Position numbers and translations under genes: made by a program
Assembly: GCA_902574695.1 (NCBI GenBank)
Contig: CACGON010000001.1
Span: 124,001 to 188,000 of the forward strand
Direction: 5' to 3'
Source of the DNA: an uncultured Pelagibacteraceae bacterium
Lineage (GTDB): Bacteria > Pseudomonadota > Alphaproteobacteria > Pelagibacterales > Pelagibacteraceae
Length of the DNA: 64,000 nucleotides
Shown: one piece after another, positions 1 to 64,000 of the stretch
Numbering within the stretch: the stretch's first letter is position 1
Layout of the letters: the number at the start of each line of letters is the position of its first letter
The notes under the pieces: model-generated
Database searches by the model: none
What the model was told of the DNA's origin: nothing
Seen by the model: only the letters and a program-made list of their open reading frames with translations

Positions 1-2
1 GC

Positions 3-551
3 GGTGATACCGCAATGGACTGTGTAAGGACCGCAATAAGACAGAATGCTAAATCAGTAAAATGCCTATACCGAAGAGATAAAGAAAATATGCCTGGATC
101 AGCTAGAGAGGTGGCTAATGCTGAGGAGGAGGGAGTAGAGTTTGTATGGCTTACAGCACCTAAAGAATTTATAGGAAAAAATAAAATTGAAAGCTTAAAA
201 GTAAATAAAATTAAACTTGGGGAACCAGATGAGACTGGTAGACGTAAACCCGAAATTCAAAAAGATTCAGAGTTTGAAATAAAGTCTGACATGGTGATCA
301 AAGCATTAGGTTTTGATCCTGAAGATTTGCCAACACTTTTTGGAAGTAAAGAACTTCAAGTATCTAGATGGGGCACGATTAAAACAGATTTTGATACCAT
401 GGAAACAAATTTACCTGGTGTATTTGCTGCAGGAGATATCATTAGAGGAGCTTCTCTAGTTGTATGGGCCATTAAAGATGGACGTGATGCAGCTATAAAT
501 ATTAAAAAATTTTTAAAGCAAAAAACTATTAATCAAGAAAAAGTAGCTTAA
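3..551 (+). CDS. gltD: glutamate synthase (NADPH) small subunit, 5' truncated by window
   Basis: Frame open from window start (GDTAMDCVRTA...), C-terminal GVFAAGDIIRGASLVVWAI typical of GltD; ATGA-type overlap with gltB. Confidence 0.93.
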   Translation, partial: GDTAMDCVRTAIRQNAKSVKCLYRRDKENMPGSAREVANAEEEGVEFVWLTAPKEFIGKNKIESLKVNKIKLGEPDETGRRKPEIQKDSEFEIKSDMVIKALGFDPEDLPTLFGSKELQVSRWGTIKTDFDTMETNLPGVFAAGDIIRGASLVVWAIKDGRDAAINIKKFLKQKTINQEKVA

Positions 552-3500
552 TGGAAAGATATAAAAAAAACTTAGATCTACTTAAAAAGAGCAATGTTTA
601 TTCTAAAGATATGGAGCATGATGCTTGTGGGGTTGGTTTAGTTGCATCTACTGAAGGAAAAAAATCAAGAGCAGTTGTTGATTATGGTATACAGGCATTA
701 AAGGCAGTCTGGCATAGAGGAGCTGTGGATGCAGATGGAAAAACAGGCGATGGCGCAGGTATACATTTAGAAATACCAAAAGATTTTTTTATAGAAAAAA
801 TAGAGATAACCGGACACAAATTTGATAATTCTGAAATTTGCGTAGGCATGATCTTTCTTCCAAGAAACAATTTTGATGCACAAGAAACATGCAGAACTAT
901 TGTTGAAAGCGAATTAACAAAAAGTAATTTTAGTATTTATGGATGGAGACAAGTACCCGTAAATCCAAAAGTATTGGGTGAGAAAGCAGACAGAACAAGA
1001 CCTGAAATTGCTCAGGTCCTATTTAAATACAATAAAAAAGAATTAAATGGCAAAAGCTTAGAGAGAAAACTTTATGAGACAAGAAGAAAAATTGAAAACG
1101 AGGCAATTAAAAAATCATTAAGTGGATTTTACATTTGTTCTTTAAGTTCAAAATCAATTATTTACAAAGGTATGTTTTTAGCGGAGTCGATATCTGATTT
1201 TTATATTGATTTACAAGATGAACGTTTTGTCTCTAGATTTGCAATTTTTCATCAAAGGTTTTCGACCAATACTGCACCAAGTTGGGATTTAGCCCAACCT
1301 TTCCGGGCTATTGCACATAATGGTGAAATAAACACTTTTAGAGGAAACAAAAATTGGATGAAAGTTCATGAACAGGAAATGGATAGTAATTTATTTGAAG
1401 ATATAGAGAATTTGAAACCAGTTATTCAACCAGGGACATCCGACTCAGCAGCACTAGACAATGTATTTGAGTTGTTAAATATATCAGGACAACCTGCTCC
1501 ACTTGCGAAACTTATGTTGATCCCGGATGCATGGTCAAAAAAAAGTAAAGTTTTATCAAAAGATCATCAACAACTATTTAATTTTTTAAACAGCACCATG
1601 GAACCATGGGATGGACCAGCAGCAATTGCAGGAACTGATAACGAGTGGGTAATAGCAGCTAATGACAGAAATGGTTTAAGACCACTTAGATACACTATCA
1701 CAAAAGATAAATTTTTGTTTGCAGGTTCTGAGACAGGAATGATTAAATTAAATGAAAAAAAAATATTAGCCAAAGGGCGATTAGGACCAGGAGAAATAAT
1801 TGGTGTAAGAATTGAAAAAGGAAAATTATTTACAAATGAGAAGATAAAAAATTATCTCGCAAAAGAATATAAACATTTTAATAATCAAATAATTGATCTA
1901 GATAAAAAAATTACAGTTTCAAATGAAAAAGCTTTATTTAAAGGTAGTGATCTAAAGAAAAGACAACATGCTTTTGGTATAAGCTTAGAGGACTTAGAAC
2001 TTATTTTGCATCCAATGGCTGAAGACGCCAAGGAAGCAACAGGTTCAATGGGTGATGATACACCCTTAGCTGTACTTTCTGATAAGTATCGACCCTTATA
2101 TCACTTTTTTAGACAAAACTTTAGCCAAGTTACCAATCCACCCATCGACTCATTGAGAGAAAACAAAGTTATGAGTTTAAAAACAAGATTTGGTAACTTA
2201 GGAAATATATTAAATTTTGATAATCTTACTAAGGATAACATCTATGTTTTAGACTCACCTATTTTATCTAATTCTCAACTCAAAAAATTTATAAATTATT
2301 TTGGCAAAAACTCTTATGAAATAGATTGCACATTTGAAAAAAATGAAAATTTAGAAATTGCATTAGAAAGAATACAAAAAGAAGCTGAAATTGAGGTTAG
2401 AAAAGGAGTTAAACAATTAATTTTGTCTGATAAAAATATCTCTGAAAAAAGACTTCCTATTCCAATGCTCTTGTCTGTTGGTGCTATTAATTCTTACCTA
2501 ATAAATAATAAATTAAGAGGGTATGTGTCTATAAATGTACAAACAGGAGAAGCTTTAGATACACACTCTTTTGCAACCCTTTTAGGCGTAGGAGCAACAA
2601 CTGTAAATCCATATTTGGCACTTGATTGCCTATATCAAAGATTTGAAAAAAAATTATTCGGTAACTTTGAATATGAAGATTGTATCAAAAGATACATTAA
2701 ATCAGTGAATAGTGGCTTGTTAAAAATAATGTCAAAAATGGGAATTTCTGTTCTAAGTTCCTATCGAGGAGGCTGTAACTTTGAAACTGTTGGCTTGAGT
2801 AGAACGATTGTTTCTGATTATTTTCCAGGCGTTGTATCTAAAATTTCTGGTATCGGTCTGACTGGAATTGAAAAAAAAATAAGAGTAATTCATGATGAGG
2901 CATTTGAAAGCGAGGACAGTGTTTTACCTATTGGGGGAATTTATCGTTATCGAAAAAATGGTGAGTTACATCAGTACCAAGGTAAATTAATCCATATGCT
3001 TCAAAGTGCAGTCGGAAGTGGATCTTATACAGTTTACAAAAAATATGCTGAGGGTATTTATAATCTACCTCCAATTAACTTAAGAGATTTAATTGACTTT
3101 AGAAAAAGATATTTGAACAAAGCAATAGATGTATCTGAAGTAGAACCTATTGAAAATATCCTAAAAAGATTTGGAAGTGGAAGCATGTCCCATGGTGCAT
3201 TATCAAAAGAAGCTCATGAAACTCTTGCAATTGGAATGAATAGGATAAGAGGTGCTTCATGCAGTGGAGAAGGTGGCGAAGATGAAAAAAGGTTCACCAA
3301 AATGGAAAATGGGGATAGTGCAAATTCAAGAGTTAAACAAATAGCATCAGCCAGGTTTGGAGTAACGATTAATTATCTTAATAATTGTAATGAAATAGAA
3401 ATAAAAATGGCACAAGGTGCAAAACCTGGAGAGGGTGGACAATTACCAGGTTTTAAAGTTTCAGAGGAAATTGCAAGATTAAGACACTCAACACCTGGAG

Positions 3501-5056
3501 TTACATTGATTTCTCCACCACCACATCACGACATTTACTCAATCGAGGATTTGGCACAATTAATTTATGATCTTAAACAAATAAATCCTAAAGCAAGAGT
3601 TGGCGTTAAATTGGTTGCATCATCAGGAATTGGAACGATTGCTGCGGGAGTAGCAAAAGCAAAAGCAGATATTATTTTAATTTCAGGACATAATGGTGGA
3701 ACAGGCGCAAGCCCTCAAACAAGTGTTAAGTATGTTGGAGTACCTTGGGAGATGGGTTTGACTGAAGCTAATCAAGTTTTAACTTTAAATAATTTAAGGC
3801 ACAGCGTTACTTTAAGAACTGATGGAGGAATAAAAACTGGAAGAGATGTTGTTATAGCAGCAATGATGGGTGCCGAAGAATTTGGAGTGGCGACAACTGC
3901 TCTAGTAGCTATGGGATGTATAATGGTAAGACAGTGTCACTCCAATACTTGTCCAGTGGGAGTTTGTACACAAGATGATAAACTTAGAGAAAAATTTACT
4001 GGAACTCCTGAAAAAGTTGTAAATTTATTTACTTTTATTGCAACTGAAGTTCGTGAAATTCTAGCAGAATTAGGTTTTAAATCTTTAAATGATGTAATTG
4101 GTAGAACTGATCTTTTAAGACAGGTAAGTAAAGCATCAGCTAATTTGGATGACCTTGATCTTAATCCGCTCTTTGTTCAAGCTGATCCAGGTGAAAATAA
4201 GAGATATTGTGAAAAACAAATTATTAGTGATGTACCAAATACTCTTGATCAAGACATATGGCCTGAAATTGAAAATCATTTAGATAATCCTAAAAAAATA
4301 ATTAAAGAATTTGAAATTGAAAACACGCATAGAGCTGTTGGAACAAGAATATCACATAATTTATATAAAAAGTTTGGACATGATAAGTTGGATGAGGGAT
4401 TTTTAACTCTAAATTTTAAAGGTTCTGCGGGACAATCATTCGGAGCGTTTGCAATGAAAGGACTAAAATTAGTTTTGAAAGGTGATGCTAACGATTATGT
4501 AGCTAAAGGATTATCTGGAGCGACAATATCAATTAAATTAGCAGATGAAAGTAATCTAGTTTCGTCTGAGAACACAATTATTGGAAATACAGTTTTATAT
4601 GGAGCTACATCGGGGAAACTTTTTGCTTCAGGACAGGCAGGCGAACGATTTGCTGTAAGAAACTCAGGTGCCACTTCGGTTATTGAAGGATGTGACTCGA
4701 ATGGATGTGAATATATGACAGGTGGATCAATTATTATACTAGGCGAGGTTGGTGATAACTTTGCTGCTGGTATGACTGGTGGCATGGCATTTATCTATGA
4801 TAAAAGTAAACAATTTGAGAAAAAAGTTAATCCAGAAACAGTAGTTTGGCAAAATGTTGAAACTGAATACTGGAAAGAGTTTTTAAAAAATATTATTGAA
4901 GAGCATTTTAAAGAGACTAATTCAAAATTATCAAATGAAATTATTAAAAATTTTGATAAGGAAATTTTAAATTTTGTACAAGTATGTCCTAAGGAAATGT
5001 TAGATAAATTAAAACATCCAATTACAACTAAATCTACAATTAAAAAAGTAAGTTAA
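551..5056 (+). CDS. gltB: glutamate synthase large subunit
   Basis: 1501 aa; N-terminal HDACGVGLVAS glutaminase, GAKPGEGGQLPG, FMN/3Fe-4S region CHSNTCPVGVCTQD, C-terminal GXGXG domain. Confidence 0.98.
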   Translation: MERYKKNLDLLKKSNVYSKDMEHDACGVGLVASTEGKKSRAVVDYGIQALKAVWHRGAVDADGKTGDGAGIHLEIPKDFFIEKIEITGHKFDNSEICVGMIFLPRNNFDAQETCRTIVESELTKSNFSIYGWRQVPVNPKVLGEKADRTRPEIAQVLFKYNKKELNGKSLERKLYETRRKIENEAIKKSLSGFYICSLSSKSIIYKGMFLAESISDFYIDLQDERFVSRFAIFHQRFSTNTAPSWDLAQPFRAIAHNGEINTFRGNKNWMKVHEQEMDSNLFEDIENLKPVIQPGTSDSAALDNVFELLNISGQPAPLAKLMLIPDAWSKKSKVLSKDHQQLFNFLNSTMEPWDGPAAIAGTDNEWVIAANDRNGLRPLRYTITKDKFLFAGSETGMIKLNEKKILAKGRLGPGEIIGVRIEKGKLFTNEKIKNYLAKEYKHFNNQIIDLDKKITVSNEKALFKGSDLKKRQHAFGISLEDLELILHPMAEDAKEATGSMGDDTPLAVLSDKYRPLYHFFRQNFSQVTNPPIDSLRENKVMSLKTRFGNLGNILNFDNLTKDNIYVLDSPILSNSQLKKFINYFGKNSYEIDCTFEKNENLEIALERIQKEAEIEVRKGVKQLILSDKNISEKRLPIPMLLSVGAINSYLINNKLRGYVSINVQTGEALDTHSFATLLGVGATTVNPYLALDCLYQRFEKKLFGNFEYEDCIKRYIKSVNSGLLKIMSKMGISVLSSYRGGCNFETVGLSRTIVSDYFPGVVSKISGIGLTGIEKKIRVIHDEAFESEDSVLPIGGIYRYRKNGELHQYQGKLIHMLQSAVGSGSYTVYKKYAEGIYNLPPINLRDLIDFRKRYLNKAIDVSEVEPIENILKRFGSGSMSHGALSKEAHETLAIGMNRIRGASCSGEGGEDEKRFTKMENGDSANSRVKQIASARFGVTINYLNNCNEIEIKMAQGAKPGEGGQLPGFKVSEEIARLRHSTPGVTLISPPPHHDIYSIEDLAQLIYDLKQINPKARVGVKLVASSGIGTIAAGVAKAKADIILISGHNGGTGASPQTSVKYVGVPWEMGLTEANQVLTLNNLRHSVTLRTDGGIKTGRDVVIAAMMGAEEFGVATTALVAMGCIMVRQCHSNTCPVGVCTQDDKLREKFTGTPEKVVNLFTFIATEVREILAELGFKSLNDVIGRTDLLRQVSKASANLDDLDLNPLFVQADPGENKRYCEKQIISDVPNTLDQDIWPEIENHLDNPKKIIKEFEIENTHRAVGTRISHNLYKKFGHDKLDEGFLTLNFKGSAGQSFGAFAMKGLKLVLKGDANDYVAKGLSGATISIKLADESNLVSSENTIIGNTVLYGATSGKLFASGQAGERFAVRNSGATSVIEGCDSNGCEYMTGGSIIILGEVGDNFAAGMTGGMAFIYDKSKQFEKKVNPETVVWQNVETEYWKEFLKNIIEEHFKETNSKLSNEIIKNFDKEILNFVQVCPKEMLDKLKHPITTKSTIKKVS

Positions 5057-5057
5057 A

Positions 5058-5912
5058 GTGATAAATATTTTTTGCTTCGGCTACGGACAAGTTGCAGGAA
5101 ATTTTATAAATGAACTTTCCAAAAAAAATAAAATAAATCTCAGTTACACTTCCAGGTCACCAAAAAATATAAATAATACTCATAATATTTTTGAATTAAA
5201 TGAAAACAACTTTGACCCAAAAATAATTGAAAAAATACATGAAGCAGATTTGATTTTAGTATCAATTCCTCCAATTAATGGAGAAGATATAGTTTTTAAA
5301 CACTTTGAAAGTGAATTAAAAAAAATTAAAGCCAAGTGGATTACATATTTATCTGCAACAAGTGTTTATGGAGACCACAATGGGGAATGGGTAAATGAAA
5401 AAAGTTTAACGAAACCAACTTCTGAAAATGGAATAAGTCGATTGGCTGCTGAGAAAAAATGGATTTCAATATATAAGGAGTCAAATCTTCCTATTCAAAT
5501 TTTTAGACTTTCAGGCATCTATTCAAACTCTAATAATATTTTGAAAAGACTTAAAAATGGAAATGCAAAAATAATTGATAAAAAAAATCATTTTTTTTCA
5601 AGAATACACTTAGACGATATTACAAATGTTTTGGTTGAGTCGATGGTAAATTTTAAGGAAGGTGAAATTTTTAATATATCTGATGACAGACCTGCATCCA
5701 CTGAGGAAATTACTATTTTTGCAGCTGAGCTATTAAAAATTAAAATACCTGAAAAAATTACACCGGACAAACTGCAGGATGGCATGCTTAAAAATTTTTA
5801 TAGAGATTCAAAAAAAGTTGACAATGATAAAATGAAAAAATTCTTTAAATATAAGCTAAAATTTCCCTCTTTTATTGAAGGATTAAAATTTATTAAAGAT
5901 AAGAATTTTTAA
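5058..5912 (+). CDS. NAD(P)-dependent epimerase/dehydratase-like (SDR) protein
   Basis: N-terminal FGYGQVAGNFI nucleotide-binding motif, SATSVYGDHNGEWVNE. Confidence 0.8.
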   Translation: MINIFCFGYGQVAGNFINELSKKNKINLSYTSRSPKNINNTHNIFELNENNFDPKIIEKIHEADLILVSIPPINGEDIVFKHFESELKKIKAKWITYLSATSVYGDHNGEWVNEKSLTKPTSENGISRLAAEKKWISIYKESNLPIQIFRLSGIYSNSNNILKRLKNGNAKIIDKKNHFFSRIHLDDITNVLVESMVNFKEGEIFNISDDRPASTEEITIFAAELLKIKIPEKITPDKLQDGMLKNFYRDSKKVDNDKMKKFFKYKLKFPSFIEGLKFIKDKNF

Positions 5913-6638
5913 TTCATTAATTATTCTTTTTAGATTTTTCTTGTCTGATAAACTATGATCGCCATTTTTAATAATAACTATTTTTTTTTTAGCATTAGGA
6001 AAGAGTTTTAATATTTTTCTTGAATAAACAGTTGGAACTACTTCATCTTTACTACCGTGTATCATTGTTACTTTAATTTTTGATAGAATCTTTTTGTTTA
6101 AAACCTTATTTTTTTTACCATCACGTATTATTTGGTAAGTAATTGGATACTCATAATTTTCACTTTTTAAATTATAAATTTTTTTTGTTCTTATTTCATT
6201 TTTTATTTTTTTTGAAAATTTTCTCCACATTAAAAGTTCTAAAAATTCTGGTGCAGATCCTATTCCAACAAATCCAATTATTTGTTTTGCAAAATACTTA
6301 AATTGATTTAATCCTATCCACGAGCCCATACTCGATCCAACCAAAATAATTTTTCTTTTTTTTCCAATTTTTTTTATTATTTTCTCAGTGTCTCTAGACC
6401 AGATACTAATATTTCCTTTTGTAAATTTTCCTGAGGACTTACCATGGCCTGAATATTCGTGTGCTAAAAAACCAATTTTATTAGTTTTACAAAATTTTAA
6501 TAAACTTTTTGGCTTATTCCCTTCTAAATCTGACATAAAACCATGAAGGAAAACTATACAAAGTTTTGATTGATTGTTTATTGATAAATATCTCAACTTT
6601 TTATATTTATTCAATCTTAAGTATTTGTATTTAATCAT
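5883..6638 (-). CDS. alpha/beta hydrolase
   Basis: GSSMGSWIGL nucleophile elbow, HGSKDEVVP and GDHSL motifs; converges on and overlaps the previous CDS. Confidence 0.85.
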   Translation of the reverse strand: MIKYKYLRLNKYKKLRYLSINNQSKLCIVFLHGFMSDLEGNKPKSLLKFCKTNKIGFLAHEYSGHGKSSGKFTKGNISIWSRDTEKIIKKIGKKRKIILVGSSMGSWIGLNQFKYFAKQIIGFVGIGSAPEFLELLMWRKFSKKIKNEIRTKKIYNLKSENYEYPITYQIIRDGKKNKVLNKKILSKIKVTMIHGSKDEVVPTVYSRKILKLFPNAKKKIVIIKNGDHSLSDKKNLKRIINELKILIFNKF

Positions 6639-6681
6639 ATAAAGTTTATTTACATCAATTGATAATGTATATTTTAATTCA

Positions 6682-7836
6682 ATGTCATCAAAATTAAAAG
6701 TCTTACAAGTTATACCAAGGTTAGGTTATGGCGGCGCAGAAACAGGCTGTTATGATTTGGCACACTACCTACACGAACAGAAATGTAAGTCCTACATTTT
6801 AACAAGCGGTGGAGAGCTTATTAAATACATTGATAAAAAGAAAGTTAAGCTCATAAGACTACCAGTTCATAGCAAAAATCCATTTATGATTATTGTCAAT
6901 AGTATTGCTATTGTTGCATTAATTCTATTTTTCAATATTTCTGTGGTTCATGCAAGAAGCAGAGCACCAGCTTGGTCTTGTTATCTAGCAACAAAAATTA
7001 CAAGACGAAAATTTGTTACTACATTTCATGGAACTTATAATTTTAAAAGTTCAATTAAAAAATTTTATAATTCAATAATGGTAAAATCAGATTTATTAAT
7101 AGCAGGATCAAATTTTATTTTTTCCCATATTTCAGAAAATTATAAAAAATTCTTAAATTCAAAAAAAAAATTTTTGGTAATATTTAGAGGAATAAATACA
7201 GAGTATTTTGATGCTGATACAATTAAAGATAAGGATATAGAAAAACTCAAGTCTACCTGGAAGATTGAAAATAATAAAAAAATTATACTATTGCCTGGGA
7301 GATTAACTGCATGGAAAGGTCAAGAAATGTTTATTGAAGCAATAAACTTATTTTGTTTGAATAATCCAGAATTAGATTTTGTAGCAGTAATACTGGGTGA
7401 TGATCAAGGGAGAACAGTTTATAGAAAAAAATTAGAGAGACTTGTTGAACAATTTAAACTTACACAAAAAATTAAATTTGTTGATAATTGTAATATTATG
7501 CCTGTTGCTTATTATATTTCGGATGTAGTTGTGTCATCTTCTATAGAACCAGAGGCTTTTGGAAGAGTTTCTGTTGAGGCACAATCAATGAAAAAACCTA
7601 TTATTGCAAGTGATATTGGTGGCTCTAAAGAAACTGTAATCGATAATAAGACTGGCCTTTTATTTGAGAGTGGAAATCCCAAATCATTATGCGATAAATT
7701 AAATGAGATTATAAAACTAGATAGTCTAACATTAGATTTAATGGGTAGAGAAGGAAGAAAAAACGTTATAAATAGATTTAATATAGAAAAAATGTGTTTA
7801 AATACTTATTCAGAATATAAAAAACTTTTAAATTAA
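6682..7836 (+). CDS. glycosyltransferase family 4 / group 1
   Basis: IPRLGYGGAETG N-terminus; SSIEPEAFGRVSVEAQSMKKPIIASDIGG. Confidence 0.9.
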   Translation: MSSKLKVLQVIPRLGYGGAETGCYDLAHYLHEQKCKSYILTSGGELIKYIDKKKVKLIRLPVHSKNPFMIIVNSIAIVALILFFNISVVHARSRAPAWSCYLATKITRRKFVTTFHGTYNFKSSIKKFYNSIMVKSDLLIAGSNFIFSHISENYKKFLNSKKKFLVIFRGINTEYFDADTIKDKDIEKLKSTWKIENNKKIILLPGRLTAWKGQEMFIEAINLFCLNNPELDFVAVILGDDQGRTVYRKKLERLVEQFKLTQKIKFVDNCNIMPVAYYISDVVVSSSIEPEAFGRVSVEAQSMKKPIIASDIGGSKETVIDNKTGLLFESGNPKSLCDKLNEIIKLDSLTLDLMGREGRKNVINRFNIEKMCLNTYSEYKKLLN

Positions 7837-9755
7837 TGCCAAATATTACTTTACCTGACGGAAAAATAATTAATTTTGATAAAGTGGTAACGGGAATTGA
7901 TATTTGTGAAAAGATAAGCAAATCACTAACCAAAAATGCTCTTATAATGAGTGTGAATGGTGAACTTAAAGATTTATATTTTAATATTGAGGAAGACAGT
8001 TCTGTAAAAATTTTCACATCAAAAGATCCTGAGGGATTAGAGGTTATTAGACACGATTGTGCGCATATTATGGCTATGGCTGTACAAGAACTATACCCTG
8101 GAACACAAGTAACAATTGGACCGGTAATTGAAAATGGTTTTTATTACGATTTTGCAAGAAAAGAGCCTTTCACAAGTGAAGATTTAAAAAAAATTGAAAA
8201 AAGAATGTCAGAGATTATTGATAAAGATGTTAAAACAAGAAGAGAAGTTTGGGAAAGATCAAAAGCAATAAGTCACTTTAAAAAAATTGGCGAGAAATAT
8301 AAAGCCGAGATAATTGAAAGTATCCCAGATAATGAGGAACTTACAGTCTATCATCACGGGGACACTTGGCATGATTTGTGCAGAGGTCCTCATTTAATAT
8401 CATCTGGCAAGATAGGAAAAGCTTTCAAATTGTTAAAAGTCTCAGGCGCATATTGGCGTGGAGATTCTAACAATGAAATGCTTCAAAGAATTTATGGTAC
8501 ATCTTGGACTTCTCAGAAAGAATTAGATGAATATCTTAAAAGGATCGAAGAAGCTGAAAAAAGAGATCATAGAAAACTTGGTAAAGAAATGGATCTTTTT
8601 CATTTTAGAGAAGAAAGCCCTGGATCAGTATTTTGGCATGAGAGAGGATGGAGTCTTTTTCAAAAATTAATTGATTATATGAGATTAAGACAAAAAAAAG
8701 CCGGATATAAAGAGATCAATACACCTGAAATATTAGATAGAAGTTTATGGGAAAAATCAGGTCATTGGGAAAAGTTCGGTGAACATATGTATACATCTAC
8801 TACTCCAGATGAAAAAATATTTGCCATTAAACCGATGAACTGTCCTGGGTGCGTTCAGGTTTTCAATCAAGGTCTAAAAAGTTATAGAGATCTTCCTCTA
8901 AAAATGTCTGAATTTGGAAAAGTTCACAGGTATGAACCATCTGGCGCACTTCATGGTTTAATGAGAGTAAGAGCATTTACTCAAGACGACGCACACATAT
9001 TTTGTACAGAAGATCAAATTACTAAAGAATCTCTTGAAGTTACAAATCTAATTTTAGATATTTATAAAGATTTAGGATTTAGCAACGTAATCCTAAAATA
9101 CTCTGATAGACCTGAGGTAAGAGTTGGAGAAGATAAAGTTTGGGATAAGTCAGAGGCCGCATTACTAGAGGCAGTTAAAGCAACAAAACTTGAGTATAGT
9201 ATCAATAAAGGAGAAGGTGCATTTTACGGTCCAAAAATTGAATTCGTTCTAAGGGATGCAATAGGAAGAGATTGGCAATGTGGAACTTTACAAGTAGATC
9301 TTAATTTACCAGAAAGATTAGGAGCATCATATGTTGCTAAAGATGGATCAAAAAAAGTTCCAGTTATGCTTCATAGGGCTTTATTTGGATCACTGGAAAG
9401 ATTTATTGGAATTTTAATTGAAAATTATGCAGGCAAACTACCTTTTTGGATAAGCCCACTTCAAATTGTTGTAATTCCAGTATCAGATGAATTTGATGAT
9501 TACGCAAAAAAAGTTTTTGAGAAAATAAACAACACAGGCATTAATTGCATTGTGGATTTAAAAAACCATAACTTAAATTACAAAATAAGGGAGCATTCAC
9601 TATCAAAAATACCAGTGCTATTAATTTGTGGTAAAAAAGAAGTTGACAGTAATAGTGTAACTATTAGAAAGTTAGATAATAATAAACAAGAAAATATGAA
9701 GCTAGATAAATTTTTAGAACAATATACTGCTTTAAGTAAAGCACCTTCAAACTAA
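7836..9755 (+). CDS. thrS: threonyl-tRNA synthetase
   Basis: TGS domain, HDCAHIMAMAVQELYP, KPMNCPGCV, RAFTQDDAHIFC. Confidence 0.98.
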   Translation: MPNITLPDGKIINFDKVVTGIDICEKISKSLTKNALIMSVNGELKDLYFNIEEDSSVKIFTSKDPEGLEVIRHDCAHIMAMAVQELYPGTQVTIGPVIENGFYYDFARKEPFTSEDLKKIEKRMSEIIDKDVKTRREVWERSKAISHFKKIGEKYKAEIIESIPDNEELTVYHHGDTWHDLCRGPHLISSGKIGKAFKLLKVSGAYWRGDSNNEMLQRIYGTSWTSQKELDEYLKRIEEAEKRDHRKLGKEMDLFHFREESPGSVFWHERGWSLFQKLIDYMRLRQKKAGYKEINTPEILDRSLWEKSGHWEKFGEHMYTSTTPDEKIFAIKPMNCPGCVQVFNQGLKSYRDLPLKMSEFGKVHRYEPSGALHGLMRVRAFTQDDAHIFCTEDQITKESLEVTNLILDIYKDLGFSNVILKYSDRPEVRVGEDKVWDKSEAALLEAVKATKLEYSINKGEGAFYGPKIEFVLRDAIGRDWQCGTLQVDLNLPERLGASYVAKDGSKKVPVMLHRALFGSLERFIGILIENYAGKLPFWISPLQIVVIPVSDEFDDYAKKVFEKINNTGINCIVDLKNHNLNYKIREHSLSKIPVLLICGKKEVDSNSVTIRKLDNNKQENMKLDKFLEQYTALSKAPSN

Positions 9756-10298
9756 GTGGCAGATCACAAAAATTATTTTCAGAGAAGAACAAAGGACAGA
9801 GGGCCAAGGTCTAATAATCGTATTTATTCCCCAGAGGTTCAAGTGATTTCCAGTGATGGTGAAAATCTTGGTGTATTAAATACAACACAAGCAATTTCAA
9901 TGGCAAAGAATGAAGGGCTAGATTTAATAGAAATTTCTCCAAATGCAAAACCACCTGTTTGTAAAATAATGGATATGGGAAAATATAAGTACGATGCTCA
10001 AAAAAAAGCAAATAAAGCAAAAAAGAAACAAAAGAAAATAGACTTAAAAGAAATTAAACTTCGACCTGTAACTGAAGTGCATGATTATACATTTAAAATC
10101 AAAAATGCACAAAAATTTTTGTCAAAAGGAGATAAAGTAAAATTTACAATTCGATTTAAAGGAAGAGAATTACAACACACTCATCTTGGTAACGAATTGA
10201 TGGAAAAAATTAAAGCTGATATGTCTTCTATTGGAAAAATAGAACTTCATCCCAAGTTTGATGGAAAACAAATGATTATGGTAATTCAGCCTTTGTAG
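9756..10298 (+). CDS. infC: translation initiation factor IF-3 (GTG start)
   Basis: DLIEISPNAKPPVCKIMDMGKYKY motif; follows thrS, precedes rpmI. Confidence 0.97.
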   Translation: MADHKNYFQRRTKDRGPRSNNRIYSPEVQVISSDGENLGVLNTTQAISMAKNEGLDLIEISPNAKPPVCKIMDMGKYKYDAQKKANKAKKKQKKIDLKEIKLRPVTEVHDYTFKIKNAQKFLSKGDKVKFTIRFKGRELQHTHLGNELMEKIKADMSSIGKIELHPKFDGKQMIMVIQPL

Positions 10299-10351
10299 TT
10301 AGTGCTAAATTAAGGTTGTAAATATAAAATTATATTTGTATAAGTTCGCCC

Positions 10352-10558
10352 ATGCCAAAGTTAAAAACAAAAAGCTCAGCAAAAAAAAGATTTAAAATCT
10401 CTGCAAAAGGCAAAGTAATCATGGCCCAAGCGGGAAAAAGGCATGGAATGATTAAAAGAACTAATTCACAGATAAGAAAACAAAGAGGCACTACGACTAT
10501 GTCAAAACAAGATGGAAAAATTGTAAAGTCTTATATGCCTTATAGTTTGAGAGGATAA
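10352..10558 (+). CDS. rpmI: 50S ribosomal protein L35
   Basis: [15 protein letters not shown]. Confidence 0.97.
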
Positions 10559-10559
10559 A

Positions 10560-10916
10560 ATGGCAAGAGTCAAAAGAGGAGTTACAAGTAGAGCAAAACA
10601 TAAAAAAGTTCTCAAAGCTGTTAAAGGTCAATGGGGTAGAAGAAAAAATACTATAAGAGTCGCTCGTCAAGCAATGGAAAAAGCAATGCAGTACGCTTAT
10701 AGAGATAGACGTAATAAAAAAAGAGAATTTAAGTCATTATGGATACAAAGAATAAATGCTGGTGTGCGAGCAGAGGGATTAACTTATTCAAAATTTATTA
10801 ATGGTTTAAATAAATCTGGAATCAAATTAGATAGGAAAATTCTAGCAGAAATAGCATATGATAACCCAGAGGCATTTAAAACCATAGTTAAAAAGGCTCA
10901 GTCAGCTTTAAACTAA
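10560..10916 (+). CDS. rplT: 50S ribosomal protein L20
   Basis: [23 protein letters not shown]... Confidence 0.98.
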
Positions 10917-10959
10917 TCTTCTCTATTGTTTTTCTTAAGTTAAGAAATATTCTATTAAA

Positions 10960-12027
10960 ATGTCTGATATTATAAAAATCAAAGATGAATATCTAATTAA
11001 GTTATCAAATAATTTAGATTTAAACGATGTTAATCAAATTAAATCAGAACTTTTTGGAAAAAATGGAAAAATATCTAATGAATTCAAAAAAATGGGGTCT
11101 TTGTCGGCAGATGATAGAAAAAAATTTGCATCAGAACTTAACTCTATTAAAGACGAACTTCAAGCTACAATAGAAAAAAAAATTAAAGAGATTGAGGTAA
11201 GCGAAATAAATAAAAAGCTTCAAAATGAAAAAGTTGACGTAACTTTACCTGAAAGAAGTTTTAGTAGAGGAAAAATACATCCTGTATCTCAAGTTATAGA
11301 TGAAATATCTTCAATATTTTCTGAAATTGGTTTTAGTGTTGCTGAGGGTCCTGATGTTGAAAATGAGTATAATAATTTTACTGCTCTAAACACACCAGAC
11401 AATCACCCAGCACGAGATATGCATGATACTTTTTATCTAGATGATAAAAAGAAACTTCTATTGAGAACACATACCTCGCCTGTTCAAGTGAGAACAATGT
11501 TGAGTGGTAAACCACCTTTTAAAATAATTGCTCCTGGAAGAACTTATAGATCGGATAGTGATCAAACTCATGCACCGATGTTTCACCAAGTTGAGGGTCT
11601 ACATATCGACAAAAATATCAATATGGGGCACTTAAAAGGATGTTTAAACTATTTTATAAAAGAATTTTTTGAAGTTGATAAAATTAAAATGAGATTCAGA
11701 CCGAGTCATTTTCCATTTACTGAACCATCCGCAGAAGTAGATATTGGTTACACGCTTAAGGATGGAAAGATAGTTATAGGTCAGGGAGATAATTGGTTAG
11801 AAATATTAGGTTGTGGAATGGTTCATCCAAATGTTTTGAAAAACGTAAAAGTAAATCCTGCAACGTATCAAGGTTATGCTTTTGGAATCGGTATAGATAG
11901 ATTAGCAATGTTAAAATATGGAATTAACGATTTACGGGCTTTTTTTGAAACTGATTATAGATGGCTAAATCATTTTGGATTTGATCCTCTTGATGTACCG
12001 TCAAACTATAGGGGTTTAAGTAGATGA
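10960..12027 (+). CDS. pheS: phenylalanyl-tRNA synthetase alpha subunit
   Basis: [34 protein letters not shown]. Confidence 0.98.
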
Positions 12028-14432
12028 AATTTACGATGGGGTGGCTCAAAGAGCATCTAGTAACTAAGTTTAACGATCAAAAAATTATAGATAAACTTAC
12101 AAATGTAGGTTTAGAAGTAGAAAGTTTTCAAAATCAGAAATCAGAGTTAGATGAATTTTTAGTAGCCAAAATTATTAAAGTTGAACCACATCCTAACGCT
12201 GATCGATTAAGTTTATGCGATGTCGAGATTGGTGATGACAACATAGTCAAGGTTGTATGTGGTGCGCCAAATGCAAAAAGTAATCTTTACACAGTCTATG
12301 CACCCCCAGGAGCAGTTATACCAAAAAGTCAAAATAAATTATCAGTAAGTAAAATTAGAGGTGTAACATCTTATGGTATGCTTTGCTCAGAGTCAGAGCT
12401 TAAATTATCAAATGAAAGTGAGGGAATAATTGATTTACCCTCAAAACATTACTCAAAAAAAATTGGTAAAAAATTTTTTTTAAATAAAAGTCCTAAAGTT
12501 GTTGATATATCGATAACACCAAATAGAGCTGATTGTCTTGGGGTAAAAGGTGTTGCAAGAGATTTAGCTGCTAGTGGAGCAGGCAAACTTAGAATTCAAA
12601 AAAAAAGTAAAATTAATTTTTCAGGATTACAAAATATAAAAGTCCAGATATCAAGAGATAAAAACCAAGGATGTACAGCTTTTGGAAGCTGCCTAATTAA
12701 AGGTATTAAAAATAAAGAAAGTCCAAAATGGCTAAAAGATAAAATAATATCATTAGGTCAGAAACCAATTTCCGCAGTAGTAGACATAACTAATTATATA
12801 ATGTTAGATCTGAATAGACCATTACATGCTTATGATGCTGATAAGATTAATCAAAAAATTATAGTCAGAAACTCAAAAAATGGTGAAAGTTTTGAGGCAT
12901 TAGATAACAAAAAATATACTCTAGAAAATAACATGTGTGTTATATCTGATAATTCAGGTGTATTAGGTTTAGGCGGGATTATTGGTGGCACAAGATCTGG
13001 AACAGAATTAAATACAAAAAATATACTTTTAGAATCTGCTTATTTTAAACCTGAATCAATAAGATATACATCAAAAAAACTTAATTTAGATACAGATGCA
13101 AAATACAGATTCGAAAGAGGAATAGATCCAAATTCAATTGAGGAAGGATTAATTAAAGCCGCAGAATTAATTCAAAAAATTTGTGGTGGGACTATTAGTA
13201 AGCTAGATATTAAAAAAAATGAAAATTTTAAAAATTCTTATATTAAATTTCCAATTGATTTATTCGAAAATACCACTGGATTTAAAGTTTCCGACAAAGA
13301 AATAATTAAGATTTTATCTGACCTTGGCTTTTCAATAAAAAAAAATAAAAAAGATTTAAATCTTAAGGTTCCATCTTGGAGACCAGATATTGCACAACCT
13401 ATTGATATTGTGGAAGAGATTGTCAGAATTAAGGGATATGATCAAATTAAAACTATTATCCCTCAAAAAACAAGAAACAAACAGACATTAAATAAACAGC
13501 AAAAACTTTTTCATTTTTTACAAAGATCTGTAGCCTCAAAAGGATATTATGAAACTGTTACCTGGTCTTTTACCGACTCAAAAATAAATGATTTTTTCAA
13601 AGAGAAAAAAAATGATATTACAATAGTAAATCCGATTAGCTCAGACTTAAATGTTCTAAGGAGTTCAATTTTTTCAAACCTGGTTTTTTATTTAAAAAAG
13701 AATTTAGACAGAGATATTAAAGATATTTCATTATTTGAAATAGGACCAATTTTTAGTGGGAAACAACCTGGACAACAAGAAATTGTAATTGCTGCACTTA
13801 AATCTGGAAAAGTATCAAGACTTGACTGGATTGAAAAAGGCAGAGTTGTGGATGTATTTGATGCTAAGAGAGATGCTGTTAAAAGTTTGGTAGAGACAGG
13901 TTTGGACCAAAAAAAATTTTATATTAAATCAAAAACACCAAACTATTATCATCCAGGAAAGTCAGGTGCTATTTACCAAGATAAAAGCTCAAATCTTCCA
14001 ATCGCCTTATTTGGAGAAATTCATCCAAATATTATTCAAAAATTAGATATAAAAACCGAGGCATTAATATTATTTGAAATATTCCTTGATCGAATAATTC
14101 TAAGCAAAAGTAAAATTAGAGATAAAAAAAAGAAATATGAGTATTCAGATTTTCAAAAATCTGAAAGAGATTTTGCTTTTATAATAGATAAAGATTTTGA
14201 TGCTCAAGAATTAGTAAAAATCATATCTGAAATTGATGAAAGCCTAATTAAAAATGTAAAAATTTTTGATTTATATGTTGGAGAAAATATTCCAAAAGAT
14301 AAAAAATCAATTGCTTTAAGCGTAACTATTCAATCTTTTGAAAAATCTTTAAATGATCATGATTTAGAAAAAATAAATGATTTGATTATATCAACTGTCC
14401 AAAATAAATCTGGCGCCAAGATAAGATCATAA
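12024..14432 (+). CDS. pheT: phenylalanyl-tRNA synthetase beta subunit
   Basis: [33 protein letters not shown]; follows pheS with 4-nt overlap. Confidence 0.98.
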
Positions 14433-14433
14433 A

Positions 14434-16239
14434 ATGTCAACGATAGATAATATAAGAAATTTTGCAATTATTGCACATATTGATCATGGCAAATCAACTA
14501 TTGCAGATCGAATTATTCATAAATGTGGAGGACTTACAGAAAGAGAAATGAAGGCGCAAGTTTTAGACTCTATGGATATAGAAAGAGAACGAGGGATTAC
14601 TATTAAAGCACAAACAGTCAAACTAAATTATAAATCAAAAGACGGAAAAGATTATATATTAAACATTATAGATACACCTGGACATGTAGATTTTAGTTAC
14701 GAAGTTAGTAGATCTTTGTATGCTTGTGAGGGATCAATACTTATAGTTGATAGTACTCAAGGTGTAGAGGCTCAAACACTCGCAAACGTTTACCAAGCGA
14801 TGGATACAAATCATGAAATCATTCCAATTTTAAATAAAATTGATTTACCAGCTTCTGAGGTTGAAAAAACTAAAAACCAAATTGAGGAGGTAATAGGTAT
14901 AGATACCTCAAATTCAGTTCCTTGTTCAGGAAAAACAGGAGAAGGCATTGATGAAATATTGGAAAAAATAATTCAGACTTTACCACCACCAAAAGGCAAT
15001 AAAAATGAAATTTTAAAATGCTTGCTGGTTGATAGTTGGTATGACTCATATTTAGGCGTTGTAATTTTAATCAGAGTAATTGACGGCAAAATAAAAAAAA
15101 ATATGAAAATCAAAATGATGTCAACAAATCAAGAATATATTGTGGAAAAAGTAGGTGTTTTTACTCCTAAGCCAAAGGATATGGACGAGCTAAATTCTGG
15201 AGAAATTGGTTTCATAATTACTGGTATTAAAAATTTATCAGATACTAAAGTTGGGGATACAATATGTGAAGCTAGCAAACCACTTAAAGAGGCACTTCCT
15301 GGTTTTAAACCAAGTAAGCCAGTTGTATTTTGTGGTTTATTTCCAGTTGATAGTTCAGAATATCAAAAATTAAAAGATGGATTAGCAAAATTAAAATTAA
15401 ACGATTCAAGTTTCTCTTATGAACCAGAATCTTCATCTGCACTCGGATTAGGTTTTAGATGTGGATTTTTAGGACTACTTCATCTTGAAATAATTACTGA
15501 AAGGCTCGAAAGAGAATTTGATATAAACTTGTTAACTACTACACCTGGGGTAGTTTATAAAGTTCATTTAAATAATAATAAAATTATAGATTTGCAAAAT
15601 CCCTCGAATTTACCTAATCCAACCATAATAGAATATATCGAGGAACCTTGGATTAAAGCTACAATAATTACACCTGATCAGTATTTGGGTTCAATAATAA
15701 AAATATGCCAGAATAAAAGAGGAATTCAAACAAATTTAAATTATTCAGGGAATAGAGCTGTACTTAATTATGAGATACCACTTAATGAAGTAGTGTTCGA
15801 TTTTAATGATAGGCTCAAATCAATCACAAGTGGATATGCAAGTTTTGATTATGAAATAATTGGACATAGAGAAGGTGAATTAGTTAAGTTATCTATTTTA
15901 GTAAATGGCGAACCCGTAGATGCGTTAGCGATGATGGTCCACAAAGACTTCGCGCAAACAATTGGAAGAGAAGTATGTGAAAAATTAAAAGATCTAATCC
16001 CAAGACATAACTTTATGATTCCTGTACAAGCAGCGATAGGTGGAAAAATCATAGCTAGAGAAACTATAAAGGGTTTCAAGAAAGATGTTTTGACAAAAAT
16101 TCATGGAGGAGGTGCCAGAGATCGAAAAAGAAAGTTATTAGATAAACAGAAAAAGGGCAAAGTAAGATCTAAGCAATTTGGAAGAGTAGAAATTCCACAA
16201 GAGGCATTTATAGGTGTATTAAAAATAAATAAAGATTAA
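14434..16239 (+). CDS. lepA: elongation factor 4 (LepA)
   Basis: [21 protein letters not shown]-terminal [26 protein letters not shown]. Confidence 0.98.
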
Positions 16240-16241
16240 AT

Positions 16242-17090
16242 ATGAAAATTACGACTTATTATAAAATTTTTTATAGACACAGAGTCGAAAAAGCTAACAT
16301 CTTACTTAAATTTTATATTTTTATAATTCTACCATTTAGGTATCTAATAAATCTTCCTTTTTTACCTAAAGTGATTAATTTAGATGATCACTCAAAAAAA
16401 AATGAGGAATTGTTCAAAAAAGACTTAGATTATTTGTTTGAATATTTTAATAGCGATAAGGGTGAATTTTATATTAATCAGTATATGCAACCAATTAAGA
16501 AAAACAATGCGAGAATAGATGCTCATGGTTACTCAAAAATATATGAGAAATATTTTGAAAAAATTAAGGAAGATAAATTGAATGTTTTAGAACTCGGCTC
16601 TTTTTATGGGAATGCCGCAGGAGCTTTTTTTTACTATTTTAAAAATTCAAAAATTTATTCTGGAGATGTATTTCCCGACTTATTTAGATATAAGTCATTA
16701 AGACTAAAAAATTTTTATATAAATACCTCAAGTGAAAAATCTATAAATAATACCCTAGTAAAAGCTCCAGATAATTTTGATATTATAATCGAGGATGCGT
16801 CACATACCTTACCAGATCAAATAATTAGTTTATTTTTACTCTTTAAAAAATTAAAGCCAAATGGAGTATTTGTGTGTGAGGAACTTGATTTTCCAGAGAC
16901 CAGAAAAGATATGAATTTAAATAATGAGCATCCTGACCTTAAACAAATATTATTAGCGATTAAATCAAATAAAGATTTTAATTCTAAATACATTAATGAC
17001 GCAGATAAAAATTATTTTTTAAAAAATTTCAAAAGTATTGAAATTTTCAAAGGTAAAATTAACGAAGTAGCAATTATACAAAAAAAATGA
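16242..17090 (+). CDS. class I SAM-dependent methyltransferase-like protein
   Basis: LNVLELGSFYGNAAG motif and DIIIEDASHTLPDQI. Confidence 0.7.
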   Translation: MKITTYYKIFYRHRVEKANILLKFYIFIILPFRYLINLPFLPKVINLDDHSKKNEELFKKDLDYLFEYFNSDKGEFYINQYMQPIKKNNARIDAHGYSKIYEKYFEKIKEDKLNVLELGSFYGNAAGAFFYYFKNSKIYSGDVFPDLFRYKSLRLKNFYINTSSEKSINNTLVKAPDNFDIIIEDASHTLPDQIISLFLLFKKLKPNGVFVCEELDFPETRKDMNLNNEHPDLKQILLAIKSNKDFNSKYINDADKNYFLKNFKSIEIFKGKINEVAIIQKK

Positions 17091-17093
17091 TCT

Positions 17094-17183
17094 GGAGAGA
17101 TGGCCGAGTGGTTTAAGGCGCACGCTTGGAAAGTGTGTGTACCCTCACAGGTACCGTGGGTTCGAATCCCACTCTCTCCGCCA
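17094..17183 (+). tRNA. tRNA-Ser (GGA)
   Basis: GGAGAGA...TCTCTCC acceptor, GGA anticodon, long variable arm, canonical T loop TTCGAAT, encoded CCA. Confidence 0.97.
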
Positions 17184-17228
17184 TTTATTTTTTGATAAAT
17201 ATATTTATTAAGTTAATAATATTAAAAA

Positions 17229-18050
17229 ATGAAATTAAACGATATATCTATAGTAATTCTATTTTATAAAACGCCAGATAATGTAATTAAAAATCTTAAT
17301 AATTACAAAGATTTCAATTTATATATTTTAGATCAAAGCAACGATACTAAACTTAAGAAAAAAATTGCAAAAAAATTTCCCAATATAAAATACTATGGAA
17401 TCTCAAATGAAAATAAAGGTTTTGCAAAAGGAATTAATTTTTTAGTAAAAAAAGTAAAAACAAAATATTTTCTTTGTACCCAGCCAGATATAATAATATC
17501 AAAAAAATCGATCCATACTTTAAAAAAAACATTTAAAGGTAAGAAGGATGGTATAATAACTGTTCCTAAAGTTAAGCAATTTAAAAATTATACAATTAAG
17601 GAAAAAAATAAAAAAATATTCTCTGTAAAAAAAATTTTAGGTGCTATTTTTCTAGCTAATACAAAAAAATTTACGAAAATTGGAATGTTTGATGAAAGAT
17701 TTTTCTTTTACTGGGAAGATGTGGATTTATGTAAAAAAATAGAAAGCAATAATTTAAAAATTTATCTAAACATGACTGCTACAGCCGACCATGAGGGTGA
17801 AAAATCTGTTAAAAAAAATTTAAAAAGTTTTATGATTAGAAAAATATATTTTAAATACGGCGAACATATTTTTCAATCAAAATATAGAAAACTAAGATTA
17901 ATTAAGTTTGTTAGAGAACCAATTAAATTTTTTTTATTAATGGTCTTTTATAGTTTAACTCTTCAATTTAAAAAATCTTTAGAAAGTCTATGCTTTGTAT
18001 ATGCTTTTATCAAATTTTTCTTCTTCTTTAAAAAAAAACGTCAAAATTGA
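17229..18050 (+). CDS. glycosyltransferase family 2
   Basis: NKGFAKGIN, GMFDERFFFYWEDVDLCKKI. Confidence 0.87.
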   Translation: MKLNDISIVILFYKTPDNVIKNLNNYKDFNLYILDQSNDTKLKKKIAKKFPNIKYYGISNENKGFAKGINFLVKKVKTKYFLCTQPDIIISKKSIHTLKKTFKGKKDGIITVPKVKQFKNYTIKEKNKKIFSVKKILGAIFLANTKKFTKIGMFDERFFFYWEDVDLCKKIESNNLKIYLNMTATADHEGEKSVKKNLKSFMIRKIYFKYGEHIFQSKYRKLRLIKFVREPIKFFLLMVFYSLTLQFKKSLESLCFVYAFIKFFFFFKKKRQN

Positions 18051-18100
18051 GTAATATTAGTAATTTTTTTTAATTTAGAAAAAAAATAAATAAATATCTT

Positions 18101-18126
18101 AAAAACCTTAAACCATAAGGGTTTTT
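18101..18126 (+). terminator. hairpin AAAAACCTTA-AACCA-TAAGGGTTTTT, candidate intrinsic terminator
   Basis: Inverted repeat with one bulge followed by T-run, between the GT2 gene and gyrB. Confidence 0.55.
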
Positions 18127-18197
18127 GAAGCATTTAACTAAAACTGATTTTATTTAAATTTTAAAAAATGTTATAAATATCCTTTCCAAAAAAATAA

Positions 18198-20255
<2,058 letters not shown>

Positions 20256-20258
20256 TTT

Positions 20259-21524
20259 ATGAAGTTTTTTGAAACTTCTAAAATTTACTCACTCAATAGA
20301 CTTCAATATATAAGATTAAGATGGATTGCTATAATTGGACAGCTTGCAACAATTAATTTAGTCAAATTTGTTTTCGATTTTGAATTTGATTATATTCTAT
20401 CAAATTTCATAATATACCTTGGGGCATTAAGTAATTTATTCTTAATTTATTATTATAAGAAAAACCAAATTACCGATCGATCTTCTTTTATTTTCTTATG
20501 CATTGATATTTTTCAACTTAGTTTTTTACTTTATCTTACAGGCGGTATAGTTAATCCTTTTTGTATTTTTATAATAATTCCAAGTATATTCTCATCTATA
20601 TATTTAGGAAAAAAATCTAGTATTTTACTAGTTTTAATAACAGTTTTTTCCATAATTCTTATAACATTTTTTAATAAAGATTTACCGTCGCCACTAAACT
20701 ATCATTTCCATGTAAGTGATTATTACTATTATGCAATTCCTGTAGCACTTATAATAGCTCTAATTTTTTTAAATTTTTTTTCAATATCCTTTGGCACAGA
20801 AAGAAAAAAAAGAGAAAGTGCATTAAATAAAATGGAAGCTATTATTGCAAAAGAACATGAGCTAGTTTCTCTTGGAGGACAAGCAGCTGCTGCAGCCCAT
20901 TCTCTTGGAACACCACTTTCAACAATTAAAATCATTTTATCAGATCTTGAAAAGGAGTTTAAGCAACATAAAGATATAAATTTATTATCTAGCCAAGTAG
21001 ATAGATGTATAGCAATTTTACAAAAGCTTAGTATGAACCCTAGTACTGATGATGAATTTTTAGATCAAAATATATCACTAAAAGATTATTTGATTCAAAT
21101 CATAAGATCTTTCGAAGAAATAAGTAAAAAAGAATTTATTTTAATTTCCGATCAGTATAATAATCCGATTAATATTCCAAGATTGACTGAAGTCATTTTT
21201 GGACTAAGAAATTTCATAGGCAATGCAAATAAGTTTTCTAAAAAAAGAATATTCATAAATATAAAAAGTGATAACTACGAAACACGAATTAAAATTGAGG
21301 ATGATGGAAATGGATTTGCAAAAGATATTATCCATAAGTTAGGAGAGCCATATCTAAAAGGATCAAGCTCAAGTAACAAGATCGGTTTGGGACTTGGAAT
21401 ATTTATTGGTAAAACTTTACTAGAAAAAAATTTTGCTACGATAAAGTGTAGGAATTCAAAAATAAGATCTGGAGCCGAGATTTCTATTATATGGAAAAAT
21501 AAAGATCTTAAATCTTTAAATTAA
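20259..21524 (+). CDS. regB: sensor histidine kinase, RegB/PrrB type
   Basis: GGIVNPF matches the RegB GGxxNPF motif; [11 protein letters not shown]-box; [14 protein letters not shown] ATPase region. Confidence 0.8.
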
Positions 21525-23320
21525 TTAAGTTTTTTTTTATCATTGAATAAAAAACTTAATTGATTGATCATAACATCACCAAGCTCTTGCACATCTGTTA
21601 TTTTGATTGCCTTGGAATAGTATCTTGATACATCATGACCAATTCCTATTGCAAGTATTTCAATGTCACTTTTATTTTCAACAAATTTGACTGTTTTTTT
21701 TAAATGTTTTTCAAGGTAATCTCCATAGTTAACACTTAAAGTGCTGTCATCTACTGGCGCTCCGTCAGAAATTACCATTAATATTTTTCTTTCTTCCTTT
21801 CGTTTTTGTAATCTGTTAAATGCCCAATAAATTGCCTCTCCATCAATGTTTTCTTTAAGCAATCCTTCCTTAAGCATTAATCCCAAATTATTTTTGGATA
21901 CTCTCCATTGAGAATCAGCGCTTTTATAAATTATGTGTCGTAGATCGTTTAGTCTTCCTGGATTTTTTGGTTTATGTTTTTTATTCCAGCTCTCTCTTGA
22001 TTGACCGCCTTTCCAATTTTTTGTAGTAAATCCAAGTATTTCCACTTTGACCGCACACCTTTCCAAGGTTCTTGATAAAATATCAGCACATATTGCGGCA
22101 ATTGTAATTGGTCTACCACGCATAGAGCCAGAGTTATCAATTAACAGAGTTACAACTGTGTCTTTAAACTCAAAATCCTTTTCTTTTTTAAAAGATAAAG
22201 AACTATATGGGTCCATTATTATTCTTGTTAGTTTTGATGTATCTAACAATCCCTCTTCCAAATCAAATTCCCATGCTCTTTTTTGACTAGCTAACAACTG
22301 TCTTTGTAACTTATTAGCTAGCTTTGTAATCAAATCTTGAAATGCTACTAATTGTTGATCCAGATTCTTTCTTAACTTCGATATTTCCTCTAAGCTTTCT
22401 AAATTTTCTGCTTTAGCTATTTCGTCAAATTCTTTAGTAAATATTTTATAATCTTTATCATTAAATTCTGATGCATGTTTTTGAATAACAGTCTCACTAT
22501 TTTGTTTTTCTGAATCTGTTTCAGCTACTTGTTTATCAATTTTATGATCATTAAAATCATAATCTAACTCAAAACCTTCTTGATTTTCCTCGTTTTGTTG
22601 ATTTTCCTGACTACCATCCGAGTCTGGTGACTGATCATCTTGGTTTTCATCAGTTTCGTTATTTGAATTTTTTTGGTCTTCTTGATTTTTATCTTTATCA
22701 CTATCGTCAAAGATATCTAAGTCTTGTAATATTTCTGATATTTTTGAATTATATATTTCTTGATTTTCTAAATTATCTAATAAAAACTTTAAGTGGCTCT
22801 TAAGCGACTTGTCAAAATCATTTTCCCAAAAATTAAGAATCTTTTCATTTACAGCATTAAGGTTAATATTAAATAAATTTTTTAACATATATATTTCAAA
22901 AGCCTCATTTACACTTACATCCTCTTTAGTTATAGATTGATTAATTTTTTTTGAATACAATTCATTAATATAATTTTCCTTTAAATTTAATCCAACACCT
23001 TTCAATATCTTTGAACCTAACATTTCACATCTAAATTTTTCTGATAAATCATATAAGGACTGATATGAAAAATTTTTTGGAAGATTTTTTTGATAAATTT
23101 CAGCGTTTGAAAATTTTTTTTTTAAAGCTTTGGAGTCGCTTACAGCCCTATATTTAATAAAATCATTTTTACTTTCTAGCTTTTCAAGTTCAAGTAAATC
23201 TAAAACTGAATTTTTTTTATCTTTTATACTTTTATTAATGCTGAAGTCATCTGAAATTGCTTTTGCTGTAGATAAAAGAGCTAACTTAAATTTTTCTTTA
23301 ATATTATTCTCTTTACTCAT
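21521..23320 (-). CDS. cobT: CobT-like VWA-domain protein
   Basis: [31 protein letters not shown]; acidic Asn/Asp/Gln-rich middle; adjacent to cobS. Confidence 0.9.
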
Positions 23321-24295
23321 TTAATTTTGAACATTAATCAAAGACTCTGGTAGTTCCTCACCAAAACATCTTTGATAATATTCTGCAATGATATTTCTCT
23401 CTATCTCATCACATTTATTTAAAAAAGTTACTCTGAAAGCATAGCCAGTGTTTTTAAATATTTCTGAATTTTCAACCCAATGCAAAACTGTTCTAGGACT
23501 CATTACCGTAGAAATATCTCCTGCAATAAAACCTTTTCTCGTAAGCGTTGCTACTTTAATCATATTTGCAATTTTTTCTTTACCTTTTGTGTTATTAAAA
23601 TTTTTATTTTTTGCGAGTATTATTTCCATTTCTTTTTCTAGGCTCAGGTAATTTAACGAGGTAACAATGTTCCATCTATCCATTTGACCTTGATTTATCT
23701 GTTGCGTCCCATGATATAAACCTGTTGTATCCCCCAAACCAACAGTGTTCGACGTCGCAAATAATCTAAAATATTTATTTTGTTTAATAACTTTATTTTT
23801 ATCTAGTAATGTAAAATTTCCATCCGCCTCCAACACTCTTTGTATTACAAACATAACATCTGGTCTTCCTGCATCGTATTCATCAAAAACTAAAGCTACA
23901 GGATTTTGAATAGACCAAGGCAAAATACCTTCTTTGAATTCTGTTATTTGCTTACCGTCCTTAATAGTAATTGCATCTTTACCTATTAAATCAATTCTAC
24001 TTACATGACTATCTAAATTAATTCTAATACATGGCCAATTTAATCTTGCAGCAACTTGTTCTATATGTGTAGATTTTCCTGTACCATGATATCCCTGAAC
24101 TAAGACTCTTTTGTTGAATGAGAAACCAGATAAAATTGCAAGTGTTGTATCTCTATCAAAAATATAATTTTTATCTATATCAGGTACGTAATCATTTTTT
24201 TTTGAAAAAGCCTCTACTTCAATCTCAGAATCAATACCAAAAGTTTGTTTTACTGAAAGTTTAATATCAGGTTTTATATTTAAATTACTTATCAA
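23321..24295 (-). CDS. cobS: CobS-like AAA+ (MoxR-type) ATPase
   Basis: GYHGTGKSTHIEQVAARLNWP Walker A, ALVFDEYDAGRPDVMFVIQRVLE Walker B. Confidence 0.92.
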   Translation of the reverse strand: MISNLNIKPDIKLSVKQTFGIDSEIEVEAFSKKNDYVPDIDKNYIFDRDTTLAILSGFSFNKRVLVQGYHGTGKSTHIEQVAARLNWPCIRINLDSHVSRIDLIGKDAITIKDGKQITEFKEGILPWSIQNPVALVFDEYDAGRPDVMFVIQRVLEADGNFTLLDKNKVIKQNKYFRLFATSNTVGLGDTTGLYHGTQQINQGQMDRWNIVTSLNYLSLEKEMEIILAKNKNFNNTKGKEKIANMIKVATLTRKGFIAGDISTVMSPRTVLHWVENSEIFKNTGYAFRVTFLNKCDEIERNIIAEYYQRCFGEELPESLINVQN

Positions 24296-24812
24296 TGTTT
24301 TTCCTATATGTATTTTTTAATTGTGTGTACGCTAAAGTAATTAACTTTAACTTTTCCTCATAAGTTTTATCTCCAGAATTAATATCAGGGTGAAATCTTT
24401 TAACAAGTTTTTTAAACTTCTGCTGTATTTTGTCCCATTTAAGACCCACAGAAATACCTAATACTGCGAAAGCTTTAATATCGTTGTTATCAAATTTTAA
24501 ATTTTCATTACTTTTTAAATGTTTTTTTAATCTTATATCGTCGAAGCCATCGTTCAGCACATTATTCCACAGTACTTTAAAAAAGTTATCTGATGAGCTG
24601 AAGCCCTGTGTTGGTTTATGCCAAGTCATATCACTTTTTAAAAAATTAATTACTTCTTTATCTGTCATTCCAGAAAAATAATTCCAATTTTTATTAAATT
24701 CTTTTACGTGTTTAAGACACAATAATCTGAAATTTTTACTATTATCTTTTTCTATTGGGGCTTTATACTCCCCTATTTCAAAGCAATTATTCCAATCACA
24801 AATTGTTTTCAT
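24285..24812 (-). CDS. J-domain (DnaJ-like) protein; start reassigned to MKTICDWNN
   Basis: C-terminal WDKIQQKFKKLVKRFHPDINSGDKTYEEKLKLITLAY with HPD motif. The longer ORF start would overlap bolA. Confidence 0.85.
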   Translation of the reverse strand: MKTICDWNNCFEIGEYKAPIEKDNSKNFRLLCLKHVKEFNKNWNYFSGMTDKEVINFLKSDMTWHKPTQGFSSSDNFFKVLWNNVLNDGFDDIRLKKHLKSNENLKFDNNDIKAFAVLGISVGLKWDKIQQKFKKLVKRFHPDINSGDKTYEEKLKLITLAYTQLKNTYRKNIDK

Positions 24813-24837
24813 AATGTATAATAATATATAATTTTTT

Positions 24838-25098
24838 ATGGATATAAAAACACTTAATTCTAAAATTAAAAAAAAAATTTTAGCAAATATTTCATGTAGT
24901 TCTATTTTAATAGAAGACAAAACATTTTTGCATATAAATCATAAGAGTCATGATAAAGATAAATTTCATTTAAAAATAATTATTGAGTCGAAAGAATTGA
25001 GTTCTTTAAATAAAATTGATTCTAATAAAAAGATTTATCAAATCTTATCAGTGGAAATTAAACAATATATACATTCTATTCAAATTCAAATACTATAA
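24838..25098 (+). CDS. BolA family protein
   Basis: Short protein with BolA-like pattern, divergent from the J-protein/cobS/cobT genes as in other alphaproteobacteria. Confidence 0.72.
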   Translation: MDIKTLNSKIKKKILANISCSSILIEDKTFLHINHKSHDKDKFHLKIIIESKELSSLNKIDSNKKIYQILSVEIKQYIHSIQIQIL

Positions 25099-26190
25099 AT
25101 TTGGCTTCTTATGAATTTAGATATTTCTTTTTGGTGAAAAAAATTATCATATGAAACTTTACCAATTTTATTAATTAATATTAAATTTATCTTATCGCTA
25201 TTATTTTTTTTATCATTTTTCATATATTTTAAAAGTTTTTTAGCATCTTTAATTTTAAAATAATTTCTCACTTTTAAAGATTTATCAATTTCTGAAATAT
25301 GTTTGCTTATAAGTCCAAATTCTTTTTGGCTTAGTAAGTTTTTTTGTTTACTAAATTCTGAAGCGCTATTAATACCTAGTAATACTGCCTCTCCATGATT
25401 CAGTTTTCCCGAGTATTTAAAGCTCGCCTCGTAAGAATGTGCAAATGTATGTCCTAAATTAAGTTTTTTTCTCAAATTTTTCTCGTTCTCATCTTTTTCA
25501 ACAATATTTTTTTTAATAAGGCAGCTTTTATAAATTGCTTTATTTATAAATGGTTTTTTTAAATTAATTATTTTTTTTTTATTTCTAATTAAAAAATCAA
25601 AAAATTTTCTGTCTGCTATAATTGAATGTTTAAAAATTTCAGCATAACCACATATTATCTCCCTCTTTGGTAGGTATTTCAAAAAATCTATATCCGATAT
25701 AACAAGATTTGGTTGATAAAAAGATCCAATTAAATTCTTACCAAACTTGCTGTTAATTCCTGTTTTTCCACCTATGCTACTATCTACTTGAGCTAAAAGT
25801 GTAGTGGGAATATTAATTAGTTTTAATCCTCTTTTAAAAATACTTGCAGCAAATGCAGAAACATCTCCCACAATTCCTCCTCCAACAGCAATCAAGCAAT
25901 CACTTCGGTTAAAATTATTTTTCAGCATTACTTTAAGAATATTATTGACATTTTTTTTGGTTTTTATTTTTTTCACTTGAGTAAAATTTAAATAGAACAC
26001 AATTTTTTTTGAAATTTTTTTTTAATAAGTGAATTTTTTTTAAAGGAACTTTACTATCATAGACAATTAAGAATTTTTCTGAGTTGATCGAATATTTTTT
26101 TAAAATTAAGCCAATTTTACTTATAAGACTAGAACCAACTAAAATGTTATAATTTGAATTTTTAGTATTTATTAATATTTTATTTTTCAT
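25086..26190 (-). CDS. aroB: 3-dehydroquinate synthase, split by an apparent -1/+1 frameshift in the T8 run 25951-25958
   Basis: ORFs 25942-26190 and 25086-26000 are N- and C-terminal parts; VGGGIVGDVSAFAASIFKRG, LAQVDSSIGGKTGIN, LNLGHTFAHSYE. Removing one base restores SSEKNKNQKNVNNILKVML. Confidence 0.9.
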
Positions 26191-26683
26191 ATATTTTTAA
26201 AATTTTTTTTAATATTTCATATTTAGTTAATTTATCACAACTTATTCTAAACTCAGCCATTGAATATAATTTTGATCTACTTTCTATTAAGTTCACTAAA
26301 TCTCTTTTATCTAAATTGTAAGTGATTGGTCTTTTTCGACTTTTTTTTAATCTAGATATCAAAGTATATTTATTCCATTTTAGCCAAATAGAAATGTCAT
26401 TTTTGAGAATTCTTGATCTAATTTTATCATTTAAAAAAGCACCTCCACCCAAAGCGATAATATTGTTAGACATTTTTAGAACATTTAAAGTAGTTTTCTC
26501 CTCAATTTTTCTGAAAAAATCCTCACCCTTCTTTTCAAAGATATTAGAAATTGTTAATCCGAGTTCCTTTTCTATCAGCTTATCTATGTCATATAGTTTT
26601 AATCCAGTCTCCCTAGCAAGTGAGTGGCCTATAACTGATTTCCCAGATCCAGGCATACCTAATAAAACGAGGTTTTTTTTCAT
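26180..26683 (-). CDS. aroK: shikimate kinase
   Basis: LLGMPGSGKSVIGHSLARETG, DIDKLIE, LGGGAF. Confidence 0.95.
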   Translation of the reverse strand: MKKNLVLLGMPGSGKSVIGHSLARETGLKLYDIDKLIEKELGLTISNIFEKKGEDFFRKIEEKTTLNVLKMSNNIIALGGGAFLNDKIRSRILKNDISIWLKWNKYTLISRLKKSRKRPITYNLDKRDLVNLIESRSKLYSMAEFRISCDKLTKYEILKKILKIYEK

Positions 26684-26749
26684 ATAAATAAATATCTATG
26701 TTGAAAAAACATAATATTGTCTTATTTTGATTTATTATAAAAACGTTAT

Positions 26750-26935
26750 ATGTATTTTCAAAAAAAGCAAGCAATTGGTAAATCAAACTTCTTAATAAAA
26801 CTAATTATAAAAATTGTTTTAGTATTATTTTTATTTTTTATAATATTGCTTTTGGTAGATCAAATAAATTTTCCATCTCCCAATAAAAAAATTGAAAAAA
26901 TTATACCAAATGAAAATCTTAAGATTATTAAGTAA
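26750..26935 (+). CDS. small single-TM hypothetical protein
   Basis: 61 aa with one hydrophobic segment; overlaps start of next ORF. Confidence 0.45.
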   Translation: MYFQKKQAIGKSNFLIKLIIKIVLVLFLFFIILLLVDQINFPSPNKKIEKIIPNENLKIIK

Positions 26936-28664
26936 AGTTTTTCTTACAAAAATTTTTATCATATTATCTATTCAAAGTATTTTTGCAAACGAGCCTGAAG
27001 ATATTTGGAATATTAATAATAATTCGAATAACATTAACGGACAAAAAGAGAAAAATTTAAGCGATGCAAAAGATCCAACTTCAGTGATTACTGGAATAAA
27101 AAATTCATCTCAAAATACAATTGAATTAGAGGACAATATTAAAATAGATAGTAGAGAATATCTAGTTGGTTTATTTGATCCAGCTGAAAATGATTTAACA
27201 TTAAATATGTGGGAATTATCTGATGGTGAAAAAATAAATAATATAATAAAAAAAATAAATAAACTTAATTTGTCAAATGACGCTAAAGATTTGTATAATA
27301 AATTAATTCTTACAAATGCCTTACCGCCTAAGAAAAATTTTGAGACAGAAAAATTTATTGATCTCAAAACAAACTGGTTAATTAAAAATAATGACTTAGA
27401 ATTGATAAATCAATTTATTTTAAAAAATTCATATGAAATAGATAATAAACTTCTAAAATATTATTTAGATCAAAATCTATCTAATAATAACCTGAATAAA
27501 TCTTGTGAAATTCTTTCTAAAATAAATCTTAAAAACTCAGAAGATTATATATCAAAATTTTATATTTATTGTTTAATTCACAAAGACCAAAAAGAAATTT
27601 CTCAAATCCAATTTGATTTGTTAAAGGAAAGTGGTTTTGATGACAAGTTTTTTGAAAAAAACAATTTGAATATTTGATGGGTTTTAGCGAGCCCACAGAC
27701 TCTGATATTTCAGAAAAAAGTATTTTACATTTTCATTTATCACACAAAAATAACCCAGAGTTTAAATTTACTCCTAGAGAAGATACAAATAGGCTAATTT
27801 GGAAATATTTACGAAATAACAATTTACTATTAAATTTAGATGAAATTGAACTTGAGGAGGATGATAAAATTATCTCTATTGAAAAAGAGACACATAATGG
27901 AAATTATTCCGAAATTGACTTATTAAATTTATATACAAGGTATAAATTTAGTATAAATCAACTCATTTCCATTGAGGACTCATATAAATTGCTATCTGAA
28001 AATCAATCACGAGCACTTCTATATCAAGGTTATTTAATTTCAAAAGATGTACCTTCAAGAATCAAAATCATTAAGTTACTCAAAGAAAGTTTTGAAAAAA
28101 GTGGAATTGGAAAAGCATTGGATGAGCAGCTTGTTATAATGTTAGAAAGTCTAGATGAAAAAGAGATTCCATCAGATTATTTAAATTTTTATAATTATTA
28201 TCTTGCAGATAAAAGAAACAAAAATAAAAAAATCAAAATTAATAATAAGATAATACATCAATCAAGATTAGTTAAGTATTTTTTCAGACAATATGGATAT
28301 TTTGAAAGCAGAAAAAGAGCTTAATAAAATGTTAAAAAAAATTAAAAAAAACCAAAAATATTATTTTTCCACAAAAGATTTGATTGTTATTGAGGCATTG
28401 CTATCTGATGGTGTGGAAATTTCTGAAAAAAATAAAGAACACTTTGAACTCGACAGTGCAAATATACCAACAGATATACAAGTAATGATAAATGACGGAG
28501 AGATAGCAATGATATTGTTGAGATTAGTTGAAATTATAGGAGAAGACAATTTAAAAGATTTAGGAACTGAAAGTCTTTATTTCATTATATCCACACTTAA
28601 CAAATTAGGCATAGACAAAATTAGAAATGATATAATTTTAAAAACTATTCCTTTAAAAGCATAA
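26910..28664 (+). CDS. long hypothetical exported protein, broken into three ORFs by two apparent homopolymer frameshifts
   Basis: ORFs 26892-27677, 27674-28324 and 28293-28664 join if A7 at 27655-27661 gains one A (FEKKQFEYLMGFSEP) and T6 at 28279-28284 loses one T (LVKYFSDNMDILKAEKEL). N-terminal signal-like segment. Confidence 0.75.
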
Positions 28665-28685
28665 ATTATTAATTAAAATATTACG

Positions 28686-29212
28686 ATGTCTTTAAAAAAA
28701 TTAATTACTGTACCTGATGAAATTCTAAGAAAAACTTCAGATCCTGTTGAAAATATTGGCCAAAATGAAAAAAACCTTATTAATGACTTATTTGAAACCA
28801 TGTATCACAATAATGGTATCGGCTTGGCAGCAATACAAATAGGCATCCCTAAAAGAATATTAGTTTTTAGATGTATCAAAAAAAAGATGAAAAAAAGAAT
28901 CCATTATGTTTTATCAATCCAGTAATTAAAAAACAAAGTGATGAGAAATCTTCATACGAGGAAGGGTGTTTAAGTTTACCTGATACATTTATTGAGATTG
29001 AAAGACCAAAATTATGTTGGGTTGAATATGTTGATGAAAAAGGAAGCAAAAAAGAAATGAAATGTGATAATCTTTTATCAACTTGTTTGCAGCATGAAAT
29101 TAACCATTTAGATGGTAAGTTAATTATTGATTTTTTATCAAAATTAAAAAGAGATATAATTATAAAGAAACTTTCTAAAAATAAACAAGACCTTGATAGA
29201 ATAGTTGTCTAA
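28686..29212 (+). CDS. def: peptide deformylase, apparent frameshift near A8 run 28878-28885
   Basis: GIGLAAIQIGIPKRILVF in the first ORF, EEGCLSLP and CLQHEINHLDGKL in the second. Confidence 0.93.
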
Positions 29213-29214
29213 AA

Positions 29215-30130
29215 ATGCTGAAAAAAATTATTTTCATGGGAACACCAATTTTTTTCTGTTCCAATACTTAAATCTTTATATCAAAATGGATATCCTTTGG
29301 CTGCCGTATACACCCAGGCTCCACAAAAATCTAATAGAGGAATGAGGGTTACCAAATCACCTGTCCATAATTTTGCTGAAACTATTTCTTTGGATGTAAG
29401 AACACCTATTACCCTTAAAAATAACAAAGAAGAGTATGATTTTTTAAAAAAAATAAATGCTGATTTAGCATTGGTAGTTGCATATGGTCAAATAATTCCA
29501 GAAAATTATTTAAGTTTAACCAAAAAAGGTTTTATTAATATTCATGCATCCTTACTTCCCAAATACAGAGGCGCAGCTCCAATTCAAAGGTCTATTATGA
29601 ATTTAGAAAAACAAACTGGAATAAGTATTATGAAAATAAATTCAAAATTAGATGAAGGCCAAGTATGTAATGCTTACAAAATTGATATAGATCAAAAAGA
29701 TAATTCGGATGAGTTATCAGACAAATTGTCTGCAATTGCAGCAGAAAAAATACTAGACGATATTGATAATATACTTGAAGATAAGGCAATTTTTAAAGAC
29801 CAAGACCATAAACAAGCTAGTTATGCAAAAAAAATTGACAAAAAAGAGGGTAGTATTGACTGGAATATGCCAGCAAAGAATATAATTGGAAAAATAAATG
29901 GTTTAAATGGAGCATATTTTTTTTTTAAAGGAGCGAGATATAAAATTCTTAGAGCAGAACTGAACAACTCTGTTGGCAAACCAGGTGAAATTATTGGAGA
30001 TAGTTTAGAAATTGCTTGTAAGGAAAATTCCATAAAAGTACTAATGATTCAAAGAGAAGGTAAAAATCCTCAAAAAACTGCAGAATTTTTATTAGGTTCG
30101 CAAATAAAAAAAGGTCTTTTTTTTAAATAA
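29215..30130 (+). CDS. fmt: methionyl-tRNA formyltransferase, apparent frameshift in T7 run 29249-29255
   Basis: MLKKIIFMGTPIF from 29215 then frame changes; with one T removed, SVPILKSLYQNGYPLAAVYTQAPQ. INIHASLLPKYRGAAPIQ downstream. Confidence 0.95.
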
Positions 30131-30870
30131 TGTTTAGATATCAAATTTTAATTGAGTATGAGGGTTCAAAATTTATCGGATGGCAAACTCAAAAAAAAGG
30201 AAATTCGGTACAAAAATCAATTGAAAAAATACTTTCAAAATTACTTAAGGAAAAAATAAATGTAATAGGAGCCGGAAGAACAGATGCAGGAGTACATGCT
30301 CTTGAGCAGTCTGCGCATTTTGATGTAAAAAAAATTATAAATAATAAAAAAAAATTAATGAATTCATTAAATTATTTTTTAAAAAAAAAATTAATATCGA
30401 TTATTTCAATAATTAAAAGAAATAATTCATTCCATGCAAGATATTCTGCAAAGTTTAGAATTTATAAATATATTATATTCAATAGAGAAAGTAATCCATC
30501 AATTTTTATTAATAGGGGATGGCATATCAAAAATAAAATATATATGGATACTATAAAATTAGGTGCAAAGTTATTAGAGGGAAAAAAAGATTTTTCAACG
30601 TTTAGGGCTTCAAAGTGCAATGCAAAGAGTCCAATCAGAACTATAAACTATGTAAAAGTAAAAAAAAGAAAAAACCAAATTGAGCTAGAATTTAAATCAC
30701 AGTCCTTTTTACAACAGCAAGTAAGATCTATGGTTGGATGTTTGAAAGTTCTAGGAGAAAAAAAATGGAACATAAAAAAATTTAAAGCTGTTTTGGTTTC
30801 AAAGAAAAGGAAATTGTGCGCTCCACCAGCACCACCGTATGGATTATTTCTAGAAAAGGTTATCTACTAA
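30130..30870 (+). CDS. truA: tRNA pseudouridine synthase A
   Basis: GWQTQKKGNSVQ, GAGRTDAGVHALEQSAHF. Confidence 0.96.
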   Translation: MFRYQILIEYEGSKFIGWQTQKKGNSVQKSIEKILSKLLKEKINVIGAGRTDAGVHALEQSAHFDVKKIINNKKKLMNSLNYFLKKKLISIISIIKRNNSFHARYSAKFRIYKYIIFNRESNPSIFINRGWHIKNKIYMDTIKLGAKLLEGKKDFSTFRASKCNAKSPIRTINYVKVKKRKNQIELEFKSQSFLQQQVRSMVGCLKVLGEKKWNIKKFKAVLVSKKRKLCAPPAPPYGLFLEKVIY

Positions 30871-31330
30871 TCCGTAAGCTTTTCTTATATTTTTTGTTTA
30901 TTCTCCATCGACTTTCTTCTCGAACTATATATCCACAACAATTTTTAGATCGGCATTTGCAAGGAAATTGTTTATAATCAGAGTCATAGCTAAATCCATA
31001 GTCATACGTAAGTTCCTCATTTTTTTTTATATCACGAATTGCTGTTACCCAAATCTTAAATCCAGTTCCCTCAACTTCACAATTTGGACTGCACGAATGA
31101 TTAATAAGTCTTGCTGTGTTCCAAGAGAAATCTCCATCTAAAGAAAATCTTTTATTTAAATCAAACAAATAAATATCTTTCGAGTTATCGAATTTTGGAT
31201 TTTCTTCAACTTGTTTATTTGAAATTATTTTTCCTTTATAGCGAATTATTCTAGTTCCAGATTTAATATTTTTAGCTGCAACTAAACCCTTTTTGTCTAT
31301 GTTTGACTTTATAACTCTATATAGCTTCAT
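30860..31330 (-). CDS. SET-domain protein with post-SET-like cysteines
   Basis: RLINHSCSPNCEVEGTG, EELTYDYGF, CKCRSKNCCGYI. Confidence 0.9.
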   Translation of the reverse strand: MKLYRVIKSNIDKKGLVAAKNIKSGTRIIRYKGKIISNKQVEENPKFDNSKDIYLFDLNKRFSLDGDFSWNTARLINHSCSPNCEVEGTGFKIWVTAIRDIKKNEELTYDYGFSYDSDYKQFPCKCRSKNCCGYIVREESRWRINKKYKKSLRISR

Positions 31331-31360
31331 GTGTTCTATCTATTAAGAATATTTATTTTA

Positions 31361-32284
31361 TCAACAAAATTCTAAAAGTGCGTTAACATGCTCGTTAGCA
31401 CTTTCAGCAAGTGCGTTTAAGTCATATCCTCCCTCTAGAATAGAAACAACTTTCCCATTGGTAAATTTGTTAGTTGCAATTAATGTTCTTTTCGTTATTT
31501 CATAAAAATCCCTTGAGCTTAACTCAAACTGAGCCAAGGGATCGTCTTTATGTGCATCAAAGCCTGCAGAAAACAAAAGAAAATCAGGCTTGTATTGTAC
31601 CAACCTTTCTAAAACTCTATCAAAGGCATTAAAATATTCTTCAGAGTTAGTACCAGCAGGCAAAGGGATATTTAAAGAGTTGTTAAAGTCCCCCTTATCT
31701 TTATCTGTTCCACCTCCTGGATAAAAAGGATATTGGTGAGTAGAAATATATAAAGAATTTTTATTACCTCGCATAACATCATAATTTCCATTACCCCAGT
31801 GAACATCAAAATCAATACAAGCAATTTTTTTGTATTTGTATTTATTTATTAAATAGTTCATTGCGACACCCGCATTTGAAATACAACAAAATCCCATAGC
31901 TTTATTTTTTTCAGCATGATGTCCGGGTGGTCTTGCTAAACAAAACGCATTTTTAAATTGATTATTTTCTATTCCATCTATTGCTCTAATTGTTGAACCT
32001 GCTGCATCAAAAACAGCTTTTTTGCTATCAGGTGAAACAACTGTATCCCCATCTAAGAATTTAAGACCTTTTTGTGGAAAGGAATTTTTTAAATTTTCAA
32101 TGTAATCCTTTGAATGTGTCATTGATAAAATTTCCTCAGGCACCTTGTCTGGTTTTTCCCATATTAGATCCTTTCTCCTCTTTAATTTTTCTTTAATTGC
32201 AATCACCCTTTTTGGCTGTTCAGGGTGACCATCTCCTGTGATATGTTTTTCATAAGAGTCAGAGCTAATGATTGCAGTCTTCAC
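31361..32284 (-). CDS. histone deacetylase family protein
   Basis: LARPPGHHAEKNKAMGFCCISN, IDFDVHWGNG, LFSAGFDAHKDDPL. Confidence 0.93.
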   Translation of the reverse strand: MKTAIISSDSYEKHITGDGHPEQPKRVIAIKEKLKRRKDLIWEKPDKVPEEILSMTHSKDYIENLKNSFPQKGLKFLDGDTVVSPDSKKAVFDAAGSTIRAIDGIENNQFKNAFCLARPPGHHAEKNKAMGFCCISNAGVAMNYLINKYKYKKIACIDFDVHWGNGNYDVMRGNKNSLYISTHQYPFYPGGGTDKDKGDFNNSLNIPLPAGTNSEEYFNAFDRVLERLVQYKPDFLLFSAGFDAHKDDPLAQFELSSRDFYEITKRTLIATNKFTNGKVVSILEGGYDLNALAESANEHVNALLEFC

Positions 32285-33438
32285 TTAAAATAATTTTGTA
32301 AAATATTAAAATATATCTTGGTCAGTTTTTTTAAATCTTTCAAAGATACTGCCTCGTCTACTTTGTGCATCGTTTTACCAACCAAACCAAATTCAAGACC
32401 AGGACATATAGCTTTTATAAAACGTAGGTCCGAAGTTCCACCTGTGGTGGATAATTTTGGCTTAATTTTAGTAATTTTTTTTATAACATTTTGAACCATA
32501 AATGTTGTCTTGTTAGGTTTAGTCAAAAAAGCTTCACCTGAAACCCTATAATCAATTTTAAATTTAGATTTATGTTTTTTACTCATTTTTTTGAAAATTA
32601 TATTAAGTCTTTTTTTTAAAGATTTAGAAGAATGCTTATTATTAAATCTTATATTAAATGTTGCTTCAGCCTCTGCTGGTATAACATTATCAGCAGTGTT
32701 ATTTATATTTATTTTAGTCACTTCTAGATTTGTAGGTTGAAAATTTTTTGTACCTTTATCAAATCTTATCTCTTTTAATTCCTTTAAAATTTTGACAATT
32801 ATCGTTGAAGGGTTATTTGCTCTATGTGGGTATGCTACGTGACCTTGTAGACCGAATATAGTTAATTTACCAGTCAAACTGCCTCTACGACCAATTTTTA
32901 TCATCTCACCTAATACATTTGGATTTGTTGGTTCCCCTACTAAACAAAAATTAATTTTCTCTCTTTTTTTTTTTAAATATTCAACTACTTTTCTCGTACC
33001 ATTGATTGCATCACCTTCTTCGTCGCCTGTAATCAGCAAACTAATTGATCCATTAAACTTATTATTTTTTGATAAAAAAGTACTTACAGCAGAAACAAAC
33101 GCTGCTATAGAGCCTTTCATATCGTTTGCACCTCTTCCAATTAAATAGCCTTTTTTTACTGATGGGTAAAACGGTTTTATTGTCCAATCTTTTATATTTC
33201 CTGGAGGCACTACATCCAAGTGACCCGCATAACATAAATTTGGTCCTTTAGTACCTAATTTTGCATACAAATTTTTAACAGGTTGAAAACCTTTTTCTTT
33301 AAATTCTAGTATTTTTGTTTTGAAACCAAGTTTTTTTAAATTTTTTTCTAAAAACTTCATTACACCTGCATCAACTGGAGTAATTGAGGGAAATTTAATT
33401 AGCTCTTTTGCTAATTGTAGCTCATTTAAAATTTTCAT
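32281..33438 (-). CDS. dapE: succinyl-diaminopimelate desuccinylase
   Basis: YAGHLDVVPPG, GRGANDMKGSIAAF, TGGTSDLRFI. Confidence 0.95.
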   Translation of the reverse strand: MKILNELQLAKELIKFPSITPVDAGVMKFLEKNLKKLGFKTKILEFKEKGFQPVKNLYAKLGTKGPNLCYAGHLDVVPPGNIKDWTIKPFYPSVKKGYLIGRGANDMKGSIAAFVSAVSTFLSKNNKFNGSISLLITGDEEGDAINGTRKVVEYLKKKREKINFCLVGEPTNPNVLGEMIKIGRRGSLTGKLTIFGLQGHVAYPHRANNPSTIIVKILKELKEIRFDKGTKNFQPTNLEVTKININNTADNVIPAEAEATFNIRFNNKHSSKSLKKRLNIIFKKMSKKHKSKFKIDYRVSGEAFLTKPNKTTFMVQNVIKKITKIKPKLSTTGGTSDLRFIKAICPGLEFGLVGKTMHKVDEAVSLKDLKKLTKIYFNILQNYFK

Positions 33439-33440
33439 TT

Positions 33441-34268
33441 TTAATCTCTTAATAGATCATTAATAGATGTTTTCGATCTAGTTTTCTCATCAACCTGTTT
33501 AATTATTACAGCACAATATAAAGATGGAGCAGCTGGATTATTTTTATCAGGCAATGAACCTGGAACAACTACCGAGTAAGGTGGTATTTTCCCATAAGTA
33601 ATTTTTCCTGTTTTTCGATCTACAATCTTGGTTGATTGGCCAATATACATACCCATACTTAAAACTGAACCCTCTCCAACAATAACTCCTTCAACTACTT
33701 CTGACATAGCTCCAAGAAAAACATTGTCCTCGATTATTGTAGGCAAAGCTTGTGCTGGTTCTAAAACTCCACCAACTCCTGATCCGGCTGAGATATGACA
33801 ATTTTTTCCAATTTGACAGCAGCTACCTGCTCTTGCAAATGTGTCTATCATTGTTCCCTCATCAATATATGCTCCAATATTTACATAACATGGCATTAAC
33901 ACAGCATTTTTACCAACAAACGATCCTTTCCTAACTGGAGAATTAGGAACCATTCTAAAGCCAGCTTTTTCATGGTCCTCTTTTGACCAACCTGCTGTTT
34001 TACCTTTCAATAAATGTGATTTGTCATACCAGCTACTGTAAGGGCCATTTAGGTTTTCCATAGGATATATTCTAAAACTTAGCATAATAGCTTTTTTAAG
34101 GTGTTGATGAGTTTTCCATTCTCCATTAATTTTTTCAGCAACTCTAGCTTTACCGCTATCTAAATCATTTATAACTTGATTTATAGCATCTTTAATCGAT
34201 TGATCTGAGTTTTGGTTTATTTGGTCTTTTTTCTCCCAAGCATCATTTATAATTTTCTCTAATGTCAT
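33441..34268 (-). CDS. dapD: 2,3,4,5-tetrahydropyridine-2,6-dicarboxylate N-succinyltransferase
   Basis: Left-handed beta-helix pattern; [38 protein letters not shown]. Confidence 0.96.
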
Positions 34269-34274
34269 AACAAT

Positions 34275-34964
34275 TTATTTACTTTTTAATAACCTTATTT
34301 CTTTTAGAAATAAAGACAGATTTTCAATTTTATGTGAAATATAATCTTTATCAGAGTCCATTTTTCCGAAATGTTCATCATTAATTAGCCAAACGGTTGT
34401 ACATCCTCTTTCATGACCAATACTCAGATTTTTGGCTATATCTTCAATGTAGATAGTTTCATTCGGAATAATGCCAAATTTTTTTACCATTAGATCGAAA
34501 GTTTTTGCTTCAGGTTTAGGTATATAACCAGCATCTTGTATGTCAAAAATTTTATCCCTTCCGAATAAATCATATACTCCAAGATGAGATAATATATTTT
34601 TGGCATGTTCAGCACTACCATTTGTAAATATAAATTTTTCCATATCTAACAGTTCTAACTCATTTCGAAATACTTTATCCGTTTTCATAAAACTTAAATC
34701 TATTGAATGAACATAAGATAAAAACTCTTCAGGAGGTATATCATGATGGATCATTAAACCATTTAAGCTAGTATTATATTTATAGAAGTAATTAGTTTGT
34801 AATTTCTTTGCATCCTCCATATTTATTTTTAATCTTTCGGAAATGAATTTTGTCATTCTTTTTGAAACTTGGCCGAATACTTTTTCTAAAGAATAGTTAT
34901 TATGCTTTCCATAACAAACTCCATCTAGATCTAATAAAAGGTATTTTTTATCTTTAAGACTCAT
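34275..34964 (-). CDS. HAD family pyrimidine 5'-nucleotidase-like
   Basis: LLLDLDGVCYG, FIFTNGSAEHA, IYIEDIAKNL. Confidence 0.85.
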   Translation of the reverse strand: MSLKDKKYLLLDLDGVCYGKHNNYSLEKVFGQVSKRMTKFISERLKINMEDAKKLQTNYFYKYNTSLNGLMIHHDIPPEEFLSYVHSIDLSFMKTDKVFRNELELLDMEKFIFTNGSAEHAKNILSHLGVYDLFGRDKIFDIQDAGYIPKPEAKTFDLMVKKFGIIPNETIYIEDIAKNLSIGHERGCTTVWLINDEHFGKMDSDKDYISHKIENLSLFLKEIRLLKSK

Positions 34965-35809
34965 TTTCTTATTAAAGTACCAGAACCTTTGTCAGAGAAA
35001 ATTTCATATAATACAGAGTGTTTTGTTCTTCCATCAATAATAGCAACAGCAGTAACACCATTATTAATAGAATCTAAACATGTATTTATTTTTGGTATCA
35101 TTCCTTCGGTAATTATTTCATCATTGATCATTTCCATTACCTTTGATGATGATATTTCCTGGACCAATTTTTTATTTTTGTCTAATACACCTTTAACATT
35201 AGTCATTAAAAGTAATCTTCTAGATTTTAATGATTTTGCTATTGCCCCTGCAGCATTATCACCATTAATGTTATATGGTTGATTATTATCACCTAAGCCA
35301 AGTGGAGAAATTACAGGAATAAAACCTTTTTTGATTTTATCTTTAATCAAATTTACATTAATTTTATTGGGTATACCTACAAAACCTAATTCTTTTGCCT
35401 CAGGCTCTACCTCTATGACATTATTTTCTTTTGTATTGAAAGATATAGCTTTTGAACCTTTTTCATTTAAAGAGAAAACTATATCGCGGTTAAATTCTAT
35501 AAGAACTTTTTCTACTATATTAATAATATTTTTATCTGTTACCCTTAAACCTCTTATAAATTTTGTCTCGATATTTGATCTGTCTAACTCTCTTTTAATT
35601 CTTGGTCCTCCTCCGTGTATCACTACAATAGAGATTCCTAGTTTATTTAAAGTACTTATATCCTCAATAAAATTATTAAAAATATTTCTATCAATAAAAA
35701 CATTACCTCCATATTTTATAACTATTAAATCGTTTTTGTATTTTTCTATGTACTTTAATACTTGGTCCACAGGAGGACCATCTTTAGGTAAAATTTTTTC
35801 CAGATTCAT
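34961..35809 (-). CDS. argB: acetylglutamate kinase
   Basis: VIKYGGNVF, VVIHGGGPRI, YNINGDNAAGAIA, EGMIPKI. Confidence 0.97.
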   Translation of the reverse strand: MNLEKILPKDGPPVDQVLKYIEKYKNDLIVIKYGGNVFIDRNIFNNFIEDISTLNKLGISIVVIHGGGPRIKRELDRSNIETKFIRGLRVTDKNIINIVEKVLIEFNRDIVFSLNEKGSKAISFNTKENNVIEVEPEAKELGFVGIPNKINVNLIKDKIKKGFIPVISPLGLGDNNQPYNINGDNAAGAIAKSLKSRRLLLMTNVKGVLDKNKKLVQEISSSKVMEMINDEIITEGMIPKINTCLDSINNGVTAVAIIDGRTKHSVLYEIFSDKGSGTLIRK

Positions 35810-35814
35810 TAATT

Positions 35815-37491
35815 TTAATTAGTTTTGACTTTTGTTTGTTTCATAATAACTAACTGTTGAGCCATAGTAAGTACGTTATTAATTGTCCAATAAATAACCA
35901 AACCTGAAGGGAATGGAGCTAAAATTATTGTCAAAAACAATGGAAAGAACATGAAAATTTTTTGTTGTATTGGGTCAGGAGGAGTTGGATTAAGTTTTTG
36001 TTGCAAATACATAGTCAAACCCATTAAACACGGCCAGACTCCAATAATTAAAAAAGATGGTGGGTCCCATGGTATTAATCCAAATAAATTAAAAATTGAA
36101 GTTGGGTCTCGTTCAGACAGATCTTTTATCCAACCAAAAAATGGTTGATGTCTCATCTCAAGTGTTACAAACAAAACTTTGTAAACTGCGAAGAAAAATG
36201 GGATTTGGATGAATATTGGTAGACAGCCGCTCACCGGGTTTACTTTTTCTTTTTTATATAAAGCCATCATTTCTTGCTGCAACTTCATTTTATCATCTTT
36301 ATGCAGTTCTTTTAATCTGGTCATCTCAGGTTGAAGAACTTTCATTTTTGCCATTGATCTAAAGGAATAGTTAGCAAGTGGAAAGAATACTATTCTTATA
36401 CAAATAGTGATTAGCACTATGGCGATTCCAAAATTTCCAGTGAGTTTGAAAAAATAGTCTATAGCAAAGAAGAAATTTTTTGTAAAAAAATAGAACCAGC
36501 CCCAATCTATTGCCAAATCAAACTTTTTAATTTTTAAATTTTCAGCATATCCATCAATCACATCAACTTCTTTTGCTGCGATTATAATGTTTGTCTTACT
36601 ATTAATTGAACTATTTGCTAAGACTTCCAACGGTTCTGTCTCAATATAACTAGCTCTAAATTTCTTTTTAAAATCAAAATCAGATCTGAAATCTCTATTA
36701 TTTTCGGGTATTAAAGTTGTAATCCAATATTTATCAGTTATTCCAAACCACCCTTTACTTGCATTTTTCGTAAATTTTTTTTCAACTATGTCATCATAAT
36801 CTTCTTCAACAAGTTCTTCATCAAAAACACCTATTAGACCTTCATGAAGGATATAAAAATTTGTTACCTCTGGAGCTTTATTTCTAATAATTTGCCCATA
36901 AGGGTAAAAGTTAAATATTTTATTAGATTTATTTATAATTTTTTGGTCAACAGTAAATAAAAATTTTTCGTCAATATTAAAAATTTTTTGAAATTCTAAA
37001 TTTTGATTATTTTTCCAAATTAATGTTACAGGATTTTCTGGTGTAAGTTTATTATTACCTTTAATTTTCCATTCGGTTTTTGAGTTTGGAATATCAATAT
37101 TTTTATTATTTGTTACCCAACCTGTCTCAACAAAGTAACCTTTGTCAATTTGTTTTGGATTTAACAGAATAATTTTTTCATCACTATTGAGAGTTTCTGT
37201 ATAGTTTTTAAAAGTCAAATCATCAATCACTCCTCCAATTAAAGATATAGATCCGGTTATTTCTTTATTTTTAAAACTAAATCTTTTATTTAAATCCAAA
37301 GCATCCTCTCTAGAAGTTTCTGCTGAGATATTATTTTCATCAAGCAAAGGTGTTTCTGAGCTAATTTCATTTTTAGTAATATCCTTGTTTATTTTATTTA
37401 ATTCACTCGGCGTAGGTGCAAAAAAAAGAGAATATAAAATAATCACAGCTGCACTTAAAGATATTGCTGCAATTACATTTTTAGAGTCCAT
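35815..37491 (-). CDS. yidC: membrane protein insertase YidC
   Basis: C-terminal PLANYSFRSMAKMKVLQPEM, NPVSGCLPIFIQIPFFFAVYKV. Confidence 0.98.
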   Translation of the reverse strand: MDSKNVIAAISLSAAVIILYSLFFAPTPSELNKINKDITKNEISSETPLLDENNISAETSREDALDLNKRFSFKNKEITGSISLIGGVIDDLTFKNYTETLNSDEKIILLNPKQIDKGYFVETGWVTNNKNIDIPNSKTEWKIKGNNKLTPENPVTLIWKNNQNLEFQKIFNIDEKFLFTVDQKIINKSNKIFNFYPYGQIIRNKAPEVTNFYILHEGLIGVFDEELVEEDYDDIVEKKFTKNASKGWFGITDKYWITTLIPENNRDFRSDFDFKKKFRASYIETEPLEVLANSSINSKTNIIIAAKEVDVIDGYAENLKIKKFDLAIDWGWFYFFTKNFFFAIDYFFKLTGNFGIAIVLITICIRIVFFPLANYSFRSMAKMKVLQPEMTRLKELHKDDKMKLQQEMMALYKKEKVNPVSGCLPIFIQIPFFFAVYKVLFVTLEMRHQPFFGWIKDLSERDPTSIFNLFGLIPWDPPSFLIIGVWPCLMGLTMYLQQKLNPTPPDPIQQKIFMFFPLFLTIILAPFPSGLVIYWTINNVLTMAQQLVIMKQTKVKTN

Positions 37492-37493
37492 AA

Positions 37494-37730
37494 TTATTTA
37501 ACTTTCTTTTTTTTAATTGGATCAAAACCTTGTCCACCACCTAGAAATTTAATTGGATGACAAGATAATATTCTTTTTACCCCTAATGACGAACCTTTTA
37601 AAAAACCATATTCATTCAAGGAGTCAATAAAATAGTCAGAGCAAGTCGGAAGGTATCTACAATTATTTCCAATATAAGGAGATATAAATAACTTATAAAT
37701 TTTAATTATTATAATAGTAAAAAATTTCAT
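37494..37730 (-). CDS. yidD: membrane protein insertion efficiency factor YidD
   Basis: YKLFISPYIGNNCRYLPTCSDYFIDSL. Confidence 0.95.
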   Translation of the reverse strand: MKFFTIIIIKIYKLFISPYIGNNCRYLPTCSDYFIDSLNEYGFLKGSSLGVKRILSCHPIKFLGGGQGFDPIKKKKVK

Positions 37731-38068
37731 TTTATTTTTTTAAAGTCAGATGTTAAAATACCCTTAATTTTCTGAAAATCATCATCAAAAACATTTTTTT
37801 TTGCTAATAATAAGTAACAATAATCAAAATTAATTTTATTTTCATTAATTATTCCATTTATCATATTTTTTAATCTTCTTTTAATTTTATTTCTGACTAC
37901 AGCATTACCTAATTTTTTTTTTGCAACAAAACTTACATTTAAATAATGATAATTTTTATTTTTTAATTTTTTGTAGAAGATTGTTGAATATTTATTAATA
38001 ATTTTTTTTCCATTTAAAAGTGATAAAAATTCAACGTTTTTTGAAAGACTAACTATCTTAGATTTCAT
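37727..38068 (-). CDS. rnpA: ribonuclease P protein component
   Basis: VSFVAKKKLGNAVVRNKIKRRLK. Confidence 0.93.
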   Translation of the reverse strand: MKSKIVSLSKNVEFLSLLNGKKIINKYSTIFYKKLKNKNYHYLNVSFVAKKKLGNAVVRNKIKRRLKNMINGIINENKINFDYCYLLLAKKNVFDDDFQKIKGILTSDFKKIK

Positions 38069-38202
38069 TAAACAGTTAGTTTTTTTCTACCTTTAGCCCT
38101 TCGTCTTGCTAATAATTTTCTGCCACCTTTAGAATTCATTTTTGACCTGAAGCCATGTCTTCTTTTTCTAACTAATTTACTAGGTTGATAGGTTCTTTTC
38201 AT
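38068..38202 (-). CDS. rpmH: 50S ribosomal protein L34
   Basis: Manually translated: [44 protein letters not shown]; below ORF-track length cutoff. Confidence 0.97.
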
Positions 38203-38258
38203 AAGATTTTATTAAGTAGTATTAAAATTTTAAGTATTTATAGTGTAAATTTGATAAT

Positions 38259-38981
38259 ATGCAAACATTGAAAAAAGTTAAAATAGTATTAGGTTTCTCT
38301 TATATTGTATTGTTGGGAATATTTATATATTTCTTAATAACTAAAATAGGTTTAGATAACCTCACATCCTATGATTTCTTAAAATCTAATAGCAAGTATT
38401 TAATTGATTTTAAACAAACTAATTTAATTTCTACATCAATAATTTTTATAATTTTTGGAATAATTTGGATTTCAGTTCTCCAAGGATTTGGATCTCCCCT
38501 AGGTTTAATTTGTGGATTTGTTTTTGGACCATATTTAGGCACTGCTATATTTTCCCTTACTTTTGCTCTGGGAGCAAGCGTTACATTTATTGTTGCAAAC
38601 TTTTTCTTTAAGGATTTGATTATAAATAAAATTCAAAATAATTTTGAATACTTAAATAATAAAATAAAAAGTAATCAATTTTTTGCTGTAGCTCTTTTAA
38701 GGTTTTTAGGAGGTATACCAACTCAAATCCAAAATTTAATTCCTGTTTTATTTGATATAAAATTAAAATTCTATTTCCTTGGAACTTTAATTGGTGTTGT
38801 AATTCAAGCGTTTATAGTGTGCTCACTTGGTTCTGCTATTGAAAGTAAAATTTATGAAAGTGATAACCTTCCAACAATATTGGACCTTTTAAAAACAAAA
38901 GAAATATACCTACCTATATTTGCTATTTTATTTTTATTTGGAATTACTTTTATTCTTAGAAAATACTTTTTTAAAAAGTGA
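38259..38981 (+). CDS. TVP38/TMEM64 (DedA-like) family membrane protein
   Basis: GSPLGLICGFVFGPYLGT, ALLRFLGGIPTQIQNL. Confidence 0.83.
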   Translation: MQTLKKVKIVLGFSYIVLLGIFIYFLITKIGLDNLTSYDFLKSNSKYLIDFKQTNLISTSIIFIIFGIIWISVLQGFGSPLGLICGFVFGPYLGTAIFSLTFALGASVTFIVANFFFKDLIINKIQNNFEYLNNKIKSNQFFAVALLRFLGGIPTQIQNLIPVLFDIKLKFYFLGTLIGVVIQAFIVCSLGSAIESKIYESDNLPTILDLLKTKEIYLPIFAILFLFGITFILRKYFFKK

Positions 38982-39057
38982 TGGTGCCCCTTGCCCGACT
39001 TGCACGGACGACTTTTTCCTTACCATGGAAATACTCTACTACCTGAGTTAAAGGGGC
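38982..39057 (-). tRNA. tRNA-Thr (GGT) with non-canonical elbow
   Basis: Reverse strand GCCCCTT TA ACTC AGGTAGTA GAGT A TTTCC ATGGTAA GGAAA AAGTC GTCCG TGCAAGT CGGGC AAGGGGC A CCA; all stems pair. Confidence 0.92.
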
Positions 39058-39154
39058 ATTTTAGAAACGATTAATTTACTGTATAAAATAAAGTTTTTCA
39101 AATTATTGCCTTAATTTTTTTGAAAAATAGTCTATAAATATTTTAGGTAATGTT

Positions 39155-39364
39155 ATGGGAATTCACTACGATTATAAATCTACAAGAGGAGCCAAGGCAA
39201 TGGAGAAGCAAGCTAAAAGAGAAAAAAAGCTTGCAGAAAGAAGAGCCAAAAGAGCTGCCAAAGAAGGTTTCAAACAGTCTAAAAGTGATTCCAATATGCA
39301 TGATATAGCAAAGCCTATTACCCTTGAAGATTTAACGAATCCTGAAAAGAAAAATGACAAGTAA
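39155..39364 (+). CDS. small charged hypothetical protein
   Basis: 69 aa, Lys/Arg/Ala-rich; good spacing between tRNA-Thr and dcd. Confidence 0.6.
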   Translation: MGIHYDYKSTRGAKAMEKQAKREKKLAERRAKRAAKEGFKQSKSDSNMHDIAKPITLEDLTNPEKKNDK

Positions 39365-39455
39365 AGATAAGGATCTTAAGTTAAGTATTGCGTTAAAGAA
39401 AAACTTAAGAAAAAGAAAAATTTTCCAAAAAAAAAATAAAAAAAAGAATAAATAA
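39354..39455 (+). CDS. 33-aa Lys-rich ORF
   Basis: MTSKDKDLKLSIALKKNLRKRKIFQKKNKKKNK, overlaps upstream ORF, abuts dcd start; poly-A composition alone may explain it. Confidence 0.3.
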   Translation: MTSKDKDLKLSIALKKNLRKRKIFQKKNKKKNK

Positions 39456-40010
39456 ATGCCAGTTCTTTCTGACAAATGGATAAAAAGAATGGCACAAGAA
39501 AAAAATATGATTTCTCCATTTGAGGAAAAGCAGGTAAGGGGAAATAGTATATCCTATGGAGTTTCATCTTATGGATATGATGCAAGAGTTGCTGATGAAT
39601 TCAAGATATTTACAAATGTAAATACAGAGATAGTAGATCCGAAAAATTTTAAACCTACAAGTTTTATCAGTAAAAAAGGGGAAGAATGTATAATTCCTCC
39701 TAACTCGTTTGTTTTAGCGAGTACAGTTGAATATTTTAAGGTACCGGACGATGTTCTGGTTATATGCCTAGGAAAATCAACATATGCTAGATGCGGAATA
39801 ATAGTTAATGTTACTCCGCTCGAACCATCATGGTGTGGACATGTCACATTGGAATTTTCAAATACAACACCTTTACCAGCAAAAATTTATGCTAATGAGG
39901 GAGCTTGCCAATTTGTTTTCCTGAAGGGCGACGAAAGGCCAAATACTACTTATGCTGATAGAGATGGCAAATATATGGGGCAGCAAGGAGTAACTTTACC
40001 AAAAGTTTAA
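39456..40010 (+). CDS. dcd: dCTP deaminase
   Basis: [42 protein letters not shown]. Confidence 0.96.
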
Positions 40011-40012
40011 TA

Positions 40013-41278
40013 ATGGATAAGTTTTTAATAAAAGGTCCTTGCAAGGTAAAGGGAACTGTTAATATATCAGGTAGCAAAAATGCTTCACTGCCTATTTTAG
40101 CAGCAACCATTTTATTTGATGAACCTGTAGAAATAAAAAACTTACCCAATGTTAAAGATATAGATACAATGCTTGCATTGATCAAATCACTAGGGTTTGG
40201 AGTTAAAATAAATAAAAAAAAAAATTCAGTTTTAATTAAAAAAACAAAAAATATAAATACTTTTGCATCCTACTCTTTAGTTAAGACAATGAGAGCTGGA
40301 ATATTAGTTCTAGGTCCTTTAGTTTCAAAATTTAAAAAAGCCAAAACATCTTTACCTGGAGGATGTTTAATTGGAGCCAGACCAATAAATTATCATTTAA
40401 ATGCACTTAAAAAACTTGGAATGAATTATAGAATTGAAAAGGGATACGTACATGCCTTTGTAAAGTCAAAACTAAATGGTTCTTGTATAACGTTTCCAAA
40501 AATATCTGTGGGAGCAACTGAGAATGCAATTTTAGCAGCAACTTTAGCTAACGGTAAAACAACTTTAAAAAACTGTGCTATTGAACCTGAAATTAAGAAA
40601 GATTTAACTAATTTTTTAAATAAAGCAGGGGCACGTATAAGGTGGATTGGAAAAAGAACAGTAGAAATTAATGGAGTTAAAAAGTTAAAAAAAATAAGCT
40701 ATTCTGTTATGGGTGATAGGATTGAGTGTGGCACTTTTTGTGTTGCTGCAGCGATATCGCAAGGAAATTTAAAGATTAAAGGTTTTGATCCAAAGTTAAT
40801 AAATACCGAATTAAATCTTTTGAAAAAAGTTGGAGCAAAAATAAAAATAGATCAAAATTTAATTTCAATAATTGGTCCAAAAAAAATTAAAAATATTAAA
40901 TTTATTAAAACAAAAGAATATGATGGTTTTCCTACTGATCTTCAGGCACAATTTATGACACTTCTGTGTAAAGCAACAGGCAAGTCTATAATTTCAGAGA
41001 GTATTTTCGAAAATAGATTTATGCATGTAGCAGAACTCAGACGTCTAGGAGCTAAGATTATAATTAAAAAAAATAATGCAATAATTTTTGGTGGAACAAA
41101 TTTTCAAGGAGCTGAGCTTATGTCTAGCGACTTAAGAGCCTCTGTAGCTCTAGTTTTGGCTACAATCGTTGCAAATGGAAAATCTGTAATTAATAGAATT
41201 TATCATTTAGATAGAGGCTACGAAAAAATCGAAAAAAAACTTAGAAGTATAGGTGTAAATATAAAAAGATTGTCTTAA
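40013..41278 (+). CDS. murA: UDP-N-acetylglucosamine 1-carboxyvinyltransferase
   Basis: GTVNISGSKNASLPILAA, SLPGGCLIGARPINYH, DLRASVALVLA. Confidence 0.97.
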   Translation: MDKFLIKGPCKVKGTVNISGSKNASLPILAATILFDEPVEIKNLPNVKDIDTMLALIKSLGFGVKINKKKNSVLIKKTKNINTFASYSLVKTMRAGILVLGPLVSKFKKAKTSLPGGCLIGARPINYHLNALKKLGMNYRIEKGYVHAFVKSKLNGSCITFPKISVGATENAILAATLANGKTTLKNCAIEPEIKKDLTNFLNKAGARIRWIGKRTVEINGVKKLKKISYSVMGDRIECGTFCVAAAISQGNLKIKGFDPKLINTELNLLKKVGAKIKIDQNLISIIGPKKIKNIKFIKTKEYDGFPTDLQAQFMTLLCKATGKSIISESIFENRFMHVAELRRLGAKIIIKKNNAIIFGGTNFQGAELMSSDLRASVALVLATIVANGKSVINRIYHLDRGYEKIEKKLRSIGVNIKRLS

Positions 41279-41676
41279 TGACTAAGCCATATTTAAAAAA
41301 AATTATTGCGCAGACACCTGAAGATTTAAAAATAATTTCTGCATGTTGCTCTGAAGGAATCGTAAAAATAAGTGATATTAAATATCTTAAAAAAAATAAA
41401 ATTTTCCTTCTATCAATTAATCGCCTATCTAAAGAATTGGAAAAATCTAATAATAAAATTGATAGTATTATCAGGTTTGAGTATATAGACGCATCTCAAG
41501 CAAAAAATATTAACCAAAAAAATCAAGATGAGGAATTAGAGCTTTTATCAATTGATATATTTAAAAAAAATAATATTTATGAAATAACACTGTTATTTTT
41601 AAATAATAAAATTATAACTTTAACCGCAGAAATTATTGAGGTGATCTTAGAAGATCAAAAAAGTATTAATGATTAA
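41278..41676 (+). CDS. DUF2948 family protein
   Basis: 132 aa between murA and hisD; VKISDIKYLKKNKIFLLSINR. Confidence 0.75.
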   Translation: MTKPYLKKIIAQTPEDLKIISACCSEGIVKISDIKYLKKNKIFLLSINRLSKELEKSNNKIDSIIRFEYIDASQAKNINQKNQDEELELLSIDIFKKNNIYEITLLFLNNKIITLTAEIIEVILEDQKSIND

Positions 41677-42943
41677 ATTTTTGGATTGTAAAAATAAGCT
41701 TTATCTTAAAGAGTTATCTAATATTTTAGATAAGAGAAGAAACCCAAAGAATAAAGAATTAAGTATAGTTAAAAAAATTATAGCAGATATAAAAAAAAAT
41801 AAAATTAAAGCTCTAAAAAAATATGAGTTAAAATTTAGTAAAAATAACCAAATCAAGGTCTCCAACGATCAAATAAAAAAATCAATTAAAAATTTAGATC
41901 CCAAAGTAAAAAAAGCAATAGATTTTGCCTACAGAAGAATTTTAAATTTTCATATTAAGCAAAAAAAAACTCTACAAAATATCTTATACAAAGATAACTT
42001 TGACAATAAGTTAGAATATAGAAATGTTCCAATTGATTCGGTTGGGTTTTACGTGCCTGGTAATTTACCCTCAACACTTTTGATGAATACTATTCCAGCC
42101 AAAATTGCAAATGTAAAAAGGTTAGTCTTGGCTACACCCAAAATAAATGGAAAATTAAATTCAGCAGTATTATATGCGGCAACCAAAGTAGGTATAAAAG
42201 AAATTTATTCAATGGGAGGCGCGCAAGCAATTGCTAGTTTAGCGTTTATACAGAGTGTAAATAAAATAGTTGGACCAGGAAATAAATTTGTAGCTGAAGC
42301 AAAAAAGCAATTGTCCAACAATATAATTGGTACAGAGTCCATGTATTGTGGTGCTTCTGAAATATGTATCTTGGCTGACAAAGATACAAATTTAAACCAA
42401 GTTGCCACTTCATTAGTATCTCAGGCAGAGCACGATCCAGATAGCCAATGTATACTGGTTACAAAAGATAAAGTTTTAATTAAAAATATTAACAATAAAA
42501 TTAAAAATATTTTAAAAAATATCCCAAGGAGAAAAATTGCAGAAAAATCTTTAAAGAAAAATGGACTAATAATAAAAGTATATACGGATACACAAGTTGC
42601 TAAGGTAATTAACGAGGTTGCCCCAGAGCATTTGGAAATAAATGTAAGAAATTTTAAAAAATACGAAAAAAAAATTATAAACGCTGGAAGTATATGTAAT
42701 GGTCAGTATACACCAATGAGTCTTTCAGATTACACAGTAGGTACAAATCATGTTTTACCAACCTCAGGATCAGCAAAGTTTAGCTCAGGTCTAAGTTTGA
42801 GTGAATTTGTTAAAAAAATATCTATTGTAACTTTGAGTAAATTAGGGGTAGAAAAAATTGGAAATCCAGCTATAACTCTTTCCGAGTTTGAGCAGTTATA
42901 TGCCCACACTCTAAGTATAAAATCAAGAATGAGGAGAAATTAG
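41669..42943 (+). CDS. hisD: histidinol dehydrogenase
   Basis: [59 protein letters not shown]. Confidence 0.97.
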
Positions 42944-42945
42944 AT

Positions 42946-43161
42946 TTGTCAAAGCAAGATTTGTTGCAATTTAATGGTCAAGTAATTGAGTTACTAAAAA
43001 ATGCAATGTTCCGTGTAAAATTAGAAAATGGACATATGGTTACTGCACATACAGCTGGCAAACTTAGAAAGAATCGTATCAGAGTTCTACAGGGTGATAA
43101 CGTAACAGTAGAGGTAACTCCATATGATTTAACAAAAGGAAGAATCATTTTTAGATTTTAA
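42946..43161 (+). CDS. infA: translation initiation factor IF-1 (TTG start)
   Basis: [42 protein letters not shown]. Confidence 0.97.
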
Positions 43162-43166
43162 CAAAT

Positions 43167-43239
43167 GGGTCTCTGGTGTAGCTGGTGCGCACGAACGCCT
43201 GAAAAGCGTTAGGACCTGGTTCGTTTCCAGGGGGACCCA
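43167..43239 (+). tRNA. tRNA-Phe (GAA), CCA not fully encoded (ACCT)
   Basis: GGGTCTC...GGGACCC acceptor, GTGT/GCAC D stem, AACGC-CTGAAAA-GCGTT anticodon arm, CCTGG-TTCGTTT-CCAGG T arm. Confidence 0.85.
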
Positions 43240-43356
43240 CCTTAATACATTAAAATTACTCTTAATTATCCTCTTGCAATAAATTTTAAAATCTAATACT
43301 TAGTCATCAGCTAATTTAGCTATAAGTTAACAATAAGAAGAAAGAGTAAAACAAGT

Positions 43357-43569
43357 ATGAGTACATTAAACGGGAAGGTCAAGTGGTTCAACGGTAAAAA
43401 GGGCTACGGATTTATAGAAAGAGAAGACAAAGAGAAGGATGTGTTCGTTCATGCGAGCGCTGTAAGAGATGCGGGACTTCGTTTTTTAAATGAAGGCGAT
43501 GAACTGCAGTTTGAAATAGAAGATGGCCCTAAAGGACCTTCAGCTGTTAAGCTTCAAAAAAAATCTTAA
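43357..43569 (+). CDS. cold-shock protein
   Basis: [30 protein letters not shown]. Confidence 0.96.
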
Positions 43570-43590
43570 TTTTTCAATAAATATATAATT

Positions 43591-43630
43591 TGTATAGGTG
43601 TAACTAGTCATCTGGCTAGTACCCTATACA
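43591..43630 (+). other. strong stem-loop in cspA-like/hisS intergenic region
   Basis: TGTATAGG..ACTAG loop CTAGT..CCTATACA, about 15 bp with small bulges. Confidence 0.6.
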
Positions 43631-43674
43631 ATTAACTCTTGTATAAAAAAATTTTGATGTTAAATAACCTATTA

Positions 43675-43734
43675 ATGATTAAAAAAATATATATCTCTAA
43701 AGACACTCACAGACATCACACACATGGCTGCTAA
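43675..43734 (+). CDS. putative histidine leader peptide MIKKIYISKDTHRHHTHGC
   Basis: ATG..TAA 19 codons with 4 His within 6 codons (HRHHTH), just upstream of tRNA-His-hisS-hisZ-hisG; stop codon lies in hairpin TGGCT-GCTA-AGCCA. Confidence 0.65.
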   Translation: MIKKIYISKDTHRHHTHGC

Positions 43735-43796
43735 GCCAGCTATTAATCATTTTAAAATTTAAATTTATTAACAATTAGTATAAAAAGAAAGAGAAC

Positions 43797-43870
43797 GCCT
43801 TGGTGGTGAAATAGTATCACGTCGGTTTGTGGATCCGAAGTCGTAGGAGCGTAACCTACCCAAGGTACCA
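43797..43870 (+). tRNA. tRNA-His (GTG) with non-canonical elbow, ends 4 nt before hisS ATG
   Basis: GCCTTGG TG GTGA AATAGTA TCAC G TCGGT TTGTGGA TCCGA AGTC GTAGG AGCGTAA CCTAC CCAAGGT A CCA. Confidence 0.85.
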
Positions 43871-43874
43871 AAAC

Positions 43875-45269
43875 ATGAATAAAGAAAACAAACTCAATCC
43901 ATCCTTACCATCTGGATTTGAAGATCGTTGGGGTAAAAAGCTGGTTCTTAAAAAACAGCTTATAAGAATAATTGAAAAAAATTTTATAAAGTTTGGAGCC
44001 GAACCATTAGAGACTCCATCCTTCGAGTATACAGAGAACATTGGATCATTTTTAGCCAATGACGAAGATAACCCTATGTCTGATATTTTTACTTACGACG
44101 ATCGAACTAAAAGTATTAGTTTAAAGTATGATCTATCAAGTCCCTTGGCTAGATTTTATGCACAATTTAATCAGGAACTTCCGTCTATTTATAAAAGATA
44201 TGCAATTCAAAATGTCTTTAGAAATGAAAAACCTTCTAACGGCCGCTACAGAGAGTTTTTGCAAGGAGATTTTGACATTATAGGAAATGTTAATTTTGCA
44301 CAGGCAAATGCTGAACTATGTAACTTAATATCTACCACTCTCAAAGATATCGGTCTTAATAAAGATCAGTTTACAATTAATGTAAGTAATAGAAAAATAG
44401 TTCAAGGGTTAATTGATGATTTAAAGATATCAAAAGACAAACAATTAAAAGTAATTAGAGCAATCGATAAATTAGATAAGCCTGGATTTGGTTTAAAAGG
44501 AGTTGAGGATCTTCTTAAAAAAGAAAGAAAAGATCAAAGCGGTGCTATAACTAAAGGAGCTGATTTAAGCGATGATCAAGCAGAAAAAATATTAAATTTT
44601 TTAAAAATAAAAGATTTACAAGAATTAAGAGAAAACTTAAAAAATCCATTATCACAAGAGGGAATAAAAGAATTAGAGGATGTATTTGAGGTAATAAGTT
44701 ACGGATCTAATTCAAATCAAGTAAAAATAAATTTTACAATTGTACGTGGCCTTGCATACTATTCAGATTTTATTTTAGAAACAAATCTTAATTTTAAAGT
44801 TACAAACAGTAAAGGTAAACGTGTCGACCTAGGCAGTATTTGCTCAGGGGGAGGATATGCAAAATTAATATCAAGATTTAAAGGGGTAGATGTACCTGGA
44901 ACAGGTATTAGTTTTGGTATTGATAGATTATTATTTGCTTTAATTCAATTAGATCAAATTAAAATAGGGGATCAAAAACCTGTTTTAGTCTGTGTAATGG
45001 AGCAAAAATATCTGAAGAATTATTATGAAATAGTCGATTTATTGAGAGATAATAATATAAATGCCGAAGTATTTCTTAGTACAAAAAAAAATCTTAGCAA
45101 GCAACTTGATCTAGCAAATAAGCGCGAATTAGCGGTTGCAATCATTTGTGGAGAAAATGAGTTTAAAAATAACACAATTACGATCAAAAACCTTAGAGGA
45201 GAAAAAGGTAAAAATAATCAAACAATTCCAAAAGCTGATTTAATTAATGAAATCAAAAAATTTGTTTAA
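43875..45269 (+). CDS. hisS: histidyl-tRNA synthetase; start moved from 43827 to the ATG after tRNA-His
   Basis: YDLSSPLARFYAQF, QGDFDIIG, VRGLAYYSDFILE, PGTGISFGIDRL. Confidence 0.95.
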   Translation: MNKENKLNPSLPSGFEDRWGKKLVLKKQLIRIIEKNFIKFGAEPLETPSFEYTENIGSFLANDEDNPMSDIFTYDDRTKSISLKYDLSSPLARFYAQFNQELPSIYKRYAIQNVFRNEKPSNGRYREFLQGDFDIIGNVNFAQANAELCNLISTTLKDIGLNKDQFTINVSNRKIVQGLIDDLKISKDKQLKVIRAIDKLDKPGFGLKGVEDLLKKERKDQSGAITKGADLSDDQAEKILNFLKIKDLQELRENLKNPLSQEGIKELEDVFEVISYGSNSNQVKINFTIVRGLAYYSDFILETNLNFKVTNSKGKRVDLGSICSGGGYAKLISRFKGVDVPGTGISFGIDRLLFALIQLDQIKIGDQKPVLVCVMEQKYLKNYYEIVDLLRDNNINAEVFLSTKKNLSKQLDLANKRELAVAIICGENEFKNNTITIKNLRGEKGKNNQTIPKADLINEIKKFV

Positions 45270-46290
45270 AATTCTTAAATCAAAAGGTTTTAAGAATATA
45301 AAACTTGATAATATTATTGAGTCTAAATATGTTTTAAAAAGATCAGGAGGTAGTTACAGACAATTCCTTTTTTCTTTTTACGATCAAAATCAAAAAGAAT
45401 GGTCTTTGGTTCCTGATTTATCTGTTAGTAGTGTTGTCAAATTCATCCAGAATAAAATAAATACCAAAACCAAATGGTTTTATACTGGTGAGGCATACCG
45501 TAAACAAAATAAAAATTATAATGCACCAATAATTAACCAAACCGGTTTTGAGATATTTGCCTCAAATGATAAAATTAAAGATGATAAAGAAATTATTCAA
45601 ACATCTATTGAGATTTTAAAAAAATCAAAGTTTAAAAAGGGTGAATTAAATATAAGCAATATTGAAATATTTAACGCATTAATAGATAGATTATCTCTAG
45701 CTTTACGTTGGAAAGATAGAGTCAAACGACACTTTTGTCGAGAAGCTTACTTTAATCAATTATTAAGGAAGCTTTCAAGCGATACAGATATAAATTTTGC
45801 TGAGGTAGAAAAAGATAAAAAAATTGCTGAAAAATTTAGAAAACAAAAACCAAGCACTTTATATTCTGGTAGAACACTTAAAGATATTTTGGAACGTTTT
45901 GATTTAAAAAACTTCAAAGAACCTAGATCAATAGCAGACAAAAAAAGTGTAAAAATTATTAAAAATTATTTAAAAATTTCATGTGCAATAGATAAAGCAC
46001 CTAACACACTTAATAAATTTTTCAAAAAAAATAAATTAAATTTGTTTATAAGTGATGATTATTTTCCAGTTGTTAAAACCATCAATAGAAAAATTAAAAT
46101 AAATTTTTCTTCAAATATAAACCGTTCACTTGAGTATTATTCTGGCATGGTTTTTAACATAACAGTCAATAAAAAAGGAAAAAAATTCTCACTCATTTCA
46201 GGTGGGCGTTATGATGGATTGTTAAAAAATCTTGGTAGTAAAAAGAATACAACCGCAGTTGGTGCAGCTATTGATATGAGTTTGTTATGA
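45247..46290 (+). CDS. hisZ: ATP phosphoribosyltransferase regulatory subunit HisZ
   Basis: HisRS-like class II fold without anticodon-binding domain (SLEYYSGMVFNI, SGGRYDGLLKNLG), directly before short-form hisG. Confidence 0.87.
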   Translation: MKSKNLFKILKSKGFKNIKLDNIIESKYVLKRSGGSYRQFLFSFYDQNQKEWSLVPDLSVSSVVKFIQNKINTKTKWFYTGEAYRKQNKNYNAPIINQTGFEIFASNDKIKDDKEIIQTSIEILKKSKFKKGELNISNIEIFNALIDRLSLALRWKDRVKRHFCREAYFNQLLRKLSSDTDINFAEVEKDKKIAEKFRKQKPSTLYSGRTLKDILERFDLKNFKEPRSIADKKSVKIIKNYLKISCAIDKAPNTLNKFFKKNKLNLFISDDYFPVVKTINRKIKINFSSNINRSLEYYSGMVFNITVNKKGKKFSLISGGRYDGLLKNLGSKKNTTAVGAAIDMSLL

Positions 46291-46967
46291 AAAATGATAT
46301 AATTAATATCGCTACTTTGTCTAAAGGACGACTAAAAGATCAAGCAGAAAAAGTTTTTAAAAAAAATGGTCTGAAAATTATTTCTAAATCAGAAAGATCA
46401 TTAATTGGTTCAATCAAAGGTTTCCCCACTGTGCGAGTGATGTACATGAATGCAACTGAAATTATAGAGGCTCTGGGAAAGGGTATTTGTGCAATAGGTA
46501 TTAGTGGAAAAGATTTATGGCGTGAAAGTGAACCGAGTATTCAATCTAAAGTATCATTAGTAAAAGAATTTGAATGGGGAAAATCAAATCTCGTGGTTGC
46601 AGTTCCAACTGCTTGGATTGATTGTGTAAACTCTGCAGATTTAGAGGAAATATCTTTTGAATTTTATAAAAAAAAGAAAAGACTTATGAGAGTTGCAACA
46701 AAATTTAAAAACTTAAGTAGAGAATGGTTTAACTATAAAGGCATCACACAATATGAACTTATCTCATCACTTGGTGCTACTGAAAATTCACATATTATTG
46801 GAAAATCTGATCTCATTGTTGATCTTAGTTCAACAGGCGAAACTTTACGTCAAAATAATTTAAAAATTGTTGAAGTAATTTTAAATTCTTCAGCATGTCT
46901 TTTTACATCTAAAAAATTTCAAAACGTTAAAGATGTGAAAAAAATCATAAAAAAGCTATCGAGATAA
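46287..46967 (+). CDS. hisG: ATP phosphoribosyltransferase, short form
   Basis: IATLSKGRLKDQAEKVF, SDLIVDLSSTGETLRQNNL. Confidence 0.95.
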   Translation: MKNDIINIATLSKGRLKDQAEKVFKKNGLKIISKSERSLIGSIKGFPTVRVMYMNATEIIEALGKGICAIGISGKDLWRESEPSIQSKVSLVKEFEWGKSNLVVAVPTAWIDCVNSADLEEISFEFYKKKKRLMRVATKFKNLSREWFNYKGITQYELISSLGATENSHIIGKSDLIVDLSSTGETLRQNNLKIVEVILNSSACLFTSKKFQNVKDVKKIIKKLSR

Positions 46968-47003
46968 GTTGATTTTATATCATACACGTATATCCTACGA
47001 ATC

Positions 47004-48059
47004 ATGGATAGTTTATTAATAATTTTAGTTTTTGCTGTTTTGATTCTTAATATTATTTTTTTTATTAGTTTTAAGAAAGAGCCAAAAAATGATGAAAATG
47101 AATTAGATAAGATTAAAAATGATTTTAACGGATTAAAAGACTCTATAAACCAATCCTTTAGCAAAATGAGCCTAGAAGTTTCCAAAGACATGACTGGAAC
47201 CTTGTCTCGTGTTGATGAGAAAGTAGCTTCTTTTAATAAACAGGTTCAAGAAATTCAAACAAGTCAAAATAATTTCAGCAGAATTCTTGCTGGTGTAAAG
47301 CAGTATGGTGGCTTGAGTGAATTTAGCTTGGCAACATTACTACAAGACTTACTTCCAGCATCTCAGTATATAGCTAACGCAAAAATGAAACCTGATGAAA
47401 CAAGAGATTTAGTAGAGTTTGCAGTGAAACTCCAGAATGATGTCCTTTGTCCTATTGATAGTCATTGGCCAATCGAAAAATATAAAGCAGTTGATGAAGC
47501 TTTCCAAAATAAAGATAAAGAGGCTCTTGCATCTGCTAGGCACGAGCTTGCATCAGCATTTAGAACAAAATCGAAAGCTGTTAATCAAAAATATATTAAC
47601 CCTCCCATAACATGTGATTTCGCAATCATTTTTGTGCCTACAGAGGGTTTATATGCTGAACTTGTAAGCTATAGAGACCCTAAAACAAAAGAACTACTAA
47701 TTGAAGAATTAAGAAAGAAATATAAAGTAACTATCGCAGGACCTAATACTATCTGTGCACTAATCCAGTCTTTTCATTTGGGCTTTACAAGTCTTAAAAT
47801 CCAGAAAAATGCTACACAAATTTTTAATGATCTCAATACTATCTCAACACGATTTTCAAAGCATTTTGATAATATTTTTTTATTAAGAAAAAAATTAGAG
47901 GAAGCCATGTCTGTTGTTGACAGTTTTGGAAAAGATGCAAGATCAATTTCTAGATCATTAGAGAATATTAAAAATAAGGAGGATGAAGATGATCCAAACC
48001 CAGACTCACCATCACCAGTAAGAACATACGGACAAGTAGATAAAAGAAAAGTATCCTGA
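47004..48059 (+). CDS. rmuC: DNA recombination protein RmuC-like
   Basis: N-terminal TM, coiled coil, PIDSHWPIEKYKAVDEA, FAIIFVPTEGLYAEL. Confidence 0.88.
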   Translation: MDSLLIILVFAVLILNIIFFISFKKEPKNDENELDKIKNDFNGLKDSINQSFSKMSLEVSKDMTGTLSRVDEKVASFNKQVQEIQTSQNNFSRILAGVKQYGGLSEFSLATLLQDLLPASQYIANAKMKPDETRDLVEFAVKLQNDVLCPIDSHWPIEKYKAVDEAFQNKDKEALASARHELASAFRTKSKAVNQKYINPPITCDFAIIFVPTEGLYAELVSYRDPKTKELLIEELRKKYKVTIAGPNTICALIQSFHLGFTSLKIQKNATQIFNDLNTISTRFSKHFDNIFLLRKKLEEAMSVVDSFGKDARSISRSLENIKNKEDEDDPNPDSPSPVRTYGQVDKRKVS

Positions 48060-48072
48060 TAAAATATAAAGG

Positions 48073-48759
48073 ATGAAATGGAATAATAAATATATTTATC
48101 CAAAATATTCACGGTCGAATGAAAATGGATTAAGAAAATATTTATTTGGAGATCAAAAACTTCCAAGTGTGACAGCTATTTTAAGTGCTACTAAATCTGA
48201 AGAGGATAAAGCATCACTCGAATTATGGAAGAAAAGGGTAGGATATAAAGAAGCAAATAGAATAAAAACCGAGGCTAGTAGCAGAGGTTCTTCAATGCAT
48301 AGTTATATTGAGGATTATTTACGAGGAAGAGTAAATGAAAGTTTTTTCGAGAGTAATGAGCAATATAAAAATATGGCTAAAGAAATTATTGAAAAGGGGA
48401 TAAAGGGAAAAATAGATGAAATCTATGGAATGGAAGAAACGTTATATTATCCAGAAAAATATGCTGGCACCGCTGATTTAATTTGTAAGTATCAAGGCCA
48501 TGATGTTTTGATTGATTTTAAACAGTCAAATCGACCAAAAAAATCGGATTATATTCAAGATTATTTTTTACAACTTGGAGCATATACTTTAGCTCACGAC
48601 GTTGTTCATGGAACAAAAATGAAAGCTGGAATAATACTTTTATGTACTGTGGATAACTTATTTCAAGAATTTAAAATAGAAGGAGCTGAATTAGAAATGT
48701 ATCAAAATTTATTTTTAGGAAGAGTTAAAAAATTTTATGAAATAAATAATATTACTTGA
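48073..48759 (+). CDS. PD-(D/E)XK exonuclease-like protein (phage exonuclease/MGME1-like)
   Basis: SSRGSSMHSYIEDYL, YAGTADLICKYQGHDVLIDFKQS. Confidence 0.78.
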   Translation: MKWNNKYIYPKYSRSNENGLRKYLFGDQKLPSVTAILSATKSEEDKASLELWKKRVGYKEANRIKTEASSRGSSMHSYIEDYLRGRVNESFFESNEQYKNMAKEIIEKGIKGKIDEIYGMEETLYYPEKYAGTADLICKYQGHDVLIDFKQSNRPKKSDYIQDYFLQLGAYTLAHDVVHGTKMKAGIILLCTVDNLFQEFKIEGAELEMYQNLFLGRVKKFYEINNIT

Positions 48760-48873
48760 CTTTGATCGTTCAAATATTAAAAGCGATATAGTTAACTAAT
48801 AGCTACTCGTTTAGATGCAGATGGTTTAACTCACAAAGCCAAAATCCAAACATAGCTATGCAATTTAAAAAAT

Positions 48874-50304
48874 ATGAATTTAGCTATTTGGGATATAGAA
48901 TCATCAAGCGCCAATACAGACTTTGGAAGCATTATTGAAATTGGCGGCGTATTGGTCGATGAAAATTTTAAGGAAAAAGATCGTTTTAATTTAAGATGTC
49001 GATTACCAGAAGGTGAAATTCCTCAAGCAATGGCCCTTATAGTAAACAAAACGAGCATTGATCAACTAACTAAAGTTAACTTAAGTCATTACCAAATGCT
49101 TGGTGAAATAGAAAAAATATTTAAAAAATGGAGTCCTGCAATCTTTTTAGGATGGTCGAATATAGGTTTTGATGATGAGATGATTAGGAAAGAATTTTTT
49201 AAAGGAATAAGGTACCCATATATAACTAATGCTAGTCCTAATAAAAGACATGATGGACTTAATATTGCTAGAGGCGCTTATGCGGTTGATCAAGAAGTAT
49301 TAGAAACTGAAATTAATGAAAAAAACAACCCTGTTTTTAAACTAGAGTCTCTAAGCCGAATGAATGGATTTGATTCAAGCGATGCCCATAGTGCACTCAT
49401 TGATTCTCAACTCACATGTAAGGTGTTAAATTTAATTAAAAAAAGACAACCAAAAACTTGGGATAATTTTTTAAAAACTGCGAATAAGTCTGATACTGAA
49501 ACATTATTTAAAAAAGAGAGTATTATAACTTTAAATGAATACTTTTATGGGAAGTCAAGATTATATCTTTGTGCACCTTTGCATCCAAATCATTGCATTC
49601 ATCCAGTATATCAGTGGGGACAAGCAGTAGATTTAAGAGTTGATGTTGAGCCGTTACTAAATATGTCAATTAATGACCTCAAGTCTGAAATGAAGAAAAC
49701 TCCGAAATTTTTAAGAACAATTAGATCAAATAAAGCTCCAATTATACTGGATGCAGAATATGGAATGAAAGCTGAACCATATAATGCTATGGACCCAAGT
49801 TTGATTAAACAACGTGCAAATTTAGTAAGAGAAGATGAAAATTTTTCAAAAAAAATTCTTACAGCTTTAAGGGAAATAGCAGAAGAAAAAGAACAGTCAA
49901 AATCTCAAGATGATATTTATGCAGAGGAAAGTATATATAAAAAATTTACCTCTAATAAAGATACAGCTTTGTTTCCATCATGGCATGCAGCACCATGGAA
50001 GGAAAAACTTAAATTACTAGATAAATTTGATGATGAAAGACTCATAGGTTTTGGAAAGAAAATAATTTATCAGGAGGCGCCAGAGGTGTTACCAAAAGAC
50101 ATGTACCAAAAAATAAAAAGTGAAATTGCAAGAAGAATATTAAGTGAAAAAAAAGAAAAATGGTGGACAGTCAAAGAATGTTATTTTGAAATTGATAATT
50201 TAAGAAATAAGTATTCTGAGGAAAATGATGAGGATAAATTAAAATTTTTAGATCAATTTAATGATTTTGTTATGGCAATTCAAAAAAAATACGAAAATAC
50301 ATAG
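48874..50304 (+). CDS. sbcB: exodeoxyribonuclease I-like (DEDDh) protein
   Basis: LAIWDIESSSANTDFGSIIEIG, FLGWSNIGFDDEMIRKEFF, DAHSALIDSQLT. Confidence 0.82.
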   Translation: MNLAIWDIESSSANTDFGSIIEIGGVLVDENFKEKDRFNLRCRLPEGEIPQAMALIVNKTSIDQLTKVNLSHYQMLGEIEKIFKKWSPAIFLGWSNIGFDDEMIRKEFFKGIRYPYITNASPNKRHDGLNIARGAYAVDQEVLETEINEKNNPVFKLESLSRMNGFDSSDAHSALIDSQLTCKVLNLIKKRQPKTWDNFLKTANKSDTETLFKKESIITLNEYFYGKSRLYLCAPLHPNHCIHPVYQWGQAVDLRVDVEPLLNMSINDLKSEMKKTPKFLRTIRSNKAPIILDAEYGMKAEPYNAMDPSLIKQRANLVREDENFSKKILTALREIAEEKEQSKSQDDIYAEESIYKKFTSNKDTALFPSWHAAPWKEKLKLLDKFDDERLIGFGKKIIYQEAPEVLPKDMYQKIKSEIARRILSEKKEKWWTVKECYFEIDNLRNKYSEENDEDKLKFLDQFNDFVMAIQKKYENT

Positions 50305-50338
50305 TTGACTTTAAAAATTAAATTATTAAATAGTTCTA

Positions 50339-50656
50339 ATGCTTAAAGATTTTGTAGACTCAGATTTTGATAACAAGGTAAAAAATGAAGAAGTTTCTAT
50401 TTTACAATTTTCAGCCTCATGGTGCGGGCCATGTAAAGTTTTAAAGCCAATAATGGAAAAACTTTCTGATGAGTTTAAAGAAAAAGCAAATTTTTATTAC
50501 GCAGACATTGATGAAAAAGCAATTAATTCTGCGAGTGCAGCAGCCGTAAGAGGAGTGCCTACTGTTGTAGTCTATAAAAAAGGTGTCGAGGTAGCTAGAA
50601 AAGTTGGTGGTCTTCCAGAGCAACAAATGAGAGATTTTCTAAAAGAAAATCTTTAA
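50339..50656 (+). CDS. trxA: thioredoxin
   Basis: FSASWCGPCKVLKPIMEKL. Confidence 0.95.
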   Translation: MLKDFVDSDFDNKVKNEEVSILQFSASWCGPCKVLKPIMEKLSDEFKEKANFYYADIDEKAINSASAAAVRGVPTVVVYKKGVEVARKVGGLPEQQMRDFLKENL

Positions 50657-51918
50657 TTTAAATTTAGTATTTCCCCCATTAAATAAAGTGAACCTGTAAC
50701 TAAACAGATAGCATCCTCTCTATTAGATAAGTTATTTAAAACATCTCTTACATCATTAGATAGTAATATTTTATCTCCTAAATTACCCAATTTTTTTTTA
50801 AATTCCTCTTTTGAAATTGAACCTTCTTGATTAGGGATATCTATTAATGTTATAGACTTCGCATTAATACTTAAATTATTAATAAATTCTTTATGTGGCT
50901 TATCTCGCATCATACCCACCACAACATGCACATCTTGATTTTGTTGATTAATCCAAGAAGCTAGTGATTTACTTGCACCTATATTATGTCCACCGTCACA
51001 AAATATTTTGTTTTTACCTATTATTTTTTTTAATTTACCTGTTTTAAGTTCTTCAAGACGACCTTTTAGTCTAATATTTTGAATACCAAGCTTAATGTAT
51101 TGATCTTTAATTTGAAAAATTTTTCTTGTTGCGGCTATTGAGGTGCTAATATTTCCCAGTTGATGTTCTCCAAGAATATTAGGCTCAGGGAGTAAAATTT
51201 CTCCTAAATCATCCTGATAATGAATAAAATTATTTTCATTTCTTGATATGTGAAAATCTTCACTAAAAAAATATTTTTTAGAAGAATTTGTTTTTAAAGA
51301 CTTTTTAATCTTGTTAGTGATTTCAGGTGTTTCTTGCTTATTTATGAAGATATTTGAATTTAACAACTTCGTTGTTTTTTCATGAATAATTCCATCAATA
51401 GTTTTGTTTTTAATCCATTGGGTATGGTCTAGTCCGATATAGCCAATCATAGAAAAAAGATTTTCTCTAAAAACATTTGTACTATCAAATTGGTGAAACA
51501 AACCTGCCTCAATAATATTTATATTTTCTTTATAATTTTCAGCATATTTTAAAAAACCACATGTTAGTATTTCAAAAACACTAGCATTTTCTTCTCCAAG
51601 AAATTTTTCAATATCATTTAATAAGTTAACTAAATCATCCTCGGGAATTTCATGATCATTAAAAATAAATCTCTCTGAAAGAGACTGTAAATGAGGCGAT
51701 GTATACATGTTACATTTGTAATTAGCTTCGTTTAAAATTGATTTAAGACTGTAGCACATACTTGCTTTAGCATTTGTACCCACAACAGTAATTACATTTT
51801 TAATTTTGTTCTGAGGATTTCCTAATTTCTTTAATAGGTTAAAAGTTCGATCTAATGATAAATCGATTTTTTTATTATGATGCTTCTCTAATTTCTTTAG
51901 TAGTTGACGTAGTTTCAT
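50653..51918 (-). CDS. folC: folylpolyglutamate/dihydrofolate synthase
   Basis: VVGTNAKASMCYSLKSIL, YTSPHLQSLSERF, FCDGGHNIGA. Confidence 0.94.
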   Translation of the reverse strand: MKLRQLLKKLEKHHNKKIDLSLDRTFNLLKKLGNPQNKIKNVITVVGTNAKASMCYSLKSILNEANYKCNMYTSPHLQSLSERFIFNDHEIPEDDLVNLLNDIEKFLGEENASVFEILTCGFLKYAENYKENINIIEAGLFHQFDSTNVFRENLFSMIGYIGLDHTQWIKNKTIDGIIHEKTTKLLNSNIFINKQETPEITNKIKKSLKTNSSKKYFFSEDFHISRNENNFIHYQDDLGEILLPEPNILGEHQLGNISTSIAATRKIFQIKDQYIKLGIQNIRLKGRLEELKTGKLKKIIGKNKIFCDGGHNIGASKSLASWINQQNQDVHVVVGMMRDKPHKEFINNLSINAKSITLIDIPNQEGSISKEEFKKKLGNLGDKILLSNDVRDVLNNLSNREDAICLVTGSLYLMGEILNLN

Positions 51919-52801
51919 CTGAATTTAGGCTTATATCAGAATTTTGTTTTAATAATATTGATAATAAAAGTCCAATTTTTTCTCTTAATTCATTTCTTTC
52001 AACAATTAAATCTACAAAACCACATTTAAGAAGATATTCGCTTGTTTGAAAGTTATCCGGCAAATCTTCCTTCACAGTAGCCTGAATAACTCTTTTTCCA
52101 GCAAATGCAATTAATGCTCCTGGCTCGGATAAAGATACATCACCTAGCATTGAAAAAGATGCGGTTATGCCACCAGCCGTGGGATCAGTAAAACATACAA
52201 TATAAGGTAATTTATTTTTCTTCAGTTCATTAATTGCTAAAGTCGTTCTAGTCATTTGAGATAGAGCAATTGGAGATTCAAACATTCTCTGACCTCCCCC
52301 ACATGGGAAAAAAATAAATGGTGTTTTATTGTCAATTGCATGTTGAACACCATAAATTATTGCTTCCCCTTCAGCTGCTCCTACAGATCCACCAATAAAT
52401 TCAAAATTAATTGCACCAACTGTTACCTCAATATTATTAATTTTACCTTTTGCAATTTGGACTGCTGTTTCTTGGCTAGTTTTCTGTCTAGCGTCTTTAA
52501 GTCTTTCTTTATAAGTTTTTGAGTCTCTCCACTCTAATGGATCATCTATAGGTATCGGTGTATTTAAAATCTGATAATTATTTTTTCCAAAAAATATATC
52601 AAATCTTTGTTTACAATTAATTCTATGATGCTTCCCACAAAGTGAGCATGTCCACAAATTATCCTCTAAATCTTTTTTTAATATTGGCCCTTTGCAGCAT
52701 GACGCCCAATCGCTATTCTCAATATCTTTTTTTGATGGTCTTTTTTTTAATAATCGTTTTATTTTTTCACCGATCTTAAGAGTTTTTTTTATCCAATTCA
52801 T
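51875..52801 (-). CDS. accD: acetyl-CoA carboxylase carboxyltransferase beta subunit
   Basis: Zinc ribbon CCKGPILKKDLEDNLWTCSLCGKHHRI; GGGQRMFESPIALSQM. Confidence 0.96.
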   Translation of the reverse strand: MNWIKKTLKIGEKIKRLLKKRPSKKDIENSDWASCCKGPILKKDLEDNLWTCSLCGKHHRINCKQRFDIFFGKNNYQILNTPIPIDDPLEWRDSKTYKERLKDARQKTSQETAVQIAKGKINNIEVTVGAINFEFIGGSVGAAEGEAIIYGVQHAIDNKTPFIFFPCGGGQRMFESPIALSQMTRTTLAINELKKNKLPYIVCFTDPTAGGITASFSMLGDVSLSEPGALIAFAGKRVIQATVKEDLPDNFQTSEYLLKCGFVDLIVERNELREKIGLLLSILLKQNSDISLNSDETTSTTKEIREAS

Positions 52802-53595
52802 ATTATTTTAGATTTTAATTTTTTTACCATATTGCCTACATTTGTGACAGGATTTTGTCTTCTTTTAACACTATCAGAAATCTCTTTACATATAGCACTT
52901 CCCACGACTAATCCGTCAGCTTTCCTTAATTTTCCTATAGTTTTTTTGGTAATACCAAATCCAATCACACAGTTTTTAGAATTATTAATTTTTTTAATTT
53001 TCTGGTAGCTTCTGAAAATTGATGATGGTCTTACTTTTAGCTTCCCTCCCGTAGTTGATAACATACTTATATAATAAATCATTTCGTGCGAGTCTTTTAC
53101 TATTTTTTTCATTCTATCAGATGAGGTTGTAGGAGAAATTAATTGAACAAAACATATTGATTTTTTAAAACATTTTTTTGCAAAACTTTTATTTTCTGGA
53201 TATGGTAAATCCACTACAATTAAACCATCAACTTTGGCATTTTTACAATTTTTTAAAAATTTATTTTCACCTATTTGAAAAATCATATTATAGTAACCCA
53301 TTAATATTATTGGTTTTGATTTATTTTTTACTTTAAATTTTTTTACAATATCAAATACATCTTTTATTTTTATTCCATTTTTAATTGCTCTATATGAGCT
53401 TGTTTGAATTTGCCCACCATCAGCTATAGGAGTATTGTGAGGAAAACCCAACTCACAAATGTCAGCATATTTAGAAATTTCATTTAAAATTTCTAAAGAT
53501 TTACTTTTTGAGCTATCCCCCGCAACAGTATATGTTAAAAGCGCAGGTCTATTTTCAATCTTACATCTTTGAAAAGATTTTTTAATTAAAGACAT
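52798..53595 (-). CDS. trpA: tryptophan synthase alpha subunit (start reassigned to MSLIKKSF)
   Basis: ADICELGFPHNTPIADGGQIQ, VDGLIVVDLPYPE, VVGSAI. Confidence 0.94.
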   Translation of the reverse strand: MSLIKKSFQRCKIENRPALLTYTVAGDSSKSKSLEILNEISKYADICELGFPHNTPIADGGQIQTSSYRAIKNGIKIKDVFDIVKKFKVKNKSKPIILMGYYNMIFQIGENKFLKNCKNAKVDGLIVVDLPYPENKSFAKKCFKKSICFVQLISPTTSSDRMKKIVKDSHEMIYYISMLSTTGGKLKVRPSSIFRSYQKIKKINNSKNCVIGFGITKKTIGKLRKADGLVVGSAICKEISDSVKRRQNPVTNVGNMVKKLKSKII

Positions 53596-54823
53596 TTTTA
53601 CCCAATCTCTTTTTAAGAATATCCCGGTCCTTTTTTGCATCTCCACAACTATTAACTATACATATTGTATCTTTACTTAATTTCGGCACAATTTTAATTG
53701 CTTCAGCAAATGCATGACTTGGTTCTAAACTTGGATTCAGTTTTTCGTATTTGGTAACTAATTTATAAGCTCTTAATGCATCCTCATCTGTCGCAAAAGT
53801 ATATCTCGCTCTTTTTGTATCTTTTAAAAAACAATGAATAGGACTTACACCTGGATAATCAAGTCCTGCACTAATTGACTCTGTCTCCTTAATTTGACCT
53901 TCATTATTTTGACAAACATATGATGCTGCACCATGCAATACTCCAATTTTAGCTCCTCTACTTAGAGGAGCAGCATGTAATTTTGAATTTTTAGGTCCGC
54001 CAGCCTCAACCCCTATTAACTCAACCTGTTGTTTTTTAAAGTCTATAAATTCACTCCAAAAACCATATGCCGAACTTCCTCCACCAACACAATTTATTAA
54101 TTTTAGTTTACTAGGAATTTTTTTAAAATTATAAATTAATTGACTTTTAAGTTCTCTAGAAATTTGAGCTGTACTCCATCCACAAATTTTCACAAATATA
54201 TTTGGACCGACTGTAGATCCGACGCACATGTGAGTTGTATCGCAATTAGATACCCAATACCTCATGCATTCTGAAACCGCATCAACGAGTGTTTGACTAC
54301 CCGTGTAAACAGGAATAATCTCGGCACCGTTTTTTCTCATTGCATCACAATTTGGTTTTTGTCTTTTTATATCCTTAGCCCCCATAAAAATTTTACATTT
54401 TAAGCCAAATTTTTTAGCCGCCATGCTTAACATTTTTCCTGCATAACCAGCCCCTGTATCACCAACAATAAACTTCTTTCCTGCTTTTTTTGCAATTAGG
54501 CAGTGGACTGTAGCGTTATAAATTTTATGTGCACCACCATTAGCGTCAGATACAACTTTAGCCCAAATTTGAGCTCCATTTAGATGTTCAGTTAAATTTT
54601 GTAATTTTATAAATCTTGTTGGTGAACCAACCCAATTTTTAAAATGTTTATCTCTTTCTTTTATGAAATTGTCATTTTTCCTAAGTTTTGAAAATAAATT
54701 TTCTAAATCTAAAACCGGTTTTTTTAAGGTTTCTGGAATAAAATTACCCCCAAACTTTCCTCCCCAAAAACCGCTTCTGTCATGTTGATCTATTAACGGT
54801 ATATTTTTTTTAATTTTAATCAT
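53582..54823 (-). CDS. trpB: tryptophan synthase beta subunit
   Basis: LTEHLNGAQIWAKVVSDANGGAHKIYNA, CVGGGSSAYGFWSEF, GLDYPGVSP. Confidence 0.97.
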   Translation of the reverse strand: MIKIKKNIPLIDQHDRSGFWGGKFGGNFIPETLKKPVLDLENLFSKLRKNDNFIKERDKHFKNWVGSPTRFIKLQNLTEHLNGAQIWAKVVSDANGGAHKIYNATVHCLIAKKAGKKFIVGDTGAGYAGKMLSMAAKKFGLKCKIFMGAKDIKRQKPNCDAMRKNGAEIIPVYTGSQTLVDAVSECMRYWVSNCDTTHMCVGSTVGPNIFVKICGWSTAQISRELKSQLIYNFKKIPSKLKLINCVGGGSSAYGFWSEFIDFKKQQVELIGVEAGGPKNSKLHAAPLSRGAKIGVLHGAASYVCQNNEGQIKETESISAGLDYPGVSPIHCFLKDTKRARYTFATDEDALRAYKLVTKYEKLNPSLEPSHAFAEAIKIVPKLSKDTICIVNSCGDAKKDRDILKKRLGKNVFN

Positions 54824-55433
54824 TTATTTTTTTTAAATTATTTAAAAACACATCAATTTTTTTTAAATCTTTTTCATCTCCAGTCTCCAAACTACCAGAT
54901 AGATCAATAATATCTGCAATTTTTTGGAAGTTTTGGAGTTCGCTGTCATATTTTATATCTCCAGCTATCATTTTTTCAATATTATTTGGCAAATCTTCTA
55001 ACAGAGAATGCTGAAAACCTATTGATTTTTCATAACCTTTACCATCAAATAAAAAAATATCTGAAATATTTAAGTAATCTTTATATTTATCCACATCGCT
55101 TTTATCTTTAATTGTCAATGCAGTTATAATTTTTTTTTTATAAGTGGTTTTAATGAGCTTTGTTCTATCAGCAGAAACATCGTATAGTTGATAAAAGTCA
55201 AAGTTAAAATTTTTTATCTCCTCAAGAATTTTTTCTGAGGGATTAACTAAAACTGCCACAAATTTAGTATTTTTTTTATTTATATTTGTTAAATACTTTA
55301 GTTTATCGATCTCAACAAATCTTTTTGATTTTGGAAAATTACATATGAAACCTATGAACTTAGGTGGGTAGCTGTGATTTACTAAAAATCGTAAAGTATT
55401 TTCATCTTTAATTCCACAAATTTTCGCTTTCAT
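54816..55433 (-). CDS. trpF: phosphoribosylanthranilate isomerase
   Basis: KAKICGIKDENTLRFL, FVAVLVNP; gene order trpF-trpB-trpA. Confidence 0.92.
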   Translation of the reverse strand: MKAKICGIKDENTLRFLVNHSYPPKFIGFICNFPKSKRFVEIDKLKYLTNINKKNTKFVAVLVNPSEKILEEIKNFNFDFYQLYDVSADRTKLIKTTYKKKIITALTIKDKSDVDKYKDYLNISDIFLFDGKGYEKSIGFQHSLLEDLPNNIEKMIAGDIKYDSELQNFQKIADIIDLSGSLETGDEKDLKKIDVFLNNLKKIND

Positions 55434-55434
55434 T

Positions 55435-56325
55435 TTAATCTAACCATTTACTAAAAATATCTAAATTATTGATTAAATAGTCTGGTATCTCATGTTTTTC
55501 AATTTTAGTCAGCTTGGGCCCATTTCCAAATTTATTTTGCCTTTGGTCAACGCTCAAATTATAAATTGCATTTTTATTTTGAATTATATTTTCAATCTGC
55601 TCTAAGCTTAGTGGACTTTCTTCAAATTCTCGATGATGTAAATAAGATTTTAATTTATACAGAATCTCTTCAGCGGTCTTAATATTAGTATAGTGCCAAC
55701 CACCGTTTTCAATGATTGAAAGATTCCTGTATTTTGTATCTGAAAAAAAAGTATCCAATCTATAAAAACTAAATTTTTTATCTTTTATATTTCTTAGCCA
55801 TTGAGGATTTTTTAAATTTTTCATTTTACAAGCTTTTGAACCAGTCCATTTAAAATTAGGAAGTTTGAGGTTAAACTTATAGTAAAACATCTCCTGTCTA
55901 AAAATTATTATTTCGTTTTTTATTGTATTAAGATTTACCTCTTTAAGATTTGGAATTTCATCTACGTCTGAAATTATTATTATATCTTCAGAGGATGAAT
56001 CTTTTAAACCTTCAGAAATAAAATTTCTTTGCCCATTCTCTCTTTTGCCTGCATTAAATATGTACTTACCGGAAATGACAGGTTGAGTATCATTTTTTTC
56101 AAACTTAAATAGATCAGATGGTTCTTGGTCGTAGACTAAATATATTATTTTTTTTTCAAAGTTTTTGAAATTTTTTATATTAAAATTTAGTTTTTTTGGC
56201 TCACCTTTGTGATTATATTTACTCTCAACTATGACAAAATAATCAACATATTTATTAAGTAAATTCAGTCTTACGTCTAAAACTAAATCCTCATCAAAAT
56301 ACATGAAACAGTCGTATACTTTCAT
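55435..56325 (-). CDS. glycosyltransferase family 17-like protein
   Basis: KVYDCFMYFDEDLVLDVRLNLLNKYVDYFVIVES, DIIIISDVDEIPN, NGGWHYTNI. Confidence 0.88.
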   Translation of the reverse strand: MKVYDCFMYFDEDLVLDVRLNLLNKYVDYFVIVESKYNHKGEPKKLNFNIKNFKNFEKKIIYLVYDQEPSDLFKFEKNDTQPVISGKYIFNAGKRENGQRNFISEGLKDSSSEDIIIISDVDEIPNLKEVNLNTIKNEIIIFRQEMFYYKFNLKLPNFKWTGSKACKMKNLKNPQWLRNIKDKKFSFYRLDTFFSDTKYRNLSIIENGGWHYTNIKTAEEILYKLKSYLHHREFEESPLSLEQIENIIQNKNAIYNLSVDQRQNKFGNGPKLTKIEKHEIPDYLINNLDIFSKWLD

Positions 56326-56367
56326 AAATTTATTTAATTCAACTTAATACTATATTAAAAGAATAAA

Positions 56368-56898
56368 ATGGAAAAAAAATTAATAATTAATTTTAATGAG
56401 TATCTTGATACCGTAGAAAAACTTGCAGTAGATGTGAATAAAAGTTTTAAACCAACAGTTCTCGTAGGCATTATGAGAGGTGGAGCGCAAATAATAGATA
56501 TTTTATCAAGAATTTTTAAATTACCGACTGCTTATATAGTTATTCAATCATATTCAGGGAAAGGCACAGAAGATAAACAAGGTGAATTAATTTTTGCGCG
56601 TGAGATAAGCTCAATAGCTAATGAAAAAGATTTTGAAAAAGTTTTACTAGTAGACGATCTTTCAGACACAGGGTTAACTTTAAATAAAAGTATTGATTGG
56701 TTAAAAAAATACGAACCTGTTAAAAACTACATTAAAGAAATTAAAACAGCGTGTTTATGGAAGAAAAAATCCTCAAAATTTAATCCAGATTATTGTCCAG
56801 TGATGTTAGATAGTGATCCATGGATTGTACAACCCACAGAGCATTACGAAGAGCTATCTATTGATAAAATAATTTCAAAACATAAAAAAAAGGGCTAG
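56368..56898 (+). CDS. phosphoribosyltransferase (xanthine/hypoxanthine type)
   Basis: VGIMRGGAQIIDILSR, VLLVDDLSDTGLTL PRPP motif. Confidence 0.85.
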   Translation: MEKKLIINFNEYLDTVEKLAVDVNKSFKPTVLVGIMRGGAQIIDILSRIFKLPTAYIVIQSYSGKGTEDKQGELIFAREISSIANEKDFEKVLLVDDLSDTGLTLNKSIDWLKKYEPVKNYIKEIKTACLWKKKSSKFNPDYCPVMLDSDPWIVQPTEHYEELSIDKIISKHKKKG

Positions 56899-56916
56899 AG
56901 AGATCTAGCCCTTTTT
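56885..56916 (+). terminator. bidirectional intrinsic terminator
   Basis: AAAAAAGGGCTAGA-loop-TCTAGCCCTTTTT between convergent genes; gpt-like stop codon lies in the 5' stem. Confidence 0.85.
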
Positions 56917-56928
56917 CTTTAAATAGTT

Positions 56929-58239
56929 TTAAGCAACCGCGAAGCTGATTACACTTAAAATTGCAATAACCCATATCGCAGGTGAAGTTGAACTAAATTT
57001 ACCTGTCAAAATTTTGATAAGAGCATAAGCTATAAACGCTAATGCTATTCCATTACTAATGCTATAAGTTAATGGCATAGCTATCATAGCTACTATTGCA
57101 GGAGCTGACTCCGCAATGTCATCCCATTCAATATCAGTTATATTCCTTACAAACAGCACTGCAACGTATAGAAGCGCTGCACCATCTATCTCTTTTGGTA
57201 AGCTCGTTGCAAGTGGTGCAAAAAATAAACACATTAAAAAAAGAACTCCAATAACTAAAGACGTCATACCAGTTCTACCACCTGCTTTGACTCCAGCACC
57301 AGACTCAACGTAACTAGTAACTGTCGTAGTCCCCATTAGTGCTCCAGCAACTGTTCCAACACTGTCAGATAACATTGCTTTATTTATATCTTGAACTCTT
57401 CCTTTGCTATCAACTTTGCCAGCTACATTTGCTACAGATGTAAGTGTTCCTGCAGTATCAAAAAAATCTATAAATAACAAAGTAAATACTACAGTAGACA
57501 TACTAGCAGTAAGCGCAGCTTTAATATCAAAATCAAACAAGTATGTCATCGGTGGTATGGAACCGACTACACCATTAAACTTCGCAAGTCCTGTTACCCA
57601 TGCAATTATACTAAATGCGATTATACCAATAATTATATTTCCTTTTACATTTAATTTTTCCAATACAACTATTGCTACGAATGTGAGACAACCAAGTAAA
57701 ACTAATGGATTTTTAATATCTCCTAAAGTTACCAAAGTAACAGGATGATCACCAACAACACCCATTATTTCCAATCCAATAATTGCTAAAAATAATCCAA
57801 TACCAGCTCCTATTCCAAGCTTAAGACTTCTTGGTATTGAGTTTATTAACCAAGCTCTGATCGGTGTTAATGAAATAATTAAGAATAATATTCCTGCAAC
57901 AAGAACGGCTCCTAATGCTGCTTGAGGCGTGTATCCCATTCCCGCAACAACACCAAATGCAACAAAAGCATTAATTCCCATTCCAGGCGCAAGACCGATT
58001 GGCCAAGTTTTTCCATAGAAAGCCATAATGAAACAAGCTAGAGCAGTTGCTAAAATTGTAGCTGTGAAAACTGCACCAAAATCAAAAAATCCTGCCTCAG
58101 GTCCAGCAAACTCACCACTTAATATGAATGGATTTAAAAACATGATGTAGGCCATAGTCAAAAAAGTTGTTATTCCGGCAATTACCTCAGTTTTAAAATC
58201 AGTTTTATGTTTTTTGTATTCAAAATATTTATCAAGCAT
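56929..58239 (-). CDS. NCS2/AzgA family purine permease
   Basis: EVIAGITTFLTMAYIMFLNPFIL, GLAPGMGINAFVAF, SYVESGAGVKAGGRTGMTS. Confidence 0.93.
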   Translation of the reverse strand: MLDKYFEYKKHKTDFKTEVIAGITTFLTMAYIMFLNPFILSGEFAGPEAGFFDFGAVFTATILATALACFIMAFYGKTWPIGLAPGMGINAFVAFGVVAGMGYTPQAALGAVLVAGILFLIISLTPIRAWLINSIPRSLKLGIGAGIGLFLAIIGLEIMGVVGDHPVTLVTLGDIKNPLVLLGCLTFVAIVVLEKLNVKGNIIIGIIAFSIIAWVTGLAKFNGVVGSIPPMTYLFDFDIKAALTASMSTVVFTLLFIDFFDTAGTLTSVANVAGKVDSKGRVQDINKAMLSDSVGTVAGALMGTTTVTSYVESGAGVKAGGRTGMTSLVIGVLFLMCLFFAPLATSLPKEIDGAALLYVAVLFVRNITDIEWDDIAESAPAIVAMIAMPLTYSISNGIALAFIAYALIKILTGKFSSTSPAIWVIAILSVISFAVA

Positions 58240-58363
58240 TTTTCCTCCTAAAATTTTAAATTATTCGATTCTTGGACATATATCTCTTTAAAACTTTTGT
58301 TTGTTAACATAATACAACTCAAGAGTTAGTTTTTAAGCTATTATTTGATGATAAAGTAAACAG

Positions 58364-58657
58364 ATGAAATTAATAATACTATTTTTTTTACTTCTTTCTC
58401 TGTCTAACTGTAAAACTGTCAAAACTAAGACAGACGAAATTGTAAAAAAAGAAAATGACAAACTAAGTCAATTTATTGGACAACCAGTATCAACATTAAA
58501 GATAGAAATGGGTACACCAAACGACGAAATTCAAAGCAGCACAGGTGTAAAAATACTTATTTATAAAACAAAAAAGTATGGAATTTCTTGTGAAAGAAAG
58601 TTTGAAATAAACTCTGATGAATTAGTAATTGGATTTGTTTCTAAAGGATGTTTTTAG
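58364..58657 (+). CDS. small putative lipoprotein
   Basis: Signal peptide with LSNC lipobox-like motif. Confidence 0.65.
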   Translation: MKLIILFFLLLSLSNCKTVKTKTDEIVKKENDKLSQFIGQPVSTLKIEMGTPNDEIQSSTGVKILIYKTKKYGISCERKFEINSDELVIGFVSKGCF

Positions 58658-58662
58658 TACTC

Positions 58663-58681
58663 GTGGGGGTCGCTCCCCCAC
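58663..58681. repeat. GC-rich perfect hairpin GTGGGGG-TCGCT-CCCCCAC
   Basis: Read directly; no flanking T-run on either strand. Confidence 0.85.
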
Positions 58682-58696
58682 AAGCAAGGTTAAAGA

Positions 58697-59143
58697 TTAT
58701 TTAATTTCTATTAACTTCTTTTTTTTATATTCTGGTATAATTCTCTCACAAGCTATCGTCAAAAGACCATCTTTAAGTTCTGCACCATTTACTTTTACAT
58801 CATCAGCAATTGTAAACGATCTTGCAAATTGTCTTTGCGAAATTCCTTTATGAAGGATTTCACCATTATCATTTTTTTCCTCTAATTTGTTAGCTTGTTT
58901 TGTTCTTACAGTTAACAAATTATCCTCAAATTCAACCTCTACATCTTTTTTTGAAAAACCGGCTAAAGCAACTTCAATTGAATACTTATCTTTACCAGTC
59001 TTCCTAATGTTATATGGCGGATAGTTAGATTGCATAGTCAAACTTCCGTTCCCTAACATATTTTCAAATTGGTCAAACATATCATCAAAACCAATTGAAA
59101 AAGGTCTTAGAGAGTTAAATATAGATAGATCCTTACTTGTCAT
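58697..59143 (-). CDS. Hsp20 / IbpA-like small heat shock protein
   Basis: IEVALAGFSKKDVEVEFEDNLLTVRTKQ, GISQRQFARSFTIADDVKVNGAELKDGLLTI. Confidence 0.95.
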   Translation of the reverse strand: MTSKDLSIFNSLRPFSIGFDDMFDQFENMLGNGSLTMQSNYPPYNIRKTGKDKYSIEVALAGFSKKDVEVEFEDNLLTVRTKQANKLEEKNDNGEILHKGISQRQFARSFTIADDVKVNGAELKDGLLTIACERIIPEYKKKKLIEIK

Positions 59144-59196
59144 TTTTCCTCCTTTGTTAGCAAGGTTAGTGTAAGCCCCATTAGGCGACTTACTAA
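59144..59196 (-). promoter_or_regulatory. ROSE-like RNA thermometer candidate in hsp20 5' UTR
   Basis: Minus strand TTAGTAAGTCGCCTAATGGGGCTTACACTAA hairpin followed by CCTTGCTAACAAAGGAGG, in which CCTTGCT can pair with AGGAGG around a bulged G. Confidence 0.6.
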
Positions 59197-59235
59197 TTTC
59201 ATATGGGAATAAATTTTATAAATTCAAGTTAAAAA

Positions 59236-61311
59236 TTATATTTTTTCTGCCATTTTAAGAATGAAACTATAATCAAAAGCTATTTCTTCAATTGCTCCAT
59301 CTCTACCTGATTTTCCACCATGGCCAGCATTCATCTCTGTTTTTAACAACAATAAATTGTTATCAGTTTTATATTCTCTTAACTTAGCTGTGAATTTTGC
59401 AGGCTCATCAAATAAAACTCTATTATCACTTAAACTTGTAGTTATTAAAATATTTGGATAATCCATTTTTTTTATGTTGTTATATGGAGCGTAAGAATAA
59501 ATATACTTAAAGTGTTCTTTATTATCTTTAGCATTACCAAACTCATCAAACTCACCAACAGTAAGTGGTAACGAATGATCTAAATTAGTTGTTAAGCTAT
59601 CAACAAATGGAACAGCCATAACGACTGCACAAAATAGTTCAGGCGACTCGTTTACAGCTACTCCCATTAACAAGCCTCCTGCTGAGCCACCCATTCCAAT
59701 AATTTTACCTTTTGAAGTATAATTTTTTTCAATTAAAAATTTTGCAACCGCTAAATAATCTTTAAATGTATTTTTTTTATTTAAAAGCTTACCTTCTTTC
59801 CACCATTTCATACCTCGCTCCAAACCACCTCTAATATGAGCTGTTACCCAAATAATATCTCTATTTATTAAACTTAGTCTTGTAGATGAAAAGTTTGGTG
59901 ACATAGAATTTCCATAGGATCCATATCCATAAAGTAATAAATTTGCGCTTCCATCAATTTTTGTTTTTTTATGTCTTGTTATAGTTAATGGAATTTTTCT
60001 ACCATCGTGAGATAAACACTCAAGTCTTTCTACAATATAATCGTTTGAATTATGTCCTGAGGGTATAATCTGCTCTTTTACTAATTTCTTAGTTTTAGTT
60101 TTTAAGTTGTACAAATAAACCCTAGACTGTGTTTTTGGTGTTGAGTAAGAAATATGAATTAAATCAGTATCTTTATCTTTTTGAACCAAAGATACCCCAC
60201 CATCAAAAACTTTTTCTTCTGAAAAAATTAATTCTTCTTCTTTATTTCCCTCTAAATTCTTAATAAATATTTTTCCTAATGCATCTGTTATTTCTGATCT
60301 AATTTGCCAATTTTTTAAAAAGGTTAAACCACCAATTAAAGTTTCATCTTTTGCTGGTATATATGTTTCCCATTTTTTAAAATTTATATCATTTGTTTTT
60401 TCAATTTTAAAATCCTCTGCATTTTTATTTGTATGCATATAAAAATTTCCATCCCATGAATTGACACTATAAATAATACCTTTTTCTCTTTTCTGAATTA
60501 ACTTAGGTTTTGGATCTTCCTCGTTTACAGAAAAGTAATATTGTTCAGATGTGTTATGATCAGAACTTACGATAAAATAGTATTTTTCATCAGAACTTAG
60601 TCCAATACTTACAGTAAAAGCTTCAGTTTTTTCTTCAAAAATTAAAATGTCTTCTTTAATTGATGTACCCAATTTATGTCTAAAAATTTTTCTTGGACGA
60701 TGATTATTATCTAATTTCGAATAAAAAATATATTTATCATCAAGACTAAATAAAATAGATCCAGATGTATCCTTAATTTCCTCTGTAACAAGTTTGTCTG
60801 TTTCAATATTTCGAATAAAAATTGTATAATATTCAGATCCTTTTAAATCCAAAGAGTATCCCAAAAGCTTATCATCCCAGCTAACCTCAAGATCGCCAAC
60901 CCCAAAGTATTCTGTTTTAAGTTTTCCTTTTTCTTTGTCTCCATTCCAAATTTCCTCTTCTGAACTGCTACCAATTTTTTTTCTAAGTTTAATTGAGTAA
61001 TTTCCTTTTTTAGTTGTTTTAGTCCAATAAATATAATTTTTATCTTTAAAGGGTAATGACTCGTCATCTAATTTAATCCGACCTTTTATCTCATTAAAAA
61101 GTTTTTTTTGAATATCTTTAGTATCTTTAAGCTTAAATTCAGTATAGGCGTTTTCTTTTTCTAAGTATTCTCTTACTTCTGGCATCAATTTTGATCCATC
61201 TTTTAAGACTTCAAGTATATTGTCTTGATGTATCCAACTATAATGATCTTCCCACTCGGTCCCGTGACAAGATTTTTTTTCAAGTTTTTTCGCTAATTGT
61301 GGTATTTTCAT
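59236..61311 (-). CDS. ptrB: S9 family prolyl oligopeptidase / oligopeptidase B
   Basis: GMGGSAGGLLMG nucleophile motif, YGYGSYGNSMSP, GHGGKSGR. Confidence 0.92.
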   Translation of the reverse strand: MKIPQLAKKLEKKSCHGTEWEDHYSWIHQDNILEVLKDGSKLMPEVREYLEKENAYTEFKLKDTKDIQKKLFNEIKGRIKLDDESLPFKDKNYIYWTKTTKKGNYSIKLRKKIGSSSEEEIWNGDKEKGKLKTEYFGVGDLEVSWDDKLLGYSLDLKGSEYYTIFIRNIETDKLVTEEIKDTSGSILFSLDDKYIFYSKLDNNHRPRKIFRHKLGTSIKEDILIFEEKTEAFTVSIGLSSDEKYYFIVSSDHNTSEQYYFSVNEEDPKPKLIQKREKGIIYSVNSWDGNFYMHTNKNAEDFKIEKTNDINFKKWETYIPAKDETLIGGLTFLKNWQIRSEITDALGKIFIKNLEGNKEEELIFSEEKVFDGGVSLVQKDKDTDLIHISYSTPKTQSRVYLYNLKTKTKKLVKEQIIPSGHNSNDYIVERLECLSHDGRKIPLTITRHKKTKIDGSANLLLYGYGSYGNSMSPNFSSTRLSLINRDIIWVTAHIRGGLERGMKWWKEGKLLNKKNTFKDYLAVAKFLIEKNYTSKGKIIGMGGSAGGLLMGVAVNESPELFCAVVMAVPFVDSLTTNLDHSLPLTVGEFDEFGNAKDNKEHFKYIYSYAPYNNIKKMDYPNILITTSLSDNRVLFDEPAKFTAKLREYKTDNNLLLLKTEMNAGHGGKSGRDGAIEEIAFDYSFILKMAEKI

Positions 61312-61324
61312 TAGAGCTTATTAT

Positions 61325-61834
61325 ATGAATATATTTTTTTTAACACTATTTATTTTTGTCCTACTTTATTTAACCCTTAATTGGTTCATAAAGACGTCAA
61401 GCGCTAAAATTTCAAAGACTATAAGAACTTTAACAATTATTACTTCAATTGTACTAGCTTTAATCATGGCTTATGCAGGAAGATTTATTTTTTCATTACC
61501 CTTTTTAATGATGGTATTACCTTTAGTAAAAACTAAAGCAGGATTTACCTTACTTCAGGTTTTAAGATTTTGGAGCTTACTTAGAATTCTTAAAAACTCA
61601 GGTAAATTTAATTTTAATCAATCTGGCTCCAATTTTAATACTCAAAATATTTCAAGAGATGAAGCCTATAAAATTTTAAATTTAGACCCAGGAAAAAGAT
61701 ATTCCAAGGAGGAAATTTTAAATTCATACAAAAAAATAATGAAAAAAATTCACCCAGATATAAGTCCAGAATTATCAAGATTAGCTTCAATAGTAAATGA
61801 AGCAAAAGAAATTGTTATAAAAGATTCAGCCTAG
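61325..61834 (+). CDS. membrane-anchored J-domain protein (Tim14/Pam18-like)
   Basis: N-terminal TM segments and C-terminal EAYKILNLDPGKRYSKEEILNSYKKIMKKIHPDIS. Confidence 0.8.
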   Translation: MNIFFLTLFIFVLLYLTLNWFIKTSSAKISKTIRTLTIITSIVLALIMAYAGRFIFSLPFLMMVLPLVKTKAGFTLLQVLRFWSLLRILKNSGKFNFNQSGSNFNTQNISRDEAYKILNLDPGKRYSKEEILNSYKKIMKKIHPDISPELSRLASIVNEAKEIVIKDSA

Positions 61835-62796
61835 TTTATTAAAGTCTCAAATTTTTTGTAAATTTCTAATGCACTTATTTTATTTTTACCCAAAGTATTA
61901 TGTCCTACTTCATTTACACCCTCAGGAATTATCGGATGCATTTTGGGACTGTAACTTCCGTATATAATCGGTGTGTCAGCCATTAAAACTATTGTTTGAA
62001 GACCTAATGCAGCCGATATGTGACTAAAACTTGAGTCATTGCAAATTGATATATCGCAATTTTTAACATATGGAAGAGTCTCTTCTAACCTAAGATCGTC
62101 AAGTTTTAAACATTGTGATTTAAATTTTGAATTGTAAATTTCATTTAATATATCCTGTTCCTCTTTAATTTTACCAGTTGCTAAAAAAAAACGACATTTA
62201 TATTTATCAGTGCAATAATTCATAAATTTTAAAAAAGTACCAGAAGGAATTCGCTTAGTATCTCCAGACCCACCAATACCTAAAAGAATATTTTTTTCAT
62301 TAGATGATATTTTACTTTTAACTCTTATATTTTCCACATCCTTTTCATTTAATGAAATTTCTGGATTACTCTCAACATCTATACCTAATTTTTTTTTTAA
62401 AAACTTTTTAGCTGTTTCTGTTATATTCTGATTTTTTTTAAAAAATAATGGGTATTGATAAATATCTTTTATTAATGAAAATTTTGCTATTAGGTTAAAT
62501 CGTAATGAAGAATTGAATATAAAAATTTTATCAAATTTATATCTTTTGAGATATTGAATTAATTTCAATGTTCCATTAATTCCATCATGTAAACCATTAT
62601 TAATTTTATTATCCCTATCAAGTATTAGAATTTCTTTTACATGTTTGTTATTCTTGGTCAAATCAATTGCTTTTGAGTTTTCTTTTACTAGAAGATAAAC
62701 TTTAGTTTCAAATTTTTTTGCCAAAGCTTCAATAAATGGTAAAAAAATTATTAAGTCACCAATACCCTTTCTGTTCTGTACAATTAAAATTTTCAT
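61831..62796 (-). CDS. glycosyltransferase family 9 (heptosyltransferase-like)
   Basis: KGIGDLIIFLPFIEAL, LGIGGSGDTKRIP, CNDSSFSHISAALG. Confidence 0.87.
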   Translation of the reverse strand: MKILIVQNRKGIGDLIIFLPFIEALAKKFETKVYLLVKENSKAIDLTKNNKHVKEILILDRDNKINNGLHDGINGTLKLIQYLKRYKFDKIFIFNSSLRFNLIAKFSLIKDIYQYPLFFKKNQNITETAKKFLKKKLGIDVESNPEISLNEKDVENIRVKSKISSNEKNILLGIGGSGDTKRIPSGTFLKFMNYCTDKYKCRFFLATGKIKEEQDILNEIYNSKFKSQCLKLDDLRLEETLPYVKNCDISICNDSSFSHISAALGLQTIVLMADTPIIYGSYSPKMHPIIPEGVNEVGHNTLGKNKISALEIYKKFETLIN

Positions 62797-62845
62797 AGAC
62801 TTCTTATATGTTTACTAATTTTTTTTTTTTATATAAGTTAAATTT

Positions 62846-63709
62846 ATGGGTAAAATTAATGGCATTTATGCGGCTTCAATATCTATTGTAGATAGAAATC
62901 TTAAATTAAATATTGAAAAAACCATACATCACTCGGAAAAACTAATAAAAGATGGATGCCATGGGGTTGTATTATTTGGAAGTACTGGACAGTCACAGCT
63001 AATTTCTTTAGAGGAAAAATTAAATTTAATAGAGAATATCTCAAAAAGTAAATTTAAAGATAAATTTATTATTGGAACTGGGCTTAACTCACTTCAAGAT
63101 ACTATTTCCCTTATTAAATTTAGTAATTCATTTAACCTAAATAATTTTTTGATAATGCCACCAGCTTATTACATGTATGAAGATAAAGAAGTTATTAGGT
63201 TTTATAAAAAATTAATTGAAAAAGTTTCAGATTGTAAAATAATATTATATAACTTTGAAAAACTTTCAGGTTATAAATTTAGTGAAGAATGCGTTAAAAA
63301 TCTTGTAGATTTTTTTCCAAAAAATATAATCGGGGTTAAAGATAGTTCATACAATTTATTTGAAAAACTAAAAATTAAAAACTTTTCAATTTTACCTGGT
63401 TCTGAATTAAAACTTCTTAAGGGTTTACAAATTGGATGTACAGGTATTATTACAGCAACTTGTAATGTTACAGCCTCTCTTTCCCGAAAAGTATATGATG
63501 ATTTTGTTAATAATAAAGTTCAAACTTATAATAATAAACTATGTGATATAAGAATGGCTTTTGATAAATTTAATCTAATTTCAGGTCTACATTCTTTTCT
63601 CTCCGAAAAAGACGATTCTTTCAAAAATTTAATTCCACCACTCAATTTACTCAATGATATTGATAAAAAAAAACTACTTGAAGAATTAAAAAAATTAGAT
63701 TTTAATTAA
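62846..63709 (+). CDS. dihydrodipicolinate synthase family protein
   Basis: GVVLFGSTGQSQLISLEEK, IILYNFE, IIGVKDSS; typical DapA fold motifs but not standard GTTGES. Confidence 0.85.
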   Translation: MGKINGIYAASISIVDRNLKLNIEKTIHHSEKLIKDGCHGVVLFGSTGQSQLISLEEKLNLIENISKSKFKDKFIIGTGLNSLQDTISLIKFSNSFNLNNFLIMPPAYYMYEDKEVIRFYKKLIEKVSDCKIILYNFEKLSGYKFSEECVKNLVDFFPKNIIGVKDSSYNLFEKLKIKNFSILPGSELKLLKGLQIGCTGIITATCNVTASLSRKVYDDFVNNKVQTYNNKLCDIRMAFDKFNLISGLHSFLSEKDDSFKNLIPPLNLLNDIDKKKLLEELKKLDFN

Positions 63710-63733
63710 GAGTTTTCGAAAGTAGTCTATTTT

Positions 63734-64000
63734 ATGAAACTTGTTAATTTTTTAAACAAACTCATTAAGAGCGATGGTTTTATATTAATTGATGCTTACA
63801 AAAATAAGTATACTGTTGGGAGTCCAATTAAACCAAATCCAATCATACTTAAAATCCTTGATCAAAAATTACATCATAAATTACTTTTTCACCCAGATCT
63901 ACACTTTGGAGAAGCTTATACAAACGGATCAATAGTAATTGAAAATGGAACTTTGACAGAATTTTTAGAGATTGCATTAAAAAATATTGGAAGAAATGAG
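63734..64000 (+). CDS. cyclopropane-fatty-acyl-phospholipid synthase family, N-terminal part, truncated by window
   Basis: HPDLHFGEAYTNGSIVIENGTLTEFLEIAL; frame open to window end. Confidence 0.75.
   Translation, partial: MKLVNFLNKLIKSDGFILIDAYKNKYTVGSPIKPNPIILKILDQKLHHKLLFHPDLHFGEAYTNGSIVIENGTLTEFLEIALKNIGRNE

Follow-up and report, generated by a model that had tools for sequence, protein, structure and literature searches.

A short histidine-codon ORF precedes the histidyl-tRNA synthetase gene hisS throughout the SAR11 order, and on comparative grounds it is a real, order-wide histidine leader. The likely explanation is that it encodes a leaderless histidine leader peptide, by which translating ribosomes control read-through into tRNA-His-hisS-hisZ-hisG in a His-dependent manner. 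The leader would very probably let SAR11, the most abundant ocean bacterium, adjust tRNA-His and its histidine-handling genes to histidine supply. If true, tRNA-His charging would be sensed by a conserved element ahead of the tRNA gene itself, its synthetase and the first biosynthetic enzyme, making up a compact feedback loop that needs no regulator.

The features of the locus within the 64,000-nt stretch of DNA that was analyzed (the window) are collected in Table 1. The original prediction had described a 19-codon ORF with four His in six codons ending 62 nt before tRNA-His, a hairpin TGGCT-GCTA-AGCCA at 43725-43738, and two complementary arms on either side of it. All are present in the window sequence, exactly as described to the base. 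The His residues of the window leader occupy codons 12, 14, 15 and 17. A second ATG at 43657 is in frame with the ORF; since it sits just before the -10 region, the ATG at 43675 is the likely start.

Table 1. Positions of the leader, its predicted RNA structure, putative promoters and downstream genes in the window.
Feature	Position	Strand	Details and basis
Promoter P1	43639-43666	+	-35-like TTGTAT (43639-43644), 16-nt spacer, -10-like TAAATA (43661-43666); sequence, conserved spacing
Outer helix, 5' arm	43674-43682	+	AATGATTAA; folds, covariation
Leader ORF	43675-43734	+	MIKKIYISKDTHRHHTHGC, 19 codons, start ATG at 43675, stop TAA at 43732-43734; sequence and His-ORF equivalents in 164/164 SAR11 loci; probably leaderless
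Inner hairpin	43724-43743	+	At the last His codon, TGGCT/AGCCA core with the stop codon in the loop; folds and cross-group comparison
Outer helix, 3' arm	43743-43751	+	TTAATCATT; folds, covariation
Promoter-like -10 box P2	43779-43784	+	TATAAA, 18 nt before tRNA-His
tRNA-His	43797-43870	+	Anticodon GTG; Rfam match 43797-43867; CCA end 4-5 nt before hisS
hisS, histidyl-tRNA synthetase	43875-45269	+	hisS family model matches the genome
hisZ, ATP phosphoribosyltransferase regulatory subunit	45247-46290	+	Named by homology and position; 160/160 loci
hisG, ATP phosphoribosyltransferase catalytic subunit	46287-46967	+	Named by homology and position; 143/160 loci

The ends of the hisS, hisZ and hisG ORFs overlap in the window. 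ORFs of 10-40 aa with four His in six codons number two in the window compared to a mean of 0.03 in Markov simulations. The other one, MWLISHHTHHNMHILILLINPRS at position 50893 on the + strand, lies antisense inside a folC-like 421-aa ORF and was judged to have arisen by chance. For the leader itself, a chance His run was ruled out by the simulations together with codon-level conservation. The fold of the leader alone is ordinary for its composition (z = -1.0); as a result, conservation was taken as the test of the leader.

With HisS as the query, 80 SAR11 loci were obtained from named genomes and were joined by loci from further genomes of the order. A short ORF with two to six His codons was found before (tRNA-His-)hisS in 164/164 SAR11-order loci that had enough upstream DNA. 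These loci correspond to 133 different peptides of 11 to 34 aa from ten genera and two families, and since the two collections may share genomes, 133 is a safer count than 164. Where several ATGs share the frame, the leader start was chosen by rule or by hand, and it is uncertain in two loci (L129 and L130). The commonest leader type, MIINITYRETSRSTHRICFHSL, has only two His codons, five codons apart; other types are represented by MIKKVIINRETHRHHFHAGCKLAI, MIIKAIKTRSNISTQRSTLRGTNRGVHSHFHAG, MIKKYISTHRHHPHAEHALSY and MFIKINIVKSHSHSHRVHARLLLS. The second family of the order has the leader MFKFKHHHYHI, with no tRNA between leader and hisS. The original prediction had proposed conservation across SAR11 as its own check, and both the His codons and the frame are kept in close and distant relatives.

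The gene context is equally stable. Downstream of hisS, hisZ is present on the same strand in 160/160 loci and hisG in 143/160, being absent from only one locus with enough flanking sequence. In 134/157 loci, a cspA-like gene is found no more than 700 nt upstream of hisS. The leader is thus located upstream of histidine synthesis and charging genes, as expected of ribosome-mediated amino-acid leader peptides. The possibility of a general alphaproteobacterial trait was also considered and rejected, as no convincing His leader precedes hisS in 60 loci from other alphaproteobacterial families. A search of SAR11 for Ile/Leu/Val or Trp leaders identified none before ilvB (15 loci) or trpE (14 loci).

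Selection on the His codons was analyzed in the commonest leader type (91 loci, 70 unique), with changes mapped on the hisS tree. Frame 0 is open in 70/70 unique sequences, while both other frames are closed by stops in 70/70. All of this type have CAT at codon 20, and 89 of the 91 loci have CAT or CAC at codon 15. At least 12 changes were placed at codon 15, of which 10 are silent CAT/CAC exchanges and 2 lead away from His. Each of codons 5-12 underwent 14 to 26 changes, 76-96% of which altered the amino acid. One locus (L012) has lost His at codon 15 (CAA) and gained a CAT at codon 18, three codons on. The invariance of codon 20, which adjoins the hairpin, may be partly structural. Judged by these comparisons, the pattern is the signature of a regulatory-codon leader in which the codons count more than the peptide, and it speaks against both a functional microprotein and an RNA that is not translated.

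Around the last His, conservation at the amino-acid level is partial (FH[SA], with F/L at codon 19). This C-terminal motif, and the fact that His-rich peptides can bind metals, would suit a functional His-rich microprotein (metal-binding, for example) for which the position before hisS is incidental. Such a protein is very improbable, however. The non-His residues mostly drift, with nearly every codon change altering the amino acid; the length ranges from 11 to 34 aa and the His content from two to six; and the leader ORF always precedes hisS-hisZ.

The RNA is predicted to form an inner hairpin and an outer helix. In every tRNA-bearing group measured, the hairpin starts 1-3 nt past the first base of the last conserved His codon, placing it where a stalled ribosome would alter the structure. 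The stems are group-specific (AUAGCC/GGCUAU, GCUGGC/GCUAGC, AUAGCUG/CAGCUAU, GCUAAGC/GCUUAGC). The original prediction had a stop codon within the hairpin. While the hairpin is conserved in most SAR11 groups, the position of the stop codon is not essential; some groups place it within the loop, others stop only downstream of the hairpin, as groups C and E mostly do, and two sequences read through the hairpin stop codon. In genera g6 and g12, an extra hairpin is made from the His codons themselves (L149, L150, L151-L157, L160, L162, L169). Its versions CACTCT-CAC-AGAGTG, CATTCT-CAC-AGAATG and CACACT-CAC-AGTGTG apparently covary.

The outer helix pairs codons 1-4 with the bases just 3' of the hairpin. 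Since a single alignment of all groups is structurally unreliable at the 5' arm, a swap test and an alignment of group A were used instead. The arms pair with their own partner at -5.83 kcal/mol and, when swapped between groups, at -4.34 kcal/mol (sd 0.25), with 0/2000 swaps reaching the value of the true partner. Among the 58 sequences of group A, 97% of cells are paired and one pair changes from UA to AU in 8/58, which is compensatory. Groups A, B, C and E have a clear outer helix, as do genera g12 and g7/g11 and the single g8 sequence; the helix is unsupported in group D and genera g6 and g10. The folds inspected contained the hairpin and the outer helix, with no conserved alternative (antiterminator) pairing seen in them.

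A conserved and partly covarying hairpin and outer helix would also be expected of an untranslated structured RNA, such as a riboswitch, a protein-binding site or an sRNA, with the ORF as a by-product. Several short riboswitch-type RNAs are used by SAR11 (PMC2704228). Against this stand the silent CAT/CAC exchange at codon 15, which is outside the named helices, a frame 0 that is always open when the other frames are always closed, and the His run that the second family retains despite a different downstream structure. There is also no Rfam family that matches the leader, the T-box model being among those without a match, and the Rfam His_leader model gave no match at gathering, nor at E-values up to 5 in the leader region of the window. 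A known RNA family was rejected on this basis as the identity of the leader, and a structured RNA with an incidental ORF is considered highly unlikely.

Upstream of the leader, the position of promoter P1 is conserved. The distance from the first T of a TTG-type -35 box to the A of the ATG is 35 nt in 101/137 unique sequences and 34-36 nt in 129/137; in the window it is 36 nt. Given this spacing and the usual promoter geometry, the RNA is predicted to start at or next to the AUG. The leader ORF is therefore probably leaderless, with a transcript starting on or next to its AUG, which would explain its missing Shine-Dalgarno sequence.

A TATAAA/GATAAA/TATAAT box also occurs 16-24 nt before tRNA-His in 81/81 unique upstream sequences, and the box of the window, P2, is probably a separate tRNA-His promoter. 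It could carry most tRNA-His-hisS transcription, leaving the leader a small contribution. The original prediction had named a transcription start downstream of 43734 as evidence against the leader; a P2-like box does lie there, but it adds to the conserved upstream P1 and does not replace it. If the operon were transcribed essentially from P2, the leader RNA might be a separate short transcript acting in trans, in the manner of the leaderless trpL RNA and peptide (rnTrpL/peTrpL) of the alphaproteobacterium Sinorhizobium meliloti (PMC7298713). This arrangement is improbable given that the leader always stays adjacent to hisS, the peptide body is not conserved, and a lone -10 hexamer is common in AT-rich DNA.

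From comparison of the ORF, the selection on its His codons, the structure, the gene context and the promoter position, we infer translation and stalling, the sign of the response and the output step, as follows. Transcription from P1 would start on or next to the AUG, and the 19 codons would be translated by ribosomes that bind in the absence of a Shine-Dalgarno sequence. Under an ample supply of charged tRNA-His, the ribosome would pass the His codons and depart, allowing the hairpin and the outer helix with the RNA 5' end to fold, hiding the start codon and lowering read-through. This reduction may come from termination, either weak and intrinsic or assisted by Rho, or from degradation of the leader transcript. 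Under a shortage of charged tRNA-His, the ribosome would stall on the last His codons and cover the 5' arm of the hairpin. With the hairpin blocked, transcription would continue into tRNA-His-hisS-hisZ-hisG, through which the supply of charged tRNA-His is replenished. P2 would maintain basal tRNA-His and HisRS. A direct translational coupling of the leader to hisS is unlikely because tRNA-His intervenes. The original prediction spoke of a leader controlling these four genes; that interpretation is supported, although control itself, as something deduced by comparison, was overstated.

The uninterrupted U-run that follows the GC-rich hairpin of a classical transcription attenuator does not occur at the leader, where the longest U run after the hairpin is mostly 3. 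The original prediction was correct that there is no clear U-tract, though U is enriched in an interrupted manner, with 3.8-5.9 in the 8 nt after the hairpin by group compared to a background of 2.2. None of the 18 gene ends of the window has a strong hairpin followed by a U-tract, so the missing U-tract at the leader says little. Rho is encoded. In the second family (L106-L110, L163-L168), the leader stop is followed by a hairpin of ~9 bp and a conserved ACCCC(C) stretch. This C-rich unpaired stretch is possibly a candidate Rho site.

The same translated His leader might instead act after transcription, with stalling or release of the ribosome exposing or hiding the 5' end and so determining how stable the leader-tRNA-hisS transcript is or how it is processed, with no termination involved. 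The RNA 5' end is itself one arm of the outer helix, a clear terminator is absent, and the tRNA must be cut from a transcript in which hisS follows so closely after the CCA, all of which would fit such an output. On the other hand, a moderately U-rich tail after the hairpin and an encoded Rho make termination possible. An exclusively post-transcriptional output is regarded as rather unlikely, with the qualification that it shares its sensor with control of read-through and differs only in the output step, such that the weights given to the two overlap.

The gammaproteobacterial his operon leader, or hisL attenuator (Rfam His_leader), resembles the SAR11 leader in having a short His-codon ORF before histidine genes with hairpins after it. 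The SAR11 leader differs in its placement before tRNA-His-hisS-hisZ-hisG, its mostly two to four His codons and its probable leaderless start, and it combines one hairpin with a 5'-end helix in place of a U-run terminator. His leader peptides were also predicted before hisS* and hisZ in bacilli (Naville & Gautheret 2010, PMC2965389), where a His codon run likewise precedes a hisS-family gene. Those leaders belong to Firmicutes, were found via U-tract terminators and have no tRNA in the unit, and their authors see no similarity to proteobacterial leaders (PMC2965389). Given these bacilli precedents, the statement in the original prediction that a His leader before tRNA-His and hisS would be unusual was too strong. 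In S. meliloti, likewise an alphaproteobacterium, transcription of the trpL leader ORF begins at its ATG; trpL differs in its Trp codons, in preceding the biosynthetic gene trpE(G), and in its established transcription attenuation and trans-acting roles (PMC7298713).

Short upstream ORFs in a regulatory context do occur in SAR11, with eleven uORFs predicted in strain HIMB5 (Stav et al. 2019, PMC6429828). That screen covered 'unknown' intergenic regions and sought an RBS, and no His or hisS example is named in its main text, although the HIMB5 copy of the leader may be among the eleven. A study of structured RNAs in P. ubique excluded intergenic regions containing tRNAs (PMC2704228). Searches of an open-access library found no description of a SAR11 His leader.

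Relative to known His leaders, the SAR11 leader stands apart by a probably leaderless ORF, closure by the RNA 5' end, inclusion of a tRNA and the lack of a clear terminator. Attenuation built on a leaderless ORF that the 5' end of the same RNA closes would be very compact. A more specific proposal is that a ribosome held up at the last His codon itself masks the hairpin, with no antiterminator or U-tract involved, that the RNA 5' end closes the structure, and that across the order the charging state of a tRNA jointly governs the tRNA gene, the cognate synthetase and the first biosynthetic enzyme. This combination is put forward tentatively and falls somewhat short of probable. We know of no precedent for the attenuation of a tRNA gene together with its synthetase.

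The slot before hisS is occupied by several very different tRNA-His sequence types across SAR11. The CCA of the tRNA is only 4-5 nt from the hisS ATG in 141/152 SAR11 loci (43871-43874 in the window), so that excision of the tRNA would leave hisS with almost no leader. The tRNA-His of the window was overlooked by ARAGORN and detected by Rfam. Just 3' of the cspA-like gene, a strong hairpin without a U-tract is present at 43590-43631 of the window (GTATAGG...CCCTATAC), and its CCTATAC half reappears in several related loci.

Follow-up and report, generated by a model that had tools for sequence, protein, structure and literature searches.

A tRNA-His gene directly before hisS in Pelagibacteraceae probably heads the operon, and its excision probably leaves a near-leaderless hisS mRNA

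Results and Discussion

A tRNA-His gene lies directly upstream of hisS in nearly all SAR11 loci read, and ends only a few nucleotides before the hisS start codon. We consider it fairly likely that this tRNA heads a hisS-hisZ-hisG unit, that its excision probably leaves a near-leaderless mRNA, and that such junctions are a SAR11-wide habit. SAR11 bacteria rank among Earth's most abundant organisms; to our knowledge, little is known about how translation starts on their streamlined genes. With its exact spacing kept throughout the family and no Shine-Dalgarno sequence, the tRNA-ORF junction offers a case in which the generation of mRNA 5’ ends by tRNA maturation can be tested directly. If true, such a mechanism would link the supply of a tRNA with the supply of its synthetase, and bacteria would have a counterpart of the tRNA punctuation seen in mitochondria.

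The tRNA-His/hisS locus

The window is a 64,000-nucleotide stretch of DNA from an uncultured Pelagibacteraceae bacterium, and contains the following features of the locus.

43779..43784, + strand: TATAAA, probable -10 element of the tRNA-His/hisS unit, from sequence only
43797..43870, + strand: tRNA-His (GUG), 74 nt including the encoded CCA; Rfam RF00005 and cloverleaf scan
43871..43874, + strand: spacer AAAC, from the tRNA CCA to the hisS start; the entire hisS 5’ leader if the tRNA is excised
43875..45269, + strand: hisS, histidyl-tRNA synthetase (HisRS), 464 aa; TIGR00442
45247..46290, + strand: hisZ-like gene, ATP phosphoribosyltransferase regulatory subunit; best match PRK12295
46287..46967, + strand: hisG, ATP phosphoribosyltransferase; TIGR00070 (E=2.9e-47, above cut-off)

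The initial annotation placed the tRNA end four nucleotides before hisS, and its coordinates are right: the CCA occupies 43868-43870 and the ATG begins at 43875. The tRNA begins at G1 (43797), which forms the end pair G1:U72, has A73 as its discriminator (43867), and is without a templated G-1. It scores 50.7 bits with Rfam, above the 29-bit cut-off, and a custom cloverleaf scan finds the acceptor, D and T stems all complete, and a single U-U mismatch at 31:39. ARAGORN makes no call for this tRNA in the window, probably because of its non-canonical D-loop and T-loop; these are short or odd (AAUAGUA, 43810-43816, and AGCGUAA, 43848-43854), with A18 and G55. No second tRNA-His is present among the tRNAs found in the window’s genome, which is 88% complete. 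The notion that the gene is a pseudogene, with a normal copy elsewhere, is not supported, as a pattern search of genomes with this tRNA type (type C), which detects canonical copies only, yields no other canonical tRNA-His.

The hisS product matches TIGR00442 with 330.8 bits (cut-off 286.75; E=1.1e-98). The start of the hisZ-like gene, whose match to PRK12295 (E=3.6e-73) falls under the cut-off of that model, overlaps the 3’ end of hisS by 23 nt, and the adjoining ends of the hisZ-like gene and hisG also overlap. Upstream of tRNA-His in the window are a hisD-like gene, infA, a tRNA-Phe gene and a cold-shock gene. The 3’ end of tRNA-Phe (43167-43241) reads CCCACCTTAAT, and its encoded CCA seems incomplete. 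The order hisS, hisZ, hisG recurs at almost every locus of the relatives, and hisD, infA and the cold-shock gene precede hisS in most.

Conservation among relatives

A HisRS search of 197 Pelagibacteraceae genomes found relatives in 178, and the loci read comprise 90 from the family in detail and 80 from named SAR11, some of these genomes being incomplete. Of the 90 family loci, 89 have tRNA-His immediately before hisS, as do 78 of the 80 named SAR11 loci; in the three loci without an adjoining tRNA-His, the contig ends there. The hisS start codon is ATG in all 167 loci, and the A-rich spacer, which reads AAAA in 97, measures 3–7 nt in 161 and 4 or 5 nt in 153. The spacing proposed for comparison across SAR11 is thus conserved, despite tRNAs that are only 52–74% identical between types, and is not a matter of chance. 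Longer spacers are present at six loci, with 19–47 nt in L033, L035, L036, L044 and L156 and 11 nt in L048; because of the first five, the tight gap is not indispensable. These five spacers adjoin different tRNA types, and each can fold a short hairpin.

With GUG tRNAs sought by our own cloverleaf scan only, the adjacency is found in 0 of 22 loci of a sister family in the same order and in 0 of 69 loci of other alphaproteobacteria. As far as sampled, it is therefore a Pelagibacteraceae trait, and an origin ancestral to the alphaproteobacteria is rejected, given its absence from the sister-family and class loci scanned. No earlier description of the linkage in SAR11 was found in the literature searched; it is not described in PMC3937112 or PMC9976931.

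Transcription and translation signals

A TATAAA motif is located about 10–15 nt (mostly 10–12) 5’ of tRNA-His in most loci, and is present in 80% of the 167 loci versus 4% of random 37-nt windows. An in-frame stop codon separates the tRNA 5’ end from the hisS ATG in 124 of 167 loci; therefore, the ATG following the CCA is the real start, and hisS does not as a rule begin within the tRNA, so that an N-terminal extension of HisRS from there is rejected. Since the TATAAA is conserved and these stops are frequent, we infer that tRNA-His, hisS, hisZ and hisG share one transcript. The co-transcription previously suggested for tRNA-His and hisS thereby gains support, as a different promoter would have neither room nor conserved sequence.

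A Shine-Dalgarno sequence within the tRNA itself, the only place that the initial annotation could find for one, does not hold up across types. The AAGG in the window belongs to one type, lying in the acceptor stem of type C, and upstream of hisS types A, B, E and F have no SD-like 4-mer. The proposal of a near-leaderless hisS mRNA fares better, conditional on tRNA excision, which would leave only the 3–7 nt spacer. When the window transcript is folded computationally, the acceptor, D and T stems form and the spacer and start codon stay unpaired; the fold energy is no more stable than that of shuffled sequences (z=0.38). No T-box matches the window at the Rfam gathering threshold.

Exchange of tRNA-His alleles

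The 167 loci contain 37 distinct tRNA-His sequences that fall into the seven types, and these types interleave among close relatives on the HisRS tree. Type C alone needs seven changes on this tree, at least five of them forced by well-supported branches. Loci L028 and L030 have near-identical HisRS genes and different tRNA types, and the upstream sequence of L030 is common to L022. tRNA-His alleles have thus been exchanged in place, with homologous recombination as the simplest route, while the 4–5 nt junction persisted. Across these sequences, U72-A73-CCA is kept in 166 of 167, the exception being the long-spacer locus L044, and the GUG anticodon is kept in 167 of 167, a count that reflects the GTG required by the scan.

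Tight tRNA-ORF junctions in SAR11 genomes

Of 80 tRNAs in three Pelagibacteraceae genomes, about 20 end 8 nt or less before a same-strand ORF, compared with 2 of 73 when one genome of the sister family and two of other alphaproteobacteria serve as outgroups (Fisher p=5e-5; the baseline counts ORFs, not curated genes). Both outgroup junctions have TTG starts and may be spurious. Three further pairs are kept at every locus read: tRNA-Gln precedes pcnB by 3–5 nt in 30 of 30 loci (L371–L400), tRNA-Leu(CAA) precedes a fadD-like gene by 4–8 nt in 28 of 28, and tRNA-Leu(UAG) precedes tig by 4–21 nt in 28 of 28, with the gene names taken from Pfam. As a member of the poly(A) polymerase/CCA-enzyme family, pcnB is another tRNA-metabolism gene behind a tRNA. 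The four-base gap is thus unusual among the alphaproteobacteria compared and not unique within the window’s genome. Since equally tight junctions precede pcnB and the fadD-like gene, and tig has a similar one, the junction is not peculiar to HisRS.

A model for hisS expression and its alternatives

In the model that we prefer, a tRNA-His-hisS-hisZ-hisG unit, fixed in Pelagibacteraceae, has the tRNA as its first cistron, and the TATAAA would place the transcript 5’ end a few bases upstream of the tRNA. The tRNA would be cut away and hisS probably translated thereafter, because the folded tRNA occupies the site where the ribosome needs single-stranded mRNA. The processed message would then retain the 3–7 nt A-rich spacer as its leader, devoid of a Shine-Dalgarno sequence. 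Many other SAR11 tRNAs would likewise head operons, ending 3–8 nt before the AUG of cognate and non-cognate genes. The most likely selective reason is genome compaction together with tolerance of leaderless initiation, and a linked dosage of tRNA-His and HisRS would be a side effect. Caulobacter, also an alphaproteobacterium, has many leaderless mRNAs and translates them efficiently (PMC4117421). Among candidate processing enzymes, RNase E/G is found in 12 of 12 SAR11 genomes, and RNase Z yields weak matches only, none above the curated cut-off, in the same 12; this weighs against the model, as do the five long spacers and the unremarkable fold energy. The one weak match examined is set aside as RNase Z; it is a metallo-beta-lactamase-fold protein beside tatD, which we take to be PhnP-like. 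A stronger form of the model, in which excision is a required licensing step for hisS, pcnB, fadD-like, tig and other housekeeping mRNAs and ties mRNA output to tRNA maturation, is a tentative possibility that we think rather doubtful; if true, it would amount to mitochondria-like tRNA punctuation in a free-living bacterium.

A stable stem 4 nt from an AUG normally blocks initiation, which argues against the alternative that streamlining merely placed tRNA-His beside hisS and that the unprocessed transcript is translated, excision being irrelevant to hisS expression. For this to work, the ribosome would have to unfold the acceptor stem or start at the A-rich spacer. The many tRNAs near ORFs speak for such packing, and so do the short SAR11 intergenic regions (median 3 nt; PMC2704228), which also favour our preferred model; however, across 167 loci the length of the gap has outlasted several tRNA swaps, always before an ATG, and we regard packing alone as unlikely. 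Less probable still is the idea, raised in the initial annotation as feedback by HisRS on its own synthesis, that HisRS binds tRNA-His still joined to the hisS mRNA, blocks excision or the entry of ribosomes, and thereby holds down HisRS synthesis, much as the E. coli thrS operator does, but with a real tRNA. The pair is cognate, unlike the other tight pairs, and by our own rough estimates a cognate synthetase would arise by chance about once in 1300 per junction, and chance cognate pairing is put under 1%, so that the cognate status of hisS may matter. The pairing has also survived tRNA swaps, and U72-A73-CCA and GUG are kept while the remaining tRNA changes. However, any functional tRNA-His must keep its recognition elements, no further conserved leader structure is seen, and the same junction stands before non-cognate genes; the feedback proposal has gathered no positive evidence.

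The lowest probability is given to a promoter of hisS’s own within the tRNA gene and independent of the tRNA, which we judge very improbable. Bacteria do have internal promoters, and this general precedent is matched by nothing specific at tRNA-His. The conserved TATAAA instead sits 5’ of the tRNA, and the wholesale variation in tRNA-His sequence between types means that no internal promoter is conserved.

Comparison with known systems

The processing model most closely recalls mitochondrial tRNA punctuation, in which tRNAs also abut ORFs and excision leaves mRNAs almost without a 5’ leader; in SAR11 the tRNA-His 3’ end is correspondingly few nucleotides from the start codon, at 3–7 nt in 161 of 167 loci. 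Unlike mitochondria, SAR11 bacteria are free-living, encode the CCA, and show no RNase Z above cut-off in the 12 genomes searched; each tRNA would head its own small operon, whereas mitochondrial tRNAs punctuate one genome-length transcript. In Escherichia coli, a tRNA is co-transcribed with the translation protein gene tufB, but across a longer spacer and with tufB having its own ribosome site, in contrast to the SAR11 gap of 4–5 nt without a Shine-Dalgarno sequence. The leaderless and non-SD mRNAs of Caulobacter (PMC4117421) resemble hisS in SD-less initiation at or near the mRNA 5’ end, although there the end results from transcription starting at the AUG and in SAR11 it would result from tRNA processing. 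The E. coli thrS operator (PMC9976931) similarly puts a tRNA-shaped RNA immediately before the gene of the synthetase with matching amino acid specificity. That operator is a tRNA mimic and synthetase-specific, whereas SAR11 has a genuine tRNA gene, apparently its sole tRNA-His, an architecture shared by pcnB, the fadD-like gene and tig, and regulation through it is hypothetical.

The derived alphaproteobacterial tRNA-His/HisRS pair lacks G-1 and has A73, U72 and the anticodon as its identity elements (PMC9976931, PMC3937112). The SAR11 tRNA conforms to this RRCH-type form: it has A73 and U72, and a templated G-1 is not the rule, the -1 base being U in 115, A in 36, G in 11 and C in 5 of the 167 loci. 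On the enzyme side, the derived form has Gly in place of the motif 2 Gln; motif 2 of the window HisRS reads RNEKPSNGRYR, with Ser at the Gln position, and across Pelagibacteraceae this position is Gly in 65, Ser in 3 and Gln in none, with 108 sequences that the pattern could not read. To the known identity trait of the derived pair, SAR11 adds the linkage of the two genes.

Unusual elbows in SAR11 tRNAs

The elbow pair G18/U55 is present in 113 of 145 distinct SAR11 tRNAs and is replaced by A18/G55 in 26 (His, Phe, Val-GAC and Thr-GGU), 7 of which are tRNA-Phe with A18 read from an ambiguous D-loop; there is no clear mixed case, and 6 are not classed. This looks like a compensatory exchange of the elbow pair. 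The A18/G55 elbow occurs in several tRNA-His types, including that of the window. A tRNA-Val(GAC) (L292, G000 C9:40566-40637) and type C tRNA-His have in common the D-loop AATAGTA, the T-loop AGCGTAA and an identical T-arm, GTAGG.AGCGTAA.CCTAC, which suggests exchange between tRNA genes or convergence. A tRNA-Thr(GGU) in the window (38982-39057, - strand) is called by ARAGORN, missed by the Rfam window scan and scored at 53 bits in the whole-genome search, and it also has the A18/G55 elbow.

Follow-up and report, generated by a model that had tools for sequence, protein, structure and literature searches.

An A18-G55 Elbow in the tRNA-His of SAR11 Bacteria, with Counterparts in Other SAR11 and Viral tRNAs

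The tRNA-His(GUG) gene of an uncultured Pelagibacteraceae bacterium (GenBank assembly GCA_902574695.1, contig CACGON010000001.1, positions 124,001 to 188,000; these 64,000 nucleotides are referred to as the window) harbors A18 and G55 in place of the G18 and U55 of the canonical tRNA elbow. The gene encodes a real, essential tRNA and is neither an error nor a pseudogene, and it is very probably the working tRNA-His of the cell, with an elbow held by alternative, covarying tertiary contacts. Other SAR11 tRNAs and many tRNAs of viruses show the same double replacement, and A18-G55 therefore looks, at the level of sequence, like a functioning alternative design rather than damage. We lean toward the broader view that bacterial and viral tRNAs follow a second elbow code, consistent in itself and requiring neither Psi55 nor m5U54, in which A18-G55 is combined with U54-A58, A54-U58 or G54-G58 (with A60 in the last two); SAR11 bacteria lacking truB would run essential tRNAs on this code, and some viruses would have moved the majority of their tRNAs over to it.

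The canonical elbow consists of G18-Psi55, G19-C56 and the reverse Hoogsteen pair U54-A58 (PMC4810234, PMC7912444). Residue 18 lies between residues 57 and 58 and touches residue 55, the 54-58 pair closes the T loop, and G19-C56 forms the exposed face (PMC4810234, PMC7912444).

Results

The coordinates of the tRNA-His gene and of the neighboring features are collected in Table 1. The acceptor stem (GCCTTGG/CCAAGGT), D stem (GTGA/TCAC) and T stem (GTAGG/CCTAC) pair, the variable loop is AGTC, and the anticodon arm (TCGGT-TTGTGGA-TCCGA) includes a T31-T39 mismatch. At the 5' end there is a C at position -1, and hence no encoded G-1, with a G1-U72 pair and the discriminator A73; an alignment of 78 relatives places the gene in the alphaproteobacterial type of tRNA-His defined by the GUG anticodon, A73 and the missing G-1. 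The hisS gene starts 4 nucleotides past the encoded CCA, an order shared by relatives. A preliminary description of this DNA had read the two loops as AATAGTA and AGCGTAA, and had proposed the T31-T39 mismatch, the swap of 54-58 to A-T and the retention of G19-C56. Re-reading of the positions bore out each of these, and the mismatch proved to be conserved among the odd tRNA-His sequences. Two canonical contacts are thus replaced (A18/G55 for G18-U55, A54/T58 for U54-A58) and G19-C56 is present; the combination of a genomic truB with U55 that characterizes a TruB-dependent T loop is likewise missing, G55 being found instead.

Table 1. Features of the window discussed in the text
Feature	Position	Strand	Remarks
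tRNA-Thr(GGU)	38982..39057	-	A18-G55; D loop AGGTAGTA, T loop TGCAAGT; U54-A58
tRNA-Phe(GAA)	43167..43241	+	just upstream of tRNA-His; G18/T55, T54..T58, C21
tRNA-His(GUG) gene, encoded CCA	43797..43870	+	bases read, Rfam tRNA model, alignment of relatives, RNAfold
D loop of tRNA-His, AATAGTA (7 nt)	43810..43816	+	A14 A15 T16 A18 G19 T20 A21; A18 = 43813, G19 = 43814
Anticodon of tRNA-His, GTG	43829..43831	+	
T loop of tRNA-His, AGCGTAA	43848..43854	+	A54 G55 C56 G57 T58 A59 A60; C56 = 43850
hisS (histidyl-tRNA synthetase)	43875..45200	+	45200 is the end of the translated stretch, not a stop codon

The Rfam tRNA model (RF00005), the covariance-model check called for in the preliminary description, accepts the gene as a tRNA with 50.7 bits (E = 6.5e-8, gathering cut-off 29) over model positions 1-71; ARAGORN does not call a tRNA-His at its coordinates. 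The minimum-energy structure from RNAfold is the cloverleaf at -21 kcal/mol, and no alternative fold with a standard T loop was found. This energy is unexceptional (z -1.2), and the case for a real gene therefore rests on comparison.

A search of 101 same-genus genomes recovered the odd form of tRNA-His in 17, including the window's own. The SAR11 assignment made earlier is confirmed by named Pelagibacteraceae relatives. Sixteen of the 17 share the T loop AGCGTAA, the exception (L024) having GGCAGAA. Acceptor stems among the odd sequences differ by compensated changes (GCCTTGG/CCAAGGT, GCTTTGG/CCAAAGT, GCCTTGA/TCAAGGT and GCATTAG/CTAATGT), and the tRNA-His genes of named relatives include a compensated T-stem change, ATAGG/CCTAT. 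A second, canonical tRNA-His would have told against the preliminary description; neither the window's own genome (88% complete) nor G081, a single contig that is 99% complete and encodes 30 tRNAs, yielded one. The one tRNA-His of G081 has the odd elbow, and must therefore serve translation.

Changes at 18 and at 55 go hand in hand. The tRNA-His gene that precedes hisS was compared among 78 named SAR11 genomes: it is G18+T55 in 58 and A18+G55 in 20, and a mixed state occurs in none; 18 of the 20 A18+G55 genes have A54-T58, and T54-A58 is found in two lake genomes. The tRNA-Phe gene beside tRNA-His is A18+G55 (loops AGGAGTA/TGCGAAT) at the majority of loci and otherwise G18+T55, again with zero mixed states. 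A search pattern that permitted either G or T at 55 gave matches in 252 of 300 same-genus genomes, with G55 in every A18 match listed. Complete tRNA sets, read for G012, G081 and the window's genome, extend the class further: tRNA-Val(GAC) has A18-G55 in the loops AATAGTA/AGCGTAA, identical to those of the odd tRNA-His, and tRNA-Thr(GGU) occurs with A18-G55 in the loops AGGTAGTA/TGCAAGT. The elbow oddity first described for tRNA-His is thus present as stated and is not peculiar to that isotype. Similarly, the preliminary description was right that G18 and U55 are absent, and its conclusion that the contact is lost is misleading: 18 and 55 shift jointly from G-U to A-G, and 54-58 covaries as well, as U-A, A-U or G-G, so the elbow has been re-coded.

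Some further features of these tRNAs were observed. The four SAR11 tRNAs with A18-G55 (Phe GAA, Val GAC, Thr GGU and His GUG) all carry G34. In G081, tRNA-Thr(GGU) has G18-T55 with G54-G58, in contrast to the A18-G55 of the window's tRNA-Thr. The window's tRNA-Phe ends in CCT without an encoded CCA, and its form (Table 1) is shared by its clade, L102 having a similar tRNA-Phe; the majority of the genus carries a tRNA-Phe of the A18-G55 kind at the same place. The window's tRNA-Phe looks like a replacement.

The SAR11 genus has deleted truB, the gene for the Psi55 synthase. TruB (PF01509) gave no match in G000, G012 or G081 and none in the 199 same-genus genomes searched, of which 66 reach at least 90% completeness; it is present in 378 of 389 alphaproteobacterial genomes, in three genomes from other genera of the family and in all 14 controls. 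The order infB-rbfA-truB-rpsO-pnp of the sister genera (L288-L290) is infB-rbfA-rpsO-pnp in SAR11, with truB cleanly gone between rbfA and rpsO in G000, G012 and G081 (L291-L293). Deletion and elbow do not coincide strictly. The truB-positive sister-genus genome G198 has a tRNA-His (L209) with A18-G55 (D loop AGTTAGTTA, T loop TGCAACT) alongside canonical elbows in tRNA-Phe, tRNA-Val(GAC) and tRNA-Thr(GGU), and among the tRNAs read from G183 and G230, which gave no TruB hit, all elbows are canonical. These genomes rule out truB loss as the full cause; it was probably permissive and not causal, as the switch does not require it and does not follow from it alone. A search for TrmFO gave, in both genera, only partial matches below the cut-off to ORFs of 622-640 amino acids, which were taken as the paralogue MnmG, and since the outcome is alike, loss of m5U54 does not set the genera apart.

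Outside SAR11, a survey of 385 genomes of the class returned two true tRNA matches for the A18-G55 pattern, both from SAR11. That pattern was confined to GCTC D stems in which a single base separates 15 from 18, and it is blind to the G198 tRNA-His, so rarity outside SAR11 is only partly supported.

Viral tRNAs provided a much larger sample. In IMG/VR contigs, a scan for GCTC D stems combined with A18-G55 matched at least 120 stretches, and at least 112 of the 124 matches listed parse as tRNAs of many isotypes; further scans, one for A18 combined with a base other than G at 55 and one for G18 combined with G55, matched 31 and 25 stretches, respectively. All parsed tRNAs on the matched contigs listed (727 unique, from contigs chosen for holding one A18 tRNA and phylogenetically non-independent) are distributed over 18-55 as A-G 143, G-T 537, G-C 11, A-T 8 and G-G 4. 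Among the 646 that lie outside the search patterns there are 72 A-G, 2 A-other, 3 G-G and 548 G-other (U or C), an association with a Fisher p of about 4e-88, uncorrected for shared ancestry. Double changes thus far exceed single ones, with 72 against only 5 mixed cases in the viruses, as for SAR11 tRNA-His and tRNA-Phe.

The 54-58 pair of the A18-G55 viral tRNAs is U-A in 70, A-U in 33, G-G in 31 and another combination in 9, every tRNA of the A-U and G-G classes having A60; almost all canonical viral tRNAs have U54-A58. C56 is present in 142 of the 143. One viral tRNA-Val has the loop pair AATAGTA/AGCGTAA of the odd tRNA-His, and on one contig (L310, IMGVR_UViG_3300032397_000008) 13 of the 14 tRNAs parsed on the stretch are A18-G55, as if the entire tRNA complement of this virus had been switched over. 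Among the annotated isolate phage tRNAs examined, the three closest to the viral examples are canonical, and the viral evidence therefore comes from uncultivated contigs. Two other classes were noticed. Some viral tRNAs (e.g. L295, L363, L384 and L387) combine G18-A19 with the T loop TTTGATT or TTTGAAT, which suggests that A19-U56 may replace G19-C56 in them, and 11 (e.g. L345, L340 and L368) combine G18 with C55 (T loop TCCGA..), another class without U55.

Discussion

In the elbow that we propose, A18-G55 would stand in place of G18-Psi55 and A54-U58 in place of U54-A58. By analogy with the canonical geometry, A18 would insert between residues 57 and 58 and pair with G55, and the T loop would be closed by A54-U58 or G54-G58. 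The retained, exposed G19-C56 should preserve recognition by RNase P and the ribosome, the tRNA would be charged by the HisRS encoded next to it, and it would depend on neither Psi55 nor m5U54. Loss of truB from the genus probably removed one selective reason for keeping U55.

The explanations that deny the gene an ordinary role fare worst. A degenerate pseudo-tRNA or a sequencing error, with which the silence of ARAGORN would agree, can be practically dismissed: many independent genomes carry nearly identical copies with compensated stems, the gene has an encoded CCA and a conserved place before hisS, and in the complete G081 it is single-copy; multi-genome conservation and that single copy rule this explanation out. 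Altered elbows are known in tRNAs with non-ribosomal tasks, such as the staphylococcal cell-wall glycine tRNAs, and an elbow that weakens use by EF-Tu or the ribosome might suit a task of this kind here. We regard this as highly improbable, given that the odd tRNA-His is the sole one in G081 and that the same elbow is found on Phe, Val and Thr tRNAs. Loss of the contact without replacement is ruled out by the 18-55 covariation.

Covariation also bears on the possibility that U55 and G18 simply drifted neutrally in a few tRNAs after truB was lost, with no new pair formed. The absence of truB from all 199 genomes and its clean removal from between rbfA and rpsO would fit such a relaxation, as would the canonical Phe, Val and Thr elbows of the truB-positive sister genus. 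Drift, however, predicts mixed states (A18-U55, G18-G55) and other bases, of which SAR11 shows none and the viruses almost none, and both the A18-G55 tRNA-His of G198 and the canonical elbows of G230 and G183 run against it; we consider it unlikely. More weight, if still short of probable, is given to the odd tRNA-His being an allele spread by horizontal tRNA gene replacement, perhaps viral originally. The odd state must have changed four times or more on the HisRS tree. L140, which has the odd form, is paired there with a canonical genome as its sister (support 100/100), and the L140 tRNA is ~97% like the window's, compared with a HisRS only 72% identical; L024 is a similar case, lying beside a canonical genome with strong support on the HisRS tree. 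Viruses use identical loop pairs, as in the tRNA-Val described above, but the window's odd tRNA-His itself was not found in viral contigs or phage records, and a direct viral donor was accordingly rejected. Horizontal replacement of the tRNA-His gene among SAR11 is likely; it accounts for the spread of the elbow and not for its function, for which a re-coded set of contacts is the reading we prefer.

Compared with the canonical elbow, the tRNA-His retains the cloverleaf, a 7-nucleotide T loop, G53-C61, G19-C56, a purine at 57 and T8/A14/A21, and differs in having A-G and not G-Psi at 18-55, A-U and not U-A at 54-58, and A60; its D loop is one base shorter than those of its sister tRNAs. Suppressor tRNAs selected in E. 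coli by Zagryadskaya et al. in 2003 reportedly include altered 54-58 combinations, among them G54-G58 and G54-A58. G54-G58, a working substitute in those laboratory selections, occurs naturally in the tRNA-His of L024, the tRNA-Thr of G081 and viral tRNAs. Other functional tRNAs also depart from U54, such as the eukaryotic initiator, which has A54-A58 with the usual U55 (PMC7912444), in contrast to the A54-U58, G55 and A18 found here. Natural tRNAs without the full G18 G19 / T-Psi-C set include tRNA-Pyl and animal mitochondrial tRNAs (PMC7609411), in which, unlike the present case with its normal arms and retained G19-C56, the D-T contacts are lost or of another kind and the arms altered.

Alphaproteobacterial (RRCH-type) tRNA-His with A73 and no G-1, as encoded here, is already known, and is described for seven of eight SAR11 strains in the available text of PMC3937112, where an unusual elbow is not mentioned. 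Departures at position 54 are known as well. A literature search, with subscription papers on selected elbow variants outside its scope, found no paper containing A18-G55, and the priority of this elbow is uncertain.

The G18-Psi55 contact is treated as near-universal, and rapid translocation on the ribosome has been linked to the 18-55 pair (Pan et al. 2006, as cited in PMC4810234). Its recurrent natural double replacement on essential tRNAs indicates that the contact can be re-coded, and with A18-G55 tRNAs the part played by Psi55 becomes accessible to direct testing. Genes of this kind can escape annotation software that looks for TTCRA. SAR11 bacteria, among the most abundant in the sea, do without TruB, the gene for which is present in every control genome.
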